A stretch of DNA of 64,000 nt, from contig CANLWY010000002.1 of the NCBI GenBank assembly GCA_947494995.1, positions 124,001-188,000 of the forward strand, in the 5' to 3' direction. The position numbers were made by a program, and so were the translations under genes. The DNA is from an uncultured Campylobacterales bacterium (GTDB taxonomy: Bacteria > Campylobacterota > Campylobacteria > Campylobacterales > Arcobacteraceae). This document shows, one piece after another, positions 1 through 64,000 of this stretch. Position 1 is the first letter of the stretch. The number at the start of each line of letters is the position of its first letter. The notes below the pieces were generated by a model that saw only the letters and a program-made list of their open reading frames with translations, was not told the origin of the DNA and made no database searches.

Positions 1-23
1 TAAATAAAATAGAGGGAGATAAA

Positions 24-812
24 ATGAGAAATAGACTGTTACTTTTTAGTGCTTCACTTTTTTTAGCATTAAATCTGGAAGCGAAAAAAATAGATGAAAG
101 CACATGTTCTTCAATGGGAGAAGGATTTATATTTGCAGGTGGTGAGTGTATAGAAACAAGAGCTTTTGAAGGAGATGATAATAATCATATATTGATATTA
201 GTTCACGGTGTTTGGGATGAAGGTTCAAATACACTTGGAAGATATGGCCCTTTTGCAGAGTCAATGAATATGAATACTGATTTAACAACTATTGCAATTG
301 CATTGCCAGGTTATGCAAAATCTTCAACAAACAATCTTTTATCACTTGCAAGTAAGGAAAAGAAAAATCAAGCTGCAACAAAAGAGTATGTTCTATTTCT
401 AGGGGAAGTGGTAAAAGCTTTAAAGAAAAAGTATGAAGCTAAAATAGTAACTTATGTAGGGCATAGTGCAGGAGCAAGAATGGGAGCAACACTGACTGCA
501 CTTGAACCAGAACTTATTCAGAATATTGCACTAGTAGGTGGAAGATATGAAGTAAGAAAAGAAAATAAAGGCAAAGGTTTTATCTCTTTTGCTAATGTTA
601 TAGATAAAGCAAATAAAAATACTAATTATTTATTTGTATATGGAACAGAAGATAAAATTTCGAAGCCAGAAGTTACTACAAAATTTTTTAAGATAGCACA
701 AGAAAAAGGTTTAAAAGTAAAGTTAATAAAAGTAGAAGGTGCTGCGCATATTGATTTAGATATGACTGATGAATCTGTAGAGGCAATTTCTGCAATGATA
801 GAAGAAGAGTAA
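24..812 (+). CDS. Secreted alpha/beta hydrolase family protein
   Basis: ORF with N-terminal signal-like segment; GHSAGA nucleophile elbow and LVHGVWDEG oxyanion-type motif. Confidence 0.75.
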   Translation: MRNRLLLFSASLFLALNLEAKKIDESTCSSMGEGFIFAGGECIETRAFEGDDNNHILILVHGVWDEGSNTLGRYGPFAESMNMNTDLTTIAIALPGYAKSSTNNLLSLASKEKKNQAATKEYVLFLGEVVKALKKKYEAKIVTYVGHSAGARMGATLTALEPELIQNIALVGGRYEVRKENKGKGFISFANVIDKANKNTNYLFVYGTEDKISKPEVTTKFFKIAQEKGLKVKLIKVEGAAHIDLDMTDESVEAISAMIEEE

Positions 813-1147
813 TTTTTACTTTTCTTCTTAAATCAAGCAATTTTATGAAAAGATAAGAGAACAAATAACAAAATTAAGACTTATAGATAAGACTAAAGAT
901 GTTGCAGAAATCTCAAATGCACTATTCTTTTTTCCAATGGTGATACTTTCTAAAGTTTTCATACTAATCTCCTTTTTAAAGTTTAATTAAATAATGATAA
1001 CAAAAGAGTGTCTCTTGATTGTCTCATTTTATTATTTTTATAAAAAAATTTTGAAATTTATATGCCATTTTCTTGATAATTAAGTCAAGTTTATTGATAT
1101 TAATTAAAATAACTATATAATAAAATAATTACAAATTAGGATTTTTC

Positions 1148-2305
1148 ATGGATAAGAAAAAACAGATACAATTTAACTTAAATAATTTTTTATTATCAAT
1201 TTCTTTAGGGCTTGAGTTAGTAGAAAAAGATATTCATAAAACGACAAAAAATCACTCTAAAAGAGTGGCTTATATTAGTTTAAAGATAGCAGAAAAGTTT
1301 AAATTAACTCCACAAGAGATGGGTGATTTATGTGCTTATTGTTTAGTGCATAATATAGCATTGAGAAAAGAGAGTGAATATACAAAAGAGCATTTTGAAT
1401 TAGCTCAAACTTTAGTTGATAAACTACCGTTTTTATGTGGCTATAAGGATGTGATAAAATATCAAGGTGAATATTTTGATGGAAGTGGAGTTTTTGGTTT
1501 AAAAGATGATGATATTCCTTTTTTCTCTCAAATTATATCATTTTCTCATCTTTTAGATGAAAAGTTTGATTTATCAAGTGATGATATAGAGAGTAGAAAA
1601 GGTATTATAGAGTTTTTGGAACAGAGTGAAAATGTACTTTTCTCTGCTGATTTAATTGATAAGTTTTTAGATACTGCTTCTAGTATTGATTTTTGGTTAG
1701 ATATGCAGAGTGAAAATGATATTCTGTACTATATTTTTGGTTCTTTACATGATTTTACTATTACACCAACTTTTGAAGAGGTACTTGAGTATACATCAAT
1801 ATTTAGTAATTTAGATAATGAAAATGAAAACTTTTTAGAAAAGTGTTCAAAAATGGCAGACTTTTATGAGTTTGAACATAAAGACAAACAGACTTTTTTA
1901 ATAGCAGCATCTTTACATAATATTGGAAAACTAGCAATTCCAAAAAGAATTTTAGATAAACAGAGTGAACTAACAGCAGATGAATATGAAGTAATAAAGT
2001 CTTATCCTTACTATACAAAGAAAATTTTAAATAATCTTATGGGATTTAATGATATTACAAACTGGGCTTCAAGGGTTCAAGAAACAATTGATGGTAAAGG
2101 TTATCCTTATAAATTATCTGCAAAAGATTTAAGTCTAAAAGATAGATTAATGGCTATTTTAAATATATATCAATCTTTAACTACTAAAAAATCTTTTAGA
2201 GAAGCTTTTTCTCATAAAGAGGCAATAGAGATTATGAAAGAACTAGCTTCAAAAGAGAAGTTAGATAAAGCAATTGTAAAAGATATTGATTTACAGTTAG
2301 CGTAA
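1148..2305 (+). CDS. HD-GYP-type phosphohydrolase domain protein
   Basis: HNIGKLAIP...RVQETIDGKGYPYKLSAKDLSLKDRLMAI resembles the HD-GYP signature. Confidence 0.8.
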   Translation: MDKKKQIQFNLNNFLLSISLGLELVEKDIHKTTKNHSKRVAYISLKIAEKFKLTPQEMGDLCAYCLVHNIALRKESEYTKEHFELAQTLVDKLPFLCGYKDVIKYQGEYFDGSGVFGLKDDDIPFFSQIISFSHLLDEKFDLSSDDIESRKGIIEFLEQSENVLFSADLIDKFLDTASSIDFWLDMQSENDILYYIFGSLHDFTITPTFEEVLEYTSIFSNLDNENENFLEKCSKMADFYEFEHKDKQTFLIAASLHNIGKLAIPKRILDKQSELTADEYEVIKSYPYYTKKILNNLMGFNDITNWASRVQETIDGKGYPYKLSAKDLSLKDRLMAILNIYQSLTTKKSFREAFSHKEAIEIMKELASKEKLDKAIVKDIDLQLA

Positions 2306-2335
2306 ACTTTTGTCCTATATTAGGACAGAAGTTTA
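2303..2335. terminator. Bidirectional terminator-like hairpin between convergent genes
   Basis: TAAACTTttGTCCTA-TAT-TAGGACagAAGTTTA between convergent stops. Confidence 0.6.
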
Positions 2336-3019
2336 CTCAGAAACAGTAGTTAGGTTTAAAAGTTTCCAAGAGTACATTCCTCCTCTATACCAATTTAATT
2401 TTTCTTGAGGATAACCTATTTTTATTAAATTTTTAATTGCAAAGGTAGATTGTGGACACCAAGAGCCATTGCAAAAAAGTACTAATTCTTTTGCGTTAGA
2501 AAAGTCATATTTATCCTTAGAAATTTCTTTTACACCAATAGCCTCTAATACATCATAAAAGTCATCAGGGTATTTATTCTTATCAAAATGCATAAAAGGG
2601 ATATTCTCAGCACTAGGAATTGTCATTTGTAAAAACCAATCAGATGTTCTAGCATCAATTAGAAGTTTATTTTTATCTTCTTGTGCGTCTTCAATAAAGT
2701 TTATTACTTCTATCTCTCCTATTGTTTTTACTTTATCATTTATTTTCATAGGAGTAATTGCTCCAGGAGTTGTTAAAAATTTTTTAACACAAGCTTTAGG
2801 AAGACTTTCTTTTACATAATTCCCTGACCAAATATTTTCAGGATCAGCACCATTTATCATCTTACACTCATCATTAAAAACTCTTTTTATAACAATTTTC
2901 TTTTCATCAACTTCTATAGTAAGACCATCATTTTTTAAATCTAAATCATTTGAGTTAGAATAAACAAAACTTACTAAAATAGAGCCTAAAAATAGATGTT
3001 TTAAAGCTTTAGAAAACAT
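2333..3019 (-). CDS. Rhodanese-like domain protein, exported
   Basis: Signal-like N-terminus; LLIDARTSDWF and LVLFCNGSWCPQS rhodanese active-loop pattern. Confidence 0.75.
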   Translation of the reverse strand: MFSKALKHLFLGSILVSFVYSNSNDLDLKNDGLTIEVDEKKIVIKRVFNDECKMINGADPENIWSGNYVKESLPKACVKKFLTTPGAITPMKINDKVKTIGEIEVINFIEDAQEDKNKLLIDARTSDWFLQMTIPSAENIPFMHFDKNKYPDDFYDVLEAIGVKEISKDKYDFSNAKELVLFCNGSWCPQSTFAIKNLIKIGYPQEKLNWYRGGMYSWKLLNLTTVSE

Positions 3020-3165
3020 TTTTTCCTCCTTGAATATATAAGAAAATAGTATAATAATAAGATATAAAAAAGCTTAATTAAAAAAAATAATTTACCCTAA
3101 AAAGTATCAAATTCATACAAGATAAGATAAGTTTATGATAAAATTCCGTTTTTTAGGAGAATTTT

Positions 3166-4050
3166 GTGGTTAAGTCAGATACAAATGCATATAAGTATGC
3201 TTTAATATCAGTTTTTTTGTGGTCTACTGTAGCCACAGCTTTTAAATACTCTTTACAATACTTATCTCCTGAACAACTTGTATTATATGCTTCTTTAACG
3301 TCTTTACTTATTTTATTTATAATTTTAATAATTCAAAAGAAATTAGATCAAGTTTTATCTTATATAAGAAAGAACTCAATATTAATTTTAACTTTAGGTG
3401 CGATTAATCCATTTTTATACTATTTAGTTCTTTTTAAGGCCTATGATTTACTTCCAGCACAAGAAGCTCAGGCTATAAATTATACTTGGGCTTTGATGTT
3501 AGCTTATCTTTCAGTTCCTTTTTTAAAACAAAAGCTTAAATTTACTGATATTATTGCTGGAATTATTTGTTACTTTGGAGTTTTGATAATTTCTACAAAG
3601 GGAGAGCCTTTTTCTTTAAACTTTTCAAATCTTGATGGAGTTTTACTTGGTCTATTAAGTACAGTACTATGGGCTTTATATTGGATTTTTAATACAAAAT
3701 CTAAAGCTGATCCTGTAGTAAGTCTTTTTTGTAACTTTTTATTTGCAACTCCTTTAATTATAGTTTATTATTTAGTTACTCAACCAATAGTAATCCCTAA
3801 TATAACTGGAGTTTTAGGAGCAATTTATGTAGGACTATTTGAAATGGGAATTACATTTCTTTTTTGGTTAAAAGCAATGCAAAATGCAACAAATACTTCT
3901 AAAATTGCAAACCTTATTTTTATATCACCTTTTATCTCATTAATTTTTATCTATTTTATCTTAAATGAGAAGATTTATATATCAACTTTGTTTGGTTTAT
4001 CTTTTATCATTTTAGGTTTAATTATACAAACCTCTAAAAAATTCAAATAA
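3166..4050 (+). CDS. EamA/DMT family transporter (GTG start)
   Basis: About 10 hydrophobic helices with EamA-like repeats. Confidence 0.8.
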   Translation: MVKSDTNAYKYALISVFLWSTVATAFKYSLQYLSPEQLVLYASLTSLLILFIILIIQKKLDQVLSYIRKNSILILTLGAINPFLYYLVLFKAYDLLPAQEAQAINYTWALMLAYLSVPFLKQKLKFTDIIAGIICYFGVLIISTKGEPFSLNFSNLDGVLLGLLSTVLWALYWIFNTKSKADPVVSLFCNFLFATPLIIVYYLVTQPIVIPNITGVLGAIYVGLFEMGITFLFWLKAMQNATNTSKIANLIFISPFISLIFIYFILNEKIYISTLFGLSFIILGLIIQTSKKFK

Positions 4051-4217
4051 AATATCAAGAAGCTTTCTATAGATTTAAATTTTTATGAATAGTCATTCAA
4101 AATAGCATTAACGTAGCATTTAGCTAAATTATTCTAAAATTGTATATATTATGTATAAAAATCACTCTAAAATTAAGTTCCATTTAATTTTCCCTGTGAA
4201 ATAATTGTTAATGTTAA

Positions 4218-4241
4218 TTTAGTACTACTTTTAGTACTACT
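4218..4241. repeat. Perfect tandem direct repeat 2 x TTTAGTACTACT (candidate operator)
   Basis: TTTAGTACTACT at 4218-4229 and again at 4230-4241, ~20 bp upstream of the small RHH-like gene. Confidence 0.75.
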
Positions 4242-4259
4242 AAAAAAGTATTAGGGAAA

Positions 4260-4493
4260 ATGTTAATGGCAAAGCAAAGAAATTCAAGAACAGTTATTAA
4301 AAGTGTTATTACAAAACACACTAAAAAAGAGAAAAAAGAGATTTCTCAATTAACTATTAAAATTGATAAAAAATTAGATAATGCTTTAGTTATACTTTCC
4401 AATCAATTAAATATTTCAAAAAATAGACTTATAGAAGATATATTACACGAAAGTGGTATACTAGAAGAAGTTGATGAAAACTATATAGGGTAA
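4260..4493 (+). CDS. Small ribbon-helix-helix (CopG/Arc-like) DNA-binding protein
   Basis: SQLTIKIDKKLDNALVILSNQLNISKNRLIEDILHES fits an RHH pattern; start could be 4260 or 4266. Confidence 0.6.
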   Translation: MLMAKQRNSRTVIKSVITKHTKKEKKEISQLTIKIDKKLDNALVILSNQLNISKNRLIEDILHESGILEEVDENYIG

Positions 4494-4496
4494 ATA

Positions 4497-5162
4497 ATGA
4501 ATAGGTTTCCAAGTAAAGAAGAAGTTATCAATGCAACAATAAAAGGAATTAGATCTGCAAAGGCTAATTATTCTCATTGGACAGCTGATGAACTTTACTT
4601 ATCTTATGCTCCTCCTAAGTTTTTAACGATACATGTTTCTCAAGAGATAGCAAAACTTGAAAACTCACCAGAAATTTTTATTGATGCAACAATTGCAGAT
4701 ATTTTGAGATGTTCTCTACCTGACAGAAGTGCATTTAGAGATTTTATGAAAGAGAAATATTTAACTCAAGAAGTTATGTGTTTAACTCTTGATGAAAGGT
4801 TTGAACATAAAACTGATAATGATTCTATTTCAAGGGTTGTAATGAGTATTAAAAACGGTGTACGTAATGTTCAAGAAGAGTATAAACATGAAGTTGAAAA
4901 GATGTGTAAAATGTTGGATAGAGAGAATCTATCTGATTCAACTTTAGATTATGGAGTATTTGCTTTTTACCTTGATATTTCAAATAGTGCTAGAAAGAAA
5001 AGTCAAAAAAGACTTGATGAAATAATCGAATCATTTGATAATATCGTATCAAAATTTGATAATCTAAAATCTAATTTTGAAGGTGGGGAAATAAATTTAA
5101 TTGATAATATTGGTGAATGGTGTGTTGGTTGTTATATAATAGAGCCTGATTTAAATAAATAG
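4497..5162 (+). CDS. Uncharacterised 221-aa protein, translationally coupled to the RHH gene
   Basis: ORF starts 4 bp after the preceding ORF; no family recognised. Confidence 0.6.
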   Translation: MNRFPSKEEVINATIKGIRSAKANYSHWTADELYLSYAPPKFLTIHVSQEIAKLENSPEIFIDATIADILRCSLPDRSAFRDFMKEKYLTQEVMCLTLDERFEHKTDNDSISRVVMSIKNGVRNVQEEYKHEVEKMCKMLDRENLSDSTLDYGVFAFYLDISNSARKKSQKRLDEIIESFDNIVSKFDNLKSNFEGGEINLIDNIGEWCVGCYIIEPDLNK

Positions 5163-5275
5163 CTTTATTTTAAGCACTATCTTTAGGATATTGTTTAAAA
5201 GAGAGTTATTCTAAAAAAATAGCTTGATTTGTTTACTAATTGATTGGTAAATTATAACTTTAAAAAGGAGTATAT

Positions 5276-6403
5276 ATGAAGTTAACAAAATTAGCTGGTG
5301 CTTTAGCACTTAGTGCAGTTGTTGCATCTTCGATGATTGCAGCTGATACAGTAAAAATTGGTGTACAAGCGCCTATTACAGGTAAGTATGCAAATGAGGG
5401 ACAAGGGATTGATAACTTTGTTAGACTTATTGTAGATGAGAAAAACAAAGAGGGTGGTCTTTTAGGTAAAAAGATCGAAGTTGTTACTTGCGATGATGAA
5501 GCAAAAGCTCAAAAAGCAGCTGTTTGTGCTAAAAAACTTGTAAATGAAGGTGTATTTGCTGTAATTGGTTCATATACATCAGGAGCTACAGAAGCTGCTC
5601 AAACTACATATTACAGAAATAAAGTATTACAAACTTCTGATGGTACATCTGATTCTTTAATTAAAAGAAAATATTGGACTTTCTTTAGAAATTCATTTCC
5701 AAATTCAGCTCAAGGTGAGTTTACAGCAGATTACTTTGTAAATGTTAAAAAATATAAAAACATTGTTGTTTTATCTGATTACTCTTCATATTCTAATGGA
5801 TTAGCTAATTCTGTTGTTGATTCAATTGAAAAAGTTGGTGGAAAAGTTACATTTAGAGGAAAAGTTAAATCAGGAACTCAAAACTTTACTGCAATTTTAA
5901 CAAAAATTAAAGCAATGAATCCTGATGTAATTTACTTCTCAGGATACTATACAGATGGTGGATTAATTAGAGTTCAACAACAACAATTAGGAATCAATGC
6001 AGATTTCGTTGGTGGTGATTCAAATGATAACCCAGACTTCCTAAAACTTGCTGGAAAATCTGCTGAAGGTGTTTATTTAGTAAATGTGCCTACTCCAGAT
6101 ATCTTACCATATGAAAATGCTAAAAAATATTTAAAAGCATATGAAAATAGATTTAACATGAAGCCTCCTTCAATTTGGGCAGTTGTTAATGCTGATGGTT
6201 TAAGAGCAGTAATGGAAGGTGTTGAAAAAACTAAATCATTTGATACTAAGAAGATTTCTGATTATATTAGAAATGATATGAAAGATTTCCCTGGTATTAC
6301 TGGACCATTTAATATTAGAGAAGATGGTGAAAGAGTTGGTGCTTCATTAATGGTTTACCAAATTCAAAATGACGGAAGTTATAAAGTTTCTTATAACAAA
6401 TAA
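5276..6403 (+). CDS. livJ: Branched-chain amino-acid ABC transporter, periplasmic binding protein
   Basis: Signal peptide; VKIGVQAPITGKYANEGQGI...VIGSYTSGATEAAQ typical of LivJ/K. Confidence 0.9.
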   Translation: MKLTKLAGALALSAVVASSMIAADTVKIGVQAPITGKYANEGQGIDNFVRLIVDEKNKEGGLLGKKIEVVTCDDEAKAQKAAVCAKKLVNEGVFAVIGSYTSGATEAAQTTYYRNKVLQTSDGTSDSLIKRKYWTFFRNSFPNSAQGEFTADYFVNVKKYKNIVVLSDYSSYSNGLANSVVDSIEKVGGKVTFRGKVKSGTQNFTAILTKIKAMNPDVIYFSGYYTDGGLIRVQQQQLGINADFVGGDSNDNPDFLKLAGKSAEGVYLVNVPTPDILPYENAKKYLKAYENRFNMKPPSIWAVVNADGLRAVMEGVEKTKSFDTKKISDYIRNDMKDFPGITGPFNIREDGERVGASLMVYQIQNDGSYKVSYNK

Positions 6404-6420
6404 TTAAAAAGTAGGGCGTA

Positions 6421-7323
6421 ATGGATATTTTTCTTCAACAGTTAATTAACGGCTTAACTATAGGAAGTTTATATGCATTAGTAGCTTTAGGTTATACAAT
6501 GGTTTACGGTGTGATGAAGTTAATCAACTTCGCACACGGTGACCTAGTTGCCTTTTCTGCTTATGTAGGGCTTACTATTTTTTCACAACTATTTGGAGCT
6601 AGTGCAGCTTCATTTATTAATGTTATTATTATCTTTTTGTTAACAGCAATTATTGTGGCTTTTGTGGGTGTTCTTCTTGAGCGTCTAGCTTACAGGCCTT
6701 TAAGAACGGCACCAAGACTTAGTGCTGTGGTTTCTGCACTTGGTGCAGCTTTAGTTATTCAAAATGGAATAATGCTTATTTGGGGACCAAATATGCAGAT
6801 CTTCCCTGCTGATTTACTTCCAAGCACAACTTGGAATTTTGGTGGTGTAATTATTACATTTACACAAGTTTGTATTTTAGTTTTATCTGCTGTTTTAATG
6901 GCAGCACTTTTTATATTTATTAATAAAACAAAAATGGGTACAGCAATTAGAGCAACTGCAATTGATCAAGATGCAGCAAAGCTTATGGGTATCAATGTAA
7001 ACAGAGTTATTATGATAATTTTTGTTATTGGTTCAATGCTTGGTGCAATAGGTGGACTATTTATTGGTTTATACTATAGAGCTTTAACATTTGATATGGG
7101 ATGGCTATATGGTTTAAATGCCTTTATTGCAGCTATTATTGGTGGTATTGGTAATATTCCTGGAGCAATGATTGGTGGTCTTTTATTAGGACTATTTAAT
7201 GCACTTATTGCAGGATATATTTCAACAGAATGGGCTGAGACATTTACTTTTGTTTTACTAATTATAATTTTAATTGTAAGACCTACTGGTATTCTTGGTG
7301 AAAAAACAGCGGAGAAGGTATAA
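6421..7323 (+). CDS. livH: Branched-chain amino-acid ABC transporter permease LivH
   Basis: LINGLTIGSLYALVALGYTMVYGVMKLINFAHGD; operon position. Confidence 0.93.
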   Translation: MDIFLQQLINGLTIGSLYALVALGYTMVYGVMKLINFAHGDLVAFSAYVGLTIFSQLFGASAASFINVIIIFLLTAIIVAFVGVLLERLAYRPLRTAPRLSAVVSALGAALVIQNGIMLIWGPNMQIFPADLLPSTTWNFGGVIITFTQVCILVLSAVLMAALFIFINKTKMGTAIRATAIDQDAAKLMGINVNRVIMIIFVIGSMLGAIGGLFIGLYYRALTFDMGWLYGLNAFIAAIIGGIGNIPGAMIGGLLLGLFNALIAGYISTEWAETFTFVLLIIILIVRPTGILGEKTAEKV

Positions 7324-8282
7324 TGAATAAGACAACATTAATAGCTGGTTTATTTATTGCTGTAATGGCAGTTTTTCCGTTTTTAGTTGATTCTGCTTGG
7401 CTATCAATTGGTATTACATTTTTAGTATTTGCAATTGTTGCATTTTCTCAAGATATTATTTTAGGACGTGCTGGTGTATTTAATATGGGACATGCCATTT
7501 TCTTTGGTATTGGAGCATATACAACAGCAATTTTAAATGTACATTTTGGATTTGAGATTATTGCTACTATTCCTTTTGCAATTATAGTTCCTGCAATCAT
7601 TGCAATTGTTTTAGCTGGGCCAATTATTCATTTAAGAGGTGATTATTTATTAGTTGCAACAATTGGATTTAATATTATTTTTGAACAAGTATTATCAAAT
7701 GACCCAGGTGGGTTAACTGGTGGTCCAAATGGTATTTTTGGTATTGATGTAGTTAGAATCTTTGGATATGAATTATTCTCTGATAAAGCAATTTATTATA
7801 TGGCATTTGGTTTACTGATTATAACTTTATTAATCATTAGAAATCTTGATAACTCAAGATATGGTAGAGCTTTATATTACATCAACAAAGATGAAATTGC
7901 AGCAAAATCTATGGGAATCAATGTTCCATATTATAAACTTTTTGCCTTTGCATTAGGTGCAGCTATTGCTGGTGTTGCAGGTTCTGTATTTGCAATTCAG
8001 TATTCAGCAGTATCTCCTGAGTCATTCTCTTTTATGCAATCAGTTATGTTCTTTGCTATTGTACTTGTTGGTGGTTCAGCATCACTTCCAGGTGTATTAA
8101 TAGGAACATTTGTAATGTTTGTATTACCAGAACTGTTTACAGAATTTAAAGAATCAAGATATTTAATCTTTGGTGCTGCAATGGTATTAGTTATGGTTTT
8201 AAGACCAAATGGTGTTTGGCCTGCAAGTTTTGGAAATATTCCAAAATTTTTGAAGCCGAAAAAAGAAAAAGGAGCTAAATAA
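7323..8282 (+). CDS. livM: Branched-chain amino-acid ABC transporter permease LivM
   Basis: LGRAGVFNMGHAIFFGIGAYT; operon position. Confidence 0.93.
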   Translation: MNKTTLIAGLFIAVMAVFPFLVDSAWLSIGITFLVFAIVAFSQDIILGRAGVFNMGHAIFFGIGAYTTAILNVHFGFEIIATIPFAIIVPAIIAIVLAGPIIHLRGDYLLVATIGFNIIFEQVLSNDPGGLTGGPNGIFGIDVVRIFGYELFSDKAIYYMAFGLLIITLLIIRNLDNSRYGRALYYINKDEIAAKSMGINVPYYKLFAFALGAAIAGVAGSVFAIQYSAVSPESFSFMQSVMFFAIVLVGGSASLPGVLIGTFVMFVLPELFTEFKESRYLIFGAAMVLVMVLRPNGVWPASFGNIPKFLKPKKEKGAK

Positions 8283-9058
8283 TGGAATATGTATTAGAAA
8301 TAGATGGTGTATCTAAGTTCTTCCATGGTTTAGTTGCAATTGATGATTTAACAATCAAAGTTAAACCTGGTCAAATCTATGGAATCATAGGTCCAAATGG
8401 AGCTGGTAAAACTACTTTATTTAACTGTGTAACTGGTATTTATACTCCTGAAGAAGGAACTATAAAATACAAAGGTGAAAATATTACAGGAATGCAACCT
8501 CACAAAATTGCAGGACGTGGAATATTAAGAACTTTCCAAAATATTAGACTTTTTAAAGAGATGAGTGTTGCAGAGAATATCATGGCTGGATATCACACTA
8601 AATCAAAGCAAAAATGGTATCACTCAATTGTTCATACTCCGTTTTATAAAAAAGATGAAAGAGCTGCTTGGGAAAAAGTTGGTGAACTTATGGAATTTTT
8701 TAATCTTTCAAAGTTTGCAACAACTCCAACAGGTGATTTATCATATGGTAATCAAAGAAAAGTAGAAATGGCAAGAGCATTAGCTGCAAACCCTGAACTA
8801 TTAATTTTAGATGAACCAGCAGCAGGACTTAATGAAAATGAAACTAAAGAGTTAACTGAAATCATAAGATCTATCTCAAAAATGGATATTGGTATTATGA
8901 TGATTGAACATGATATGGAAATGGTAATGAATCTTACTGATTATATCACTGTTATTAACTTTGGTAAAGAGATTTCTCAAGGGGTTCCATCATTTGTACA
9001 AGATGACCCACGAGTTGTTGAAGCTTATATTGGTTCAGATGATGAAGACGAGGAGTAA
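8282..9058 (+). CDS. livG: Branched-chain amino-acid ABC transporter ATPase LivG
   Basis: Walker A GPNGAGKTT, LSYGNQRKVEMARAL, Walker B LLILDEPAAGL. Confidence 0.93.
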   Translation: MEYVLEIDGVSKFFHGLVAIDDLTIKVKPGQIYGIIGPNGAGKTTLFNCVTGIYTPEEGTIKYKGENITGMQPHKIAGRGILRTFQNIRLFKEMSVAENIMAGYHTKSKQKWYHSIVHTPFYKKDERAAWEKVGELMEFFNLSKFATTPTGDLSYGNQRKVEMARALAANPELLILDEPAAGLNENETKELTEIIRSISKMDIGIMMIEHDMEMVMNLTDYITVINFGKEISQGVPSFVQDDPRVVEAYIGSDDEDEE

Positions 9059-9061
9059 GCA

Positions 9062-9784
9062 ATGGTAAATCACGAAATATTATTAGATATTAGAGACTTA
9101 GAAGTAAGTTATGGTGCTATTGCTGCTATTAAAGGTATTTCTTTAACAGTAAGACGTGGAGAAGTTGTTACGATTTTAGGTGCAAATGGTGCAGGTAAAA
9201 CAACAACTTTACAAACAATCTCTGGACTTTTAAAAGCAAAATCTGGAAATATCATTTTTGATAAGAATGATATTACAAAAACAGAAGCACATGATATTGT
9301 AAGTTTAGGAATGTCTCATTCTCCTGAAGGAAGAAGAGTATTTGGTACCCTTACTGTTGAAGAAAATTTAATGATGGGTGCTTATACACTTAAAGATCAC
9401 GATAAAGAGACTTTAGAGTGGATTTATGACATTTTACCAAGATTAAAAGAGAGAAGAAAACAACTTGCTGGAACACTATCAGGTGGTGAGCAACAAATGT
9501 TAGCAATTGGTAGGGCAATTATGTCTAAACCAAAACTTTTAATTTTGGATGAACCATCATTGGGACTTGCACCAATTTTAATTAAAGCGATTTTTAAAGC
9601 AGTTAAAGAGATTGCTCAAAGTGGAGTTACAGTTTTACTTGTTGAGCAAAATGCAAAAGCAGCATTAAAGCTTGCTGATAGAGCATATGTACTTGAAGTT
9701 GGAAAGATTACGCATGAAGGAACAGCTGAAGAACTGTTAAATTCAAAAACAATTCAAGAAGCATATTTAGGAAAAAAACATTAG
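9062..9784 (+). CDS. livF: Branched-chain amino-acid ABC transporter ATPase LivF
   Basis: GANGAGKTT, LSGGEQQMLAIGRA, LLILDEPSLGLAP. Confidence 0.93.
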   Translation: MVNHEILLDIRDLEVSYGAIAAIKGISLTVRRGEVVTILGANGAGKTTTLQTISGLLKAKSGNIIFDKNDITKTEAHDIVSLGMSHSPEGRRVFGTLTVEENLMMGAYTLKDHDKETLEWIYDILPRLKERRKQLAGTLSGGEQQMLAIGRAIMSKPKLLILDEPSLGLAPILIKAIFKAVKEIAQSGVTVLLVEQNAKAALKLADRAYVLEVGKITHEGTAEELLNSKTIQEAYLGKKH

Positions 9785-9805
9785 ATAATAAAATAGATTG
9801 AAGAA

Positions 9806-9881
9806 AAGTAGCATGAGGGGCATACTTGGCGGTTGCTCCCCTCAATACAGACATATAAGAAGCCTGTTTGTTAAGCTACTT
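9806..9881 (+). ncRNA. Structured 5' leader of putA: candidate three-way-junction cis-regulatory RNA
   Basis: P1 AAGTAGC(9806-9812)/GCTACTT(9875-9881); P2 GAGGGGCA(9815-9822)/TGctCCCCTC(9834-9843); P3 ACAGACA(9847-9853)/TGTTTGT(9865-9871, one G-U); P2 and P3 both have 11-nt loops. Confidence 0.6.
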
Positions 9882-9920
9882 AAAAATTAGTTAAAAACCT
9901 ATTAATTTTAAGGACGACAG

Positions 9921-12900
9921 ATGAAAAACGAACAAGAACTTATCAATTCTGCCATAGTTTTAGCAGAAAAGTGGCAAAATCGAGCAACTGAGCTTGTAAG
10001 TGACTTTGATAGAGAGTTTTATGTAAAGATGAATAAGATGCTTGAGCATCCAAAAGATAAAGCTTTATTGATTGAGTTAATGGATCAATCTTTTAGGGCT
10101 GAAAGCCCTGCTAGAATTGCAGACCAAATTTGCTTTTTGCTTGAAAAACATGGAATGGCACATTTTTTTACTACACAAGATAGAATGCTTTTATTCCTTT
10201 TCCAAAACATTGGAAAATATATACCTCAACTTTCAGTACCATTATTTGTTAATCAAATCAGAGAAGATACAAGAACAGTTGTAATTAAAGGTGAAGATAA
10301 ACCTTTCAATGACCATTTGGTAAAAAGAAAAGGTGAAGGTACTAGAGTAAATATCAATCTTATTGGTGAAGTAGTTCTTGGTGAAGAAGAAGCAGAAGAG
10401 AGAATTGAAAAATACTTAAAAGCTTTAGCAAATCCTAATATTGATTATATTTCTATTAAGATTTCAACAATTTATTCTCAAATAAATGCTTTAGATTTTG
10501 ATAAAACAGTTGATGTTCTTGTTGATAAATTAACAAGAATTTATAAACAAGCTAAAAAGCACCCATATATCGCTCCAGATGGAACAAAATCAAATAAATT
10601 TATAAATCTTGATATGGAAGAGTATAGAGATTTAGATATTACTGTTGCAGTATTTAAGAAGACTTTAGAGAAAGAAGAGTTTAAAGATTTTTATGCAGGA
10701 ATTGTACTTCAAGCATATCTTCCTGACTCTTTTAATGTACAAAAAGATTTAACTTCTTGGGTAAGAAATAGAGTAGAAAATGGTGGAGCACCTATTAAAG
10801 TTAGACTTGTAAAAGGTGCTAACATGGAGATGGAAGAGACAGAAGCCTCTCAAAAACACTGGGAAATGGTAACTTATACTGAAAAATCTGATACTGATTC
10901 AAACTATAAAAGAATGGCAAGATATGCATTACAACCAGAAAATGCTCCATATGTGCATTTAGGAACAGCTTCTCATAACTTATTTGAATTAGCTTATGCA
11001 ACACAATTAGCTGATGATAATGATGTATCAAAATATCATACTTTAGAGATGCTTGAAGGAATGAGTGAAGCGGCAAGATTAGCTATTAAAGAGATTTCAA
11101 AAGAGGTTATCCTTTATGCTCCAACAGCTGCAAAAGAGCAATTTACAAATGCAATTGCATATTTAGTTAGAAGACTTGATGAAAATACAGGTCCTAATAA
11201 CTTTATTAGATATTCGTTTGGATTAACTGTTGGCTCTCCTGATTGGAATATGCAAAAAAGATTATTTGTAGAATCTTTTGAAGCAGAAAAAACTTCATTT
11301 GTTGGTGCTAAAAGACAACAAAACAGACTTGAAGAAAAATGGGATAATTTTTCAAATTCAGCTTATGATAATGGTGAGTATCATGCAGAAGCTGATACAG
11401 ATTTTGTTTTACCTGCTAACCAAGAATGGGCAAGAGGTATTACAAAGAAATGGAAATTTTCAGTTGATACTGAACATGAAGTTGCTCCAGTTGTAATTGC
11501 AGGAGAAGATATAACTGTTGAAAGAAAAATTGTAGAAGCTATTGATAAATCACAATTAAAAGATGGTGTTTTAGCTGGAAAGTTTGCAAATGCAACGGCA
11601 GAAGATCTAAAAAAAGCAGTTGAAGTAGCACGTGCTGATGTTGATGGTTGGAGATCTAAAACTCACAAACAAAGACATGAAGTATTAAAACAAGTTGCTA
11701 TAAAGGTACGTGAAAGAAGAGATGATTTAATAGGTATTGCAGCAGCAGAAGTTGGTAAGGTATTTACTGAGACTGATGTTGAAGTATCTGAATCAGTGGA
11801 TTTCTTAGAGTTCTACCCTTATTCAGCACAATATTTTGAAAAGTATGAGAATTTAGAGTTTACAGGAAAAGGTGTAGGTGTTGTTGTCCCACCTTGGAAC
11901 TTCCCTGTTGCTATTCCTTTAGGTGGAATTGCAGCGGCACTTGCAGCTGGTAATACAGTTATTATCAAACCAGCTTCAGTTGCAGCTTTAACAGCATATG
12001 AGATGTGCAAATGCTTCTGGGATGCAGGAGTTTCTAAAAATGTATTACAATTTACACCTTGCCCAGGTGCCCTTGCAGGAGAGCATTTAATTGGAAATAA
12101 AGATGTAGACTTTGTAATCTTGACAGGTGGAGAAGATACTGCATATAATATGCTTGAAACTAGACCAGATTTATTCTTAACAGCAGAGACTGGTGGAAAA
12201 GATGCAACTATTGTAACAAATATGGCAGATAGAGAACAAGCTGTTAAAAATGTATGTCAAAGTGCTTTTGGTAACTCAGGACAAAAATGTTCTGCTACTT
12301 CACTATTAGTACTTGAAAATGAAGTTTATAATGACAAAGATTTTAGAAAAGCGTTAGTAGATACTGCGAAATCTATGAGTGTTGGTTCGGTATGGGATTT
12401 TGGAAATAGAATTGGAACATTAGCAAACCCTGTTTCTGGAAACCTTAAAAAAGCTATTTCCGAGTTTGAAGGAAAAGAAGAGTGGGTTCTAAAACCAGAA
12501 TATGCAGATGATAATGAGTATATGTTAAAACCTGCAATTAAATGGGGAGTTGAAGAGGGTAACTTTATTCATATGAATGAGTTATTTGGACCAGTATTAG
12601 CTGTAATGAAAGCAGATGATTTAGAACATGCAGTTAATATTGTAAACTCTACAGGATATGGTTTAACTTCAGGAATTGAATCACTTGATGAAAGAGAAGT
12701 TGAGTATTGGAAAGCAAACTTAAAAGCTGGAAATCTTTATGTAAATAGAGGTACAACAGGAGCAATTGTTCTTAGACAACCATTTGGTGGTATGGGTAAA
12801 TCTGCAATTGGTGCAGGTAGAAAAGTTGGTATTTTCAACTATATTACTCAGTTTGTTGATTTCAAAGAGAAATCAGCTCCTAAAGTTTCTAAAAAATATG

Positions 12901-13493
12901 CAACAAACCTATCAAAATTTATTGAAAGATGCAAAAACTCTAAAGGAAATGCAGAAGAGTTTGAAAAGTTAGAACTTGCACTACAATCATATTATGAAAA
13001 TTATGAAAATGAGTTCTCTCAAGAGAAGGATTATTGCGAAGTAAGAGGTGAAGACAATCACTTTAGATATGTTCCTTTAAAGAATGTTTTAATTAGAGTT
13101 TCTTCTGATGATTCTATTTTTGAAGCAGTATCAAGAATACTTGCAGCAAGAGTTTCAAATGTACATTTTAAAGTTTCAATTGATAATAATGAAGAAGTAA
13201 GTACTTTCTTAGAAGATGGAAAAGATGAATTATTTACAAATAGAGATGCTGTTATTGAACAATCTAATGAAGAATTTGTAAAAACACTTTCAAATTATGA
13301 AAGGGTGATTTATTCTGATATTTCAAAAGTTCCTGCTTTAGTATTTGAAGAAGCAGCTAAGAGTGTAACATTTATTGTTCGTCAAAAACCTATGTTAGAA
13401 GGAAGATTAGAACTTCTTAACTATTTTGCAGAGCAGTCTGTATCTCACTCTTATCACAGATATGGAAATATTGGTGCTAGAGGTATTAATTAA
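9921..13493 (+). CDS. putA: Bifunctional proline dehydrogenase / P5C dehydrogenase
   Basis: N-terminal ProDH domain (VRLVKGANMEMEE) and ALDH domain (GVGVVVPPWNFPVAIPLGGIAAALAAGNTVIIKPA; FGNSGQKCSATS) plus C-terminal extension. Confidence 0.93.
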   Translation: MKNEQELINSAIVLAEKWQNRATELVSDFDREFYVKMNKMLEHPKDKALLIELMDQSFRAESPARIADQICFLLEKHGMAHFFTTQDRMLLFLFQNIGKYIPQLSVPLFVNQIREDTRTVVIKGEDKPFNDHLVKRKGEGTRVNINLIGEVVLGEEEAEERIEKYLKALANPNIDYISIKISTIYSQINALDFDKTVDVLVDKLTRIYKQAKKHPYIAPDGTKSNKFINLDMEEYRDLDITVAVFKKTLEKEEFKDFYAGIVLQAYLPDSFNVQKDLTSWVRNRVENGGAPIKVRLVKGANMEMEETEASQKHWEMVTYTEKSDTDSNYKRMARYALQPENAPYVHLGTASHNLFELAYATQLADDNDVSKYHTLEMLEGMSEAARLAIKEISKEVILYAPTAAKEQFTNAIAYLVRRLDENTGPNNFIRYSFGLTVGSPDWNMQKRLFVESFEAEKTSFVGAKRQQNRLEEKWDNFSNSAYDNGEYHAEADTDFVLPANQEWARGITKKWKFSVDTEHEVAPVVIAGEDITVERKIVEAIDKSQLKDGVLAGKFANATAEDLKKAVEVARADVDGWRSKTHKQRHEVLKQVAIKVRERRDDLIGIAAAEVGKVFTETDVEVSESVDFLEFYPYSAQYFEKYENLEFTGKGVGVVVPPWNFPVAIPLGGIAAALAAGNTVIIKPASVAALTAYEMCKCFWDAGVSKNVLQFTPCPGALAGEHLIGNKDVDFVILTGGEDTAYNMLETRPDLFLTAETGGKDATIVTNMADREQAVKNVCQSAFGNSGQKCSATSLLVLENEVYNDKDFRKALVDTAKSMSVGSVWDFGNRIGTLANPVSGNLKKAISEFEGKEEWVLKPEYADDNEYMLKPAIKWGVEEGNFIHMNELFGPVLAVMKADDLEHAVNIVNSTGYGLTSGIESLDEREVEYWKANLKAGNLYVNRGTTGAIVLRQPFGGMGKSAIGAGRKVGIFNYITQFVDFKEKSAPKVSKKYATNLSKFIERCKNSKGNAEEFEKLELALQSYYENYENEFSQEKDYCEVRGEDNHFRYVPLKNVLIRVSSDDSIFEAVSRILAARVSNVHFKVSIDNNEEVSTFLEDGKDELFTNRDAVIEQSNEEFVKTLSNYERVIYSDISKVPALVFEEAAKSVTFIVRQKPMLEGRLELLNYFAEQSVSHSYHRYGNIGARGIN

Positions 13494-13500
13494 GATATAA

Positions 13501-13530
13501 AAATAAGAAGAGTTTCTCTTCTTATTTTTT
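13501..13530 (+). terminator. Intrinsic terminator of putA
   Basis: AATAAGAAGAG-TTT-CTCTTCTTATT followed by T-run. Confidence 0.8.
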
Positions 13531-13574
13531 ATTTATTTTAGATTTGTGTTTGTAGTTTTAAGTATCTATTAGAA

Positions 13575-13787
13575 CTATAAAGAGTCGTGTAGACTAACTC
13601 TTCCTGTACTTTTCATGATTAGTATTTGTTCAAAAAGCATATTTCCAAAACCTTTTGGTAGTTCAGGGTTATCTTTCTCTACTATTTGAATGATATTTTT
13701 AATTTGTTCTTCTCTCATATTTTGAACAATAGGCATAATTGTTTTTGCTATTGTAACTTTAAATTCTTGTACTTCTTCTTGAGTCAT
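13575..13787 (-). CDS. Small conserved hypothetical protein (70 aa)
   Basis: ORF with plausible composition between putA and the structured element. Confidence 0.5.
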   Translation of the reverse strand: MTQEEVQEFKVTIAKTIMPIVQNMREEQIKNIIQIVEKDNPELPKGFGNMLFEQILIMKSTGRVSLHDSL

Positions 13788-13928
13788 TTATAAAATCTTT
13801 ATTAATTAAATTAGTTTGAAATTATATTCAATTTTTCTAAAAACAGAGTTAATTTTAAAGATATCCTGCTATAGCTTGTAAAATATATGAATTATATTTG
13901 ATGATTCATATTACATATAAAAAATAAG

Positions 13929-14139
13929 AGGAATAAACTCGGAGAAAAGTTGGGAATGAATTTTTAAATTTGATAATCATCTATCTGCATGGGGACTAGA
14001 GCAACAACTTTGAGAGGTATAAAGTTCTATAATATTAATTCAATTGATTTTTGTCTCAAAGTTATACTCCTTTGCAAATAGAATTATAAAGAAAGCTAGG
14101 AAGATTATCAAAAATTGGTTTTCCCCATAGTTTATTCCT
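13929..14139. ncRNA. Candidate long rod-like structured non-coding element
   Basis: Nested inverted repeats: AGGAATAAACT(13929)/AGTTTATTCCT(14129); GGAGAAAA(13941)/TTTTCCCC(14119, one mismatch); TTTGATAATC(13969)/GATTATCAAA(14103); AACTTTGAGA(14006)/TCTCAAAGTT(14054). No significant ORF. Confidence 0.45.
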
Positions 14140-14254
14140 TTAATAGAATTATAAACTAATAGTGTGTAGTGATTGTTAAGAAAACTAATTAAGAGCTGAT
14201 TTTATTTTATAAAATTATGGTATAATCGCGAAAAAATATATAGGATAGATAATT

Positions 14255-15013
14255 TTGGTAGAATTAAGTAAAAAAATATCTAAATTAGTTGGTAAAACAA
14301 ATGCCGAGTATGGCTTAATAAAAGAGGGTGATAAAGTTTTAGTTGGTTTTTCTGGTGGAAAAGATTCAACAACTTTAATACATGCACTTAAAAGATTACA
14401 AAGTGTTACTCCTTTTGATTTTGAGTTTAAGGCTGTAACTATTACATATGGTATGGGTGAGCAAGTTCAGTTTTTAGCTGATCATTGTAAAGAACATGGA
14501 ATAGACCACGAAATAATAGATACAGAGATCTTTGAACTTGCAGGAGAAAAGATTAGAAAGAATTCATCTTTTTGTTCTTTCTTTTCAAGAATGAGAAGAG
14601 GTTATTTATACTCTGCTGCTTTAGAGCAAGGATACAATAAAGTTGCTCTAGGACATCATTTAGATGATGCTATGGAATCATTTTTTATGAACTTTTTATA
14701 TAGTGGAATGTTAAGATCAATGCCACCAATTTATAAGGCTGAAAATGGCTTAGAGGTTATTAGACCACTTATTTTCTGTAGAGAGAGACAATTAAGAGCC
14801 TTTGCTGATACAAATGAACTTAGAGTAATTGGTGATGAAGCTTGTCCTGGTATGAGATTTGATGTGAAAATGCCTCATGCTAGAGCAAAGACGAAAGAGT
14901 TATTGGCAAAACTTGAAGAAGAGAATCCTCAAATGTTTATCTCTATGAAAGCAGCTTTTAATAATATTCAACCTTCAACATTCTTTACAAAAGAACTTTT
15001 AGATAGAGATTAA
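14255..15013 (+). CDS. TtcA-like tRNA thiolation / PP-loop ATPase family protein (TTG start)
   Basis: SGGKDSTTL PP-loop motif; ALGHHLDDAMESFFMN typical of the TtcA/TilS superfamily. Confidence 0.8.
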   Translation: MVELSKKISKLVGKTNAEYGLIKEGDKVLVGFSGGKDSTTLIHALKRLQSVTPFDFEFKAVTITYGMGEQVQFLADHCKEHGIDHEIIDTEIFELAGEKIRKNSSFCSFFSRMRRGYLYSAALEQGYNKVALGHHLDDAMESFFMNFLYSGMLRSMPPIYKAENGLEVIRPLIFCRERQLRAFADTNELRVIGDEACPGMRFDVKMPHARAKTKELLAKLEEENPQMFISMKAAFNNIQPSTFFTKELLDRD

Positions 15014-15016
15014 TAT

Positions 15017-15511
15017 ATGAAAATTTTAATCTCTTCTTGCCTTCTGGGTGAAAATGTAAGATATGATGGAGATAATTCGTCAATAGCGTATAACTCTTCT
15101 TTTACTTTTTCTCAAAAAGAACGATTTATGGATTTATTATGCGACAATGAAATCTACTCTTTTTGTCCAGAAGTTAGTGGCGGACTTCCAACTCCAAGAG
15201 AACCAGCAGAAGTAACAAGCTCTTCAAAGCCTTTTAAAGTAGAAACAGCAGATAAACAAGATGTAACAATCAACTTTCTTCTAGGAGCAAAAAAAGCTTT
15301 AGACTTATGTCAAAGTGAAGATATTAAAGTAGCATTACTAAAATCAAAATCTCCATCATGTGGAAATAAAGAGATTTATGATGGTACTTTCTCAGAAAAG
15401 TTAGTTGAAGGACAAGGTTTAACTGCAAAACTTTTAATTGAAAATGATATAACAGTTTTCAATGAAACTCAAATGAAAGAGTTTTTTAACTTTATAAAAA
15501 TTAATAAATAG
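15017..15511 (+). CDS. DUF523 family protein
   Basis: MKILISSCLLGENVRYDG...FCPEVSGGLPTPREPAEV...LLKSKSPSCG. Confidence 0.85.
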   Translation: MKILISSCLLGENVRYDGDNSSIAYNSSFTFSQKERFMDLLCDNEIYSFCPEVSGGLPTPREPAEVTSSSKPFKVETADKQDVTINFLLGAKKALDLCQSEDIKVALLKSKSPSCGNKEIYDGTFSEKLVEGQGLTAKLLIENDITVFNETQMKEFFNFIKINK

Positions 15512-15550
15512 TAGTTCCTTTCATATAGTTTGACACACTAATCTTTTTTA

Positions 15551-15615
15551 ACTATAATTATTGTTATAGTAAAGCTATAAAATAGGCTTTAAATATAATA
15601 ATAGTTATAGTAAAG
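15551..15615. promoter_or_regulatory. Candidate HipB operator pair
   Basis: TTATAGTAAAG at 15564-15574 and 15605-15615 (41-bp spacing); first copy is part of ACTATAA-N6-TTATAGT; second abuts the hipB RBS/start. Confidence 0.5.
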
Positions 15616-15622
15616 GTTGGGT

Positions 15623-15958
15623 ATGGATTTAAATAATATGAATGATGAACAAATACTTGAGTTTATATCTCAAAACTTAGAAAAGAAAAGGTTATCCAAA
15701 AAGGTTAGTTCTGAAGAATTAGCAAATAAGGGTGGTCATGTCTCTCAAACTTATAGTAACTTTATTAATAAAAATACAAATATACGAGTTGTTACTTTAG
15801 TCCAAATATTAAGAGGATTAGGAGAATTAGAAAAACTTCAGAACATTATAGAGTTTAAAGAGCCTTTTAGCCCTTTAGGCAATAATAGTGAGCTTCCAAA
15901 GAGAATTAGAAGTAGTGATAAAAAAACAACTGATCGTCCAAAATGGGGTGATGAATAA
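15623..15958 (+). CDS. HipB-like XRE family regulator/antitoxin
   Basis: HTH-like region LSKKVSSEELANKGGHVSQTYSNFINKNTNIRVVTLVQILRGLG; upstream of hipA. Track start 15617 is a TTG; ATG at 15623. Confidence 0.7.
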   Translation: MDLNNMNDEQILEFISQNLEKKRLSKKVSSEELANKGGHVSQTYSNFINKNTNIRVVTLVQILRGLGELEKLQNIIEFKEPFSPLGNNSELPKRIRSSDKKTTDRPKWGDE

Positions 15959-17277
15959 TGAATGATATGGTAGATGTTTATTTATGGGGTACCAAAATTG
16001 GTGCTATTGCTTATGAATCAGAACAAACAGAAGTATCTACATTTGAGTATGACAAAAATTTCATAAAAATGGGTGTTGAAATTTCTCCTTTAAAAGTTTC
16101 AACAAAAGAAAATATTCACACCTTTGATTATATAAGTAAAAGAACATTTCACGGTTTAGCTGGTTTCATTGCAGATGCTTTACCTGATAAATTTGGAACA
16201 CAGTTAATAGACCAATACTTTGCATCAAAAGGTATGGTTTTATCAGATATTACTGCATTGGATAGATTACTTTATGTGGGAAATAGAGCAATGGGAGCCC
16301 TAGAGTTTAGACCAGCTATAAAGTTAGATAATAATAAAACTACAAAGCTCGATTTACAAAAGTTATCAGAACTTGCAGAACTTGTTTTGACAAAAAAAGA
16401 GCAGTTTTCAAGTAAGTTGGAAAAATCAGATAGAAAAGCAGCTATAAATCTTTTAAGAATAGGTTCTAGTGCAGGAGGGGCAAGGTCAAAAGCTTTAGTG
16501 GCAATTGACAAAGATGGAAATTTATATGATGGAACAGTTAACCAAAGAAAAAAGTGTAAATATTATTTATTAAAATTTGATAGTAGTTCAAATAGTGATA
16601 GAGATAACAAAGACCCAAAGGGAATGACAAGAGTAGAATATATATATTCACTTTTTGCAAAAGAGTGTGGAATAGATATGCCTGAAACCACTTATATTGA
16701 AGAGAATGAGGATTTTCATTTTCTAATTGAAAGATTTGATAGAATAGATAGAGAAAAAGGTGTAGCAAAAGATAAACTTCATTATGTATCTTGGTGTGGA
16801 ATGACTCATGCTCATAGGGATGAAACAGGTGCTTATTCATATGAACAATTAATTTTAACTATTAGACAGATGGGTTTAGGACAAGATAGTGTTACCGAAC
16901 TTTTTAGAAGGGCAGTATTTAATATAATTGGAAGAAATCAAGATGACCATACAAAAAACTTTGGTTTTCTTATGGATAGATCAGGACAATGGAGTTTATC
17001 TCCTGCTTTTGATATGACATATTCTTATGACCCTAGTGGAAAATGGACAAGTGTTCATCAAATCAAATTAAATGGTAAACAAGATGATTTTGCACTTGAA
17101 GACATTATTGCTTTTGGAAAATATTGTAATCTATCTGAAAAAAAATCTTTTGAAGTATTAAATAAAACAATAAAAGTTTTTAAAGAGTTTAATAAATTAG
17201 CAGAGGAATATAATATAGAAGAAGATTTAAAAAATACAATTTTAGAAAATCTTAGAATAGATACTTTTCAACTATAA
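15958..17277 (+). CDS. HipA-like serine/threonine kinase toxin
   Basis: SSAGGARSKALV, IGRNQDDHTKNFGFLMD, WSLSPAFDMTYS motifs of the HipA family. Confidence 0.88.
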   Translation: MNDMVDVYLWGTKIGAIAYESEQTEVSTFEYDKNFIKMGVEISPLKVSTKENIHTFDYISKRTFHGLAGFIADALPDKFGTQLIDQYFASKGMVLSDITALDRLLYVGNRAMGALEFRPAIKLDNNKTTKLDLQKLSELAELVLTKKEQFSSKLEKSDRKAAINLLRIGSSAGGARSKALVAIDKDGNLYDGTVNQRKKCKYYLLKFDSSSNSDRDNKDPKGMTRVEYIYSLFAKECGIDMPETTYIEENEDFHFLIERFDRIDREKGVAKDKLHYVSWCGMTHAHRDETGAYSYEQLILTIRQMGLGQDSVTELFRRAVFNIIGRNQDDHTKNFGFLMDRSGQWSLSPAFDMTYSYDPSGKWTSVHQIKLNGKQDDFALEDIIAFGKYCNLSEKKSFEVLNKTIKVFKEFNKLAEEYNIEEDLKNTILENLRIDTFQL

Positions 17278-17337
17278 GGATCAACATCCTTTAGAATTTA
17301 ATTTAAAACTGTTATAATTGATTATTAATATAAAGGG

Positions 17338-18771
17338 ATGTTTATGAAAACAAAAAAGCTTAAAAAAAGAGTAGAGTCTGATTTATTAGGTGAAAAAGAG
17401 ATTTCAAATAAGTACTATTATGGTATTCAGACACTAAGAGCAAAAGAGAACTTTAATATCTCAGGTGTTCCTTTATCAAATTTTCCTAAACTTATTATTG
17501 CTTTAGCACAAGTTAAAAAAGCATCAGCTTTGGCAAATCTTGAGCTTGGCTTAATAGATGAAGATATTTGTACTGCTATATGTTCTGCTTGTGATGAAAT
17601 TTTTGCAAAAAAGTATCATAAACAGTTTATTGTTGATGTTATTCAAGGGGGAGCAGGAACTTCAACTAATATGAATGCAAATGAGGTAATCACAAATATA
17701 GCCTTAGAACTTAAAGGTTATAAAAAAGGTCAATATGAGATTATCCATCCAAATAACCATGTAAATATGTCCCAATCAACAAATGATGTTTATCCAACTG
17801 CGGTAAGACTTGCTTTATATGAATACCTTTGTAAACTTCAAAACAAAATGAAACTATTGAGGGATTCCTTTTCGAATAAAGCAAAAGAGTTTGAAAGTGT
17901 TATCAAAATGGGTAGAACTCAACTTCAAGATGCTGTACCTATGACGCTAGGTCAAGAGTTTCAATCTTTTGCACTAATGATTGATGATGATATTGAAGTA
18001 ATTGAAATGATAAAAACCTTAGTTAGCCAGATGAATCTAGGAGGTACTGCAATTGGTACAGGAATAAATACTGATTCAAAATATGCAGCCTTAGTAAAAG
18101 AGAAACTAGAAGAGGTTACAAATAGACCCTTTACTACAGCTTGTGACTTAGTAAAAGCTACTCAAGATACATCAACCTTTGTACAAGTATCGGGAGTATT
18201 AAAATCAATTGCAACAAAAATATCTAAAATCTGTAATGACCTAAGACTTTTAAGTTCAGGTCCTAGAACAGGATTCAATGAAATCAATCTTCCAAAGCTA
18301 CAACCAGGTTCTTCAATAATGCCAGGGAAAGTAAATCCAGTTATTCCAGAAGTTGTAAATCAAGTTGCTTTTCAAGTAATTGGTTATGATACAACTATTT
18401 CTCTTGCAAGTGAAGGAGGGCAGTTACAATTAAATGTATTTGAACCAATTATTGCTTATAACCTTTTTCAATCAGTTTCTATGATGTGTAATGCTTTTGA
18501 AACCTTAGCCTTTAAGTGTGTAGATGGAATAACTGCAAATGAAGATAGATGTAAGGAACTTGTTTTAAGGTCAATTGGATTAGTTACAGCTTTAAATCCA
18601 TATATTGGGTATCATAATGCTACTTCAGTGGCAAAAGAGGCTTTAAATACAAATAGAAGTGTTTATGATATAGTTTTAGAAAGAGAACTTTTAAGTAAAG
18701 AACAGTTAGATGAATACTTAAAGCCTGAGAATATGACTCATCCAACTTATTCAAATAAGTGTGGTCTATAA
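17338..18771 (+). CDS. aspA: Aspartate ammonia-lyase
   Basis: GSSIMPGKVNPVIPEVVNQVAFQVIG fumarase/aspartase signature, AspA-like. Confidence 0.88.
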   Translation: MFMKTKKLKKRVESDLLGEKEISNKYYYGIQTLRAKENFNISGVPLSNFPKLIIALAQVKKASALANLELGLIDEDICTAICSACDEIFAKKYHKQFIVDVIQGGAGTSTNMNANEVITNIALELKGYKKGQYEIIHPNNHVNMSQSTNDVYPTAVRLALYEYLCKLQNKMKLLRDSFSNKAKEFESVIKMGRTQLQDAVPMTLGQEFQSFALMIDDDIEVIEMIKTLVSQMNLGGTAIGTGINTDSKYAALVKEKLEEVTNRPFTTACDLVKATQDTSTFVQVSGVLKSIATKISKICNDLRLLSSGPRTGFNEINLPKLQPGSSIMPGKVNPVIPEVVNQVAFQVIGYDTTISLASEGGQLQLNVFEPIIAYNLFQSVSMMCNAFETLAFKCVDGITANEDRCKELVLRSIGLVTALNPYIGYHNATSVAKEALNTNRSVYDIVLERELLSKEQLDEYLKPENMTHPTYSNKCGL

Positions 18772-19197
18772 GTTCTCATTTACTAAATTAGATAGTTTTA
18801 GTGGATCTAAAGCTCCACTAACTCTTTTTAATTCTGTTCCATTTTTATAGATAACTAATGTTGGAATTGATCTAATACCATATTTTGCACCTAAATTTTG
18901 TTGAACTTCTGTATTTACTTTTGCAAATAGAGCTTTTAATGGATACCTTTGTGATACTTCATTAAAAATAGGGGCAAACATTTTACATGGACCACACCAA
19001 GGTGCCCAAAAGTCAACTATTACTGGAATTTCCGAGTTTACAATCACATGGTCAAAATTTGCATCATCTAGCTCTATTGGAGTTGTATCAAGTAAAGAGT
19101 TTTTACAGCTTCCGCAATTGGCTTTGCTATAAGAATCTTTTTTTGGTATTGAATTTACTTTTTTACAGTGTGGGCAAACAATATTTATTTTGTTCAT
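18766..19197 (-). CDS. Thioredoxin with N-terminal zinc ribbon (thioredoxin 2 type)
   Basis: CPHCKKVN...CGSCKN and VDFWAPWCGPCKMFAP. Confidence 0.9.
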   Translation of the reverse strand: MNKINIVCPHCKKVNSIPKKDSYSKANCGSCKNSLLDTTPIELDDANFDHVIVNSEIPVIVDFWAPWCGPCKMFAPIFNEVSQRYPLKALFAKVNTEVQQNLGAKYGIRSIPTLVIYKNGTELKRVSGALDPLKLSNLVNENL

Positions 19198-19202
19198 TTA
19201 TT

Positions 19203-19442
19203 TTAAGCCTTTATATTTAATAAAACATCAGCAACTGCTTGTTGTGTCTCTATTCCTTTTGCATTTGCTTCATATGATATAGTTTGAGGAACTTGGCTTA
19301 CAATTGCATCTACTAAGTCTTGACTTACTTCTTGAAGTTCAGGATCTCCTATAGTATTTGCAACTTGTGCAATATTTTGTGCTGATTGGTTTACTTGCAT
19401 TTGTGCATGAAGCATACCATCTAGGTTATTAGTAATTTGCAT
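19203..19442 (-). CDS. Short flagellar axial (rod/hook)-like protein
   Basis: N-terminal VNQSAQNIAQVAN and C-terminal ISYEANAKGIETQQAVADVLLNIKA resemble terminal motifs of rod/hook proteins. Confidence 0.55.
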   Translation of the reverse strand: MQITNNLDGMLHAQMQVNQSAQNIAQVANTIGDPELQEVSQDLVDAIVSQVPQTISYEANAKGIETQQAVADVLLNIKA

Positions 19443-19568
19443 TTTTAGCTCCTTGTATTAACCATATATAATTTAAAATAAGTAAATGTAAAAAAGTTAT
19501 TTATTTCTTAGTTATACCTATTTTATTGTTCTTATTTATTATAACAATAAAAGTAGTAAATGTAAAGA

Positions 19569-19594
19569 AAGGGACAAAGGAGGTTTTGTCCCTT
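19569..19594 (-). terminator. Terminator-like hairpin downstream of sulP gene
   Basis: AAGGGACAAA-ggagg-TTTTGTCCCTT, T-rich downstream on the minus strand. Confidence 0.55.
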
Positions 19595-19600
19595 GAAAAG

Positions 19601-21145
19601 TTAGTAGTTTATAGCTACTTTATATTTTGGATCATCTTCTTCATAAGTACAAAATGGTCCTGCATCTTTAAGAATTCTTTTACAATCCTCACTTAAGTGT
19701 CTAATAACAAGCTTTTTATCTTGCGAAGCATATTTTTTTGTAATGTTATCAATAGCCTCAACTCCAGAAATATCCATAACTCTCGCATCTTTAAAGTCTA
19801 AAATAATATTTTCTGGATCATGTTTCGTATCAAAAAGTTCAAAAAATGAAGTTGTTGAACCAAAGAAAAGTGGTCCATCAAACTCATATACTTTTGTATT
19901 GTCATCTTCTCTGTAAGTTCTAGATCTAACTTTTGAGTGATTCCAAGCAAAAACAAGTGCAGATATGATAATACCAGTAATAACAGCAATTGCAAGGTCA
20001 GCAAAGATTGTGATAATTGTAACAGCAACTAAAACAAACTTATCTGAGTTTGGCATATATCTAATTCTATTTCCACTTTCCCACTCAAATGTACCAATTG
20101 AAACCATAAACATGATACCAACTAATACAGCAACAGGAATCATTGCAATATAAGGAGATAGAGCAACAACAAAAGAGATTAAAAGAAGAGCAGCAGTAAG
20201 TGCTGATAGTCTTCCCCAACCACCGTTAGAGAAGTTGATTATAGATTGTCCAATCATAGCACAACCTGCCATACCACCAAAGAAACCACAAACAATATTT
20301 CCAGATCCTTGAGCAATACATTCTTGGTTTCCACTTCCTCTTTTTCCACCCATTTCATCTAGTACAGAAAGTGTAAGAAGAGATTCAATAAGACCTACAA
20401 GAGCTACTAAAATAGAGTATGGAAGTACTGTTAAAATTGAATCAAAATTGATATGAAGTGTTGGCATTGCAAAACTTGGTAAGTTTCCTGAAATATCTGC
20501 TAAATCACCAACTCTTTTTGTGTCTAAATCCATTCCAATAACAATAGCAGAGATAACAACAATGGCAACTAAACCAGATGGAATAGCATTTGAAACTTTT
20601 GGAAAGAATTTAACAATAATCATTGTAGCAATAACAAGTACATACATTATCCAGTTTTCACCTTCAAATAAAGGGATTTGTGCTAAAGCAATAACAATTG
20701 CAAGACCATTTACAAATCCATACATTGCAGGTTGGGGTACAAGTCTAATTAGTTTTCCAAGTTTAAAAACACCAACTAATACCTGAAGAACTCCTGCTAA
20801 AATAGTTGCAAGTAAAATATACTGTAGAATATATGTTGCAAGTTCACCATTCGCAGTTAATTGTTCTAACATATTTGGAGGAAGTGATTCTTTTACTTTA
20901 ATTCCAAGTCCTACAAGTACAACAGCAACGGCTCCTGTAGCTCCAGAAATCATACCTGCTTTACCACCAATAATTGCAGTAATTAAACCTAAAATAAATG
21001 CAGTATATAATCCAACTAGAGGGGAAACACCTGCAATTATTGAAAAAGCAATAGCTTCAGGAACAAGTGCAATAGCAACTACTATACCTGATAGAACATC
21101 ACTTTTTATTGATTGTCCAATAAATGTATTTTTAATATTTAACAA
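19601..21145 (-). CDS. SulP family anion transporter with STAS domain
   Basis: GIVVAIALVPEAIAFSIIAGVSPLVGLY and C-terminal STAS segment IILDFKDARVMDISGVEAI. Confidence 0.88.
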   Translation of the reverse strand: MLNIKNTFIGQSIKSDVLSGIVVAIALVPEAIAFSIIAGVSPLVGLYTAFILGLITAIIGGKAGMISGATGAVAVVLVGLGIKVKESLPPNMLEQLTANGELATYILQYILLATILAGVLQVLVGVFKLGKLIRLVPQPAMYGFVNGLAIVIALAQIPLFEGENWIMYVLVIATMIIVKFFPKVSNAIPSGLVAIVVISAIVIGMDLDTKRVGDLADISGNLPSFAMPTLHINFDSILTVLPYSILVALVGLIESLLTLSVLDEMGGKRGSGNQECIAQGSGNIVCGFFGGMAGCAMIGQSIINFSNGGWGRLSALTAALLLISFVVALSPYIAMIPVAVLVGIMFMVSIGTFEWESGNRIRYMPNSDKFVLVAVTIITIFADLAIAVITGIIISALVFAWNHSKVRSRTYREDDNTKVYEFDGPLFFGSTTSFFELFDTKHDPENIILDFKDARVMDISGVEAIDNITKKYASQDKKLVIRHLSEDCKRILKDAGPFCTYEEDDPKYKVAINY

Positions 21146-21249
21146 AACTTAACCTTTCTTAAAAAGCGCGATTTTATCTAAAACATCATTAAGATAAAGT
21201 TAAGCTTTTAAATAATTTTTTTTATATAAAATTTGATATAATCTCAACT

Positions 21250-22374
21250 ATGAAAATAAAAATAAATAAAGAGTTTTATAAAAATACAAGTTTTAAGCTT
21301 GGTGCTTTGAGTTTGATTATTCTTTTATCCTTACTTACTTCAAGTTTTATGTTCAATTCTCAAATTGATAAATTGAAAAAGAGAATCGATTATATTTATT
21401 TTGGAAACTATATTCCTGTATTAAAACTACATACTTTGGAAGAATCATATAAAGATTTAATAAAATGTATGAGAACCTATAAAAGATGTGATAGAGATCC
21501 TTTTTTTGAGGAAATAAAAAAAGAGTGGACTTATTATGATAATGCTTATAAAGATATTGAAGAGAGAAAAATAGTTGAAAAAATAAGTGTAGATGTAAAA
21601 AACTCACTTAATTATAAAACAAAAATATCTCAATATAAAAATGTTATAAAAGAGATAGACTTTTTAAAAGAACATGAAAAAACAGTTGCATATAAAAAAA
21701 GACAAGCTTTTTTAGAGGAATATACTTCTATGAAAGATTATCTTTTTTATAATATGATTATTCTATTATTTGTATCTTTTGTTTTTATATCTTTGATTAT
21801 ATACTCAATTATAAAAAAAGATAATCAACTTAAAATTCTTACAAAAAAATATAAACTTGATTCTATAACAGACTCAATGACACAGCTTTATAATCGTAAG
21901 TACTTTGATAAAATTTTTGATAATATGCCTTTTATTTCGAACGCAAACAAATGGAAAAGTGCTTTTATAATGCTGGATATCGATTTTTTTAAACAATATA
22001 ACGATACCTATGGACATGACATGGGGGACACAACTCTTAAATTAGTAGCTTCATCTTTAAAAAATTATTTTAATAGAGAGTATGAGTATGTATTTAGACT
22101 TGGTGGTGAAGAGTTTGGAGTTATTTTATTTGATATTGATGAAGATATTTTAAAAGACTGCTTGGCTGATGTAAATAAAAATATTGAGTCATTAAATATT
22201 GAGCATAAAAATAGTAAAATATCTGAGGTTGTTACAATATCAATAGGGGCGGTGATTTATGAAGCTAATTCATATGTATCTTGTAATAAACTATACAAAG
22301 TAGCTGATGAGTGTTTATATAAGTCAAAACAAAACGGAAGAAATCAGTTTACTATCTATAAAGAAGGGGAATAA
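21250..22374 (+). CDS. Membrane-anchored GGDEF diguanylate cyclase
   Basis: Two TM segments; DSMTQLYNRKYFD, RLGGEEFGVIL. Confidence 0.9.
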   Translation: MKIKINKEFYKNTSFKLGALSLIILLSLLTSSFMFNSQIDKLKKRIDYIYFGNYIPVLKLHTLEESYKDLIKCMRTYKRCDRDPFFEEIKKEWTYYDNAYKDIEERKIVEKISVDVKNSLNYKTKISQYKNVIKEIDFLKEHEKTVAYKKRQAFLEEYTSMKDYLFYNMIILLFVSFVFISLIIYSIIKKDNQLKILTKKYKLDSITDSMTQLYNRKYFDKIFDNMPFISNANKWKSAFIMLDIDFFKQYNDTYGHDMGDTTLKLVASSLKNYFNREYEYVFRLGGEEFGVILFDIDEDILKDCLADVNKNIESLNIEHKNSKISEVVTISIGAVIYEANSYVSCNKLYKVADECLYKSKQNGRNQFTIYKEGE

Positions 22375-22931
22375 TGACATTTTTATTTAATAAAAACAGT
22401 CACTTTAATTTAGCTAATTTAGCAACATTTTTTAATATTGCAGCAGGTATGTTAGCAATATATTTTTTAACACATGACGGCTTTTTTGCTGCTGCACTTT
22501 TTGCATGGTTAGCAGGAGCTTTTGATATTGTTGATGGAAAAATTGCAAGAAAGTATAATCTTTCAACAGAGTTTGGTATTCAACTTGACTCTTTTGCAGA
22601 CTTTTTATCATTTGTTATAGTACCAACTATGTTTATCTATTTTGCAGTTATTGATGGAAAAGAGTTAATGCTTTTTACTCCATTAGTTGCTTTTGCATTT
22701 ATTTATTATGTAATTTCAGGACTTAGACGATTAATACAGTTTAATATAGATGCCCAAGAGGGTGAAGTAGCAAAATACTTTACAGGAGTTCCTACACCTT
22801 TAGGAGCTATTCTATTATGGCTAGTTTATTTAGTTTGGTTAACTGGAATTATGAATGAAAATGTGGTTCTTATTTTAATGATAGTTATTGGATATCTTTT
22901 AAACTCAAAAATAAAAATTCCTCATCCATAA
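22374..22931 (+). CDS. pssA: CDP-diacylglycerol-serine O-phosphatidyltransferase
   Basis: DGKIARKYN...FGIQLDSFADFLSF CDP-alcohol phosphotransferase motif. Confidence 0.85.
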   Translation: MTFLFNKNSHFNLANLATFFNIAAGMLAIYFLTHDGFFAAALFAWLAGAFDIVDGKIARKYNLSTEFGIQLDSFADFLSFVIVPTMFIYFAVIDGKELMLFTPLVAFAFIYYVISGLRRLIQFNIDAQEGEVAKYFTGVPTPLGAILLWLVYLVWLTGIMNENVVLILMIVIGYLLNSKIKIPHP

Positions 22932-22932
22932 T

Positions 22933-23841
22933 ATGAATAGAGTTACTACAATAGATTTAGGCTCTAACTCTTTTAGAGTCTTAATATACGATTGCCTAAA
23001 TAATGAAATTATTGATGAATATAATGAAGTTACAGGCATGGCAGATGGTTTAAATGAAACTGGTGATATTTCAAAAGAGGCACAAGATAGAGTTGTTAAT
23101 GCAATAAATCAATCTTCTATTCAATTAGGATATGAACCAAAAGATGCAGTTTGTGTAACAACTGCTGCTATGAGACTTGCTAACAATAGTCAAGATGTTT
23201 TGCAAGAATTTGAGCAAAGAACGGGTGCTAGATTTAAAATAATTGATGGCAAAGAAGAGGCTAGATTAACTCTACTTGCTGTTAAATATGCTCTAAAAAG
23301 AGAGAAAATTGATTCTTCAAAGTTTATTCTTCTTGATATAGGTGGGGGTTCAACAGAAATTATTGTAAATACTGAGGATAAGTTTAAATCTTATAGCTTC
23401 AATTTTGGAATAGTTACCTTAACTCAGAAACATTTAGATTATAAAGATTTAGTTCAGGAATTAGAGTCTCATAAAATAGATATAAAAGCTTTTTTAGATG
23501 AACTAAATTTAGATTTAAAAGAGTATACCTTTGTTGCAACTGCAGGAACTCCAACTACAATAGCTGCAATAAAACTTGGTCAAGACTTCTTTCATTATGA
23601 TAAAGATGCTGTAAATGGAACGATTGTAAATCTAAAAGATTTAGAAGACTCTTTAGAAATCTTTAGAAACTCATCAAATGATACTATTACAAAACTTGTA
23701 GGTCGTGGAAGAGTTGAGTTTATTGAAGTAGGAATTTATATTTATAGGTCAATTTTTGAAGTTCTTGAAAAAAAGAAATCTATTGTTTTAGATGATGGAT
23801 TAAGAGAAGGTGTTGCAATAAATCATTGTCTTCTAAGATAA
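22933..23841 (+). CDS. Ppx/GppA family phosphatase
   Basis: TTIDLGSNSFRVLIYD; LLDIGGGSTEII. Confidence 0.88.
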   Translation: MNRVTTIDLGSNSFRVLIYDCLNNEIIDEYNEVTGMADGLNETGDISKEAQDRVVNAINQSSIQLGYEPKDAVCVTTAAMRLANNSQDVLQEFEQRTGARFKIIDGKEEARLTLLAVKYALKREKIDSSKFILLDIGGGSTEIIVNTEDKFKSYSFNFGIVTLTQKHLDYKDLVQELESHKIDIKAFLDELNLDLKEYTFVATAGTPTTIAAIKLGQDFFHYDKDAVNGTIVNLKDLEDSLEIFRNSSNDTITKLVGRGRVEFIEVGIYIYRSIFEVLEKKKSIVLDDGLREGVAINHCLLR

Positions 23842-23848
23842 TGATTTA

Positions 23849-24655
23849 TTATTTTGTTCCTACTAATCTAACAGTTTGTTCTTGAACAATATTTGCTTGA
23901 GAAGCAGCTAGATAGCCAGCGTTTGCAGTTACGTTAGTTTTTGTAAAATCAGTTACTTCTTTAGGAAAATCAAATTGTTTGTTTGCTCTATTTTGATTAG
24001 ATAAATCTCTTTGTTCTTGAATAGATGTTCTAGCACTCTCTTGAAGGTTTTGATTTAAGTTTTGAAACTGTGCTTGAATATTTTGAAGATGTCCTATTCC
24101 ATTTTCAATACCTTGTAAGGTTAAATCTAACCCTTCTTCTGTATTTAAATCATTTCTAGAAATTTCTTGTCCTATTTGTGATGCAACTTCAGGAGTATTT
24201 GGTTTATCTATAGAGAAATAGGCTTCTTTTGTAGAAATATCAATTGATAAGTTTTCTTCATAATCATCAATTGATAATAGATTTTCTTTATTGTATGTTG
24301 TTCTAAATGCTTCTTCTCTAAATCCCAAAAGTTGTTGGTTTAGTTCATTTTTTATTTGATTTTTATCTTGTAAGTTTTGTTCATCTTTTACTTGAATTAA
24401 TCTATCATGTATATTTTGTAAATGTTCTTGCTCTTTTTGTAAGCCATTTTGTGCGGTTATAGAGATACCAATACCTTCATTAAAAGCTTGTAATGAAGCA
24501 GAAAGTTCATCTCTTTTTTGATTATATTCATTTATTGAAAGTTTTAAAAATTGATCGTTGTTCTCAATCCCTTGTGTTGACTCTGAACGTCCTAATTGTT
24601 GATTGGGAACATTGTTCAAGGAAGTTATATTGTTATTAATACTATTTACATCCAT
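23849..24655 (-). CDS. Flagellin-homologous (FlaC-like) protein
   Basis: AFNEGIGISITAQNGLQKEQEHLQNIHDRLIQVKD...TYNKENLLS resembles the flagellin N-domain; C-terminus TDFTKTNVTANAGYLAASQANIVQEQTVRLV resembles flagellin D0. Confidence 0.7.
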   Translation of the reverse strand: MDVNSINNNITSLNNVPNQQLGRSESTQGIENNDQFLKLSINEYNQKRDELSASLQAFNEGIGISITAQNGLQKEQEHLQNIHDRLIQVKDEQNLQDKNQIKNELNQQLLGFREEAFRTTYNKENLLSIDDYEENLSIDISTKEAYFSIDKPNTPEVASQIGQEISRNDLNTEEGLDLTLQGIENGIGHLQNIQAQFQNLNQNLQESARTSIQEQRDLSNQNRANKQFDFPKEVTDFTKTNVTANAGYLAASQANIVQEQTVRLVGTK

Positions 24656-24806
24656 TTTAAAACCTTTTAATATACATTTCTATAATCATTTTACAAAACT
24701 TAAGATTAATTTAAAGTTAAGTGAACTACTGAATATAGTCATGTTAAAGATAGTATTAATGATAACTTCTGTAGAATATCTGACTAATTTAAGATAGGGA
24801 GAGACA

Positions 24807-26501
24807 ATGAGAATAACTGGCGCAAAAATGGTTACTGAATCATTAAAAGAGGAAGGGGTAGATGTAGTATTTGGATACCCTGGTGGCGCTATTATGAATG
24901 TCTATGACGAAATTTATAAACAGAGTTTTTTTCAACATATTTTAACAAGACATGAGCAAGCTGCGATTCATGCTGCTGAAGGGTACGCAAAATCTACAGG
25001 GAAGGTAGGTGTTGCAATTGTAACTTCAGGACCAGGATTTACTAATGCTGTTACAGGTTTAGCTGATGCATATATGGATTCAATTCCATTAGTTGTTATC
25101 TCGGGACAGGTTCCAACTACAATTATTGGAACTGATGGTTTCCAAGAGATTGATGCAGTAGGTATTTCAAGACCATGTACAAAGCATAACTATTTAGTAA
25201 ATAAAATTGAGGATTTACCAAGAATTATAAAAGAGGCATTTCATATAGCAAATAGTGGACGACCAGGTCCAGTGCATATTGATATTCCAAAAGATATTAC
25301 AGCAGAAGTTGCAAATTTTGAATATCCAAAAGAAGTTAATATACCAACATATAAGCCAACAGTAAAATATAATAAAAGACAATTAAAAAAAGCAATGGAT
25401 GCTATTGCAAAAGCAAAAAAACCATTACTTTATGTTGGTGGTGGAGCAATATTATCTAATTGTGCATATGAGATTAGAGAGTTTGCAGAAAAAGCAAATA
25501 TTCCAGTAGTAGAGACTCTTATGGCTAGAGGAGTTATGGGTCATGATCATGAGTTATTAATTGGAATGCTTGGAATGCATGGAGAATTTGCTGCAAATAT
25601 GGCAGCTCATGATACTGATTGTATGATTTCATTAGGTGCAAGATTTGATGATAGGGTTACAGGAAGATTAGATGAATTTGCTAAAAAAGCAAAGGTAATT
25701 CATGTTGATATTGATCCTGCTTCAATTGCAAAACTTGTAGATACAAACTTTCCAATAGTTGGAGACCTTAAGGTCACAGTTGAAGGGATGATTGAATCTG
25801 CAAAAGATATTGAATTTAATGATTATACTAACTGGGTATCGTTACTTAAAGATTATAGAGAAAAAGAGCCTTTAAGATATAACGATTCTGATGCAACTAT
25901 CAAGCCTCAGTGGGTTATTGAAAGAGTTGGACAGTTATTAGGTGAAAATGCGATTATCTCTACAGATGTTGGACAGCACCAAATGTGGACAGCACAATTT
26001 TACCCATTCTCTTTTCCAAGACAGTTTAATACTTCAGGTGGATTAGGAACTATGGGATTTGGACTTCCAGGAGCAATGGGTGTTGCACGTGGAAACACAG
26101 ATAAGGTATCTATAAACTTTACTGGTGATGGTTCAATTTTAATGAATATTCAAGAGCTTATGACTTGTGTAGAATCAAATCTACCAGTAATTAATATTGT
26201 TTTAAATAATAATTATCTTGGAATGGTAAGACAGTGGCAAACACTATTCTATGAAAACAGACTTTCTGAGACTGATTTGTCTATGCAACCAGACTTTAAA
26301 ATGCTTTCAGAATCTTTTGGAGGAGTTGGATATAGAGTATCTACTAAAGCTGAATTTGATGCAGCGTTGAATGATGCAATTGAGAAGAAAAAAGTAGCAA
26401 TGATTGATGTTGTTGTTGCAAGAGACGAGATTGTATTACCAATGGTTCCAAATGGACATGCATTAAATGAGATGACACTTTTAGGAGATAGCAATGAATA
26501 A
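24807..26501 (+). CDS. ilvB: Acetolactate synthase large subunit
   Basis: VFGYPGGAIMNVYDE...RHEQAAIHAAEGYAKSTGKVGVAIVTSGPG. Confidence 0.95.
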   Translation: MRITGAKMVTESLKEEGVDVVFGYPGGAIMNVYDEIYKQSFFQHILTRHEQAAIHAAEGYAKSTGKVGVAIVTSGPGFTNAVTGLADAYMDSIPLVVISGQVPTTIIGTDGFQEIDAVGISRPCTKHNYLVNKIEDLPRIIKEAFHIANSGRPGPVHIDIPKDITAEVANFEYPKEVNIPTYKPTVKYNKRQLKKAMDAIAKAKKPLLYVGGGAILSNCAYEIREFAEKANIPVVETLMARGVMGHDHELLIGMLGMHGEFAANMAAHDTDCMISLGARFDDRVTGRLDEFAKKAKVIHVDIDPASIAKLVDTNFPIVGDLKVTVEGMIESAKDIEFNDYTNWVSLLKDYREKEPLRYNDSDATIKPQWVIERVGQLLGENAIISTDVGQHQMWTAQFYPFSFPRQFNTSGGLGTMGFGLPGAMGVARGNTDKVSINFTGDGSILMNIQELMTCVESNLPVINIVLNNNYLGMVRQWQTLFYENRLSETDLSMQPDFKMLSESFGGVGYRVSTKAEFDAALNDAIEKKKVAMIDVVVARDEIVLPMVPNGHALNEMTLLGDSNE

Positions 26502-26994
26502 TTTTAACCACTATTATGATACAGAAACAACAAGACAGGTTATCTCTGTAATTGTTATAAATGAACACAATGTTTTATCAAGAATTGTTGGTCTGTTTTC
26601 AGCTAGAGGATATAATATTGATTCTTTAACTGTAGCTCCAATTTCTGGTACTGAATACTCTAGAATGACTATTGTAACAACTGGAGATAAAAGAGTTATT
26701 GACCAGATTGTTAAGCAATTGAATAAGTTAATACCTGTATTAAGAGTTAACGAACATAGAGATGTTATAGAAAAAGAGACAGTTTTAATTAAAATACCAA
26801 TTGACCAGCCTCTTAGTGACATTGAAGTTATTGCTAAGGCTTATAATGGACATATTCAAAATGTTACAGAAGATGCCATTGTAATTTCTGCAACAGATGA
26901 ACCATATAGAATTGCAAACTTTACGAATATTATGAATAAAAAGTTTAAGCCACTTGAAGTAGTAAAAAGTGGTGTAGTAGCTATGGAAAGATAA
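26494..26994 (+). CDS. ilvH: Acetolactate synthase small subunit
   Basis: ISVIVINEHNVLSRIVGLFSARGYNIDSLTVAP ACT domain. Confidence 0.95.
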   Translation: MNNFNHYYDTETTRQVISVIVINEHNVLSRIVGLFSARGYNIDSLTVAPISGTEYSRMTIVTTGDKRVIDQIVKQLNKLIPVLRVNEHRDVIEKETVLIKIPIDQPLSDIEVIAKAYNGHIQNVTEDAIVISATDEPYRIANFTNIMNKKFKPLEVVKSGVVAMER

Positions 26995-27037
26995 GAGAGT
27001 TTTCTCTTATCTTTTTTATCGAATTGAAGGATAGATT

Positions 27038-27985
27038 TTGAAACTTGAAGAGGTAGCAAAAGCTTTAGAAATTGATTGTGAAAGTACAATTGAAATTTCA
27101 GGATTAAATACACTTATTGACTCAAACGAAAACGAACTAACATTTTTAGAAAATAAAAAATATATAAATGATTTAAAAAATACAAAAGCAGCAGCGGTAT
27201 TAGTAAAAGAGGAGTTTGCAACGCAAGTTCCAAGTGGTACAATTGCCTTAATATGTGAAGAACCATATTTAAAACTAGCATATGCATCTAAACTTTTTGC
27301 TCCTAATGTAGTGGAAAAAGAAGGTGAAGAGTGTATAGTTGGTGAAGATACAATAATACAAGATAATGTATATTTAGGAAAAGATTCAATCATTGGTTCA
27401 GACTGTACTATTATGGCTGGTGCTTTTATTGGTGATAATGTAAATATAGGTGATAATACTATAATATATCCAAATGTAACTGTCTATAGAGATTGTAAGA
27501 TAGGAAATGATTGTATAATTCATGCGGGGACTGTTATTGGAAGTGACGGATTTGGTTTTGCTAATACAAAAACTGGAAAATATATAAAAATCTACCAAAA
27601 TGGAAATGTTATTATAGGAAATGATGTTGAAATTGGTGGAAACTGTTCTATTGATAGAGCTGTTTTTAAATCTACCATAATCTCTGATGGTTGCCGATTA
27701 GATAATTTAATTCATATTGCACATAATTGTAAATTAGGTCATGGTTGTATCTTAACTGGTCAAGTTGGACTTTCAGGCTCTACTACACTTCATGAATATG
27801 TAATAATGGGTGGACAAAGTGCAGCCGCAGGACATCTCGAAATTGCTCCTTTTACTACAATTGCCGCTCGTGGTGGAGTTACAAAAACAATAAGTGAACC
27901 TAAAAAACAATGGGCAGGTTTCCCTTTAATGGAACATAGATCTTGGTTAAAACTTCAAGGTAAAATTGCAAAATTATTAAAATAA
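27038..27985 (+). CDS. lpxD: UDP-3-O-acylglucosamine N-acyltransferase (TTG start)
   Basis: Hexapeptide repeats; GSDGFGFANTKTGKYIKIYQNGNVIIGNDVEIG. Confidence 0.92.
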   Translation: MKLEEVAKALEIDCESTIEISGLNTLIDSNENELTFLENKKYINDLKNTKAAAVLVKEEFATQVPSGTIALICEEPYLKLAYASKLFAPNVVEKEGEECIVGEDTIIQDNVYLGKDSIIGSDCTIMAGAFIGDNVNIGDNTIIYPNVTVYRDCKIGNDCIIHAGTVIGSDGFGFANTKTGKYIKIYQNGNVIIGNDVEIGGNCSIDRAVFKSTIISDGCRLDNLIHIAHNCKLGHGCILTGQVGLSGSTTLHEYVIMGGQSAAAGHLEIAPFTTIAARGGVTKTISEPKKQWAGFPLMEHRSWLKLQGKIAKLLK

Positions 27986-27995
27986 AGGCTTTAAA

Positions 27996-30242
27996 ATAGT
28001 TAAAAAAATATCATCTCTAATTTTTCTTTTTATAATTATATATTTTGAATATGCTACTTTTATAGGAGATAAAACTAGTGTGGGACAAATAGGCTCACTT
28101 TTTGCTGGTTTTTCCCATAAAAATTTTGGTTTACTATCTTATGTATATCTGTTTTTATTTTTATATCCTTTATATATAATCAATTTTAAAGAGCAGTTTG
28201 ATTGGAAAGATTTTACAGTAAAGGTAACTGCTGTTTTATTATTGTTGATTACATTATTAACTTTTCAATCTTTAGTAGTACAAAAAGGTATATATAGTGG
28301 CGATATAGGTAATTTTATAATAGATGCCATGTTCCCATTTATTGGACTTGCAGGCTTATGGATATTTGTATTAATAGGAGCTATAATCTCTTCTTTGATT
28401 CTTTTTGAGGATTCTAATATTAAGCTTGACCCTAAAAAACTTGTACCAAAGTTTAAAAAAACTGATAGTTTAAATAACCTAAAAAGAATAGAAAATAAAA
28501 AAAGACAAAAAAGAATTAAAAAAACAGAGAAAAAACCAGTTGAAACTGTAACAGTAAAAGAAGAGGGTAATATAGCTGAAATTGTTATTGAAGATTCACA
28601 AGAGAGTAGTATTACTCAAATAGAAGTTGATGATTTAAATATTATAAATCTTGAACAATCAGAGAATATAAAGGAAGATGTTTCTTCTCTTGAACCAATA
28701 ATTGAAGATATAGAAGATGCTATATTAGAAAATAGTGAGGAGAATTTAGCTTCACATGGTGTTATAGTAGATGAATTAGAAGAGAATAAAAAACTACTTG
28801 ATGAAATAGAATTAGGAAAAACAGAAAAACCAAAGGATTTTGAACTTCCTTCAACTAATTTTTTTCAATCAGCTCCAAAAGAAAAGAAGTCAAAGATTTC
28901 TGAATCACAAATAGATAAAAAAATAGAAGATTTATTAGAAAAACTTCTTATGTTTAAAATTGAAGGTGATGTAGTAAGAACTTATACTGGTCCTGTAGTT
29001 ACAACTTTTGAGTTTAAACCAGCTCCTAATGTAAAAGTTTCTAAGATTCTTAATTTACAAGATGATTTAGCAATGGCTCTTAAGGCTCAAACAATTAGAA
29101 TTCAAGCTCCAATCCCTGGAAAAGATGTTGTAGGTATTGAAGTTCCAAATGATGATATGCAAACGATTTATATAAAAGAGCTTTTAGAGAGTGAAATCTT
29201 CCAAAATGCAAAATCTCCTTTAACAATGATTTTAGGTAAAGATATAGTTGGAAAACCTTTTGTAACAGATCTTAAAAAGCTTCCACATTTACTAATAGCT
29301 GGTACAACTGGTTCTGGAAAGTCTGTTGGTATTAATGCAATGATTTTATCACTTTTATATAAGAACTCTCCAGATAATTTAAGACTTGTAATGATTGATC
29401 CAAAGATGTTAGAGTTTTCTATGTATAATGAAATACCTCATCTTTTAACTCCTGTAATTACAAAGCCAACAGATGCGATCAATGCTTTATCAAATATGGT
29501 TGGAGAAATGGAGAGACGTTATACTCTTATGTCTCAAACAAAAACTAAAAATATTGAATCTTATAATGAAAAAGCAAAAAAAGAGGGCTTTGATAAGATT
29601 CCTTATATAGTAGTTGTAATTGATGAATTAGCAGATTTAATGATGACAAGTGGAAAAGATGTTGAATTATCAATTGCAAGACTTGCACAAATGGCAAGAG
29701 CTTCTGGTATTCACTTAATAGTTGCAACTCAAAGACCATCAGTAGATGTTGTAACCGGTCTTATTAAAGCAAATCTTCCAAGTAGATTGTCTTATAAAGT
29801 AGGACAGAAGGTAGATTCAAAAATTATTTTAGATTCTTTAGGTGCTGAATCACTTCTAGGACGTGGAGATATGTTATTTACACCTCCTGGAATGTCTGGG
29901 CTAGTTAGAATTCATGCTCCGTGGTCTATGGAAACAGAAATAGAGTCTGTGGTAGATTTTTTAAAAGAGCAAAGAGAAGTTGAATATGATATGAATTTTG
30001 TAAAAGATAAAGCAAATTCATCTTCTGGTACTTCAAGTGAAAACTCTGATTTAGGGGATTTAGATGAAATGTATGAAGATGCAAGAGATGTTGTTTTAAA
30101 TGATAAAAAAACTTCAATTTCTTATATTCAAAGAAAATTAAGAATCGGATATAACAGAGCAGCTACTATTGTAGAACAGCTAGAAAAGACTGGTGTACTA
30201 TCAGAACCAAATGCAAAAGGGAACCGTGAAATTTTAATTTAG
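27996..30242 (+). CDS. ftsK: FtsK/SpoIIIE DNA translocase; track start 28080 (GTG) is probably 5'-truncated
   Basis: LLIAGTTGSGKSVGINAMI, VVVIDELADLMMTSGKDVE, C-terminal winged helix. Frame open upstream from the lpxD stop, encoding an additional TM helix (VKKISSLIFLFIIIYFEYATFIGDKTS). Confidence 0.85.
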   Translation: MVKKISSLIFLFIIIYFEYATFIGDKTSVGQIGSLFAGFSHKNFGLLSYVYLFLFLYPLYIINFKEQFDWKDFTVKVTAVLLLLITLLTFQSLVVQKGIYSGDIGNFIIDAMFPFIGLAGLWIFVLIGAIISSLILFEDSNIKLDPKKLVPKFKKTDSLNNLKRIENKKRQKRIKKTEKKPVETVTVKEEGNIAEIVIEDSQESSITQIEVDDLNIINLEQSENIKEDVSSLEPIIEDIEDAILENSEENLASHGVIVDELEENKKLLDEIELGKTEKPKDFELPSTNFFQSAPKEKKSKISESQIDKKIEDLLEKLLMFKIEGDVVRTYTGPVVTTFEFKPAPNVKVSKILNLQDDLAMALKAQTIRIQAPIPGKDVVGIEVPNDDMQTIYIKELLESEIFQNAKSPLTMILGKDIVGKPFVTDLKKLPHLLIAGTTGSGKSVGINAMILSLLYKNSPDNLRLVMIDPKMLEFSMYNEIPHLLTPVITKPTDAINALSNMVGEMERRYTLMSQTKTKNIESYNEKAKKEGFDKIPYIVVVIDELADLMMTSGKDVELSIARLAQMARASGIHLIVATQRPSVDVVTGLIKANLPSRLSYKVGQKVDSKIILDSLGAESLLGRGDMLFTPPGMSGLVRIHAPWSMETEIESVVDFLKEQREVEYDMNFVKDKANSSSGTSSENSDLGDLDEMYEDARDVVLNDKKTSISYIQRKLRIGYNRAATIVEQLEKTGVLSEPNAKGNREILI

Positions 30243-30365
30243 CGGTTTCTTTAAATACTAAAAAATCTTTTTATTAAATTATTTTTTAAAACTACAAGAT
30301 ATAAATCCTCCTTTTATTTTTATTATGTTAAAATATCTTTATTATAATAAGCAAAGGAGTATGTT

Positions 30366-30908
30366 ATGAATACAAGTATTGTAGGAAGACACATAGAATT
30401 AACTGAACCAATTAAAGATTATATTAATAGTTCGGTAGAGATTTTTAAAAAATATAATTTAGATATTATATCTGTAAACTCAATTATCTCGCAAGAAGAA
30501 AAAAACGGTAGAAAAGCATTTACATTTGAATTTACTTTAAATATTGCTCACTTAGATACAGTAGTTGTAAAACAAAAAGATAAAGATTTATATTCTGCAA
30601 TTGATATTGCAGTAGATAGAGTTTCTAAGGTTTTAAGAAGACATCATGACAAAATCACTGCTCATAAAGCTACTAAGCTTACAGAAGTTACAGCAGCTGA
30701 AATGGAAGATGAAATTGCAAACGAATTAGAAAAGTTAGATTCTGAAATTTTCCCAGTAAGATTAACTTCTTACAAACCAATAGATATTGAAGAAGCATTA
30801 GAGGATTTAAAAGGTTCTGATGCTCAATTTAAAGTATTCTATGATAAAGATGATAATATGAGAGTATTATATAAATCTTCTGATGAAGGAAAATTTGGAT
30901 TATACTAA
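30366..30908 (+). CDS. hpf: Ribosome hibernation promoting factor, long form
   Basis: MNTSIVGRHIELTEPIKDYINSSVE...; C-terminal SYKPIDIEEALEDLKGSDAQFKVFYDKDDNMRVLYKSSDEGKFGLY. Confidence 0.9.
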   Translation: MNTSIVGRHIELTEPIKDYINSSVEIFKKYNLDIISVNSIISQEEKNGRKAFTFEFTLNIAHLDTVVVKQKDKDLYSAIDIAVDRVSKVLRRHHDKITAHKATKLTEVTAAEMEDEIANELEKLDSEIFPVRLTSYKPIDIEEALEDLKGSDAQFKVFYDKDDNMRVLYKSSDEGKFGLY

Positions 30909-30929
30909 TAGTATATTTTCAAATATACA

Positions 30930-30965
30930 AAGGTATTAGCTTTTTAGCTAATACCTTTTTTAATT
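30930..30965 (+). terminator. Intrinsic terminator of hpf
   Basis: AAGGTATTAGCT-ttt-AGCTAATACCTTTTTT. Confidence 0.85.
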
Positions 30966-30983
30966 TTATAGGAAAACACTTTA

Positions 30984-32417
30984 ATGAATACAGAACTTAA
31001 AAAAATTGCACTTATTGGTCAACCAAATGTTGGTAAATCATCACTTTTTAATAGAATTGCAAAAAAAAGAATAGCTATTGTTTCTGACTTAGCTGGTACA
31101 ACTAGAGATATAAGAAGACATGAAGTTGAGATTATAGACAGAGATGCTCTAATGCTTGACACAGGTGGTATTGATGAAACTAATGATGCAATATTTTCAA
31201 ATGTAAAAAGAAAAGCAATTGAAACTGCAAAAGAGGCTGATATAATACTTTTTATGGTAGATGGTAAAAAAATACCTGATGATAAAGATAAAGAACTATT
31301 TTATGAGCTTCAAGATTTAGGTAAGAAGTTAGCATTAGTTGTAAATAAAATTGATAATGACAAAGAGAAAGATGAAAGACTTTGGTCTTTTTATGAATTT
31401 GGAATAGACCAAGATAGTCTATTTGGAATCTCTGTATCTCATAACAGAGGAACAAAATCACTTTTTGAATGGATTTGGGCACAACTTCCTCCAAGAGTAG
31501 AGGAAGAAGAGTTAGTTATTGAAGAGGATGATGACGATTATTTAGAAGATTTTTTAGATCCAATTGAAGATATTAATGAACAAGCAGATTTTCAAGATGA
31601 TGGTGAAATTAGAGTAGCTATTATAGGTCGTGTTAATGTAGGAAAGTCTTCAATCCTAAATGCGCTTGTAGGAGCAGAACGTTCAGTTGTATCTCCAATA
31701 GCTGGAACAACTATTGATCCAGTAGATGAATCTTTTGAATATAAAGATAAAAATATTACTTTTGTTGATACTGCGGGTTTAAGAAGACGTGGGCGAATTG
31801 AAGGAATTGAAAAATTTGCTTTAATGAGAACAAAAGAGATGCTAGAGAAAGCAAACTTAGCACTTGTAGTTCTTGATGCTTCTGAAGAACTTGTTGATTT
31901 AGATGAAAAAATTGCTGGATTAGTTGATGAATATGGACTAGGAACTATTGTTGTTTTAAATAAATGGGATGAGAATAGAGATGACTTTGATATAATTGAA
32001 GAGAAGGTTAGATCTAAGTTTAAGTTTTTATATTTTGCTCCTATTATTGCAGTTTCTGCAAAAACAGGTAGAAGTATTGATAGATTAAAAGATAAACTTG
32101 TAGAGATTTATGATAATTATGCTCAAAGAATTCCAACTTCAGAGCTTAATAGAGTTATTGAAAAAGCAGTTATGCGACATGCTCTTCCAAGTCCTGCTGG
32201 AAATTATCTTAGAATCTACTTTTCGACACAATTTGAAACAAAACCTCCTAGAATTGCATTGATTATGAATAAACCTAGGCTTTTACACTTCTCTTATAAA
32301 AGATATTTGATAAACTTCTTAAGAGATAATATAAACTTTGAAGGTACACCTATTCATGTAGTAACAAGAAAAAAAGGTGAAAGAGAGTTTAAAGAGGAAG
32401 AAATAGAAGAATTTTAA
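30984..32417 (+). CDS. der: GTPase Der (EngA), tandem G domains
   Basis: GQPNVGKSSLFNR and GRVNVGKSSILNAL, C-terminal KH-like domain. Confidence 0.95.
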   Translation: MNTELKKIALIGQPNVGKSSLFNRIAKKRIAIVSDLAGTTRDIRRHEVEIIDRDALMLDTGGIDETNDAIFSNVKRKAIETAKEADIILFMVDGKKIPDDKDKELFYELQDLGKKLALVVNKIDNDKEKDERLWSFYEFGIDQDSLFGISVSHNRGTKSLFEWIWAQLPPRVEEEELVIEEDDDDYLEDFLDPIEDINEQADFQDDGEIRVAIIGRVNVGKSSILNALVGAERSVVSPIAGTTIDPVDESFEYKDKNITFVDTAGLRRRGRIEGIEKFALMRTKEMLEKANLALVVLDASEELVDLDEKIAGLVDEYGLGTIVVLNKWDENRDDFDIIEEKVRSKFKFLYFAPIIAVSAKTGRSIDRLKDKLVEIYDNYAQRIPTSELNRVIEKAVMRHALPSPAGNYLRIYFSTQFETKPPRIALIMNKPRLLHFSYKRYLINFLRDNINFEGTPIHVVTRKKGEREFKEEEIEEF

Positions 32418-32438
32418 TCCTTTAGGAGGATATCTGTT

Positions 32439-34043
32439 TTGATAAAAGTTAATACTCTAAAAAATGATATCTTTGGTGGTGTTACTGCTGCAGTTGTGGC
32501 TTTACCTTTAGCATTAGCTTTTGGTGTTGCAAGTGGAGCAGGTGCAACTGCTGGATTATATGGAGCAATCATCTTAGGATTTTTTGCTTCACTTTTTGGT
32601 GGCACCTCCACTCAAATCTCAGGACCAACGGGTCCTATGACAGTTATAACGGCAACTGCTATAGTTTCATTTCAAAATGATTTTCAATCTGTGATTACTG
32701 TAATCTTTTTAGCAGGTTTAATTCAAATCTCTTTAGGTCTTGTAAAAATAGGGAAGTGGGTTAAATATATTCCATATCCAGTCATTTCTGGTTTTATGAG
32801 TGGAATAGGAGTTATTATAATAATTCTACAAATAAACCCTTTTTTAGGTGTTGATTCTTATGGAACTGTTATGGAGACAGTTGTAAATTTAGGGAATACT
32901 TTACATTTAGCTCATGATGAGTCATTGATTTTAGCTTATATTACATTAGCTATTATGTTTCTTACTCCAAAAATTATAACAAAATATGTTCCTGCTGCTT
33001 TAATTGCCTTAGTTTTTGTTACATATTTTACAATTTTTATGGATTTTAATGTTCCTACTATAGGAGAGATTCCTATGAGTTTGCCAGAATTTACCTTACC
33101 TACAAGATTTGATATTTTACAATTGGATACTATTATTACTTTAGCTATTACCTTAGCTTTATTAGGTTCTATTGATACTTTATTGACATCATTAGTTGCA
33201 GACTCTATGACTAAGACAAAACATAAGCCTAATAAAGAGCTTATAGCACAAGGAATAGGAAATACACTTTGTTCTTTAGTTGGTGCAATTCCAGGAGCTG
33301 GAGCAACTATGAGAACGGTAATAAATATAAAAAGTGGAGGAACTACAAGAATATCAGGTATGGTTCATTCTCTTATGCTTTTACTTATAGTTTTATTTTT
33401 AGCCCCTTTAGCTTCGTTAATTCCCTTGTCAGTTCTTTCAGGTATATTAATAAAAGTAGGTTTTGATATTTTAGATTACAAGTTTTTGAATATTTTAAGA
33501 AAAGTTTCAAAACATGATTTACTAATTATGATTACAGTATTTTTATTAACTGTTTTTGTAGATTTAATTATGGCTGTTGGAGCAGGAATAACTTTTGCTT
33601 CAATTCTTGCAATTTATAGAATTTCAAAAAATACAAGAATGCAAACAACAAATGCTATAAATAGAGTTAGTTTTGATATTGATGTTGAAAATAAAGAGAT
33701 ACAAATATTAAAAATTGATGGCTCTTTATTTTTTGGAACTGCTTCAGTTTTAGATAGAAAAATTGATAAAATTAAACCTTCAACAAGATTTATAGTTTTA
33801 GATTGCCTAAAAGTCTCTTTTTTAGATATCTCTGCAATTTTTATGATTGAAGAGATAATAAATAAATTAAAAGAGAAAAATATAAATGTTATACTTCTTT
33901 TAAGACATGCAGATAAAAGAAAAGTTTTAAATATAGACACTAATAAAGTCTTTAAAAATACAAATATTTATAATAATATTGATGGAGCAGTAAACTGTAT
34001 CCAAAAAAGAGCATATGAGGAAAAAACTTTAAAAAATGAATAA
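32439..34043 (+). CDS. SulP family anion transporter with STAS domain (TTG start)
   Basis: GVTAAVVALPLALAFGVASGAGATAGLYGAI; SGPTGPMTVI; STAS C-terminus. Confidence 0.87.
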   Translation: MIKVNTLKNDIFGGVTAAVVALPLALAFGVASGAGATAGLYGAIILGFFASLFGGTSTQISGPTGPMTVITATAIVSFQNDFQSVITVIFLAGLIQISLGLVKIGKWVKYIPYPVISGFMSGIGVIIIILQINPFLGVDSYGTVMETVVNLGNTLHLAHDESLILAYITLAIMFLTPKIITKYVPAALIALVFVTYFTIFMDFNVPTIGEIPMSLPEFTLPTRFDILQLDTIITLAITLALLGSIDTLLTSLVADSMTKTKHKPNKELIAQGIGNTLCSLVGAIPGAGATMRTVINIKSGGTTRISGMVHSLMLLLIVLFLAPLASLIPLSVLSGILIKVGFDILDYKFLNILRKVSKHDLLIMITVFLLTVFVDLIMAVGAGITFASILAIYRISKNTRMQTTNAINRVSFDIDVENKEIQILKIDGSLFFGTASVLDRKIDKIKPSTRFIVLDCLKVSFLDISAIFMIEEIINKLKEKNINVILLLRHADKRKVLNIDTNKVFKNTNIYNNIDGAVNCIQKRAYEEKTLKNE

Positions 34044-34671
34044 GATATATTTATTAAATAATCAAAAATATGAGGGTGTAGAAAATTTAGAGGTTTTCAA
34101 AATTGAGTATATAGAAAATAAGCTTGACCTATCTAAATATGATGCATTATTAATCACTTCAAAAAATGCAGTTTATTCTTTAGATAGTTTTAATGAACAG
34201 TGGAAGAGTATCCCTTGTTTTGCAATTGCACCTAAAACAGCAAAGGTTATTGGGAAGTGTGGTGGAAAAGTTGAGTTTATAGGTTCAAGTGGACATGGAA
34301 ATGATTTTGCAAAAGAGTTAATTGAGAAATTAAAAAATAAGAAGGTTGTATACATAAGAGCAAAGAGTGTAGTCTCTAATTTAGTTCAAATACTAAATGA
34401 TAATAACATTGACGTAGATGAACTTATTACTTATAAAACAGTTTGTAATGATAAAATAACAACAGAGATTGAAAATAATTCAATTATTATATTTACTTCT
34501 CCTTCTAGTGTTAATTGTTTTTTTGAAAACTTTACTTGGAACAATAGCTTAAAAGCAATTGCTATAGGAAAAACAACTGCAAAATATATTCCAAAAGAAA
34601 TAAAGTATGAAATAAGTTCTAAAACTTCTATAGAAGAGTGTATAAAACTTGCAAAGATGGTTACTTTTTAA
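34036..34671 (+). CDS. hemD: Uroporphyrinogen-III synthase
   Basis: ITSKNAVYSLDSF...CFAIAPKTAKVIGKCGGKVEFIGSSGHGNDFAKELIEKL; IIFTSPSSVNCFFENF. Confidence 0.8.
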   Translation: MNKIYLLNNQKYEGVENLEVFKIEYIENKLDLSKYDALLITSKNAVYSLDSFNEQWKSIPCFAIAPKTAKVIGKCGGKVEFIGSSGHGNDFAKELIEKLKNKKVVYIRAKSVVSNLVQILNDNNIDVDELITYKTVCNDKITTEIENNSIIIFTSPSSVNCFFENFTWNNSLKAIAIGKTTAKYIPKEIKYEISSKTSIEECIKLAKMVTF

Positions 34672-34709
34672 TGTTTTATTTAAAGATAATTAGATAAAAT
34701 TAATGATAT

Positions 34710-34881
34710 CTAAGTAGTACGGGATTTCCATTGTTGAGGGTCCGATACTATATTTTTGTGGGTAATTGTAATTTACGTGGTGTTGAACGTTTGCCTTTGG
34801 CATTTCTGTTCCTTAAATGTAATTCTTACCTGCTAACGTTGGCTTATGTGGGCCATTTTGATGGTTAACGACTACTTGGAT
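34710..34881 (+). ncRNA. ssrS: Probable 6S RNA upstream of purD
   Basis: Rod-like ~170 nt: closing CTAAGTAGT/ACTACTTGG-type stem, CCAT/ATGG, GGTCC/GGGCC, GGTAA/TTACC, apical TGCCTTTGGCA; followed by T-run; 6S-purD linkage recalled for Campylobacterota. Confidence 0.68.
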
Positions 34882-34915
34882 TTTTTATTTATTACTCAAT
34901 TTTAAGGACAATCTA

Positions 34916-36184
34916 GTGAACATTTTAATTCTTGGTAGTGGTGGAAGAGAATACTCTATAGGCTTAGCTATATCTAAAGAAGAGCAAGAACATAATCTAT
35001 TTTTTATGCCTGGTAATGGGGCAACTGACAATTTAGGAACTAATATTAATATAAAAGATTATGAAGAGTTAGCGCAATGGGCTAAAGAGAACTCTATTGA
35101 TTTAACAATTGTTGGACCAGAAGCTCCACTAGTAGATGGTGTTGTTGATATTTTTAAAGCAAATGACTTAACTGTATTTGGACCAAGTAAAGCTGCTGCG
35201 CAGTTAGAAGGTTCTAAAGTTTATATGAAAAATATTTTAAAGAAATATAATATACCAACAGCAGCGTTTATAGAAACTACAAATGAAAAAGAAGCACATG
35301 ACTTTATTGATACTATGACTGCTCCAATTGTTGTAAAAGCAGATGGTTTATGTGGCGGAAAGGGTGTAATTATTGCTCAATCTAAAGATGAAGCAAAAGA
35401 AGCAGCATCTGATATGTTAGCTGGAACTTCTTTTGGTGATGCTGGAACTTCAATTGTTGTTGAAGAATTTTTAGATGGATATGAGTTATCTATTTTTGCA
35501 ATTTGTGATGGTGAAAACTATAAAGTATTGCCAGCAGCTCAAGATCATAAAAGAATAGGTGATGGTGATACAGGACCAAATACTGGTGGTATGGGTGCAT
35601 ATGCTCCAACTCCTTTAGTAAATGAAGATATTTACAAAAAAGTTGAAGAGAGAGTTATAAAGCCAACCTTAGAAGGTATGAAAAAAGAGGGTGCTCCTTT
35701 TGAAGGTGTACTATTTATTGGTGTAATGGTTGTAAATGGTGAACCAATTATTTTAGAATACAATGTAAGATTTGGTGACCCAGAGTGTGAAATTTTAATG
35801 CCTTTATTAGAAACGCCAGTTTCTGAACTATTTTATAAAGGTGCTACTAAACAGTTAGATAAATTAGATATTAAAATCAAAGATGAGTTTGGTGTTGCTG
35901 TTGTAATGGCAAGTGCTAACTATCCTTATGGTTCTAGTGAACCAGCAGAAATTATTGTTGATGAAATTGTTGATGAAGATATTTTAAACAATACACATAT
36001 CTCTTATGCAGGTGTCTCAAAAGATGGTGACAAACTGCTTGCAACAGGAGGAAGAGTTCTTCTTTGTGTAGGTTTTGGAGATTCTATTAAGAGAGCAAGA
36101 GATAGAGCTTATGCTTTATGTGGGCAAGTTCATTTTGCTGGTAAAAAATGTAGAACAGATATCGCTTATCAAGCTTTAAAATAA
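34916..36184 (+). CDS. purD: Phosphoribosylamine-glycine ligase (GTG start)
   Basis: MNILILGSGGREYSI; ATP-grasp motifs; GDPECEILMPLL. Confidence 0.95.
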   Translation: MNILILGSGGREYSIGLAISKEEQEHNLFFMPGNGATDNLGTNINIKDYEELAQWAKENSIDLTIVGPEAPLVDGVVDIFKANDLTVFGPSKAAAQLEGSKVYMKNILKKYNIPTAAFIETTNEKEAHDFIDTMTAPIVVKADGLCGGKGVIIAQSKDEAKEAASDMLAGTSFGDAGTSIVVEEFLDGYELSIFAICDGENYKVLPAAQDHKRIGDGDTGPNTGGMGAYAPTPLVNEDIYKKVEERVIKPTLEGMKKEGAPFEGVLFIGVMVVNGEPIILEYNVRFGDPECEILMPLLETPVSELFYKGATKQLDKLDIKIKDEFGVAVVMASANYPYGSSEPAEIIVDEIVDEDILNNTHISYAGVSKDGDKLLATGGRVLLCVGFGDSIKRARDRAYALCGQVHFAGKKCRTDIAYQALK

Positions 36185-36204
36185 CAATAAGTTAATATTT
36201 AAGT

Positions 36205-36633
36205 ATGAATACAAATAATTTAGAATTAGCTTCAGTTTTAAGACGTTTTTTTTCATTTTTAATTGATGAAATCTTAGTAACTATTTTAGTATATGTAGTT
36301 TTTTGGGATAAGCTTGTCACAAATGCAATGGACGTTGACCAACTTGCAATTGCTTTGGCTTCATTAGTTGTTCCTGTTTTAGTAATTAAGTTTATTTATC
36401 AGTCTTTCTTTGTATGGTACTATGGTGCAACAATTGGGAAAATCATTTTAAAAATAAAAGTAATAGATTTCTATGATTTTGGTAGAGTTTCTTTAAAAAC
36501 TTCAATTACTAGATCAATAGGAAGACTTGTTAGTGAATATTTTGTTTATATTGGTTTTCTTGTTGCTTTTTTTACAGAAGGAAGACAAACATTTCATGAT
36601 AAAATAGGAAGGACATTAGTAATAAATGCTTAA
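36205..36633 (+). CDS. RDD family membrane protein
   Basis: RRFFSFLIDEILVTI...YGATIGKIILKIKVID. Confidence 0.85.
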   Translation: MNTNNLELASVLRRFFSFLIDEILVTILVYVVFWDKLVTNAMDVDQLAIALASLVVPVLVIKFIYQSFFVWYYGATIGKIILKIKVIDFYDFGRVSLKTSITRSIGRLVSEYFVYIGFLVAFFTEGRQTFHDKIGRTLVINA

Positions 36634-38716
36634 AAAATTTCTTGCAACACTTCTTTTAGTAATATCTTTACATGCGGAAACTGAAAAGTTTCAAGTAATA
36701 GCAAATAATGTAACAGCTGAAGACAATATTATGATTGCTACTGGAAATGTTGTAATCTTCTCACCTACATACTATATTACAGCTCAAAAAATCATATATG
36801 ATAAGAAAAAAGGAACTTTTGAACTTTTTGATGATGTTATGATTTTAAAGAATAATAATGTTCAAACAAAGAGTGATTATGCCTTTTTAGATGTAAATAC
36901 CGATGATTTATATCAAAAACCAAATATGTATTTTGAAGAGACAAACTCAATTTGGATAAACTCAAAAGATTCAGATAAAAAGAACGATAAAATCTACCTT
37001 GATCAAGCACTATTATCAAGCTGTGACTGTGTAGACCCAGATTGGAGTATTCGAGTATCAAGTGCAGATTATGATACAAAAGATAAGTGGATAAATATTT
37101 ATAATCCAAGACTTTATTTGAAAGATACACCTCTTCTTTATCTTCCTTATTTAGGGTTTTCTACTGATACAAGAAGAAGAACAGGTCTTTTAATACCAAG
37201 AATTGGTTATTCAAGAAGTGAGGGTGGAACTTATTCTCAGCCACTATTTATTGCTCCAGCTGACAATTATGATATTGAATTAATTCCTCAATATAGAGCT
37301 AAAAGAGGTTCTGGTATGTATGCATATTTAAGATATGCAGATAGTATTGATTCAGTATTAAAAATAAGTGCAGGATATTTTAATGAACAAAAAGAGTATC
37401 AAGAGGACTTTGAATTACGAAATGAAGAACATTATGGTGTTGATGTAAACTATAAAAGATACAATCTTTTTACTGGAAAAAGAAAAGAGCATAAAGATGG
37501 ACTTTTTGTAGATATAAACTATTTAAATGATATTGAATATAGAACCTTAGAAGATAGTAGTCATAAAGATGATTCCCAAAGATATATTGAATCAAAAATT
37601 AACTATGTATATGATACACCAAGTTATTATTTAGGTTCGTATTTTAGGTATTATATTGATACTAAGCAAGAATCAAATGCAGCAACACTTCAAGAATTAC
37701 CAAAACTTCAGGCACATACTTATTCAAGACCTTTAATTTCAGATAGATTATTATACTCAACGGATTTAAAGTATACTCATCATAAAAGAAGAGAAGGTGT
37801 ATCTGCAAACCAATATGAGTTTAGTGTTCCTTTCTCTTACTCTTTTTCATTTTTTGATGATTATATCCATTTTATAGCTAAACAAGAGTTCTCTTTTAAT
37901 AAGTTTGAATATTCAAACACTGGAACTACAAAATTTGAAGATGCTACATATGCTGAATCAAATACTATACTTTCATTAAGTACAGATTTGATTAAACCAT
38001 ATGAAGATTATTTACATACAATGAATTTAAGTGCAGATTTTACAAAATCTGAAAATATAAAAGAAGAGGGTGATTTATATAAAGTTACATCTACTAATTC
38101 AGCATTAAGTTCATTTCCTGTTACAAAAAGTTCAGATAGTATAAATTTAGGAATAAATCATTCTTTATATGATAGAGATAGTTTAAAACAAATAATAAAC
38201 CATAAATTAACTCAATCTATTTTATATGATACTTATGATAATGCAAAGTTTCAAAATATGGAAAATGAGATTACTTATAACTACATATTAGGTTCTTTGA
38301 AAAATAGACTTGTATATAATCATCAAGATGATAAATTAATTGAAAGTTCATCTTCTTTTACTTTAACATATGAAAATTTTTATATGAAACTGGGTCATTA
38401 TATGTCAAAAGAGACCCCTAATTCAGGTTTAGAAGACTTAGAATCTTATCAGTTTGATGCAAAGTATAAGCTTTCAAATAGATACTCTTTTGGTTTTTAT
38501 ACAAATTATAATATTGAAGAAAAAATAAGAAATAAACTAGGGTATAAATTCTCAATTACTGATGCTTGTTGGAATTTAGATTTAAGATATGAGAAAGAGA
38601 TTGAAGCTTCTTCAACTGTCGATGGTGATCCTACTGAGCAAGATATAATCTATTTAGAGTTATTATTAAAGCCCCTTGGTGGTGTTATGCATGAATATGA
38701 GATTGAGAAAGATTAA
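36626..38716 (+). CDS. lptD: LPS-assembly protein LptD
   Basis: N-terminal OstA-like domain, DTRRRTGLLIPRIGYSRSEG, beta-barrel C-terminus. Confidence 0.88.
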   Translation: MLKKFLATLLLVISLHAETEKFQVIANNVTAEDNIMIATGNVVIFSPTYYITAQKIIYDKKKGTFELFDDVMILKNNNVQTKSDYAFLDVNTDDLYQKPNMYFEETNSIWINSKDSDKKNDKIYLDQALLSSCDCVDPDWSIRVSSADYDTKDKWINIYNPRLYLKDTPLLYLPYLGFSTDTRRRTGLLIPRIGYSRSEGGTYSQPLFIAPADNYDIELIPQYRAKRGSGMYAYLRYADSIDSVLKISAGYFNEQKEYQEDFELRNEEHYGVDVNYKRYNLFTGKRKEHKDGLFVDINYLNDIEYRTLEDSSHKDDSQRYIESKINYVYDTPSYYLGSYFRYYIDTKQESNAATLQELPKLQAHTYSRPLISDRLLYSTDLKYTHHKRREGVSANQYEFSVPFSYSFSFFDDYIHFIAKQEFSFNKFEYSNTGTTKFEDATYAESNTILSLSTDLIKPYEDYLHTMNLSADFTKSENIKEEGDLYKVTSTNSALSSFPVTKSSDSINLGINHSLYDRDSLKQIINHKLTQSILYDTYDNAKFQNMENEITYNYILGSLKNRLVYNHQDDKLIESSSSFTLTYENFYMKLGHYMSKETPNSGLEDLESYQFDAKYKLSNRYSFGFYTNYNIEEKIRNKLGYKFSITDACWNLDLRYEKEIEASSTVDGDPTEQDIIYLELLLKPLGGVMHEYEIEKD

Positions 38717-39384
38717 TGACTCCAGACGGAATATTTTTTAAAAATAGAGATGTTGCAGCTTATAGGCTAATAGATATTTTACCTATAAATAAAATGAAGT
38801 TAGAGGATTGGATAGTTATATCAACTTCTTACAATGGATATCCAGTTGCAAAGATTATTGCAGATGAACTTGATGCAAAACTTGATATTATGCTTTCAAG
38901 AAAAATATACTCTCCAAATAATGAAGAGTGTGAAATAGCCATTGTTACAGAGACTGAAGAGGTTGTAATTCATGAAGAGCTAGTAAAAGCTTTTGATATT
39001 AGTTTAGATTTTGTTTTTTCAAAATCTAAATATATCTATGAGAATGAACTATCATCTTGTGTTAGTAAATTTAGAAAGGGATGTAATCTTTGCGATTTAA
39101 AAAATAAAAATGTTTTACTTATAGATGAAGGTTTAAATACAAGTCTTACAATGATGGCTTGTATTAAAACAGCAATTAATCTAGGAGCAAAATCTGTATC
39201 TGTGGCAATTCCTATATTGCCAACTGCAAGTATTAATACGATAGAATCAATTGCTGATGATTTGTATTATGTGAAAAATTTAGATCATTTTATAAGTATA
39301 GATTTTTATTATGATGAACTAGAAGAGATAAGTTACGAAGAAATTAAAAAGGAAAAGGAAAAACTGAATGTCAACAGTATGTGA
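38716..39384 (+). CDS. Phosphoribosyltransferase-family protein
   Basis: KNVLLIDEGLNTSLTMMACIKTAINLGAKSVSVAIPILPTAS PRTase-like segment. Confidence 0.65.
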   Translation: MTPDGIFFKNRDVAAYRLIDILPINKMKLEDWIVISTSYNGYPVAKIIADELDAKLDIMLSRKIYSPNNEECEIAIVTETEEVVIHEELVKAFDISLDFVFSKSKYIYENELSSCVSKFRKGCNLCDLKNKNVLLIDEGLNTSLTMMACIKTAINLGAKSVSVAIPILPTASINTIESIADDLYYVKNLDHFISIDFYYDELEEISYEEIKKEKEKLNVNSM

Positions 39385-41554
39385 ATTTGAATTAAATGGA
39401 AAACAAGAAATATATGAGTTTGGGAAAGTTGCCAAACAAGCTAATGGATCTGTATTAGCGAAATTAGGAAATGCTGTTGTCTTAGCCACAGTTGTAAGTG
39501 AATTTGATAATCCTGTATCTGAGGACTTTACTCCTTTAACAGTTCAGTATGTTGAAAAAACATATGCTGCTGCAAAACTTCCTGGTGGATTTATTAAAAG
39601 AGAAGCAAAACCAAGTGAATTTGAAACTTTAACTTCAAGAGTTATTGATAGAAGTTTAAGACCACTTTTCCCTAAAGGTTATGTTTACCCTACGACAGTT
39701 ACTGTAATAGTATTAAGTGCTGATAAAAAAGTTGATTTACAAGCTTTAGCTTTAAATGCTGCAAGTGCAGCTTTATATACTTCAAATCTTCCGATTAAAA
39801 AGTCAGTTGCTGGTGTAAGAGTTGGTAAAATAAATGGAGAATATGTAGTTAATCCTTCTACTGAAGATTTACTTGAGTCAACTTTAGATTTATATGTAGC
39901 AGGTTCTAAAGAAGAGCTACTTATGATTGAAATGAAATCTATTTCTTCAGAAGAAATGGTAGAAGTTGATATTGAAGCATTCTCTAAACTACATAAAACA
40001 AATGAAATGACTGAAGAAGAGCTTGTTGAAGCAATTGGTGTTGCACAAGAAGCTTTAAAAGAAGCAAATGAAACTTATGAGACTGGATTTGAATCAGTTT
40101 CTAAAGAGATGGCAGATGTAGAGTTAGTTGAATTTACTATTGAAGAATCTGTTATTAATTATGTAAGAGAAAACTTTATTGATGATATTAAAAATGCAAT
40201 TAAAAAACTTGCTAAATCTGAAAGAGCTACTGAGCTTAAAGATGTAGCAAAAGCAATTGCAGCAAATGAGTATTGTGAAGAAAAAGAGATTGAATTTTCT
40301 ACAATTTATGAAGCAGTATCAATTGTAAAAAGAGAAGCTGTTAGACAAATGATTGTTAATGAAAAAGTTAGAGCTGATGGAAGAGGGCTTAGAGATGTAA
40401 GACCTATTGAAGTAGATACAAATATTTTACCTTCTGCTCACTCTTCTTGTTTATTTACTAGAGGTGAAACACAAGCATTAGTTGTGGGAACACTTGCTGG
40501 TTCAAAAGATGGACAAATGTATGAAGTTTTAACAGAGAAATCTACAAGAACTGAAAACTTTATGGTTCATTATAACTTCCCTGGTTTTTCTGTAGGTGAA
40601 GCAAAACCAATGTTTGGTGTTGGTAGACGAGAACTTGGACATGGTAATCTTGCAAAAAAAGCTTTAGAAGCAACTATTGATAAAGACTACTCTGAAACAG
40701 TTAGATTAGTATCTGAAATTTTAGAATCAAATGGTTCTTCTTCTATGGCAACTGTTTGTGGTGGTTCATTAGCTCTTAAAGCAGCAGGTGTACCAGTTTC
40801 AAATCTTGTTGCAGGTGTTGCAATGGGTATGGTTGTTGAAGGTGAAAATTATTCAGTTCTAACAGATATCATGGGATTAGAGGATCATGATGGAGATATG
40901 GACTTTAAAGTAGCTGGTACAAGTGAAGGTATTACTGCACTTCAAATGGATATCAAATTGGGTGGTATTGAGTTATCTGTTCTAAAAGAAGCTTTACTTC
41001 AAGCAAAAGAAGGAAGAGAACATATTTTAGGAATTATGGAAGAAGCTGCTGAAGAGATTGTTCCAAGTGAAGCTTTACCATTAATTGAACAATTTGCAAT
41101 TGATCCAAGTAAATTTATGGTTGTTATTGGAAAAGCAGGTGCTACTATTAAAGAGATTATTGAAAAATTCTCTGTATCAATTGATTTAGATAGAGATACT
41201 GGTAATGTAAAAGTTTCAGGTGAAAATAAACAGAATGTTTTAGATGCTTGTGAGCATATTAAAACTATCTCAAATAATGCTCCAGCAAGAAGAGATAATA
41301 ATCATAAAAAACATATAGATTTTGAAAAACTATATCAAGTAGATGAAGTTTTAACTGGAAAAGTAGTTAGAATTGCTGATTTTGGTGCTTTTGTTGAACT
41401 TCCAAAAGGTGGAGAAGGTCTTTTACATATCTCTAAAATTTCAAAAGAAAGAGTTAAAAAAGTAGAAGATGTTCTAAAAGTTGATGACTCAGTTGAGATT
41501 AAAGTATTAAAAGTTAAAAAAGATAGAATAGAACTAGCTTCTAGTTCATTATAA
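39368..41554 (+). CDS. pnp: Polyribonucleotide nucleotidyltransferase
   Basis: Tandem RNase PH domains, KH (GKAGATIKEI) and S1 domain. Confidence 0.96.
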   Translation: MSTVCEFELNGKQEIYEFGKVAKQANGSVLAKLGNAVVLATVVSEFDNPVSEDFTPLTVQYVEKTYAAAKLPGGFIKREAKPSEFETLTSRVIDRSLRPLFPKGYVYPTTVTVIVLSADKKVDLQALALNAASAALYTSNLPIKKSVAGVRVGKINGEYVVNPSTEDLLESTLDLYVAGSKEELLMIEMKSISSEEMVEVDIEAFSKLHKTNEMTEEELVEAIGVAQEALKEANETYETGFESVSKEMADVELVEFTIEESVINYVRENFIDDIKNAIKKLAKSERATELKDVAKAIAANEYCEEKEIEFSTIYEAVSIVKREAVRQMIVNEKVRADGRGLRDVRPIEVDTNILPSAHSSCLFTRGETQALVVGTLAGSKDGQMYEVLTEKSTRTENFMVHYNFPGFSVGEAKPMFGVGRRELGHGNLAKKALEATIDKDYSETVRLVSEILESNGSSSMATVCGGSLALKAAGVPVSNLVAGVAMGMVVEGENYSVLTDIMGLEDHDGDMDFKVAGTSEGITALQMDIKLGGIELSVLKEALLQAKEGREHILGIMEEAAEEIVPSEALPLIEQFAIDPSKFMVVIGKAGATIKEIIEKFSVSIDLDRDTGNVKVSGENKQNVLDACEHIKTISNNAPARRDNNHKKHIDFEKLYQVDEVLTGKVVRIADFGAFVELPKGGEGLLHISKISKERVKKVEDVLKVDDSVEIKVLKVKKDRIELASSSL

Positions 41555-41564
41555 TATTAATTAG

Positions 41565-41590
41565 CAGACTTCATATTTTAATGAAGTCTG
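41565..41590 (+). terminator. Hairpin downstream of pnp
   Basis: CAGACTTCAT-attta-ATGAAGTCTG; lacks a clean T-tract so termination uncertain. Confidence 0.5.
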
Positions 41591-41779
41591 TCTACTCTCC
41601 TCCTCAAAATTTAAATAATTTATAAAATAAATATAAATAACTTGTACAAACTACCATTTTATCAAATCTAAATCTAACTAATAATTTGCTAGAATAGTTT
41701 TAATTACTAAACTTAAATTAATATTTCTTTAGTTAAGATAGTAAAAATAATATTTTTATATAAAAAACAAGGGGTTTTT

Positions 41780-42148
41780 ATGGCTAAGCTTTTAATTGTT
41801 GATGACTCTACAATGTTAAGAGATATGCTTAATTATGCACTTAACGAAGGTGGTTATACTGATGTAACTGAAGCAGTTGATGGTGTAGATGGTTTAGAAA
41901 AAGCGAAAGCTGCAACATTTGATTTAATTATTACTGATGTAAATATGCCAAATATGGATGGTTTAACACTAATTGGTGAATTAAGAAAGCTTCCTACATA
42001 TGCAAGTAGACCAATTTTAGTTTTAACAACTGAACGAAGTGATGAAATGAAAGCAAAAGGAAAGGCTGCAGGTGCAACAGGATGGATTGTAAAACCATTT
42101 GTACCAGAACAATTACTAAAAGCAGTTAATATAGTATTAAGTAGATAA
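41780..42148 (+). CDS. cheY: Chemotaxis response regulator CheY
   Basis: Single receiver domain: LLIVDDSTMLRDML...ITDVNMPNMDGL...KPF. Confidence 0.88.
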   Translation: MAKLLIVDDSTMLRDMLNYALNEGGYTDVTEAVDGVDGLEKAKAATFDLIITDVNMPNMDGLTLIGELRKLPTYASRPILVLTTERSDEMKAKGKAAGATGWIVKPFVPEQLLKAVNIVLSR

Positions 42149-42160
42149 AAAGGTTTTAAC

Positions 42161-44254
42161 ATGTCTGGTTTTGATATTTCTAAATATAGAGAGATGTTTG
42201 TAGAAGAAGCTGAAGAGCTTTTTGAATCTGCAGATAATGTACTATTAGAGGCTGAAAATAATGGTTCATTGACTGATGATGAAATGGGACAACTCTTTAG
42301 GGATGTACATACATTAAAAGGAAGTGGTGCATCAGTTGAACTTACATTGTTTGCTGAGTTCACTCATGATGTTGAAAATATGATGGATAAGCTTAGAAAT
42401 CATGAAATAGAGTTTATACCAGAAATGGCAGAGACTTTAATTGATGGCTTAGATGTTATGAAAGAGCTTTTAGATTTAGAAGTTGCTGAAGAGTTAACAC
42501 GAGAGACTTTCTCTGAGATGACTACTGAACTTTTAATTGATATTAGAGCTTATATAAATGGAGAAACTCCTCCTTCTATTCAAGAAGAAACACCTGTTGT
42601 TCAAGCAGTTGAAGTAGTTGAAGAGAAAAAGGATATAGGTTTTTATGATAATGATATAGATGAAAATAGTTATAATGTATCATATGGGTTTTTCAAAGAT
42701 GATGAAATAGGTAGTGAAGATGGAAAATATGGTTTTTTTGATGAAGAATTAGATAAAAAGTCTGAAACAGCTGAAACTCCAGTAATTGAACATGATGAGA
42801 GTGATGACTTTGGATTCTTTGATGAAATGCCAGAGATTACTCCTGATACGGAAATTGTAGCAAATAATGAAGATCAAAAAGAAGAGCTTGAAAAGCCTGT
42901 TGAAAAAGTTGAAGAAAAGATTGAACCAACTGTAGAAACACCAGTTGTAACTCCTGCTTCTACACCAGTTGCTACAAAAGCAACACCTGCTAAAAAAAGA
43001 GCACCAAAAGAAGAAAAAGAAACAAGTAAAAAATCTTCAGCTTCTAATAATATTAGAGTAAATCTAGATAAAATAGACTTACTTATGAATAATGTTGGTG
43101 ATCTAGTAATAACAAATGCAATGTTAACTCAGTTTTCAACATCTATTGAAGAGACTAAAACTAGAAATGCTGTATTAGAAAGACTTGAATTACTTGAAAG
43201 ACATATTAGAGATATGCAAGATTCAATAATGAGTATCAGAATGGTACCAATGGAATCTATTTATTCAAAATTTCCAAAAGTTGTAAGAGATATTTCTAAA
43301 AAACTTGGGAAAAAAGTTGAATTTAAACACTTTGGTGATGGTGTTGAAATTGATAAAGCAATGATTGAAGGCTTAACAGATCCATTAATGCATATTATTA
43401 GAAACTCTCTTGATCATGGTCTTGAAACACCTGATGTAAGAACTGCAAGTGGAAAAGATGAAGTAGGTTCAATTATTATTTCAGCAGAACAAGCAAATGG
43501 TCAGATGATTATTACTATTGAAGATGATGGTAAAGGTATTGATGCTACAAAAGTTGCTCTTAAAGCTTTAGACCAAGGGCAAATTGATGAAAATCAATAC
43601 AACACTATGAGTGATAGTGAAAAAGCTATGTTAGTATTTGGAGCTGGTGTTTCAACTGCTGATGAAGTAACTGATATTTCAGGTCGTGGAGTTGGAATGG
43701 ATGTTGTTAAAACAAATATCCATAAACTTGGTGGAGCAATTAAACTTGATACAAAACTAGGTGAGGGTACAATAATTACTATTATGCTACCACTTACTCT
43801 TGCAATTCTTGATGGTCTTGATATTGCAGTTGGAGATCAAAAATATATATTACCTTTAAGTTCAATTGTTGAATCGTTACAACCAACATCTGATATGATT
43901 AAAAAGATTGGTGATGGTTCACAAGATTTATTAATGCTTAGAGAAGAATTTATTCCTGTTGTAAGATTACATCAATTATTTGGAGTAGAGCCAACATTTG
44001 AAAATCTTGAAGATGGAATGTTAATTGTTGTAAAATCAGGAAATACAAAAGTTGCTATTTCTATTGATGAGTTCTTAAATCAACATCAAGTGGTTGTAAA
44101 ACCTTTAGATAAAAACTTTAGAAGTGTTGAAGGAATTGGAGCTGCAACAGTTAGAGGTGATGGTAGTATTGGACTAATTCTTGATGTATTAGGAATTATC
44201 AATGCTCAAATAAAGATTGAAAAAGATATGACATCGACACAAAGAGCTTCATAG
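42161..44254 (+). CDS. cheA: Chemotaxis histidine kinase CheA
   Basis: Hpt (FRDVHTLKGSG), dimerisation/HATPase (RNSLDHGLE; GRGVGMDVVKTNI), CheW-like C-terminus. Confidence 0.95.
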   Translation: MSGFDISKYREMFVEEAEELFESADNVLLEAENNGSLTDDEMGQLFRDVHTLKGSGASVELTLFAEFTHDVENMMDKLRNHEIEFIPEMAETLIDGLDVMKELLDLEVAEELTRETFSEMTTELLIDIRAYINGETPPSIQEETPVVQAVEVVEEKKDIGFYDNDIDENSYNVSYGFFKDDEIGSEDGKYGFFDEELDKKSETAETPVIEHDESDDFGFFDEMPEITPDTEIVANNEDQKEELEKPVEKVEEKIEPTVETPVVTPASTPVATKATPAKKRAPKEEKETSKKSSASNNIRVNLDKIDLLMNNVGDLVITNAMLTQFSTSIEETKTRNAVLERLELLERHIRDMQDSIMSIRMVPMESIYSKFPKVVRDISKKLGKKVEFKHFGDGVEIDKAMIEGLTDPLMHIIRNSLDHGLETPDVRTASGKDEVGSIIISAEQANGQMIITIEDDGKGIDATKVALKALDQGQIDENQYNTMSDSEKAMLVFGAGVSTADEVTDISGRGVGMDVVKTNIHKLGGAIKLDTKLGEGTIITIMLPLTLAILDGLDIAVGDQKYILPLSSIVESLQPTSDMIKKIGDGSQDLLMLREEFIPVVRLHQLFGVEPTFENLEDGMLIVVKSGNTKVAISIDEFLNQHQVVVKPLDKNFRSVEGIGAATVRGDGSIGLILDVLGIINAQIKIEKDMTSTQRAS

Positions 44255-44261
44255 GAGTTAG

Positions 44262-45107
44262 ATGCTAGATAATAACGCTTTACACGAAAGAGTAAAAACT
44301 ATACTTTATTCTCTGACAGGTATTACCCTTGCAGAGAATAAAGATATTATGATTTCAAATCGTTTACATAAACTGAAAAGAGATACAAAATATACGGGTG
44401 ATATAGAACATTTATTGGAAGTAATTGAAAATGATGGTCTATATCAAATGGAATTTATAAACTCTTTTACTACAAATAAAACACACTTCTTTAGAGAAGA
44501 TTTTCATTTTACAGATTTAAAAGATAGAGTTTTACCAGAGTTTGCAAAATCAGGTAGTCCTATTAAAATGTATTGTTCAGCTTCTTCTACAGGAGAAGAA
44601 CCATACTCTATGGCAATGACTGTACTGGAAGCAAATGAAGAGCTTGGAAGAAATATAAGTGCTTCAATTCTAGCAACAGATATTGATACAAATGTTCTTC
44701 AATATGCTGCGAATGGTGTTTATAGATTTTCTAAATCATCAAAAGAGTTTCCTGAATGGATAAAACCTCAAAAATACTTTAAAAGAAGAGTTAAAAAAAC
44801 TCTTGCTTCAGAAGAGATTTTAATTAAAGTGAAACCAGAATTACAAAAAATGTGTACTTTTCAAGTAATGAATTTAAATGATTCAACCTACCCTTATGAA
44901 AGGAACTATTTTGATGTGATTTTTTGTAGAAATGTATTGATCTATTTTTCAAGTGAAGACCAAAATAAAATACTTAAAAAACTATTCTCTCATTTAAAAA
45001 TGGGTGGTACTTTATATTTAGGACATTCAGAAAATCCACAGGATTTAATAAACTATGTTAGTAGAGTTGGTCAAAATGTTTTTATTAAGACAAAGGAATT
45101 ACATTGA
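44262..45107 (+). CDS. cheR: Chemotaxis methyltransferase CheR
   Basis: TTNKTHFFREDFHF; SASSTGEEPYSMAM; DVIFCRNVLIYF. Confidence 0.94.
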   Translation: MLDNNALHERVKTILYSLTGITLAENKDIMISNRLHKLKRDTKYTGDIEHLLEVIENDGLYQMEFINSFTTNKTHFFREDFHFTDLKDRVLPEFAKSGSPIKMYCSASSTGEEPYSMAMTVLEANEELGRNISASILATDIDTNVLQYAANGVYRFSKSSKEFPEWIKPQKYFKRRVKKTLASEEILIKVKPELQKMCTFQVMNLNDSTYPYERNYFDVIFCRNVLIYFSSEDQNKILKKLFSHLKMGGTLYLGHSENPQDLINYVSRVGQNVFIKTKELH

Positions 45108-45781
45108 TTGTAATTGGACATAAAGATGGAAGTATAGAAAAAGCTTCAATTTCAAGATTTACTCAAAAAACAAAAGGATATAATACTCATACTATAATTG
45201 GTGGTGAGTTTGCTGTTGGTAAAGATATTGACAATATTGCCTTTAAAACACTATTAGGTTCATGTGTAGCAATAATGTTTTATGATAATGTTAGTAAAGT
45301 TAAAGCAATGAATCATTTTTTATTGCCAACAACAAATAGTACAAATGATGATATGAAATATGGACTTTACTCTGTTGAAGCTATGTTAAATGAGATGTAT
45401 AAATTAGGGTGTAGTAAACAAAATATGACTGCCAAAATTTCCGGTGGAGCAGATATTATGCAATTAAATATGTCTTCAAATACAATAGGGCATAGAAATG
45501 TAGAATTTGCTAAGGATTTTTGTAAATCAGAGGGGTTTAAATTAGTTAGTGAACATACTCGTGGAGAACATGGTAGACTTATTCTGCTAGCGGAAGAGTT
45601 TCAAACTTTTATTAAAGTTACTCAGAAAAGTGAAACTGACAATAAAATTCTTAATGAAGAGAAAGCTCTTCAAACAGAGATTACAAAAGCACCAGTTATC
45701 AAAGAGTATGTTGGTGGTGTTGATTTATTTGGTGCTGATGAAAAAGAAGCAGAACCTGAGATGGAAATTGAACTTTTCTAA
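45104..45781 (+). CDS. cheD: Chemoreceptor glutamine deamidase CheD with C-terminal extension (TTG start)
   Basis: TLLGSCVAIMFYD...MNHFLLP...KISGGADIM. Confidence 0.9.
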   Translation: MIVIGHKDGSIEKASISRFTQKTKGYNTHTIIGGEFAVGKDIDNIAFKTLLGSCVAIMFYDNVSKVKAMNHFLLPTTNSTNDDMKYGLYSVEAMLNEMYKLGCSKQNMTAKISGGADIMQLNMSSNTIGHRNVEFAKDFCKSEGFKLVSEHTRGEHGRLILLAEEFQTFIKVTQKSETDNKILNEEKALQTEITKAPVIKEYVGGVDLFGADEKEAEPEMEIELF

Positions 45782-45799
45782 AAAGGAGCAGGGTAAAAT

Positions 45800-46879
45800 A
45801 TGTATACTGTATTAGTAATTGATGATTCTCCTTCTATGAGAAGAATTATTAAGGATATGATTAATAGCATTGATGAATTTGAAGTAATTGCAGAAGCAAT
45901 TGATGCATACGATGCAAGGGAAAAAATTAAACAGTATGAACCTGATTTAGTTACAATTGATATAAACATGCCAAAAATGAATGGTGTAACATTCTTAAGA
46001 AACCTTATGAGGTTACATCCTATGCCTGCAGTTGTTATTTCAGGTGAGGGCGAAAGAGGAAATGATATTTTTGATGATGGTGCAGTAGGGTTTATACATA
46101 AGCCAGAAACTGGTGAGTCTATGGCTGCATTTGCAGAAAGAATTAAAGATAGTTTATTAAATTTAACATTTTTACTTAAAAGATATACCTTAAAAAAACC
46201 AAAGCCTTTAAAGCAAGTAGTTTCAAAGAGAAGTACTGAAATAGATAAGAAAAATCATCCTGATGAAGTAATTAAATCTAACCCTGCTGTATTAGGAGGA
46301 AAGAGAGTAATTGCAATAGGTTCATCAACAGGTGGTGTTGAATCACTTTTAAGGGTCTTTAAGAATTTAACAAATAACCTACCTCCTATATTAATAACAC
46401 AACACATACCTTATGGTTTTTCAAAATCGTTTGCAGATAGATTAAATGATAATTCTGTGTTAACAGTTCATGAAGCAAAAGATGGAATGGTATTAGAAAA
46501 TGGTCATGCTTATTTAGCCCCTGGAAATATGCACTTAACTATAGAAAGAGGTGCAGGGGGAGTATATAAGACAAGACTTCTTGATACAATCAAAGTTTCT
46601 CATCATAGACCAAGTGTAGATGTCCTTTTTAGATCAGTAAATAATACAGTTGGTTCAACTGCAATGGCTATTATGATGACAGGTATGGGAGATGACGGTT
46701 CAATTGCTATGAAAGAGATGTTTGATAATGGAGCTTATACTGTTGCACAAAATGAAGAGAGTTGTGTAGTATTTGGAATGCCAGCAAAAGCAATTAAAAA
46801 AGGTGCAATAAAAGATATTGTTCATTTAGATGATATTGCAAAACATATAATTGAGTTTAGTTCTGGGAAAAGAAGATAA
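45800..46879 (+). CDS. cheB: Chemotaxis methylesterase CheB with receiver domain
   Basis: N-terminal VLVIDDSPSMRRII; AIGSSTGGVESL; ITQHIPYGFSKSFADRLN; MTGMGDDG. Confidence 0.94.
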   Translation: MYTVLVIDDSPSMRRIIKDMINSIDEFEVIAEAIDAYDAREKIKQYEPDLVTIDINMPKMNGVTFLRNLMRLHPMPAVVISGEGERGNDIFDDGAVGFIHKPETGESMAAFAERIKDSLLNLTFLLKRYTLKKPKPLKQVVSKRSTEIDKKNHPDEVIKSNPAVLGGKRVIAIGSSTGGVESLLRVFKNLTNNLPPILITQHIPYGFSKSFADRLNDNSVLTVHEAKDGMVLENGHAYLAPGNMHLTIERGAGGVYKTRLLDTIKVSHHRPSVDVLFRSVNNTVGSTAMAIMMTGMGDDGSIAMKEMFDNGAYTVAQNEESCVVFGMPAKAIKKGAIKDIVHLDDIAKHIIEFSSGKRR

Positions 46880-46923
46880 TAGATAGATTAAATATCTTAT
46901 CTTCTCTCTAGGTAGATATATAA

Positions 46924-46951
46924 AAGTTTGAAAATTATAGTTTTCAATACT
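46924..46951. other. Candidate dif-like XerH recombination site
   Basis: 11-6-11 layout AAGTTTGAAAA-TTATAG-TTTTCAATACT, inner 7 bp perfectly inverted (TTGAAAA/TTTTCAA), immediately upstream of xerH. Confidence 0.5.
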
Positions 46952-47011
46952 AATTAATATAAATTTAACTATAATACAATATTTAATAGATTTAGTACTT
47001 AAAGGCCATAT

Positions 47012-48067
47012 ATGCGATATGATTTAGATTTTTGTAACTCTTTTGATAAAACACTTCTTTTTTGGATTGAAAGACTTATAAGAAATAAACTTACAACACT
47101 CTCTAACTCAAATGTAAATGATAAAGATAGACTTGCTCAAATTATTCAAGATCTTGTACGAGGAACTAAATCTATTGATGAATTAAAAACTTTAGTAAAA
47201 TCAGCAAGAAATATTGGTTTAGCTGGAGTAAATACTTATTTTAATCCTTTAGCTAAACTATATGAATTCTTAAAGAATTTAGGTTTAGCTTCAATGAAAG
47301 AGATAGATGAGGAACTTTTAAGTGATTTTCTAGCAAGTTCAACTAGTGGTTTGTCTGATGCTTCTAAAAAGAATCATAGAATTGCCCTACTTGCATTGTT
47401 TTCATATATTGATAAACAAAATGAGAACTCTGATGGTACTTCATATCAGTTTAAAATAGAGCTAAAAAATTGGGGTGGTTTATCTGGTAAATCAGGTACA
47501 AAACTTCCTGCACATATGAATAAAGATGAAATAGATAGGTTTTTAAAAGCAATCAATTCTTTTGAATTTACACCTGAAACTGCTTATAGAAATAGACTTA
47601 TCATCAAAATGATAATTTATACAGGAATAAGAGTTTCTGAGATGTTAAATCTAAAAATGAGAGATATATTTAAAGAAGATGATGTTTATATATTACAAGT
47701 AAAAGGAAAAGGAAATAAACCAAGAGTTGTAATGATAAAGGCTTCAATAATAGAAAATGATTTACAAAATTGGTTAAATATGCGTATTTGCAATGATGAT
47801 TTATTAGTTTGTAATAAAAAAGGAAATAGGTTAACACAAGCTTATGTTAGCCGTATTGTTGAAAACATACTTATTAGTGCAGGAATAAGAAAAGAGAAAA
47901 ATGGGGCTCATATGTTAAGACACTCTTTTGCTACCCTACTTTATCAAAAGCATCATGATTTAATACTTGTACAAGAAGCACTTGGACACGCAGATATCAA
48001 TACTTCAAGAATATATACGCATTTTGATAAAGATAGATTAAGAGCTACTACAAACTTAATGGATTAG
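47012..48067 (+). CDS. xerH: Tyrosine recombinase XerH-type
   Basis: TGIRVSEMLNLK...HMLRHSFATLLYQKHHDLILVQEALGHADINTSRIYTH; N-terminal domain typical of Campylobacterota single Xer. Confidence 0.88.
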   Translation: MRYDLDFCNSFDKTLLFWIERLIRNKLTTLSNSNVNDKDRLAQIIQDLVRGTKSIDELKTLVKSARNIGLAGVNTYFNPLAKLYEFLKNLGLASMKEIDEELLSDFLASSTSGLSDASKKNHRIALLALFSYIDKQNENSDGTSYQFKIELKNWGGLSGKSGTKLPAHMNKDEIDRFLKAINSFEFTPETAYRNRLIIKMIIYTGIRVSEMLNLKMRDIFKEDDVYILQVKGKGNKPRVVMIKASIIENDLQNWLNMRICNDDLLVCNKKGNRLTQAYVSRIVENILISAGIRKEKNGAHMLRHSFATLLYQKHHDLILVQEALGHADINTSRIYTHFDKDRLRATTNLMD

Positions 48068-48075
48068 TGGTGAAT

Positions 48076-48354
48076 TTACCATAGTGATGCTGTCTCAATG
48101 TCATCACTTTGAGTATCTTCTATTTCTAAATATATTTCATCATCATAATCTAAGTATATAGAATAGTCTCCTATACTTATACTATTTTGGATATTTCTTT
48201 TATTTAAATAGGCATCATCATTACCACTTGAAAGATCAGATAAATAGTACTCAACCATTGAAGGAGCCATACTATTGATACTTTGATCTAATAAATCAAA
48301 ACTATCAACTCCAAAGGTTGAGTATAAAGAATTCTTGTTTAAAAGTAGAATCAT
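48076..48354 (-). CDS. Uncharacterised small acidic protein
   Basis: ORF directly downstream of and co-oriented with the coiled-coil gene; no recognised domain. Confidence 0.5.
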   Translation of the reverse strand: MILLLNKNSLYSTFGVDSFDLLDQSINSMAPSMVEYYLSDLSSGNDDAYLNKRNIQNSISIGDYSIYLDYDDEIYLEIEDTQSDDIETASLW

Positions 48355-48357
48355 ATA

Positions 48358-48849
48358 TTAATTATTAAATCCATTTAATAAAGAGGCCATTCTATTTAGG
48401 TCTATTTTGTTTTCAGAAGAGTCAGGGTGTTCTTCTTTTTCAATAACTATCTCTTCTATAGATTCTCTAACATCTTTTTTTTCTTCTTCTTTTTTCTTCT
48501 CTTCAAGTTTATTATTTTCTATTTTGTTATCTTCTTGTTTTGTAAAGTTTTGTGCTTGAGGAGAAGCTGGATGAGTTTTCTTACTTAAAAGTCCTTCAAT
48601 TTTATCAAGCATTGAGTTGATGTTTGAAGAGTCTTTTTCTGTACTGTCTTGAAGTACATTTACATTGTCTTCTAAATCTCTATTCTCATCTTCAAGTGAA
48701 GAAATTTTATCTTTTAAATTACTAACTTCATTATTTAATTTATCATTTTCATTTTGTAATTCATCATAAGAGTTTTGTAACTCTTCATATCCAGTTATTA
48801 ACTTTTCTAGAGCTTCATTTAGTTTCGTGATAGTCTCAGTATTTGTCAT
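48358..48849 (-). CDS. Coiled-coil protein with conserved-looking C-terminal tail
   Basis: Long heptad region, K/E-rich linker, C-terminal DLNRMASLLNGFNN. Confidence 0.6.
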   Translation of the reverse strand: MTNTETITKLNEALEKLITGYEELQNSYDELQNENDKLNNEVSNLKDKISSLEDENRDLEDNVNVLQDSTEKDSSNINSMLDKIEGLLSKKTHPASPQAQNFTKQEDNKIENNKLEEKKKEEEKKDVRESIEEIVIEKEEHPDSSENKIDLNRMASLLNGFNN

Positions 48850-48903
48850 GAATTTAGTCCTTAAATATTATCATATATTATAAAAGTCATATTATTGCAA
48901 AAA

Positions 48904-50874
48904 TTAGCTAATAATTCCATCAATTTTTAGTAAAGAATCAACACTTGGTTCTCTTTGTGCCAAATCAAAGAAAAGCTCGTCCATATCTTTTGAACCACCG
49001 TTTTGTAATATAGTGGTTTTGTATTTAACAGCAAGCTCTTTGTTTAACACTTGACCAGAGTTAATAAACATATAAAAAGCATCAGCACTTAAAACTTCTG
49101 CCCACTTATATGAGTAATATCCTGCGGCATATCCACCTGCAAAAATATGAGAAAATCCGTTTTGAAACTTATTATATGATGGAGGAATTATTGCTGCATA
49201 CTCTTTTCTAATATCATCAAGTAAATTTTGTACTTCTTCTTCACTAGTATATAGTCTTTGATATAGTTTAAAATCAAATAATGCAAACTCAACTTGTCTT
49301 AGCATTGCAAGAGAAGATTGAAAGTTCTTAGCATTGATAATTCTATCTATTGCTTCATTACTTAATACTTTTCCAGTCTCATGATGTTTTGCAAATAGTT
49401 TTAAAACCTCTTTATCATAAGCAAAATACTCTAAGAATTGTGATGGAAATTCAACAGTATCCCAAGTAACGCCAGAAATACCACTAACTAAAGCTTCTGG
49501 AACCTTTGATAATAGATGATGTAAAGCATGTCCCATCTCATGAAATAGGGTAACTACATCATCATGTCTTAGAAGTGATGGTGTTGATTCAGTTGATGGA
49601 GGAAAGTTACATACTATATAAGCTGTTGGAAGTTGTTCTTCTCCTTTACTATCTATATAGTAAGAGTGCCAGTTATTCATCCATGCACCCCCTCTTTTCT
49701 CTTTTCTAGCTTCTAAGTCAATAAAGATTCTAGCAATTGTCTTTCCATCTTCACTTATATCGTATACTCTTGCTTTCTCATCCCAAGATTTAGCATTTGC
49801 TTGAGTAAATTTGATATTAAATACTTCATTTAAAAAGTCAAAGAAACCATTTAAAACTGAAGTTTGTTCAAAATATGGTCTATAAAATTCTTGATCTATA
49901 TCGTATTTTTCTTTTTTTAGTTTTTCAGAGTAGTATGCTAAATCATAGCTTTGAACATCATCAATACCATCTTTTGAAGCATACTCTTTTACCTCTTCTA
50001 ACTCTTCAATTGCCCTATTTTTACCTTTACTAGCAAGCTCTTCAAGGAAAGATACAACATCTTCCTCTTTTTTAGCCATTTTTGTAGCAAGAGAGTATGA
50101 AGCATAGTTTTCAAAACCTAAGATTTTTACCATTTCATCTTTTAGTTTTAGTATCTCCTCTATGATTTTTCCATTTTCAGGAGCTCTTGTACAATATGCT
50201 TTATAAATCTCTTCTCTTTTCTCTCTGTTTGTACCATATGTAATATATGCTAAATACGATGGCATTTGAAGTGTAAACTTATATTTTGTTTTACCCTCTT
50301 CTTCAAATTTTGCTAATTCTAAATCTGAAGCTGGTATCTCTTTTACATCTTCAAAATCATCAATAATCATTTCATAGGCATTTGTAGCATTTAAAAGGTT
50401 TTGAGAAAACTTATGTGATAGTTCACTAAGAGTTAAATTTAACTCTTTTAGTCTTTCTTTTTTTTCGTTATTTAAATGACAACCACTTAATTTGAAGTCT
50501 CTAATTTCATTTTCTAATACTTTTAATTGTATATCATTTAATGAGCTTTTATTCTTATCTTGTATATCTTTTAAAGATCTATAAATATTATCATTTTGAC
50601 TTATCTCAGTTTGATAGTTTGAGATTAAAGGTAAGCACTCTTCGTAAACTTTTTGCGTTATTTCTGAGTTTTTAACTGAATCTATATGAAAGATTGGAGT
50701 TACAAAATCACTAATGCCCTCCCCTATCTCTTCAAAAGGTTTCACAAAATTTTTATATGTTTTTTCTTCTATTTTTAAAAGTTCTTCTATTTGCTCTTTA
50801 CTACTTGATAAAAGTTGTTCTAAATCGTTTTTACTGTTTTCAATATTGTCTAAATTAAATTCTTTAAATGACAT
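48904..50874 (-). CDS. M3 family oligopeptidase (oligopeptidase A-like)
   Basis: TLFHEMGHALHHLLS zinc motif; full-length M3 architecture. Confidence 0.92.
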   Translation of the reverse strand: MSFKEFNLDNIENSKNDLEQLLSSSKEQIEELLKIEEKTYKNFVKPFEEIGEGISDFVTPIFHIDSVKNSEITQKVYEECLPLISNYQTEISQNDNIYRSLKDIQDKNKSSLNDIQLKVLENEIRDFKLSGCHLNNEKKERLKELNLTLSELSHKFSQNLLNATNAYEMIIDDFEDVKEIPASDLELAKFEEEGKTKYKFTLQMPSYLAYITYGTNREKREEIYKAYCTRAPENGKIIEEILKLKDEMVKILGFENYASYSLATKMAKKEEDVVSFLEELASKGKNRAIEELEEVKEYASKDGIDDVQSYDLAYYSEKLKKEKYDIDQEFYRPYFEQTSVLNGFFDFLNEVFNIKFTQANAKSWDEKARVYDISEDGKTIARIFIDLEARKEKRGGAWMNNWHSYYIDSKGEEQLPTAYIVCNFPPSTESTPSLLRHDDVVTLFHEMGHALHHLLSKVPEALVSGISGVTWDTVEFPSQFLEYFAYDKEVLKLFAKHHETGKVLSNEAIDRIINAKNFQSSLAMLRQVEFALFDFKLYQRLYTSEEEVQNLLDDIRKEYAAIIPPSYNKFQNGFSHIFAGGYAAGYYSYKWAEVLSADAFYMFINSGQVLNKELAVKYKTTILQNGGSKDMDELFFDLAQREPSVDSLLKIDGIIS

Positions 50875-50892
50875 TTTAATTAATCTCCTGTT

Positions 50893-51720
50893 TTATTTAT
50901 TAAATTTTACTGTAAAGCCTCTATCAAACTTTTCATAGTCTTGATAAAAACTATATTCTTTTATATCAAACTCTTTAAAATAGTTTTCTAAAGGTTTCTT
51001 TTGGTCATAACCCATTTCACAAAGTAAATGAGGTATCATTTTTTTATTTGTATCTTTTATGATATCTTTTAATAACTCATCTCCAACAGTTCCACCAAAA
51101 AGAGCATTAGAAGGTTCAAACTTTACATTTAGAGGAAGTTTGTAATCATCTGCTATATATGGAGGGTTTGAGATAGTCATATGAATATCTGTTTCTGGAA
51201 CATTTTCATAAAGGTTTGAAAGTCTAAACTCTATTTTATCTTCAACATTATGCTTTTTTGCATTTTGACGTGCTAGTTCTAGAGCTTTTTCATTTATATC
51301 AACTGCAATGATTTTTACATCTTTAAGTAATAATGCAAGCATCACAGAGATAATACCACTTCCTGTACCTATTTCTATTATATTGATTGTTTCTTTTTTG
51401 TCTTTGAAAATTTGAACTGCATTTTCAATCAAAAATTCTGTTTCAGGTCTAGGGATTAAAACACCCTCTTTTACTAAAAAAGTCTCTCCATAAAATGAGG
51501 CTTTATTTAATATGTATTCAAGTGGATAGTTTGTTGCTCTTTTATTTACTAGTTTTTCTAGTTCTTTTGTTTGAGTGAACTCATTGTTTGCATGTAAATG
51601 AAGCCAAATAATATTTTTACCCAAGATGTGACCTATCATCATCTCAACTTCTTTTGCAGGTATATGAGTTACTGATTTAAGTTTTTGTGAATACGTTCTA
51701 ACACAATCTTTTATTGTCAT
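50893..51720 (-). CDS. prmC: Release factor glutamine methyltransferase
   Basis: IIEIGTGSGIISVMLAL and TISNPPYIADD. Confidence 0.92.
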   Translation of the reverse strand: MTIKDCVRTYSQKLKSVTHIPAKEVEMMIGHILGKNIIWLHLHANNEFTQTKELEKLVNKRATNYPLEYILNKASFYGETFLVKEGVLIPRPETEFLIENAVQIFKDKKETINIIEIGTGSGIISVMLALLLKDVKIIAVDINEKALELARQNAKKHNVEDKIEFRLSNLYENVPETDIHMTISNPPYIADDYKLPLNVKFEPSNALFGGTVGDELLKDIIKDTNKKMIPHLLCEMGYDQKKPLENYFKEFDIKEYSFYQDYEKFDRGFTVKFNK

Positions 51721-51872
51721 AAATTTTATTTCCTTTAATAAAAGTAGATATTATAGTAAAGCTTTGACTAATATATGATAAATTTGTTTGATATTTTATA
51801 TTGTTGTTATGATTTATTGGATATAAAATATGTAAAATTATTATATTCATTGATATATTCAAAGGACTTTAC

Positions 51873-52337
51873 ATGTATTTTTGGAAAATAGAATTACTCA
51901 AAGATGACCTTATAAATAATAGATTTGATGATAAATCATTGTTGCCATATATTATTTTAACTATCTTCTTATATACGCTTGGAACAGAAATTACGGCATA
52001 TATACCTTACGAGGAAGTTAACTTATTGACATACTTATTATCATTTATGAATGTATTAATACCCATAATAGGTACAATATACATATACAAAAAAAATGGA
52101 GGGGCAAACGGTAAAAACTTTGCGAATAGATACATTACTATTAGTTTTGTAATTGGTATTAGATTTTTAGTTTATTTAATACCTGTTATGATAATACTTA
52201 TTTGCTATTGGAATTTTACATTTTCTGAACAAGAGACTATACCAACAACTCTTTTTGAAATAGTAGTATTGTCGTTATGGTATATAATACTTTATTATAA
52301 TATTGCCAAGCATATTGAATCTTTATCAAAAGTATAA
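51873..52337 (+). CDS. Uncharacterised 4-TM membrane protein
   Basis: Four hydrophobic segments, no recognised family. Confidence 0.5.
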   Translation: MYFWKIELLKDDLINNRFDDKSLLPYIILTIFLYTLGTEITAYIPYEEVNLLTYLLSFMNVLIPIIGTIYIYKKNGGANGKNFANRYITISFVIGIRFLVYLIPVMIILICYWNFTFSEQETIPTTLFEIVVLSLWYIILYYNIAKHIESLSKV

Positions 52338-52365
52338 ATAAGTACAAGGAGACCAAAATTTTACT

Positions 52366-53430
52366 TTACTCTAAAACATAAAGTGCCAGTTCATCTGCTA
52401 ATAAAAAGTTCCTATTAATAATTGTTGTATCATTTTGAAATAGTTTGTTTTCTTCTACTAGATGACCCACTCTTTTTAACTCTTCTTTAGTAAATAGTGA
52501 CTTATCTACTCCTAAAGAACATCTAAAACCTAAAAGTACTTGCTCTACCTTTTTATCTTCGTTACTTATCTCTTCATAGTCATATTTTGTTGGACTTTGT
52601 ATATACTCTTCTATTCCTTTATTTGGATAGTATCTTGTATTGTCTACAAAACCTACAGCTCCTGCTCCAACTCCTAGATAGTTTTTATGTTGCCAGTATC
52701 CGTAGTTGTGTTTTGACTCTTCTTCTTTTGATTTTGCAAAATTTGATATTTCATATTGATGAAAACCGTTTTTATTTATATAGTCAAATATTTTATATGA
52801 AAGCTCTTCATCATCTATTTTTACTGACGATTTATTGAAGAATTTTGTTCCTTCTTCTATAGTCAAAGAGTAAGCACTTATATGTGTAATTGGAAGGCTA
52901 AAAGCAGTATCAAAATCCTTTAACATACTATCATAAGTATCACCTGCTACCCCGTATATTATATCACAGTTAATCCTATCAAAACCTATACATTTGGCTC
53001 TTTGTATAGCACTTATAGCCCCTTTAGTATTATGCGCACGACCTAACTTTTTTAGCTTTTCATCATCAAAACTTTGTACCCCAAAGCTGATTCTTTTTAC
53101 TCCGTAATCTTTCATACCTTGAAGCCATTTTTCTGTTGCTGAGTTTGGGTTGCATTCTGTAGTAATTTCAGTATCTTTTGTGATGTATTTATCTAAAATA
53201 TCAAATAACTGTTTGTACTCTTCAATCTTGATTGTACTTGGAGTTCCTCCTCCTAAAAATATAGTTTCTAACTTTTCATCATCTTTTAAATGGGTTTTTA
53301 AATCATTTTGCAATTGTTTTGCTAATGCTTTCATATACTCTTGTTTTAAGTGAAACCTATCTGTATAGGAGTTGAAAGCGCAATAGTGGCATTTACTATC
53401 GCAAAATGGAATATGTATATATAAAAGCAA
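52366..53430 (-). CDS. hemW: Radical SAM HemW (HemN-like) protein
   Basis: IHIPFCDSKCHYCAFNSY; GGGTPSTI; RISFGVQSF. Confidence 0.9.
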   Translation of the reverse strand: MLLYIHIPFCDSKCHYCAFNSYTDRFHLKQEYMKALAKQLQNDLKTHLKDDEKLETIFLGGGTPSTIKIEEYKQLFDILDKYITKDTEITTECNPNSATEKWLQGMKDYGVKRISFGVQSFDDEKLKKLGRAHNTKGAISAIQRAKCIGFDRINCDIIYGVAGDTYDSMLKDFDTAFSLPITHISAYSLTIEEGTKFFNKSSVKIDDEELSYKIFDYINKNGFHQYEISNFAKSKEEESKHNYGYWQHKNYLGVGAGAVGFVDNTRYYPNKGIEEYIQSPTKYDYEEISNEDKKVEQVLLGFRCSLGVDKSLFTKEELKRVGHLVEENKLFQNDTTIINRNFLLADELALYVLE

Positions 53431-53485
53431 TTTTTAATCCTAGTTAAATTATAATATCAGGCTTATTATAAGGGAAATATTATTT

Positions 53486-53983
53486 ATGACTGATAAAGAA
53501 AAAGAAGAATTGACAAAAGATACGAAAAACTACAGACCAAATGTAGCAGCTATTGTATTATCAGCTAAATATCCTGAAAAATGTGAAATTTTTATTGCGT
53601 CAAGAACTGATGTTGAAAATGCTTGGCAATTTCCTCAAGGTGGAATTGATGACGGAGAGAGTGCTAAAGAGGCTTTATATAGGGAACTTGAAGAGGAAAT
53701 TGGTACAAGAGAGATTGAAATAATAGCAGAATATCCTGAGTGGGTAAGTTATGATTTCCCTCCTGCAATTGCAAAAAAGATGTATCCATTTGATGGACAA
53801 ATACAAAAGTACTATTTGGTTAAGTTAAAAAAAGGTGCAAAAGTAGATATCGCTACAGAAATACCAGAATTTAGTGAATATAAGTTTGTGCCAACAAAAA
53901 ATATTTATGATTACATTACGTTTTTTAAAAGAACAGTGTATAAGCAAGTATTGAAATATTTTAGAAAAGAAGGTTATATTTAA
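53486..53983 (+). CDS. rppH: RNA pyrophosphohydrolase (Nudix)
   Basis: WQFPQGGIDDGESAKEALYRELEEEIG Nudix box. Confidence 0.93.
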   Translation: MTDKEKEELTKDTKNYRPNVAAIVLSAKYPEKCEIFIASRTDVENAWQFPQGGIDDGESAKEALYRELEEEIGTREIEIIAEYPEWVSYDFPPAIAKKMYPFDGQIQKYYLVKLKKGAKVDIATEIPEFSEYKFVPTKNIYDYITFFKRTVYKQVLKYFRKEGYI

Positions 53984-53987
53984 AAAG

Positions 53988-55199
53988 ATGTTAAAGGTTT
54001 TAAAATTTGGTGGCACAAGTGTAGGTACACTTGAAAGAATTCAAAATGTCGCGAACATAATTAAAAAAATAAAAGATGAAGGTCATGATGTAATAGCTGT
54101 AGTCTCAGCTATGAGTGGTGAAACAAATAAATTAATTGAGTATTCTCAAAACTTTTCAAAGAATCCAAATCCTAGAGAAGTTGATATGTTATTAAGTTCA
54201 GGGGAGAGAGTTACTTCTGCCCTACTTTCTATAGCATTAAATGAGCAAGGTTATCCTACTACTTCAATGAGTGGTAGAGAAGCAGGAATTATTACAGATA
54301 ATGCACATACAAAAGCTAGAATAGAATCAATAAATACTGAAAACATGAGAAATACTATATCTGAGGGGAAGGTAATTATTGTTGCTGGATTCCAAGGAGT
54401 AACTATTGATGGTGGTAGAGTATCAACTTTAGGTAGAGGTGGTTCAGATTTAACTGCTGTTGCAATTGCTGGGGCTATTGAAGCTGATGTATGTGAAATT
54501 TATACTGATGTTGATGGTATATATACTACAGACCCTAGAATTGAGCCAAAAGCTAAGAAGCTTGATAAAATATCTTATGATGAGATGTTAGAGTTAGCTT
54601 CATTAGGAGCAAAAGTATTACAGAATAGATCTGTAGAGATGGCGAAAAAATTGAATGTAAATTTAGTATCTAGAAGCAGCTTTACGCCAGAAGTTGAAGG
54701 TACATTAATAACTAAGGAAGAGAATATTATGGAAAAACCAGTTGTAAGTGGTATCGCATTAGATAAAAATCAAGTAAGAGTTGGTATGTATGGAGTTACA
54801 GATAGACCTGGCATTGCAGCATCTATTTTCACAGCACTTGCTGATGCAAATATAAATGTAGATATGATTGTACAAACTGTTGGTGTAGATGGTAAAACTG
54901 ATTTAGATTTTACAATCCCAACAACTGACTGGGAAATTTGTAAAGAAGTAATGGATACTTTCCAAGAAGATGTAGAAAAAGTTGATTACAATGAAAAAAT
55001 TTGTAAAGTATCAATTGTAGGTGTTGGTATGAAGTCACACTCTGGAGTTGCTTCAAAAGCATTTACTGCTTTAGCAAATGAAAATATTAATATAAGAATT
55101 ATCTCTACATCTGAGATCAAAGTTTCAATGATTGTTGAAGAAAAATATGCAGAGTTAGCTGTAAGAGCGCTACACGAAGCATATAACTTAGATAAATAA
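53988..55199 (+). CDS. lysC: Aspartate kinase
   Basis: VLKFGGTSVGTLERI; ACT domains at C-terminus. Confidence 0.95.
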   Translation: MLKVLKFGGTSVGTLERIQNVANIIKKIKDEGHDVIAVVSAMSGETNKLIEYSQNFSKNPNPREVDMLLSSGERVTSALLSIALNEQGYPTTSMSGREAGIITDNAHTKARIESINTENMRNTISEGKVIIVAGFQGVTIDGGRVSTLGRGGSDLTAVAIAGAIEADVCEIYTDVDGIYTTDPRIEPKAKKLDKISYDEMLELASLGAKVLQNRSVEMAKKLNVNLVSRSSFTPEVEGTLITKEENIMEKPVVSGIALDKNQVRVGMYGVTDRPGIAASIFTALADANINVDMIVQTVGVDGKTDLDFTIPTTDWEICKEVMDTFQEDVEKVDYNEKICKVSIVGVGMKSHSGVASKAFTALANENINIRIISTSEIKVSMIVEEKYAELAVRALHEAYNLDK

Positions 55200-55215
55200 A
55201 AAAATAGGTAAAGAT

Positions 55216-55767
55216 GTGCAAGAATTTTTAAATTGGACTGTTGATACTATTAGGGAAGATAGACTGATATCTCCTTGGCTTGAAGAGAAAAAATATGAGT
55301 GGGTTCCTTTAGTATCAAAATCAATAGTAAATATCTTTGAAAAAGGATGTTCTGTTCTTATTGTTACTGATAGTGAAAGAGATTGGTTTTTAAAATATAT
55401 TTTAACTCATCTTAATTCACAAAAACAGAATCGTCCTTTTTTGCCTTTTTATAATTTTAAATCGTTTTATAAAGATTTAGATGATGTAAAAACAGAAGAT
55501 GATATTACATTTATAAAAGATATGTTAAATATTTCTTTCCCAAATGGATACTGCTTTTGGTATATTGGGAAAAGTAACGACGTAAGAGCTAATCTTGCTA
55601 AATTTTCAAAAAATTCTTTTCTTTGGGTTTTTGATGAAGAGATTCAAGATGCCTTTAATTTAAAGACTAGTGATGAAGCTTTAGACATGAAACTTCTTCA
55701 AATGTTTAGACTATATGATAAAACTCTTAGTGCTTCTCTTTTTGCTGAGATAAATGTAGAACATTAG
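55216..55767 (+). CDS. hobA: DnaA-interacting initiation factor HobA (GTG start)
   Basis: FLNWTVDTIREDRLISPWLEEKKYEWVPL; placement between lysC and holB as in Campylobacterota. Confidence 0.85.
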   Translation: MQEFLNWTVDTIREDRLISPWLEEKKYEWVPLVSKSIVNIFEKGCSVLIVTDSERDWFLKYILTHLNSQKQNRPFLPFYNFKSFYKDLDDVKTEDDITFIKDMLNISFPNGYCFWYIGKSNDVRANLAKFSKNSFLWVFDEEIQDAFNLKTSDEALDMKLLQMFRLYDKTLSASLFAEINVEH

Positions 55768-55784
55768 GATTAAGAGTATATTGT

Positions 55785-56414
55785 ATGATTGATAGAAAAA
55801 TAGAATCTGCTCATATATTAATTGTTAGTGATATAGAACAGGCTTTAAACTCTTTACTACCTTTTTACTCTAAACATACAATAAGAGTAATTAAGAATGA
55901 AGAGAAAGACGAGTTTTTATTAGCTCAAGCAAATGCTGCAATCAAAGAAGCATATATTTCTTCAAATGAGAAGAAGTATATTTTTCTTTGTGGGAAGAGT
56001 TTTAGATTAGAAGCTCAAAATTCGTTACTTAAAGTTTTAGAGGAGCCTCCTTCAAACATAGTTTTCATAATTATTACAAACTCAAAATCATCAATTTTGC
56101 CAACAATTTTTTCAAGAATACCTCATAAGTTTTTTAAAACATATATAAAAAAAGATGAAATAGGTTTAGATATTTTAAATATGGACTTAAAAGCTGTCTA
56201 TGCTTTTTTAAAAGATAATCAAAGAATATCAAAAAGTGAAGCAAAAGCTATAGTAGAATCAACTTTTTTTAAAGTAAATTCACAAAAAATGAAACTTACT
56301 CAAAGTGAACTAGATGTATTTTCTAAATCTATAAAACTTATAGAGCTAAACTCAAGACCAATAAATGTATTAACAACACTTTTTTTAACACTTCTAAATA
56401 GAAAGAGAGTATAA
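55785..56414 (+). CDS. holB: DNA polymerase III delta' subunit (short)
   Basis: EAQNSLLKVLEEPPSNIVFIIITNSKSSILPTIFSR. Confidence 0.88.
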   Translation: MIDRKIESAHILIVSDIEQALNSLLPFYSKHTIRVIKNEEKDEFLLAQANAAIKEAYISSNEKKYIFLCGKSFRLEAQNSLLKVLEEPPSNIVFIIITNSKSSILPTIFSRIPHKFFKTYIKKDEIGLDILNMDLKAVYAFLKDNQRISKSEAKAIVESTFFKVNSQKMKLTQSELDVFSKSIKLIELNSRPINVLTTLFLTLLNRKRV

Positions 56415-56417
56415 GAA

Positions 56418-57209
56418 GTGCAAACAAAAATAATGGGCGTAATTAACGCTAATGAAGACTCTTTTTTTAAAGGAAGTAGATTTGAAGGTTCAAATGCAAT
56501 TCTTGCAATTGAACAAATGATTGAAGATGGAGCTAATATTATAGATATTGGTGGAGTTTCTAGTCGCCCAGGAAGTATATCTGTATCAGCCCAAGAAGAG
56601 TTAAAGAGAGTTAAGCCAATTATTGATTTAGTTTTTGAACAAAAACTTTATGAGAAAGTTAAATTTTCTCTTGATTCATATGAGCCAGAGGTTTTAAGAT
56701 ATGCACTGGATAAGGGCTTTAAAATCGTAAATGATATTACAGGCTTATCTAATGATGAGGTATGCAAAGTTGCAGCTTCATATAAAGCACAAGTAGTGAT
56801 TATGCATATGCAAAAAAATCCAGAAAACATGCAAGAGAACCCAAAGTATGATGATGTTGTTTTAGATATTGATAAGTTTTTCAAACAAAGAATTAAAAAA
56901 GCAAAATCTTTTGGAATTGAAGATATTGTTTTAGATGTTGGGATTGGTTTTGGAAAAACATTAGAACATAATTTAAAGCTTTTAAAAAATCTGGAGTATT
57001 TTAATCATTTTGATTGTGAACTTTTAATAGGAGCTAGTAGAAAATCAATGATTGATATGATTGTTCCTTCAAGTATAGAACAAAGACTTCCTGGAACTTT
57101 AGCAATTCATTTAGAAGCTATTAATAATGGAGCTTCAATTATTAGATGTCATGATGTAAAAGAGCACTTTCAAGCAATAAAAGTACAAGATTTTATAAAA
57201 AAAGCTTAG
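56418..57209 (+). CDS. folP: Dihydropteroate synthase (GTG start)
   Basis: MGVINANEDSFF; IDIGGVSSRPGS; NDITGLSND. Confidence 0.92.
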   Translation: MQTKIMGVINANEDSFFKGSRFEGSNAILAIEQMIEDGANIIDIGGVSSRPGSISVSAQEELKRVKPIIDLVFEQKLYEKVKFSLDSYEPEVLRYALDKGFKIVNDITGLSNDEVCKVAASYKAQVVIMHMQKNPENMQENPKYDDVVLDIDKFFKQRIKKAKSFGIEDIVLDVGIGFGKTLEHNLKLLKNLEYFNHFDCELLIGASRKSMIDMIVPSSIEQRLPGTLAIHLEAINNGASIIRCHDVKEHFQAIKVQDFIKKA

Positions 57210-57239
57210 ATATTGTAAGCATAAAAATGCTTACAATAT
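57210..57239. terminator. Bidirectional terminator, 13-bp perfect hairpin
   Basis: ATATTGTAAGCAT-AAAA-ATGCTTACAATAT between convergent folP and tyrA, overlapping the tyrA stop. Confidence 0.75.
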
Positions 57240-58061
57240 TTCGTGAAGTGAGTTAGCTTTTTTCATCCAAGCTTTTAAATCTTCATACTCTTCGTTATCA
57301 ATCATATTTTTTACTGTCTTCATATGATTTTCAAAAAGTTCAATTGATTCAAGAAGATTTTTTCTATTTTGTCTAAAAATATCTGTCCACATATCTGGAC
57401 TTGACTTTGCCACCCTACTCATATCTTTAAATCCACCAGCTGCTAAACCTATAATAGACCTTGGGTCCTCATGGTTCATTACTGTATTTGCCAATGAAAA
57501 TGAGATAGCATGTGGTAAGTGAGACATATAACAAGCATGAATATCATGTTCATGAGAGTCCATAAAAATAAGTCTCATTCCTATTTCATGAAATATTTTA
57601 ATAGCTCTTTCTTTATGAAGTGCATCATTATCATCTAAATTACAAAGAACAACTGCTTTTCCTTCATATAAACCATCCATTGCTGCTTTTGGTCCAAACT
57701 TTTCTGTTCCTGTCATAGGGTGAGCAGCTACAAAGTTTTTTCTTATTTCTGTAGGAATATTTTCTACAATAATCTCTTTAGTTGAACCCATATCTATAAT
57801 AGTTGTATCATTTTTAATATCTTTTAAATCATCCATCATAGAAATAATTGAATCTACAGGAATAGCTAATATTAATACATCTGATTTTTCTTTTAATTCA
57901 TTAAGAGACATTAATTCATCAACTAAATTTAATTCTTTTATTTCTTCTATTGTTTTTGGTGTCCTAGCGTATCCATATACATTCTTAGCAATTCCATATT
58001 TTCTTACTGCTTTTGCTAGTGAACCACCCATAAGTCCAAGACCTACAATACCTATATTCAA
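57231..58061 (-). CDS. tyrA: Prephenate dehydrogenase
   Basis: NIGIVGLGLMGGSLAKAVRK; AAHPMTGTEKFGP. Confidence 0.92.
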   Translation of the reverse strand: MNIGIVGLGLMGGSLAKAVRKYGIAKNVYGYARTPKTIEEIKELNLVDELMSLNELKEKSDVLILAIPVDSIISMMDDLKDIKNDTTIIDMGSTKEIIVENIPTEIRKNFVAAHPMTGTEKFGPKAAMDGLYEGKAVVLCNLDDNDALHKERAIKIFHEIGMRLIFMDSHEHDIHACYMSHLPHAISFSLANTVMNHEDPRSIIGLAAGGFKDMSRVAKSSPDMWTDIFRQNRKNLLESIELFENHMKTVKNMIDNEEYEDLKAWMKKANSLHEIL

Positions 58062-58169
58062 TTTTAAAACCTTTAATAATATATTTTGAAGATGTGATTA
58101 TATCTTAACCATCCTATAAAGTTTATTTAGATATATTCTAGCTTTAAAATAAAAGGAATAAGGATTACT

Positions 58170-60434
58170 GTGAAAAAGAAGAGTGTCTTATTATCATTGG
58201 CTTTAGCGGCAACACTTCAAGCTGAGCAAATTACTTCAATTGAGTATATTAATTTAACAAAGATTTCAACAAATATTGCAAACGATACACTTGGGATTAG
58301 AGTTGGAGAAGAACTAGATATTTCAAAGGTTAATAAAGCCATTAAAGAGTTTTATTCGTTTAACTATTTTGATGATATCTCTGTTTCTAGTGATAATGGA
58401 AAATTAAAGTTTTTATTTAAAGAGAAACCGTCAATCGCAAATGTTGATATAGAAGGGTATAAAAGTAGAGAGGATGATATCGAGATACTTAAGAAACAAA
58501 TAGGTATTCAACGTGGAAACATGTATTCAACTAAAAGAGTTAAAAATGCTAAAGAGGCTTTATTAAAAGAGCTTGAAAGAGAAGGCTATATAAACTCTGT
58601 TGTAGAAGTTGAGATTGACAACCTAAATGAAAATGCTGTTTCTGTTATCTTTAATGTAAATAAAGGTGATGAAATAGTTATTAAAAAAGTTAATTATTTT
58701 GGTTCTGACAGCTTAGAAGAGAGTGATTTTGAAAAGATTACTGCAAATAAAAAAGAGGAATTTGCTTCTTGGTTCATTACTCAAAATAGTGGTGAATTAA
58801 ATGCAGACCAATTACAGTATGATAGTAAAAGAATACAAGATCTTTATTTTGAACATGGATATTTAGATGCAAAAGTAAAAGATCCTTTTTTAGAGGTGGA
58901 TTTTGCATCAAATCAAGCTGATTTAGATTTTTATATAGAAGAAGGTATTCAATATAAAACAAACAGTATTACAATATATTTAAATGCTGAAATAGTTGAT
59001 CCTAAAGAGATATATCCAGAATTAAAGCTTAAAAAAGACAGGGTTTTTAATATTAAAAAACTAAGAAAAGATAGTAAATATATTAAAAATTTAGTTGCTG
59101 ATTTAGGTTATGCCTTTACTCAAGTAAGATATGATATTAAAAAAGATGAAAAAACAGGTACAGCAGATATTATCTTTAATGTAATTCCTGGAGACAAAGT
59201 ATATATAAATGATGTAAAAATTTCTGGTAATAGTAGAACATTAGATAGAGTTATTAGAAGAAATGTATTTTTAGCTCCTGGAGATTTATTTAACTTAACT
59301 GATTTTAATGATTCAAAAAATAGATTAAAAAGAAGTGGATTTTTTGAAGATGTAACTATAAAACAAAAAAGAGTTTCTTCTGATAAAATGGATTTACTTG
59401 TAGAAGTAAAAGAAGCTCCAACTGGAAATATTATCCTTGGTGGTGGATATGGTTCTTATGATGGTTTTATGGTAAATGCAGCAATCAATGAAAAGAATCT
59501 TTTTGGTTCAGGTATTGCTTTATCAATCTCTACAGACTTATCAAAAAGAAAATCTGATTTATCTTTAAAACTTACAAATCCAGCAATAAGAGATAGTAAA
59601 TATAGTGGAGATCTAGATATTCATTCTGATTCTTCTGAAATTGAAAATGATTACTATGAATTAGATAAAAAGACTAAAGGTTTCTCTGTAGGTGTTGGTC
59701 GTGAAATAATTAGAAACCTTAGAGCTGGTATAAGATATAGACTTGACTTTATTAGAGAAAGTTATGATTATGTATCAGAAAAACAAGGTGAAAAATATTA
59801 TGTTGATCCTAAAAAACGGTATCAAGATGAAGACTATGTAACAAGTTCTCTAACTCCTTTTATTAGATTTGACAATACAAATGATTATTACTTCCCTACT
59901 GAAGGTTTTAGAATAGGAAGTTCATTAGAGTATGCTGGTCTTGGTGGAGATTCAGAATATATTAAGAGTTCATCATATTTTAAATATTTTTACTCTTTAG
60001 AAGATAAATATGATTTAGACTGGGTTTTAAGAACTAAATTACAAGCGAAATTCTTAGTTGATAATGGACAAATAAATCAAGGGGATTCTTTATATTTAGG
60101 TGGTACAAAATCTTTAAGAGGTTATAAATCGTATGCATTTGGACCAAGTAGAGATACAGGAGAAAGAGAAGAACCGTGGAAAAACATGGCAGCAGCTTCT
60201 GTAGAATTTAGTTTACCATTACTTCCAAGTGCAAAAATGAGATGGGGACTTTTCTATGATTATGGAATGATTGGAAAAGACAATTTATCAGATGTAAAAA
60301 GATCTTCTACAGGTGCCTTACTTGAGTGGATATCACCGTTTGGACCTTTACAGTTGATTTTTGCACATCCACTTGATGATGAGCCAGGTGATGATACATC
60401 AAGCTTTGAATTCTCTTTAGGGTCTACATTCTAA
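58170..60434 (+). CDS. bamA: Outer-membrane assembly protein BamA (GTG start)
   Basis: POTRA repeats and Omp85 barrel; SLYLGGTKSLRGYKSYAFGP. Confidence 0.92.
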   Translation: MKKKSVLLSLALAATLQAEQITSIEYINLTKISTNIANDTLGIRVGEELDISKVNKAIKEFYSFNYFDDISVSSDNGKLKFLFKEKPSIANVDIEGYKSREDDIEILKKQIGIQRGNMYSTKRVKNAKEALLKELEREGYINSVVEVEIDNLNENAVSVIFNVNKGDEIVIKKVNYFGSDSLEESDFEKITANKKEEFASWFITQNSGELNADQLQYDSKRIQDLYFEHGYLDAKVKDPFLEVDFASNQADLDFYIEEGIQYKTNSITIYLNAEIVDPKEIYPELKLKKDRVFNIKKLRKDSKYIKNLVADLGYAFTQVRYDIKKDEKTGTADIIFNVIPGDKVYINDVKISGNSRTLDRVIRRNVFLAPGDLFNLTDFNDSKNRLKRSGFFEDVTIKQKRVSSDKMDLLVEVKEAPTGNIILGGGYGSYDGFMVNAAINEKNLFGSGIALSISTDLSKRKSDLSLKLTNPAIRDSKYSGDLDIHSDSSEIENDYYELDKKTKGFSVGVGREIIRNLRAGIRYRLDFIRESYDYVSEKQGEKYYVDPKKRYQDEDYVTSSLTPFIRFDNTNDYYFPTEGFRIGSSLEYAGLGGDSEYIKSSSYFKYFYSLEDKYDLDWVLRTKLQAKFLVDNGQINQGDSLYLGGTKSLRGYKSYAFGPSRDTGEREEPWKNMAAASVEFSLPLLPSAKMRWGLFYDYGMIGKDNLSDVKRSSTGALLEWISPFGPLQLIFAHPLDDEPGDDTSSFEFSLGSTF

Positions 60435-61504
60435 TGACTAAAAAAATAGATATAACAAACAGACGAATTACTAATGTGGAGGCTTTGGATTTAATTCAAA
60501 ATGCCTCTTTAGTAGAGCTCGGAGAATTAGCGACTAAAAAGAAAACTCAACTTCACCCTAATAAAGTTACTACTTTTGTAGTAGATAGAAATATAAACTA
60601 TACAAATGTTTGTTGGGTTGATTGTAAGTTTTGTGCTTTTTACAGACATAAAAGAGATGATGATTCATATGTTTTGTCATTTGATGAAATTGATAAAAAA
60701 ATTGAAGAGTTACTTGCTATTGGTGGAACACAAATTCTTATGCAAGGTGGAGTTCATCCAAATCTTAAAATTGATTACTATGAAGAGTTAGTTGAACATA
60801 TTCATACTAAATTTCCTCAAATCACCCTACACTCTTTTTCAGCAATTGAGATTTCTTATATTGCTAGGGTATCAAAAATTTCTAAACTAGAAGTTCTAAA
60901 AAGATTACAAGCTAAAGGTTTGAGTTCTATTCCTGGTGCTGGTGCAGAAATTCTTTCAGACAGAGTTAGAGATATAATAGCACCTAAGAAAATAGATGCC
61001 CAAGAGTGGATAGAAATTCATAGATTAGCACACTCAATTGGTATGAAAACAACTGCAACGATGATGTTTGGTACAGTTGAAACAGATGAAGAGATAATTG
61101 AACACTGGGAAATGATTAGAAAGCTTCAAGATGAAACTGGAGGTTTTAGAGCCTTTATTATGTGGTCTTTTCAAAGTGCAAACACACAGTTAAAAGAAGA
61201 AATACCTGATTTAAAAGCTCAATCATCAAATAGATATTTAAGGCTGTTAGCTGTTTCAAGAATCTACTTAGATAATTTTCCAAATATTCAAAGTTCATGG
61301 GTAACTCAAGGTTCATATATAGGTCAAATGGCTCTTAAATTTGGAGCAAATGATTTAGGTTCAACTATGATGGAAGAAAATGTTGTGGCTGCTGCTGGAG
61401 CTACAAATTGCATGAACCAAGATGAAATGATTCAATTAATCAAAGATGTGGGAGAAAATCCTGCAAAAAGAAATACAGCATATGAGATATTAGAAAGGTT
61501 TTAA
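60434..61504 (+). CDS. mqnC: Radical SAM dehypoxanthine futalosine cyclase-type protein
   Basis: NYTNVCWVDCKFCAFYR; GGTQILMQGGVHPNLKIDYYE. Confidence 0.85.
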   Translation: MTKKIDITNRRITNVEALDLIQNASLVELGELATKKKTQLHPNKVTTFVVDRNINYTNVCWVDCKFCAFYRHKRDDDSYVLSFDEIDKKIEELLAIGGTQILMQGGVHPNLKIDYYEELVEHIHTKFPQITLHSFSAIEISYIARVSKISKLEVLKRLQAKGLSSIPGAGAEILSDRVRDIIAPKKIDAQEWIEIHRLAHSIGMKTTATMMFGTVETDEEIIEHWEMIRKLQDETGGFRAFIMWSFQSANTQLKEEIPDLKAQSSNRYLRLLAVSRIYLDNFPNIQSSWVTQGSYIGQMALKFGANDLGSTMMEENVVAAAGATNCMNQDEMIQLIKDVGENPAKRNTAYEILERF

Positions 61505-61512
61505 TATCTACG

Positions 61513-62805
61513 ATGAAAACAATTTTCAAATCAATAACAATATTTTTATGTTTACAAGGAATTTTAATGGCTGCTACTATAAAGCATCTAGATATAAAAG
61601 GTTTAAAAGTACCTGTAGTTTTTGAACAAAATAAAAATCTTCCAATTTTAAATCTTCAATTAGTTTTTACAAATAGTGGTTACATCCAAGATAAAAGTAA
61701 TAGTGGATTAGCTTCAATTTCTGCTAAACTTTTAAATGAAGGTACAAAAAAGTTAGGGACAACAAAATTTGCTCAAAAGCTTGAAAATTCGGCTATCTCT
61801 TTACATGCAAATACAGGTTTTGAAACTTTTGTAATAGAGTTATCTTCTATTAAAGATGTACATACTAAAGCATTAAATCTTTTAAAAGATCTTTTAAAAG
61901 ATCCAAATTATGATGAAAAAGTTTTAAATAAATTAAAAACAATAAAAGTTGGTTCTTTAAAAAGAAAAGAGAATGATTACGATTATATTGCAAGTAAGAA
62001 TTTAAAAAAGCTTATTTTTAAAGGTACTGCTTTAGAAAATCCATCATCAGGTTCAATTGAAACAATTTCAAATATTGAGTTAAAAGATGTAAAGAAGTTC
62101 TTAAATAAAGCACTGGATTTAAACAACTTAATAGTTGTTGTTGGCGGAGATTTTAAATATGATGAAATCATCCCTAAAATTGAAGATGCAATAGATACTC
62201 TTCAAGCAAAAAATAAAAATAGTTTTGAAAAAATATCAATTACAAATGAAAATAAAACAAAAACTGTTTTAAAAGAGACGGAACAAGCTTATATATACTT
62301 TGGAAGTCCATTTGAGGCTGATGTTAAAGATAAAGATGCGTATATGGCAAAAGTTGCTTCTTTTATTTTAGGTGGAAGTGGATTTGGTTCAAGACTTATG
62401 GAAGAGATTAGAGTTAAAAGAGGTTTAGCTTATTCTGCTTATGGATATGTATCAATGAATAAATCGCACTCTTATTTTACAGGATATTTACAAACAAAAC
62501 TTGAAAGTGCTGATGAAGCAAAAGAGTTAGTTCAAACTATTGTAAAAGAGTTTGTAAAAAATGGTGTTACTGAAGATGAATTAGAGTCAGCTAAAAAGTT
62601 TTTATTAGGAAGTGAACCTTTAAGAACAGAAACACTATCTCAAAGATTAAATAGAGCATTTACTTTATATTACAGAGGTTTAGAGCAAAACCATACAGAA
62701 ATAGAGTTAGAACAAATAGAAAATCTTAAATTAGAAGCTTTAAACAAATATATAAAATCTCATAATGAGATTAAAAATTTATCATTTTCAATTGTAAGGA
62801 AATAG
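61513..62805 (+). CDS. M16 family peptidase-like protein
   Basis: M16 fold with [14 protein letters not shown]; canonical HxxEH not evident. Confidence 0.82.
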
Positions 62806-62806
62806 T

Positions 62807-64000
62807 TTGATAAGATATTCGATTAGTCCTACTAAGGATATGAGCCTTAGCGAGTTGAGACTTGCTATTTTTAGTTATATATTATCAAAGCAACAAGACG
62901 AAGCTTTGCTAATTAGAATTGATGATATTCAAAAAGAGAATAATATTGAAGGAAAAGAGAAAGAGATTTTAGAAATGTTAAGTCTTTTTTCTATTGATTA
63001 TTTAAATTGTGTTTATCAAAGTGAAAACTTTAAATATCATCAAAAATTAGCAATGCAGTTAATGTCACAAAAGAAAGCATTTGCCTGTTTTTGTTCGGAA
63101 GAAAAACTATCTGAACTTGATGAGTATGATGATTTTTGTTCAACTTTATCAGATGAAACAGTATTAAATTGTAATGCGCCTTTTACTGTTAGAATTAAAA
63201 GACCAGAAAAAAATAAAAAACCTTTTAACTTTGATTCTTTTGTTATTTTAAATCATGAAAAAACACCTGTTCAAACATATGCGAGTGCTGTTGATGATAT
63301 GATTACAAACGTTTCAACTGTTATTTCAAATGAGAATGAATCAGCTTCCGCAAAACAGATTCATGTAAGAAATGCATTAAATTATGATAAGAAAATTGAG
63401 TATATTTCAATTCCTGATATTAATGAAGATAATTCTTCTGTGAAGTGGCTTATAGAAGAAGGTTTCTTGCCAAGTGCAATTGCAAACTATCTTGTTGTTG
63501 TAGGAAATGAAACTCCAAGTGATTTTTTTAGTTTAGAAGAAGCGATTAAATGGTTTGATATTACAAAAATTTCAGAGGATAATTTATCTTTTGATATAAA
63601 AAAATTAAAAACTATAAATAAAAAACATCTTGAAGATATTGATGAAATGAGACTTTCAAAGATTTTGGGTTTTGCAGATTCTGATATAGGAAAACTTGCT
63701 AAACTATTTTTAGAAGAAGCTAATACTATTAATGAAATTAAATCTAAGATATCTCTTTTCTTTGCTTCAAAAACAACTTGTGAAGGTTTTGAAGAAGAGT
63801 TTGAGAAGATAAAAAAATCTCTTAAAACCGCACCTTTTATTAATGATTTTGAAGAATTAAAAAAATACATTACTGAGAAAACTGCTTTAAAAGAAGAAGA
63901 GTTCTCCAAACCATTAAGATATATCTTAACAGGACAAAATAATGGACCTGAACTTTGTAAGATATATCCTTTAATTAAAAACTATTTAGGGGAGATTATA
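62807..64000 (+). CDS. Glutamyl-tRNA synthetase homologue lacking recognisable HIGH and KMSKR motifs (partial, runs off window; TTG start)
   Basis: [29 protein letters not shown]...[32 protein letters not shown]...KQIHVRNAL...[29 protein letters not shown]...[26 protein letters not shown]. Absent from the supplied ORF track, presumably because no stop lies in the window. Confidence 0.8.

Follow-up and report, generated by a model that had tools for sequence, protein, structure and literature searches.

In Campylobacterota, the second glutamyl-tRNA synthetase, GluRS2 (GltX2), charges tRNA-Gln with glutamate, after which GatCAB amidates the product, as published for Helicobacter pylori. A GluRS-like catalytic body is also found in GluQRS (YadB), which carries a zinc site of the pattern CxC...Y...C and is catalytically active without an anticodon-binding domain. 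Synthetase paralogs that are catalytically dead and have identified roles include HisZ, the HisRS-like domain of GCN2 and SLIMP. The one paper that we found on genomes of this group with both GluRS2 and GlnRS described the combination in six epsilonproteobacteria and two Mesorhizobium, and proposed that the epsilonproteobacterial GlnRS is possibly non-functional (PMC3927822). The same paper reports that the second GluRS of Thermotoga maritima charges neither tRNA, which was ascribed to gene duplication in hyperthermophiles (PMC3927822). No published description of GluRS2 erosion was found in a literature search that had little coverage of subscription journals.

We analysed a window of 64,000 nucleotides from an uncultured Campylobacterales bacterium of the Arcobacteraceae (contig CANLWY010000002.1, positions 124,001 to 188,000), at the end of which lies the gene of a GluRS2 ortholog with an eroded active site (62807..64000; this and all other features are on the + strand). 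The window holds 398 of its 399 codons, and the six bases beyond the edge supply a lysine codon and the stop (64004-64006), leaving the frame intact. Translation starts at a TTG codon at 62807, 1 nt beyond the stop codon of the gene for an M16 peptidase (61513..62805) and 6 nt downstream of a Shine-Dalgarno-like AAGGA (62796..62800); a gene for an MqnC-like radical SAM enzyme precedes the peptidase in the operon (60434..61504). The full gene order is mqnC, M16 peptidase, GluRS2, yggT, lytic transglycosylase, mobB, fbp and metG, the last four names being read off translations, and the YggT product matches PF02325 (1.9e-21). The GluRS2 and yggT genes overlap, and the pair is kept over nearly the whole order in genomes with intact and with eroded copies alike. 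The coordinates recorded for this pair are window 62807-64000 and L009:4004-4282.

The protein matches NCBIfam TIGR00464 gltX_bact (8e-65; 219 bits, below the model cut-off of 290 bits), the Pfam class I E/Q synthetase domain tRNA-synt_1c (5e-26) and Anticodon_2 (9e-6). An AlphaFold2 model (mean pLDDT 91.7, pTM 0.88) aligns with solved GluRS structures at a TM-score of up to 0.84 by query length, and the predicted fold comprises the catalytic body and the connective-peptide (CP), stem-contact and anticodon-binding domains. The window protein shows 41-68% identity to Campylobacterota GluRS2 orthologs, against about 26-31% to the GluRS1 of its own genome; it nests among GluRS2 proteins, apart from that GluRS1, and its gene keeps the GluRS2-yggT order. 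Judged by these comparisons, it is an ortholog of the tRNA-Gln-specific glutamyl-tRNA synthetase GluRS2 of Campylobacterota. The window genome encodes three proteins of the family: this GluRS2; one canonical GluRS1, an open frame of 476 aa with HIGG and KLSKR; and an intact GlnRS, an open frame of 766 aa with HIGH, VMSKR and a GatB/YqeY-like tail.

The motifs required for activation of glutamate have largely gone from the window protein. The HIGH-equivalent (residues 13-16, 62843..62854) reads SLSE, where intact orthologs have HIGN, and the RGEDH-equivalent (residues 174-178, 63326..63340) reads SNENE. Alignment with orthologs reveals an in-frame deletion of the KKMSKR segment, in which TGKKMSKRDDASS of the orthologs has shrunk to NEDNSS, leaving a remnant of the KMSKS loop around INEDNSS (63416..63439). 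Elsewhere RIEDT has become RIDDI, PTYNYAC has become PVQTYAS and VIRGED has become VISNEN, and the equivalents of the glutamate-pocket residues R196 and Y178 are Ser and Gln. The protein hence has neither the HIGH and KMSKS motifs nor the pocket Arg and Tyr of an active class Ic glutamyl-tRNA synthetase, and is probably unable to activate glutamate. As the model matches GluRS structures, the losses are apparently not alignment artefacts, and the ortholog alignments together with the model rule out a functional HIGH or KMSKS hidden by misalignment. The sequence-only reading had matched the ORF by eye to the GluRS body and had described SLSE, SNENE and the loss of KMSKR; the domain matches, the predicted fold and the alignments with orthologs confirm all of this, and two of the checks that it called for, extension to the stop codon and a canonical gltX elsewhere in the genome, turned out as described above.

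The gene shares with active Campylobacterota GluRS2 its orthology, the conserved site before yggT, the predicted fold and the zinc-site residues of the CP domain, which are common to most families and the window protein; unlike them it has lost HIGH, RGED and KMSKS, and its genome has GlnRS instead. A match to GluQRS was also recorded (NCBIfam, 8e-20, with a fold match), and the two proteins have in common the zinc-site pattern and the GluRS-like catalytic body; unlike GluQRS, however, the window protein keeps an anticodon domain, matched by Anticodon_2, and its catalytic motifs are lost. The coexistence of GluRS2 and GlnRS is the genomic situation of the published cases, but the motif data would make GluRS2, rather than GlnRS, the inactive enzyme (compare PMC3927822). 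As in Thermotoga maritima, a second bacterial GluRS appears to be inactive, whereas inactivation is here recurrent and tied to GlnRS. The window protein probably resembles HisZ, the HisRS-like domain of GCN2 and SLIMP in keeping a synthetase fold without aminoacylation; unlike these, eroded GluRS2 arises repeatedly in parallel.

We surveyed the motifs of GluRS2 in a first set of 60 genomes, in 50 more reached through loci and in 40 taken from 150 that were sampled across the order, scoring a copy as intact if it had the H and G of HIGH plus the KK and SK of KKMSK. In the first 60 genomes, GluRS2 was eroded in all 31 that have both GlnRS and a GluRS2 gene and intact in 22 of the 23 without GlnRS, the exception (G032) being 74% complete. 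The pattern was repeated in the 50 locus-derived and the 40 order-wide genomes. Among 139 distinct GluRS2 orthologs, 80 were eroded and 3 intact in the presence of GlnRS, against 3 eroded and 53 intact in its absence (Fisher P = 7e-31 before correction for relatedness; split copies of G018 and G122 excluded, and G104, whose GlnRS is broken, scored as lacking GlnRS). This ortholog survey rules out that erosion is limited to the window genome. The GlnRS-bearing exceptions with intact or nearly intact motifs are L112 (G092), L116 (G077) and G196. In L116 other motif positions are already altered, while in G196, where GlnRS directly adjoins GluRS2, the HIGH-equivalent is HIGD; these two look like early stages of erosion. 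Eroded copies without GlnRS were found in G032 and in two MAGs, G078 and G079. At the HIGH motif, H to N occurs in 23 of the 83 eroded copies; we do not claim convergent directed change there as selection, since the commonest changes look explicable by AT-biased mutation.

Erosion and the presence of GlnRS have both changed many times. On the GatB tree, 14 changes of GlnRS state are needed and 10 are forced by supported branches, gain and loss being indistinguishable in such parsimony counts; gains are preferred because a genome with an already eroded GluRS2 should be unable to lose GlnRS. The direction agrees in about 8 of 10 independent pairs on this tree (sign test, median P = 0.008, range 0.004-0.125). 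On the GluRS2 tree, built with the motif columns removed, 21 erosion changes are counted. Supported branches force 14 of these, and eroded copies fall beside intact ones of the same family (in f1, f4, f6, f7, f16 and f20); the motif changes themselves differ from lineage to lineage. GlnRS proteins taken from different families share 69-80% identity with that of the window genome, and the GlnRS tree mixes families, so that GlnRS has moved between families by horizontal transfer while GluRS2 would have lost catalysis in place.

Because the nearest relative of the window protein is only 68% identical, selection on eroded GluRS2 was estimated from sister pairs that other eroded copies form. By the Nei-Gojobori method, pooled over sister pairs and thus simpler than a full branch model, dN/dS is 0.198 in eight pairs with both copies eroded (502 nonsynonymous and 520 synonymous changes, some of which may predate erosion) vs 0.094 in seven intact pairs; the eight eroded pairs taken singly range from 0.16 to 0.28, and their neighbouring genes show no rise in dN/dS. 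Relaxation of constraint centres on the active site, being strongest in the second Rossmann half with KMSKS (0.258 eroded vs 0.052 intact, P = 1.6e-11), with values of 0.123 vs 0.066 in the first Rossmann half, 0.218 vs 0.116 in the stem-contact region and 0.265 vs 0.147 in the anticodon domain. The only region without relaxation is the CP/acceptor-binding domain (about residues 66-130, 63002..63196; 0.100 vs 0.085, P = 0.56). It contains the conserved zinc-site residues C94, C96, Y107 and C111 (63086..63139), which presumably bind metal, by analogy with the GluRS/GluQRS pattern, and all four are kept in 78 of 83 eroded orthologs. Four copies with intact motifs, among them three active enzymes of family f13, have lost part of the site: its last position is W in these copies, and one of the four also lacks the second Cys. 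The conserved anticodon-domain residues K386, K398 and R405 also vary, and full tRNA recognition may therefore be lost.

Catalytic residues have gone while the protein remains under purifying selection, as measured in the sister pairs of other eroded copies, which is the signature of a pseudoenzyme; most eroded genes show neither the broken frame nor the absence of selection of a pseudogene, and the 399-codon frame of the window gene is intact. The sequence-only reading had argued for a retained non-catalytic paralogue rather than a decaying pseudogene, and this view is upheld by the open frames of orthologs in the family and by the dN/dS of 0.20 in eroded pairs, which also answers its proposal to measure selection across orthologues. 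Nothing that it had named as speaking against itself came to light: no motif is hidden, another GluRS is present and none of the Arcobacteraceae frames examined is broken. Our analysis goes beyond it in that the protein is a GluRS2 ortholog, not a generic paralogue, and in that erosion tracks GlnRS over the order.

Based on these findings, we propose that gain of a GlnRS gene by horizontal transfer would have allowed Gln-tRNA-Gln to be made directly, leaving Glu-tRNA-Gln unneeded and the catalysis of GluRS2 redundant. Erosion would then take the ATP-binding motifs HIGH and KMSKS along with some of the glutamate pocket, while the protein was kept. We are highly confident that the window protein is a GluRS2 and that GlnRS made its catalysis redundant, and give the explanation as a whole, including retention as a non-catalytic pseudoenzyme, a probability of about 0.85. 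From this we infer a non-catalytic job, which would be carried out largely through the zinc-bearing CP domain; that domain probably binds the acceptor arm of tRNA-Gln or docks on a partner that holds tRNA-Gln, such as GatCAB. GatB was found in all 60 relatives, and in none of these 60 was an AsnRS detected above the cut-off; without AsnRS, Asn-tRNA must come from amidation, and GatCAB therefore stays. That tRNA binding is the role retained is a plausible suggestion on which we would place somewhat less than even odds. More tentative still is the broader proposal of a convergent path, followed some ten or more times in one order, in which transfer of GlnRS turns GluRS2 into a tRNA- or partner-binding pseudoenzyme that acts through its zinc-bearing acceptor domain and might, for instance, chaperone or regulate tRNA-Gln or GatCAB.

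Loss of GluRS2 bears on whether there is a retained function at all. Of the 50 GlnRS-bearing genomes in the order-wide sample, at least 9 yielded no GluRS2 at E <= 1e-50, and in another GlnRS-bearing genome, G121, stop codons lie inside the gene; GluRS2 is thus dispensable in such genomes and its retained function is not universal. The eroded copy of G034 (L063, G034:C60:2510-3520) has lost query residues 87-151 in frame, and with them most of the zinc/acceptor domain. Redundant GluRS2 might accordingly be a relic without function awaiting loss, the Arcobacteraceae being merely early in a slow decay, and the absent or broken genes of GlnRS-bearing genomes (G042, G044, G113, G121, G124, G125, G126, G139, G195 and G231), the shorter proteins (381-416 aa) of some members of family f20 and the roughly two-fold overall relaxation of constraint are what such decay would produce. 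We nevertheless consider it unlikely, as GluRS2 is present and free of stops in all 28 GlnRS-bearing Arcobacteraceae of the relatives set, the pooled dN/dS of eroded pairs is close to that of the functional neighbour LT (0.18) and falls to 0.10 in the CP domain, and eroded copies hardly vary at the zinc-site residues, some of which the active f13 enzymes have nonetheless lost. The same low dN/dS and near-invariant residues would not be maintained by translational coupling to the overlapping yggT, which could otherwise explain an open frame given that the pair is conserved over nearly the whole order; with five genomes having YggT without GluRS2, retention solely for this coupling is ruled out, and we regard hitch-hiking in the operon as very improbable.

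A further possibility is that the eroded proteins bind a small molecule and have some other activity, such as sensing of glutamate or a nucleotide. In the eroded set, R3, D40, D163, D164 and Y193 show little or no variation, and the majority of eroded copies still have R196 and Y178, which belong to the putative glutamate pocket; however, the window protein has no equivalent of the latter two and nothing replaces HIGH and KMSKS, and we think this improbable. The number of origins would be much reduced if eroded GluRS2 and GlnRS had been transferred as one cassette, erosion having occurred once or a few times only, and many genomes do have the two genes side by side, in either orientation. Yet eroded copies cluster with intact ones from the same family, no fewer than 14 changes are forced by supported branches, and the lineages show different motif changes; the GluRS2 tree rules out co-transfer, and the chance that a cassette accounts for the pattern is slight indeed. 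If redundancy through GlnRS followed by retention as a pseudoenzyme is correct, the passage from indirect to direct Gln-tRNA synthesis is visible here as a repeated natural experiment, in which nearly intact intermediates (L116, G196) and eroded-but-kept, broken and lost copies stand side by side. It would also reverse the published suggestion of a non-functional GlnRS in these bacteria, imply that in many Campylobacterota 'glutamate--tRNA ligase' may be the wrong annotation, and point to an unrecognised non-catalytic role for a bacterial synthetase.

Several genomes showed other arrangements. Neither a GlnRS nor a GluRS2 match is listed for G049, G052, G056, G116, G119, G129, G141, G142 and G152, in which GluRS1 is presumably non-discriminating. 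At L309 (G122:C1:1540345-1541639), GluRS2 lies in two frames, through a sequencing error or a real frameshift, and no GlnRS was found in G122. GlnRS adjoins GluRS2 or lies within about 5 kb of it, in both orientations, in many genomes of several families (loci L048, L055, L066, L089, L093, L094, L116, L139, L149 and L154; genomes G118, G131, G133, G146, G156, G167, G184, G186, G193, G196, G203, G204, G217 and G224), and its position beside GluRS2 in both orientations suggests repeated insertion at the GluRS2 locus. The mirror case is G104, in which GlnRS is in short pieces with many stops (L251, G104:C171:7700-10500) and GluRS2 is intact; this GluRS2 (L103) groups with those of Arcobacteraceae.
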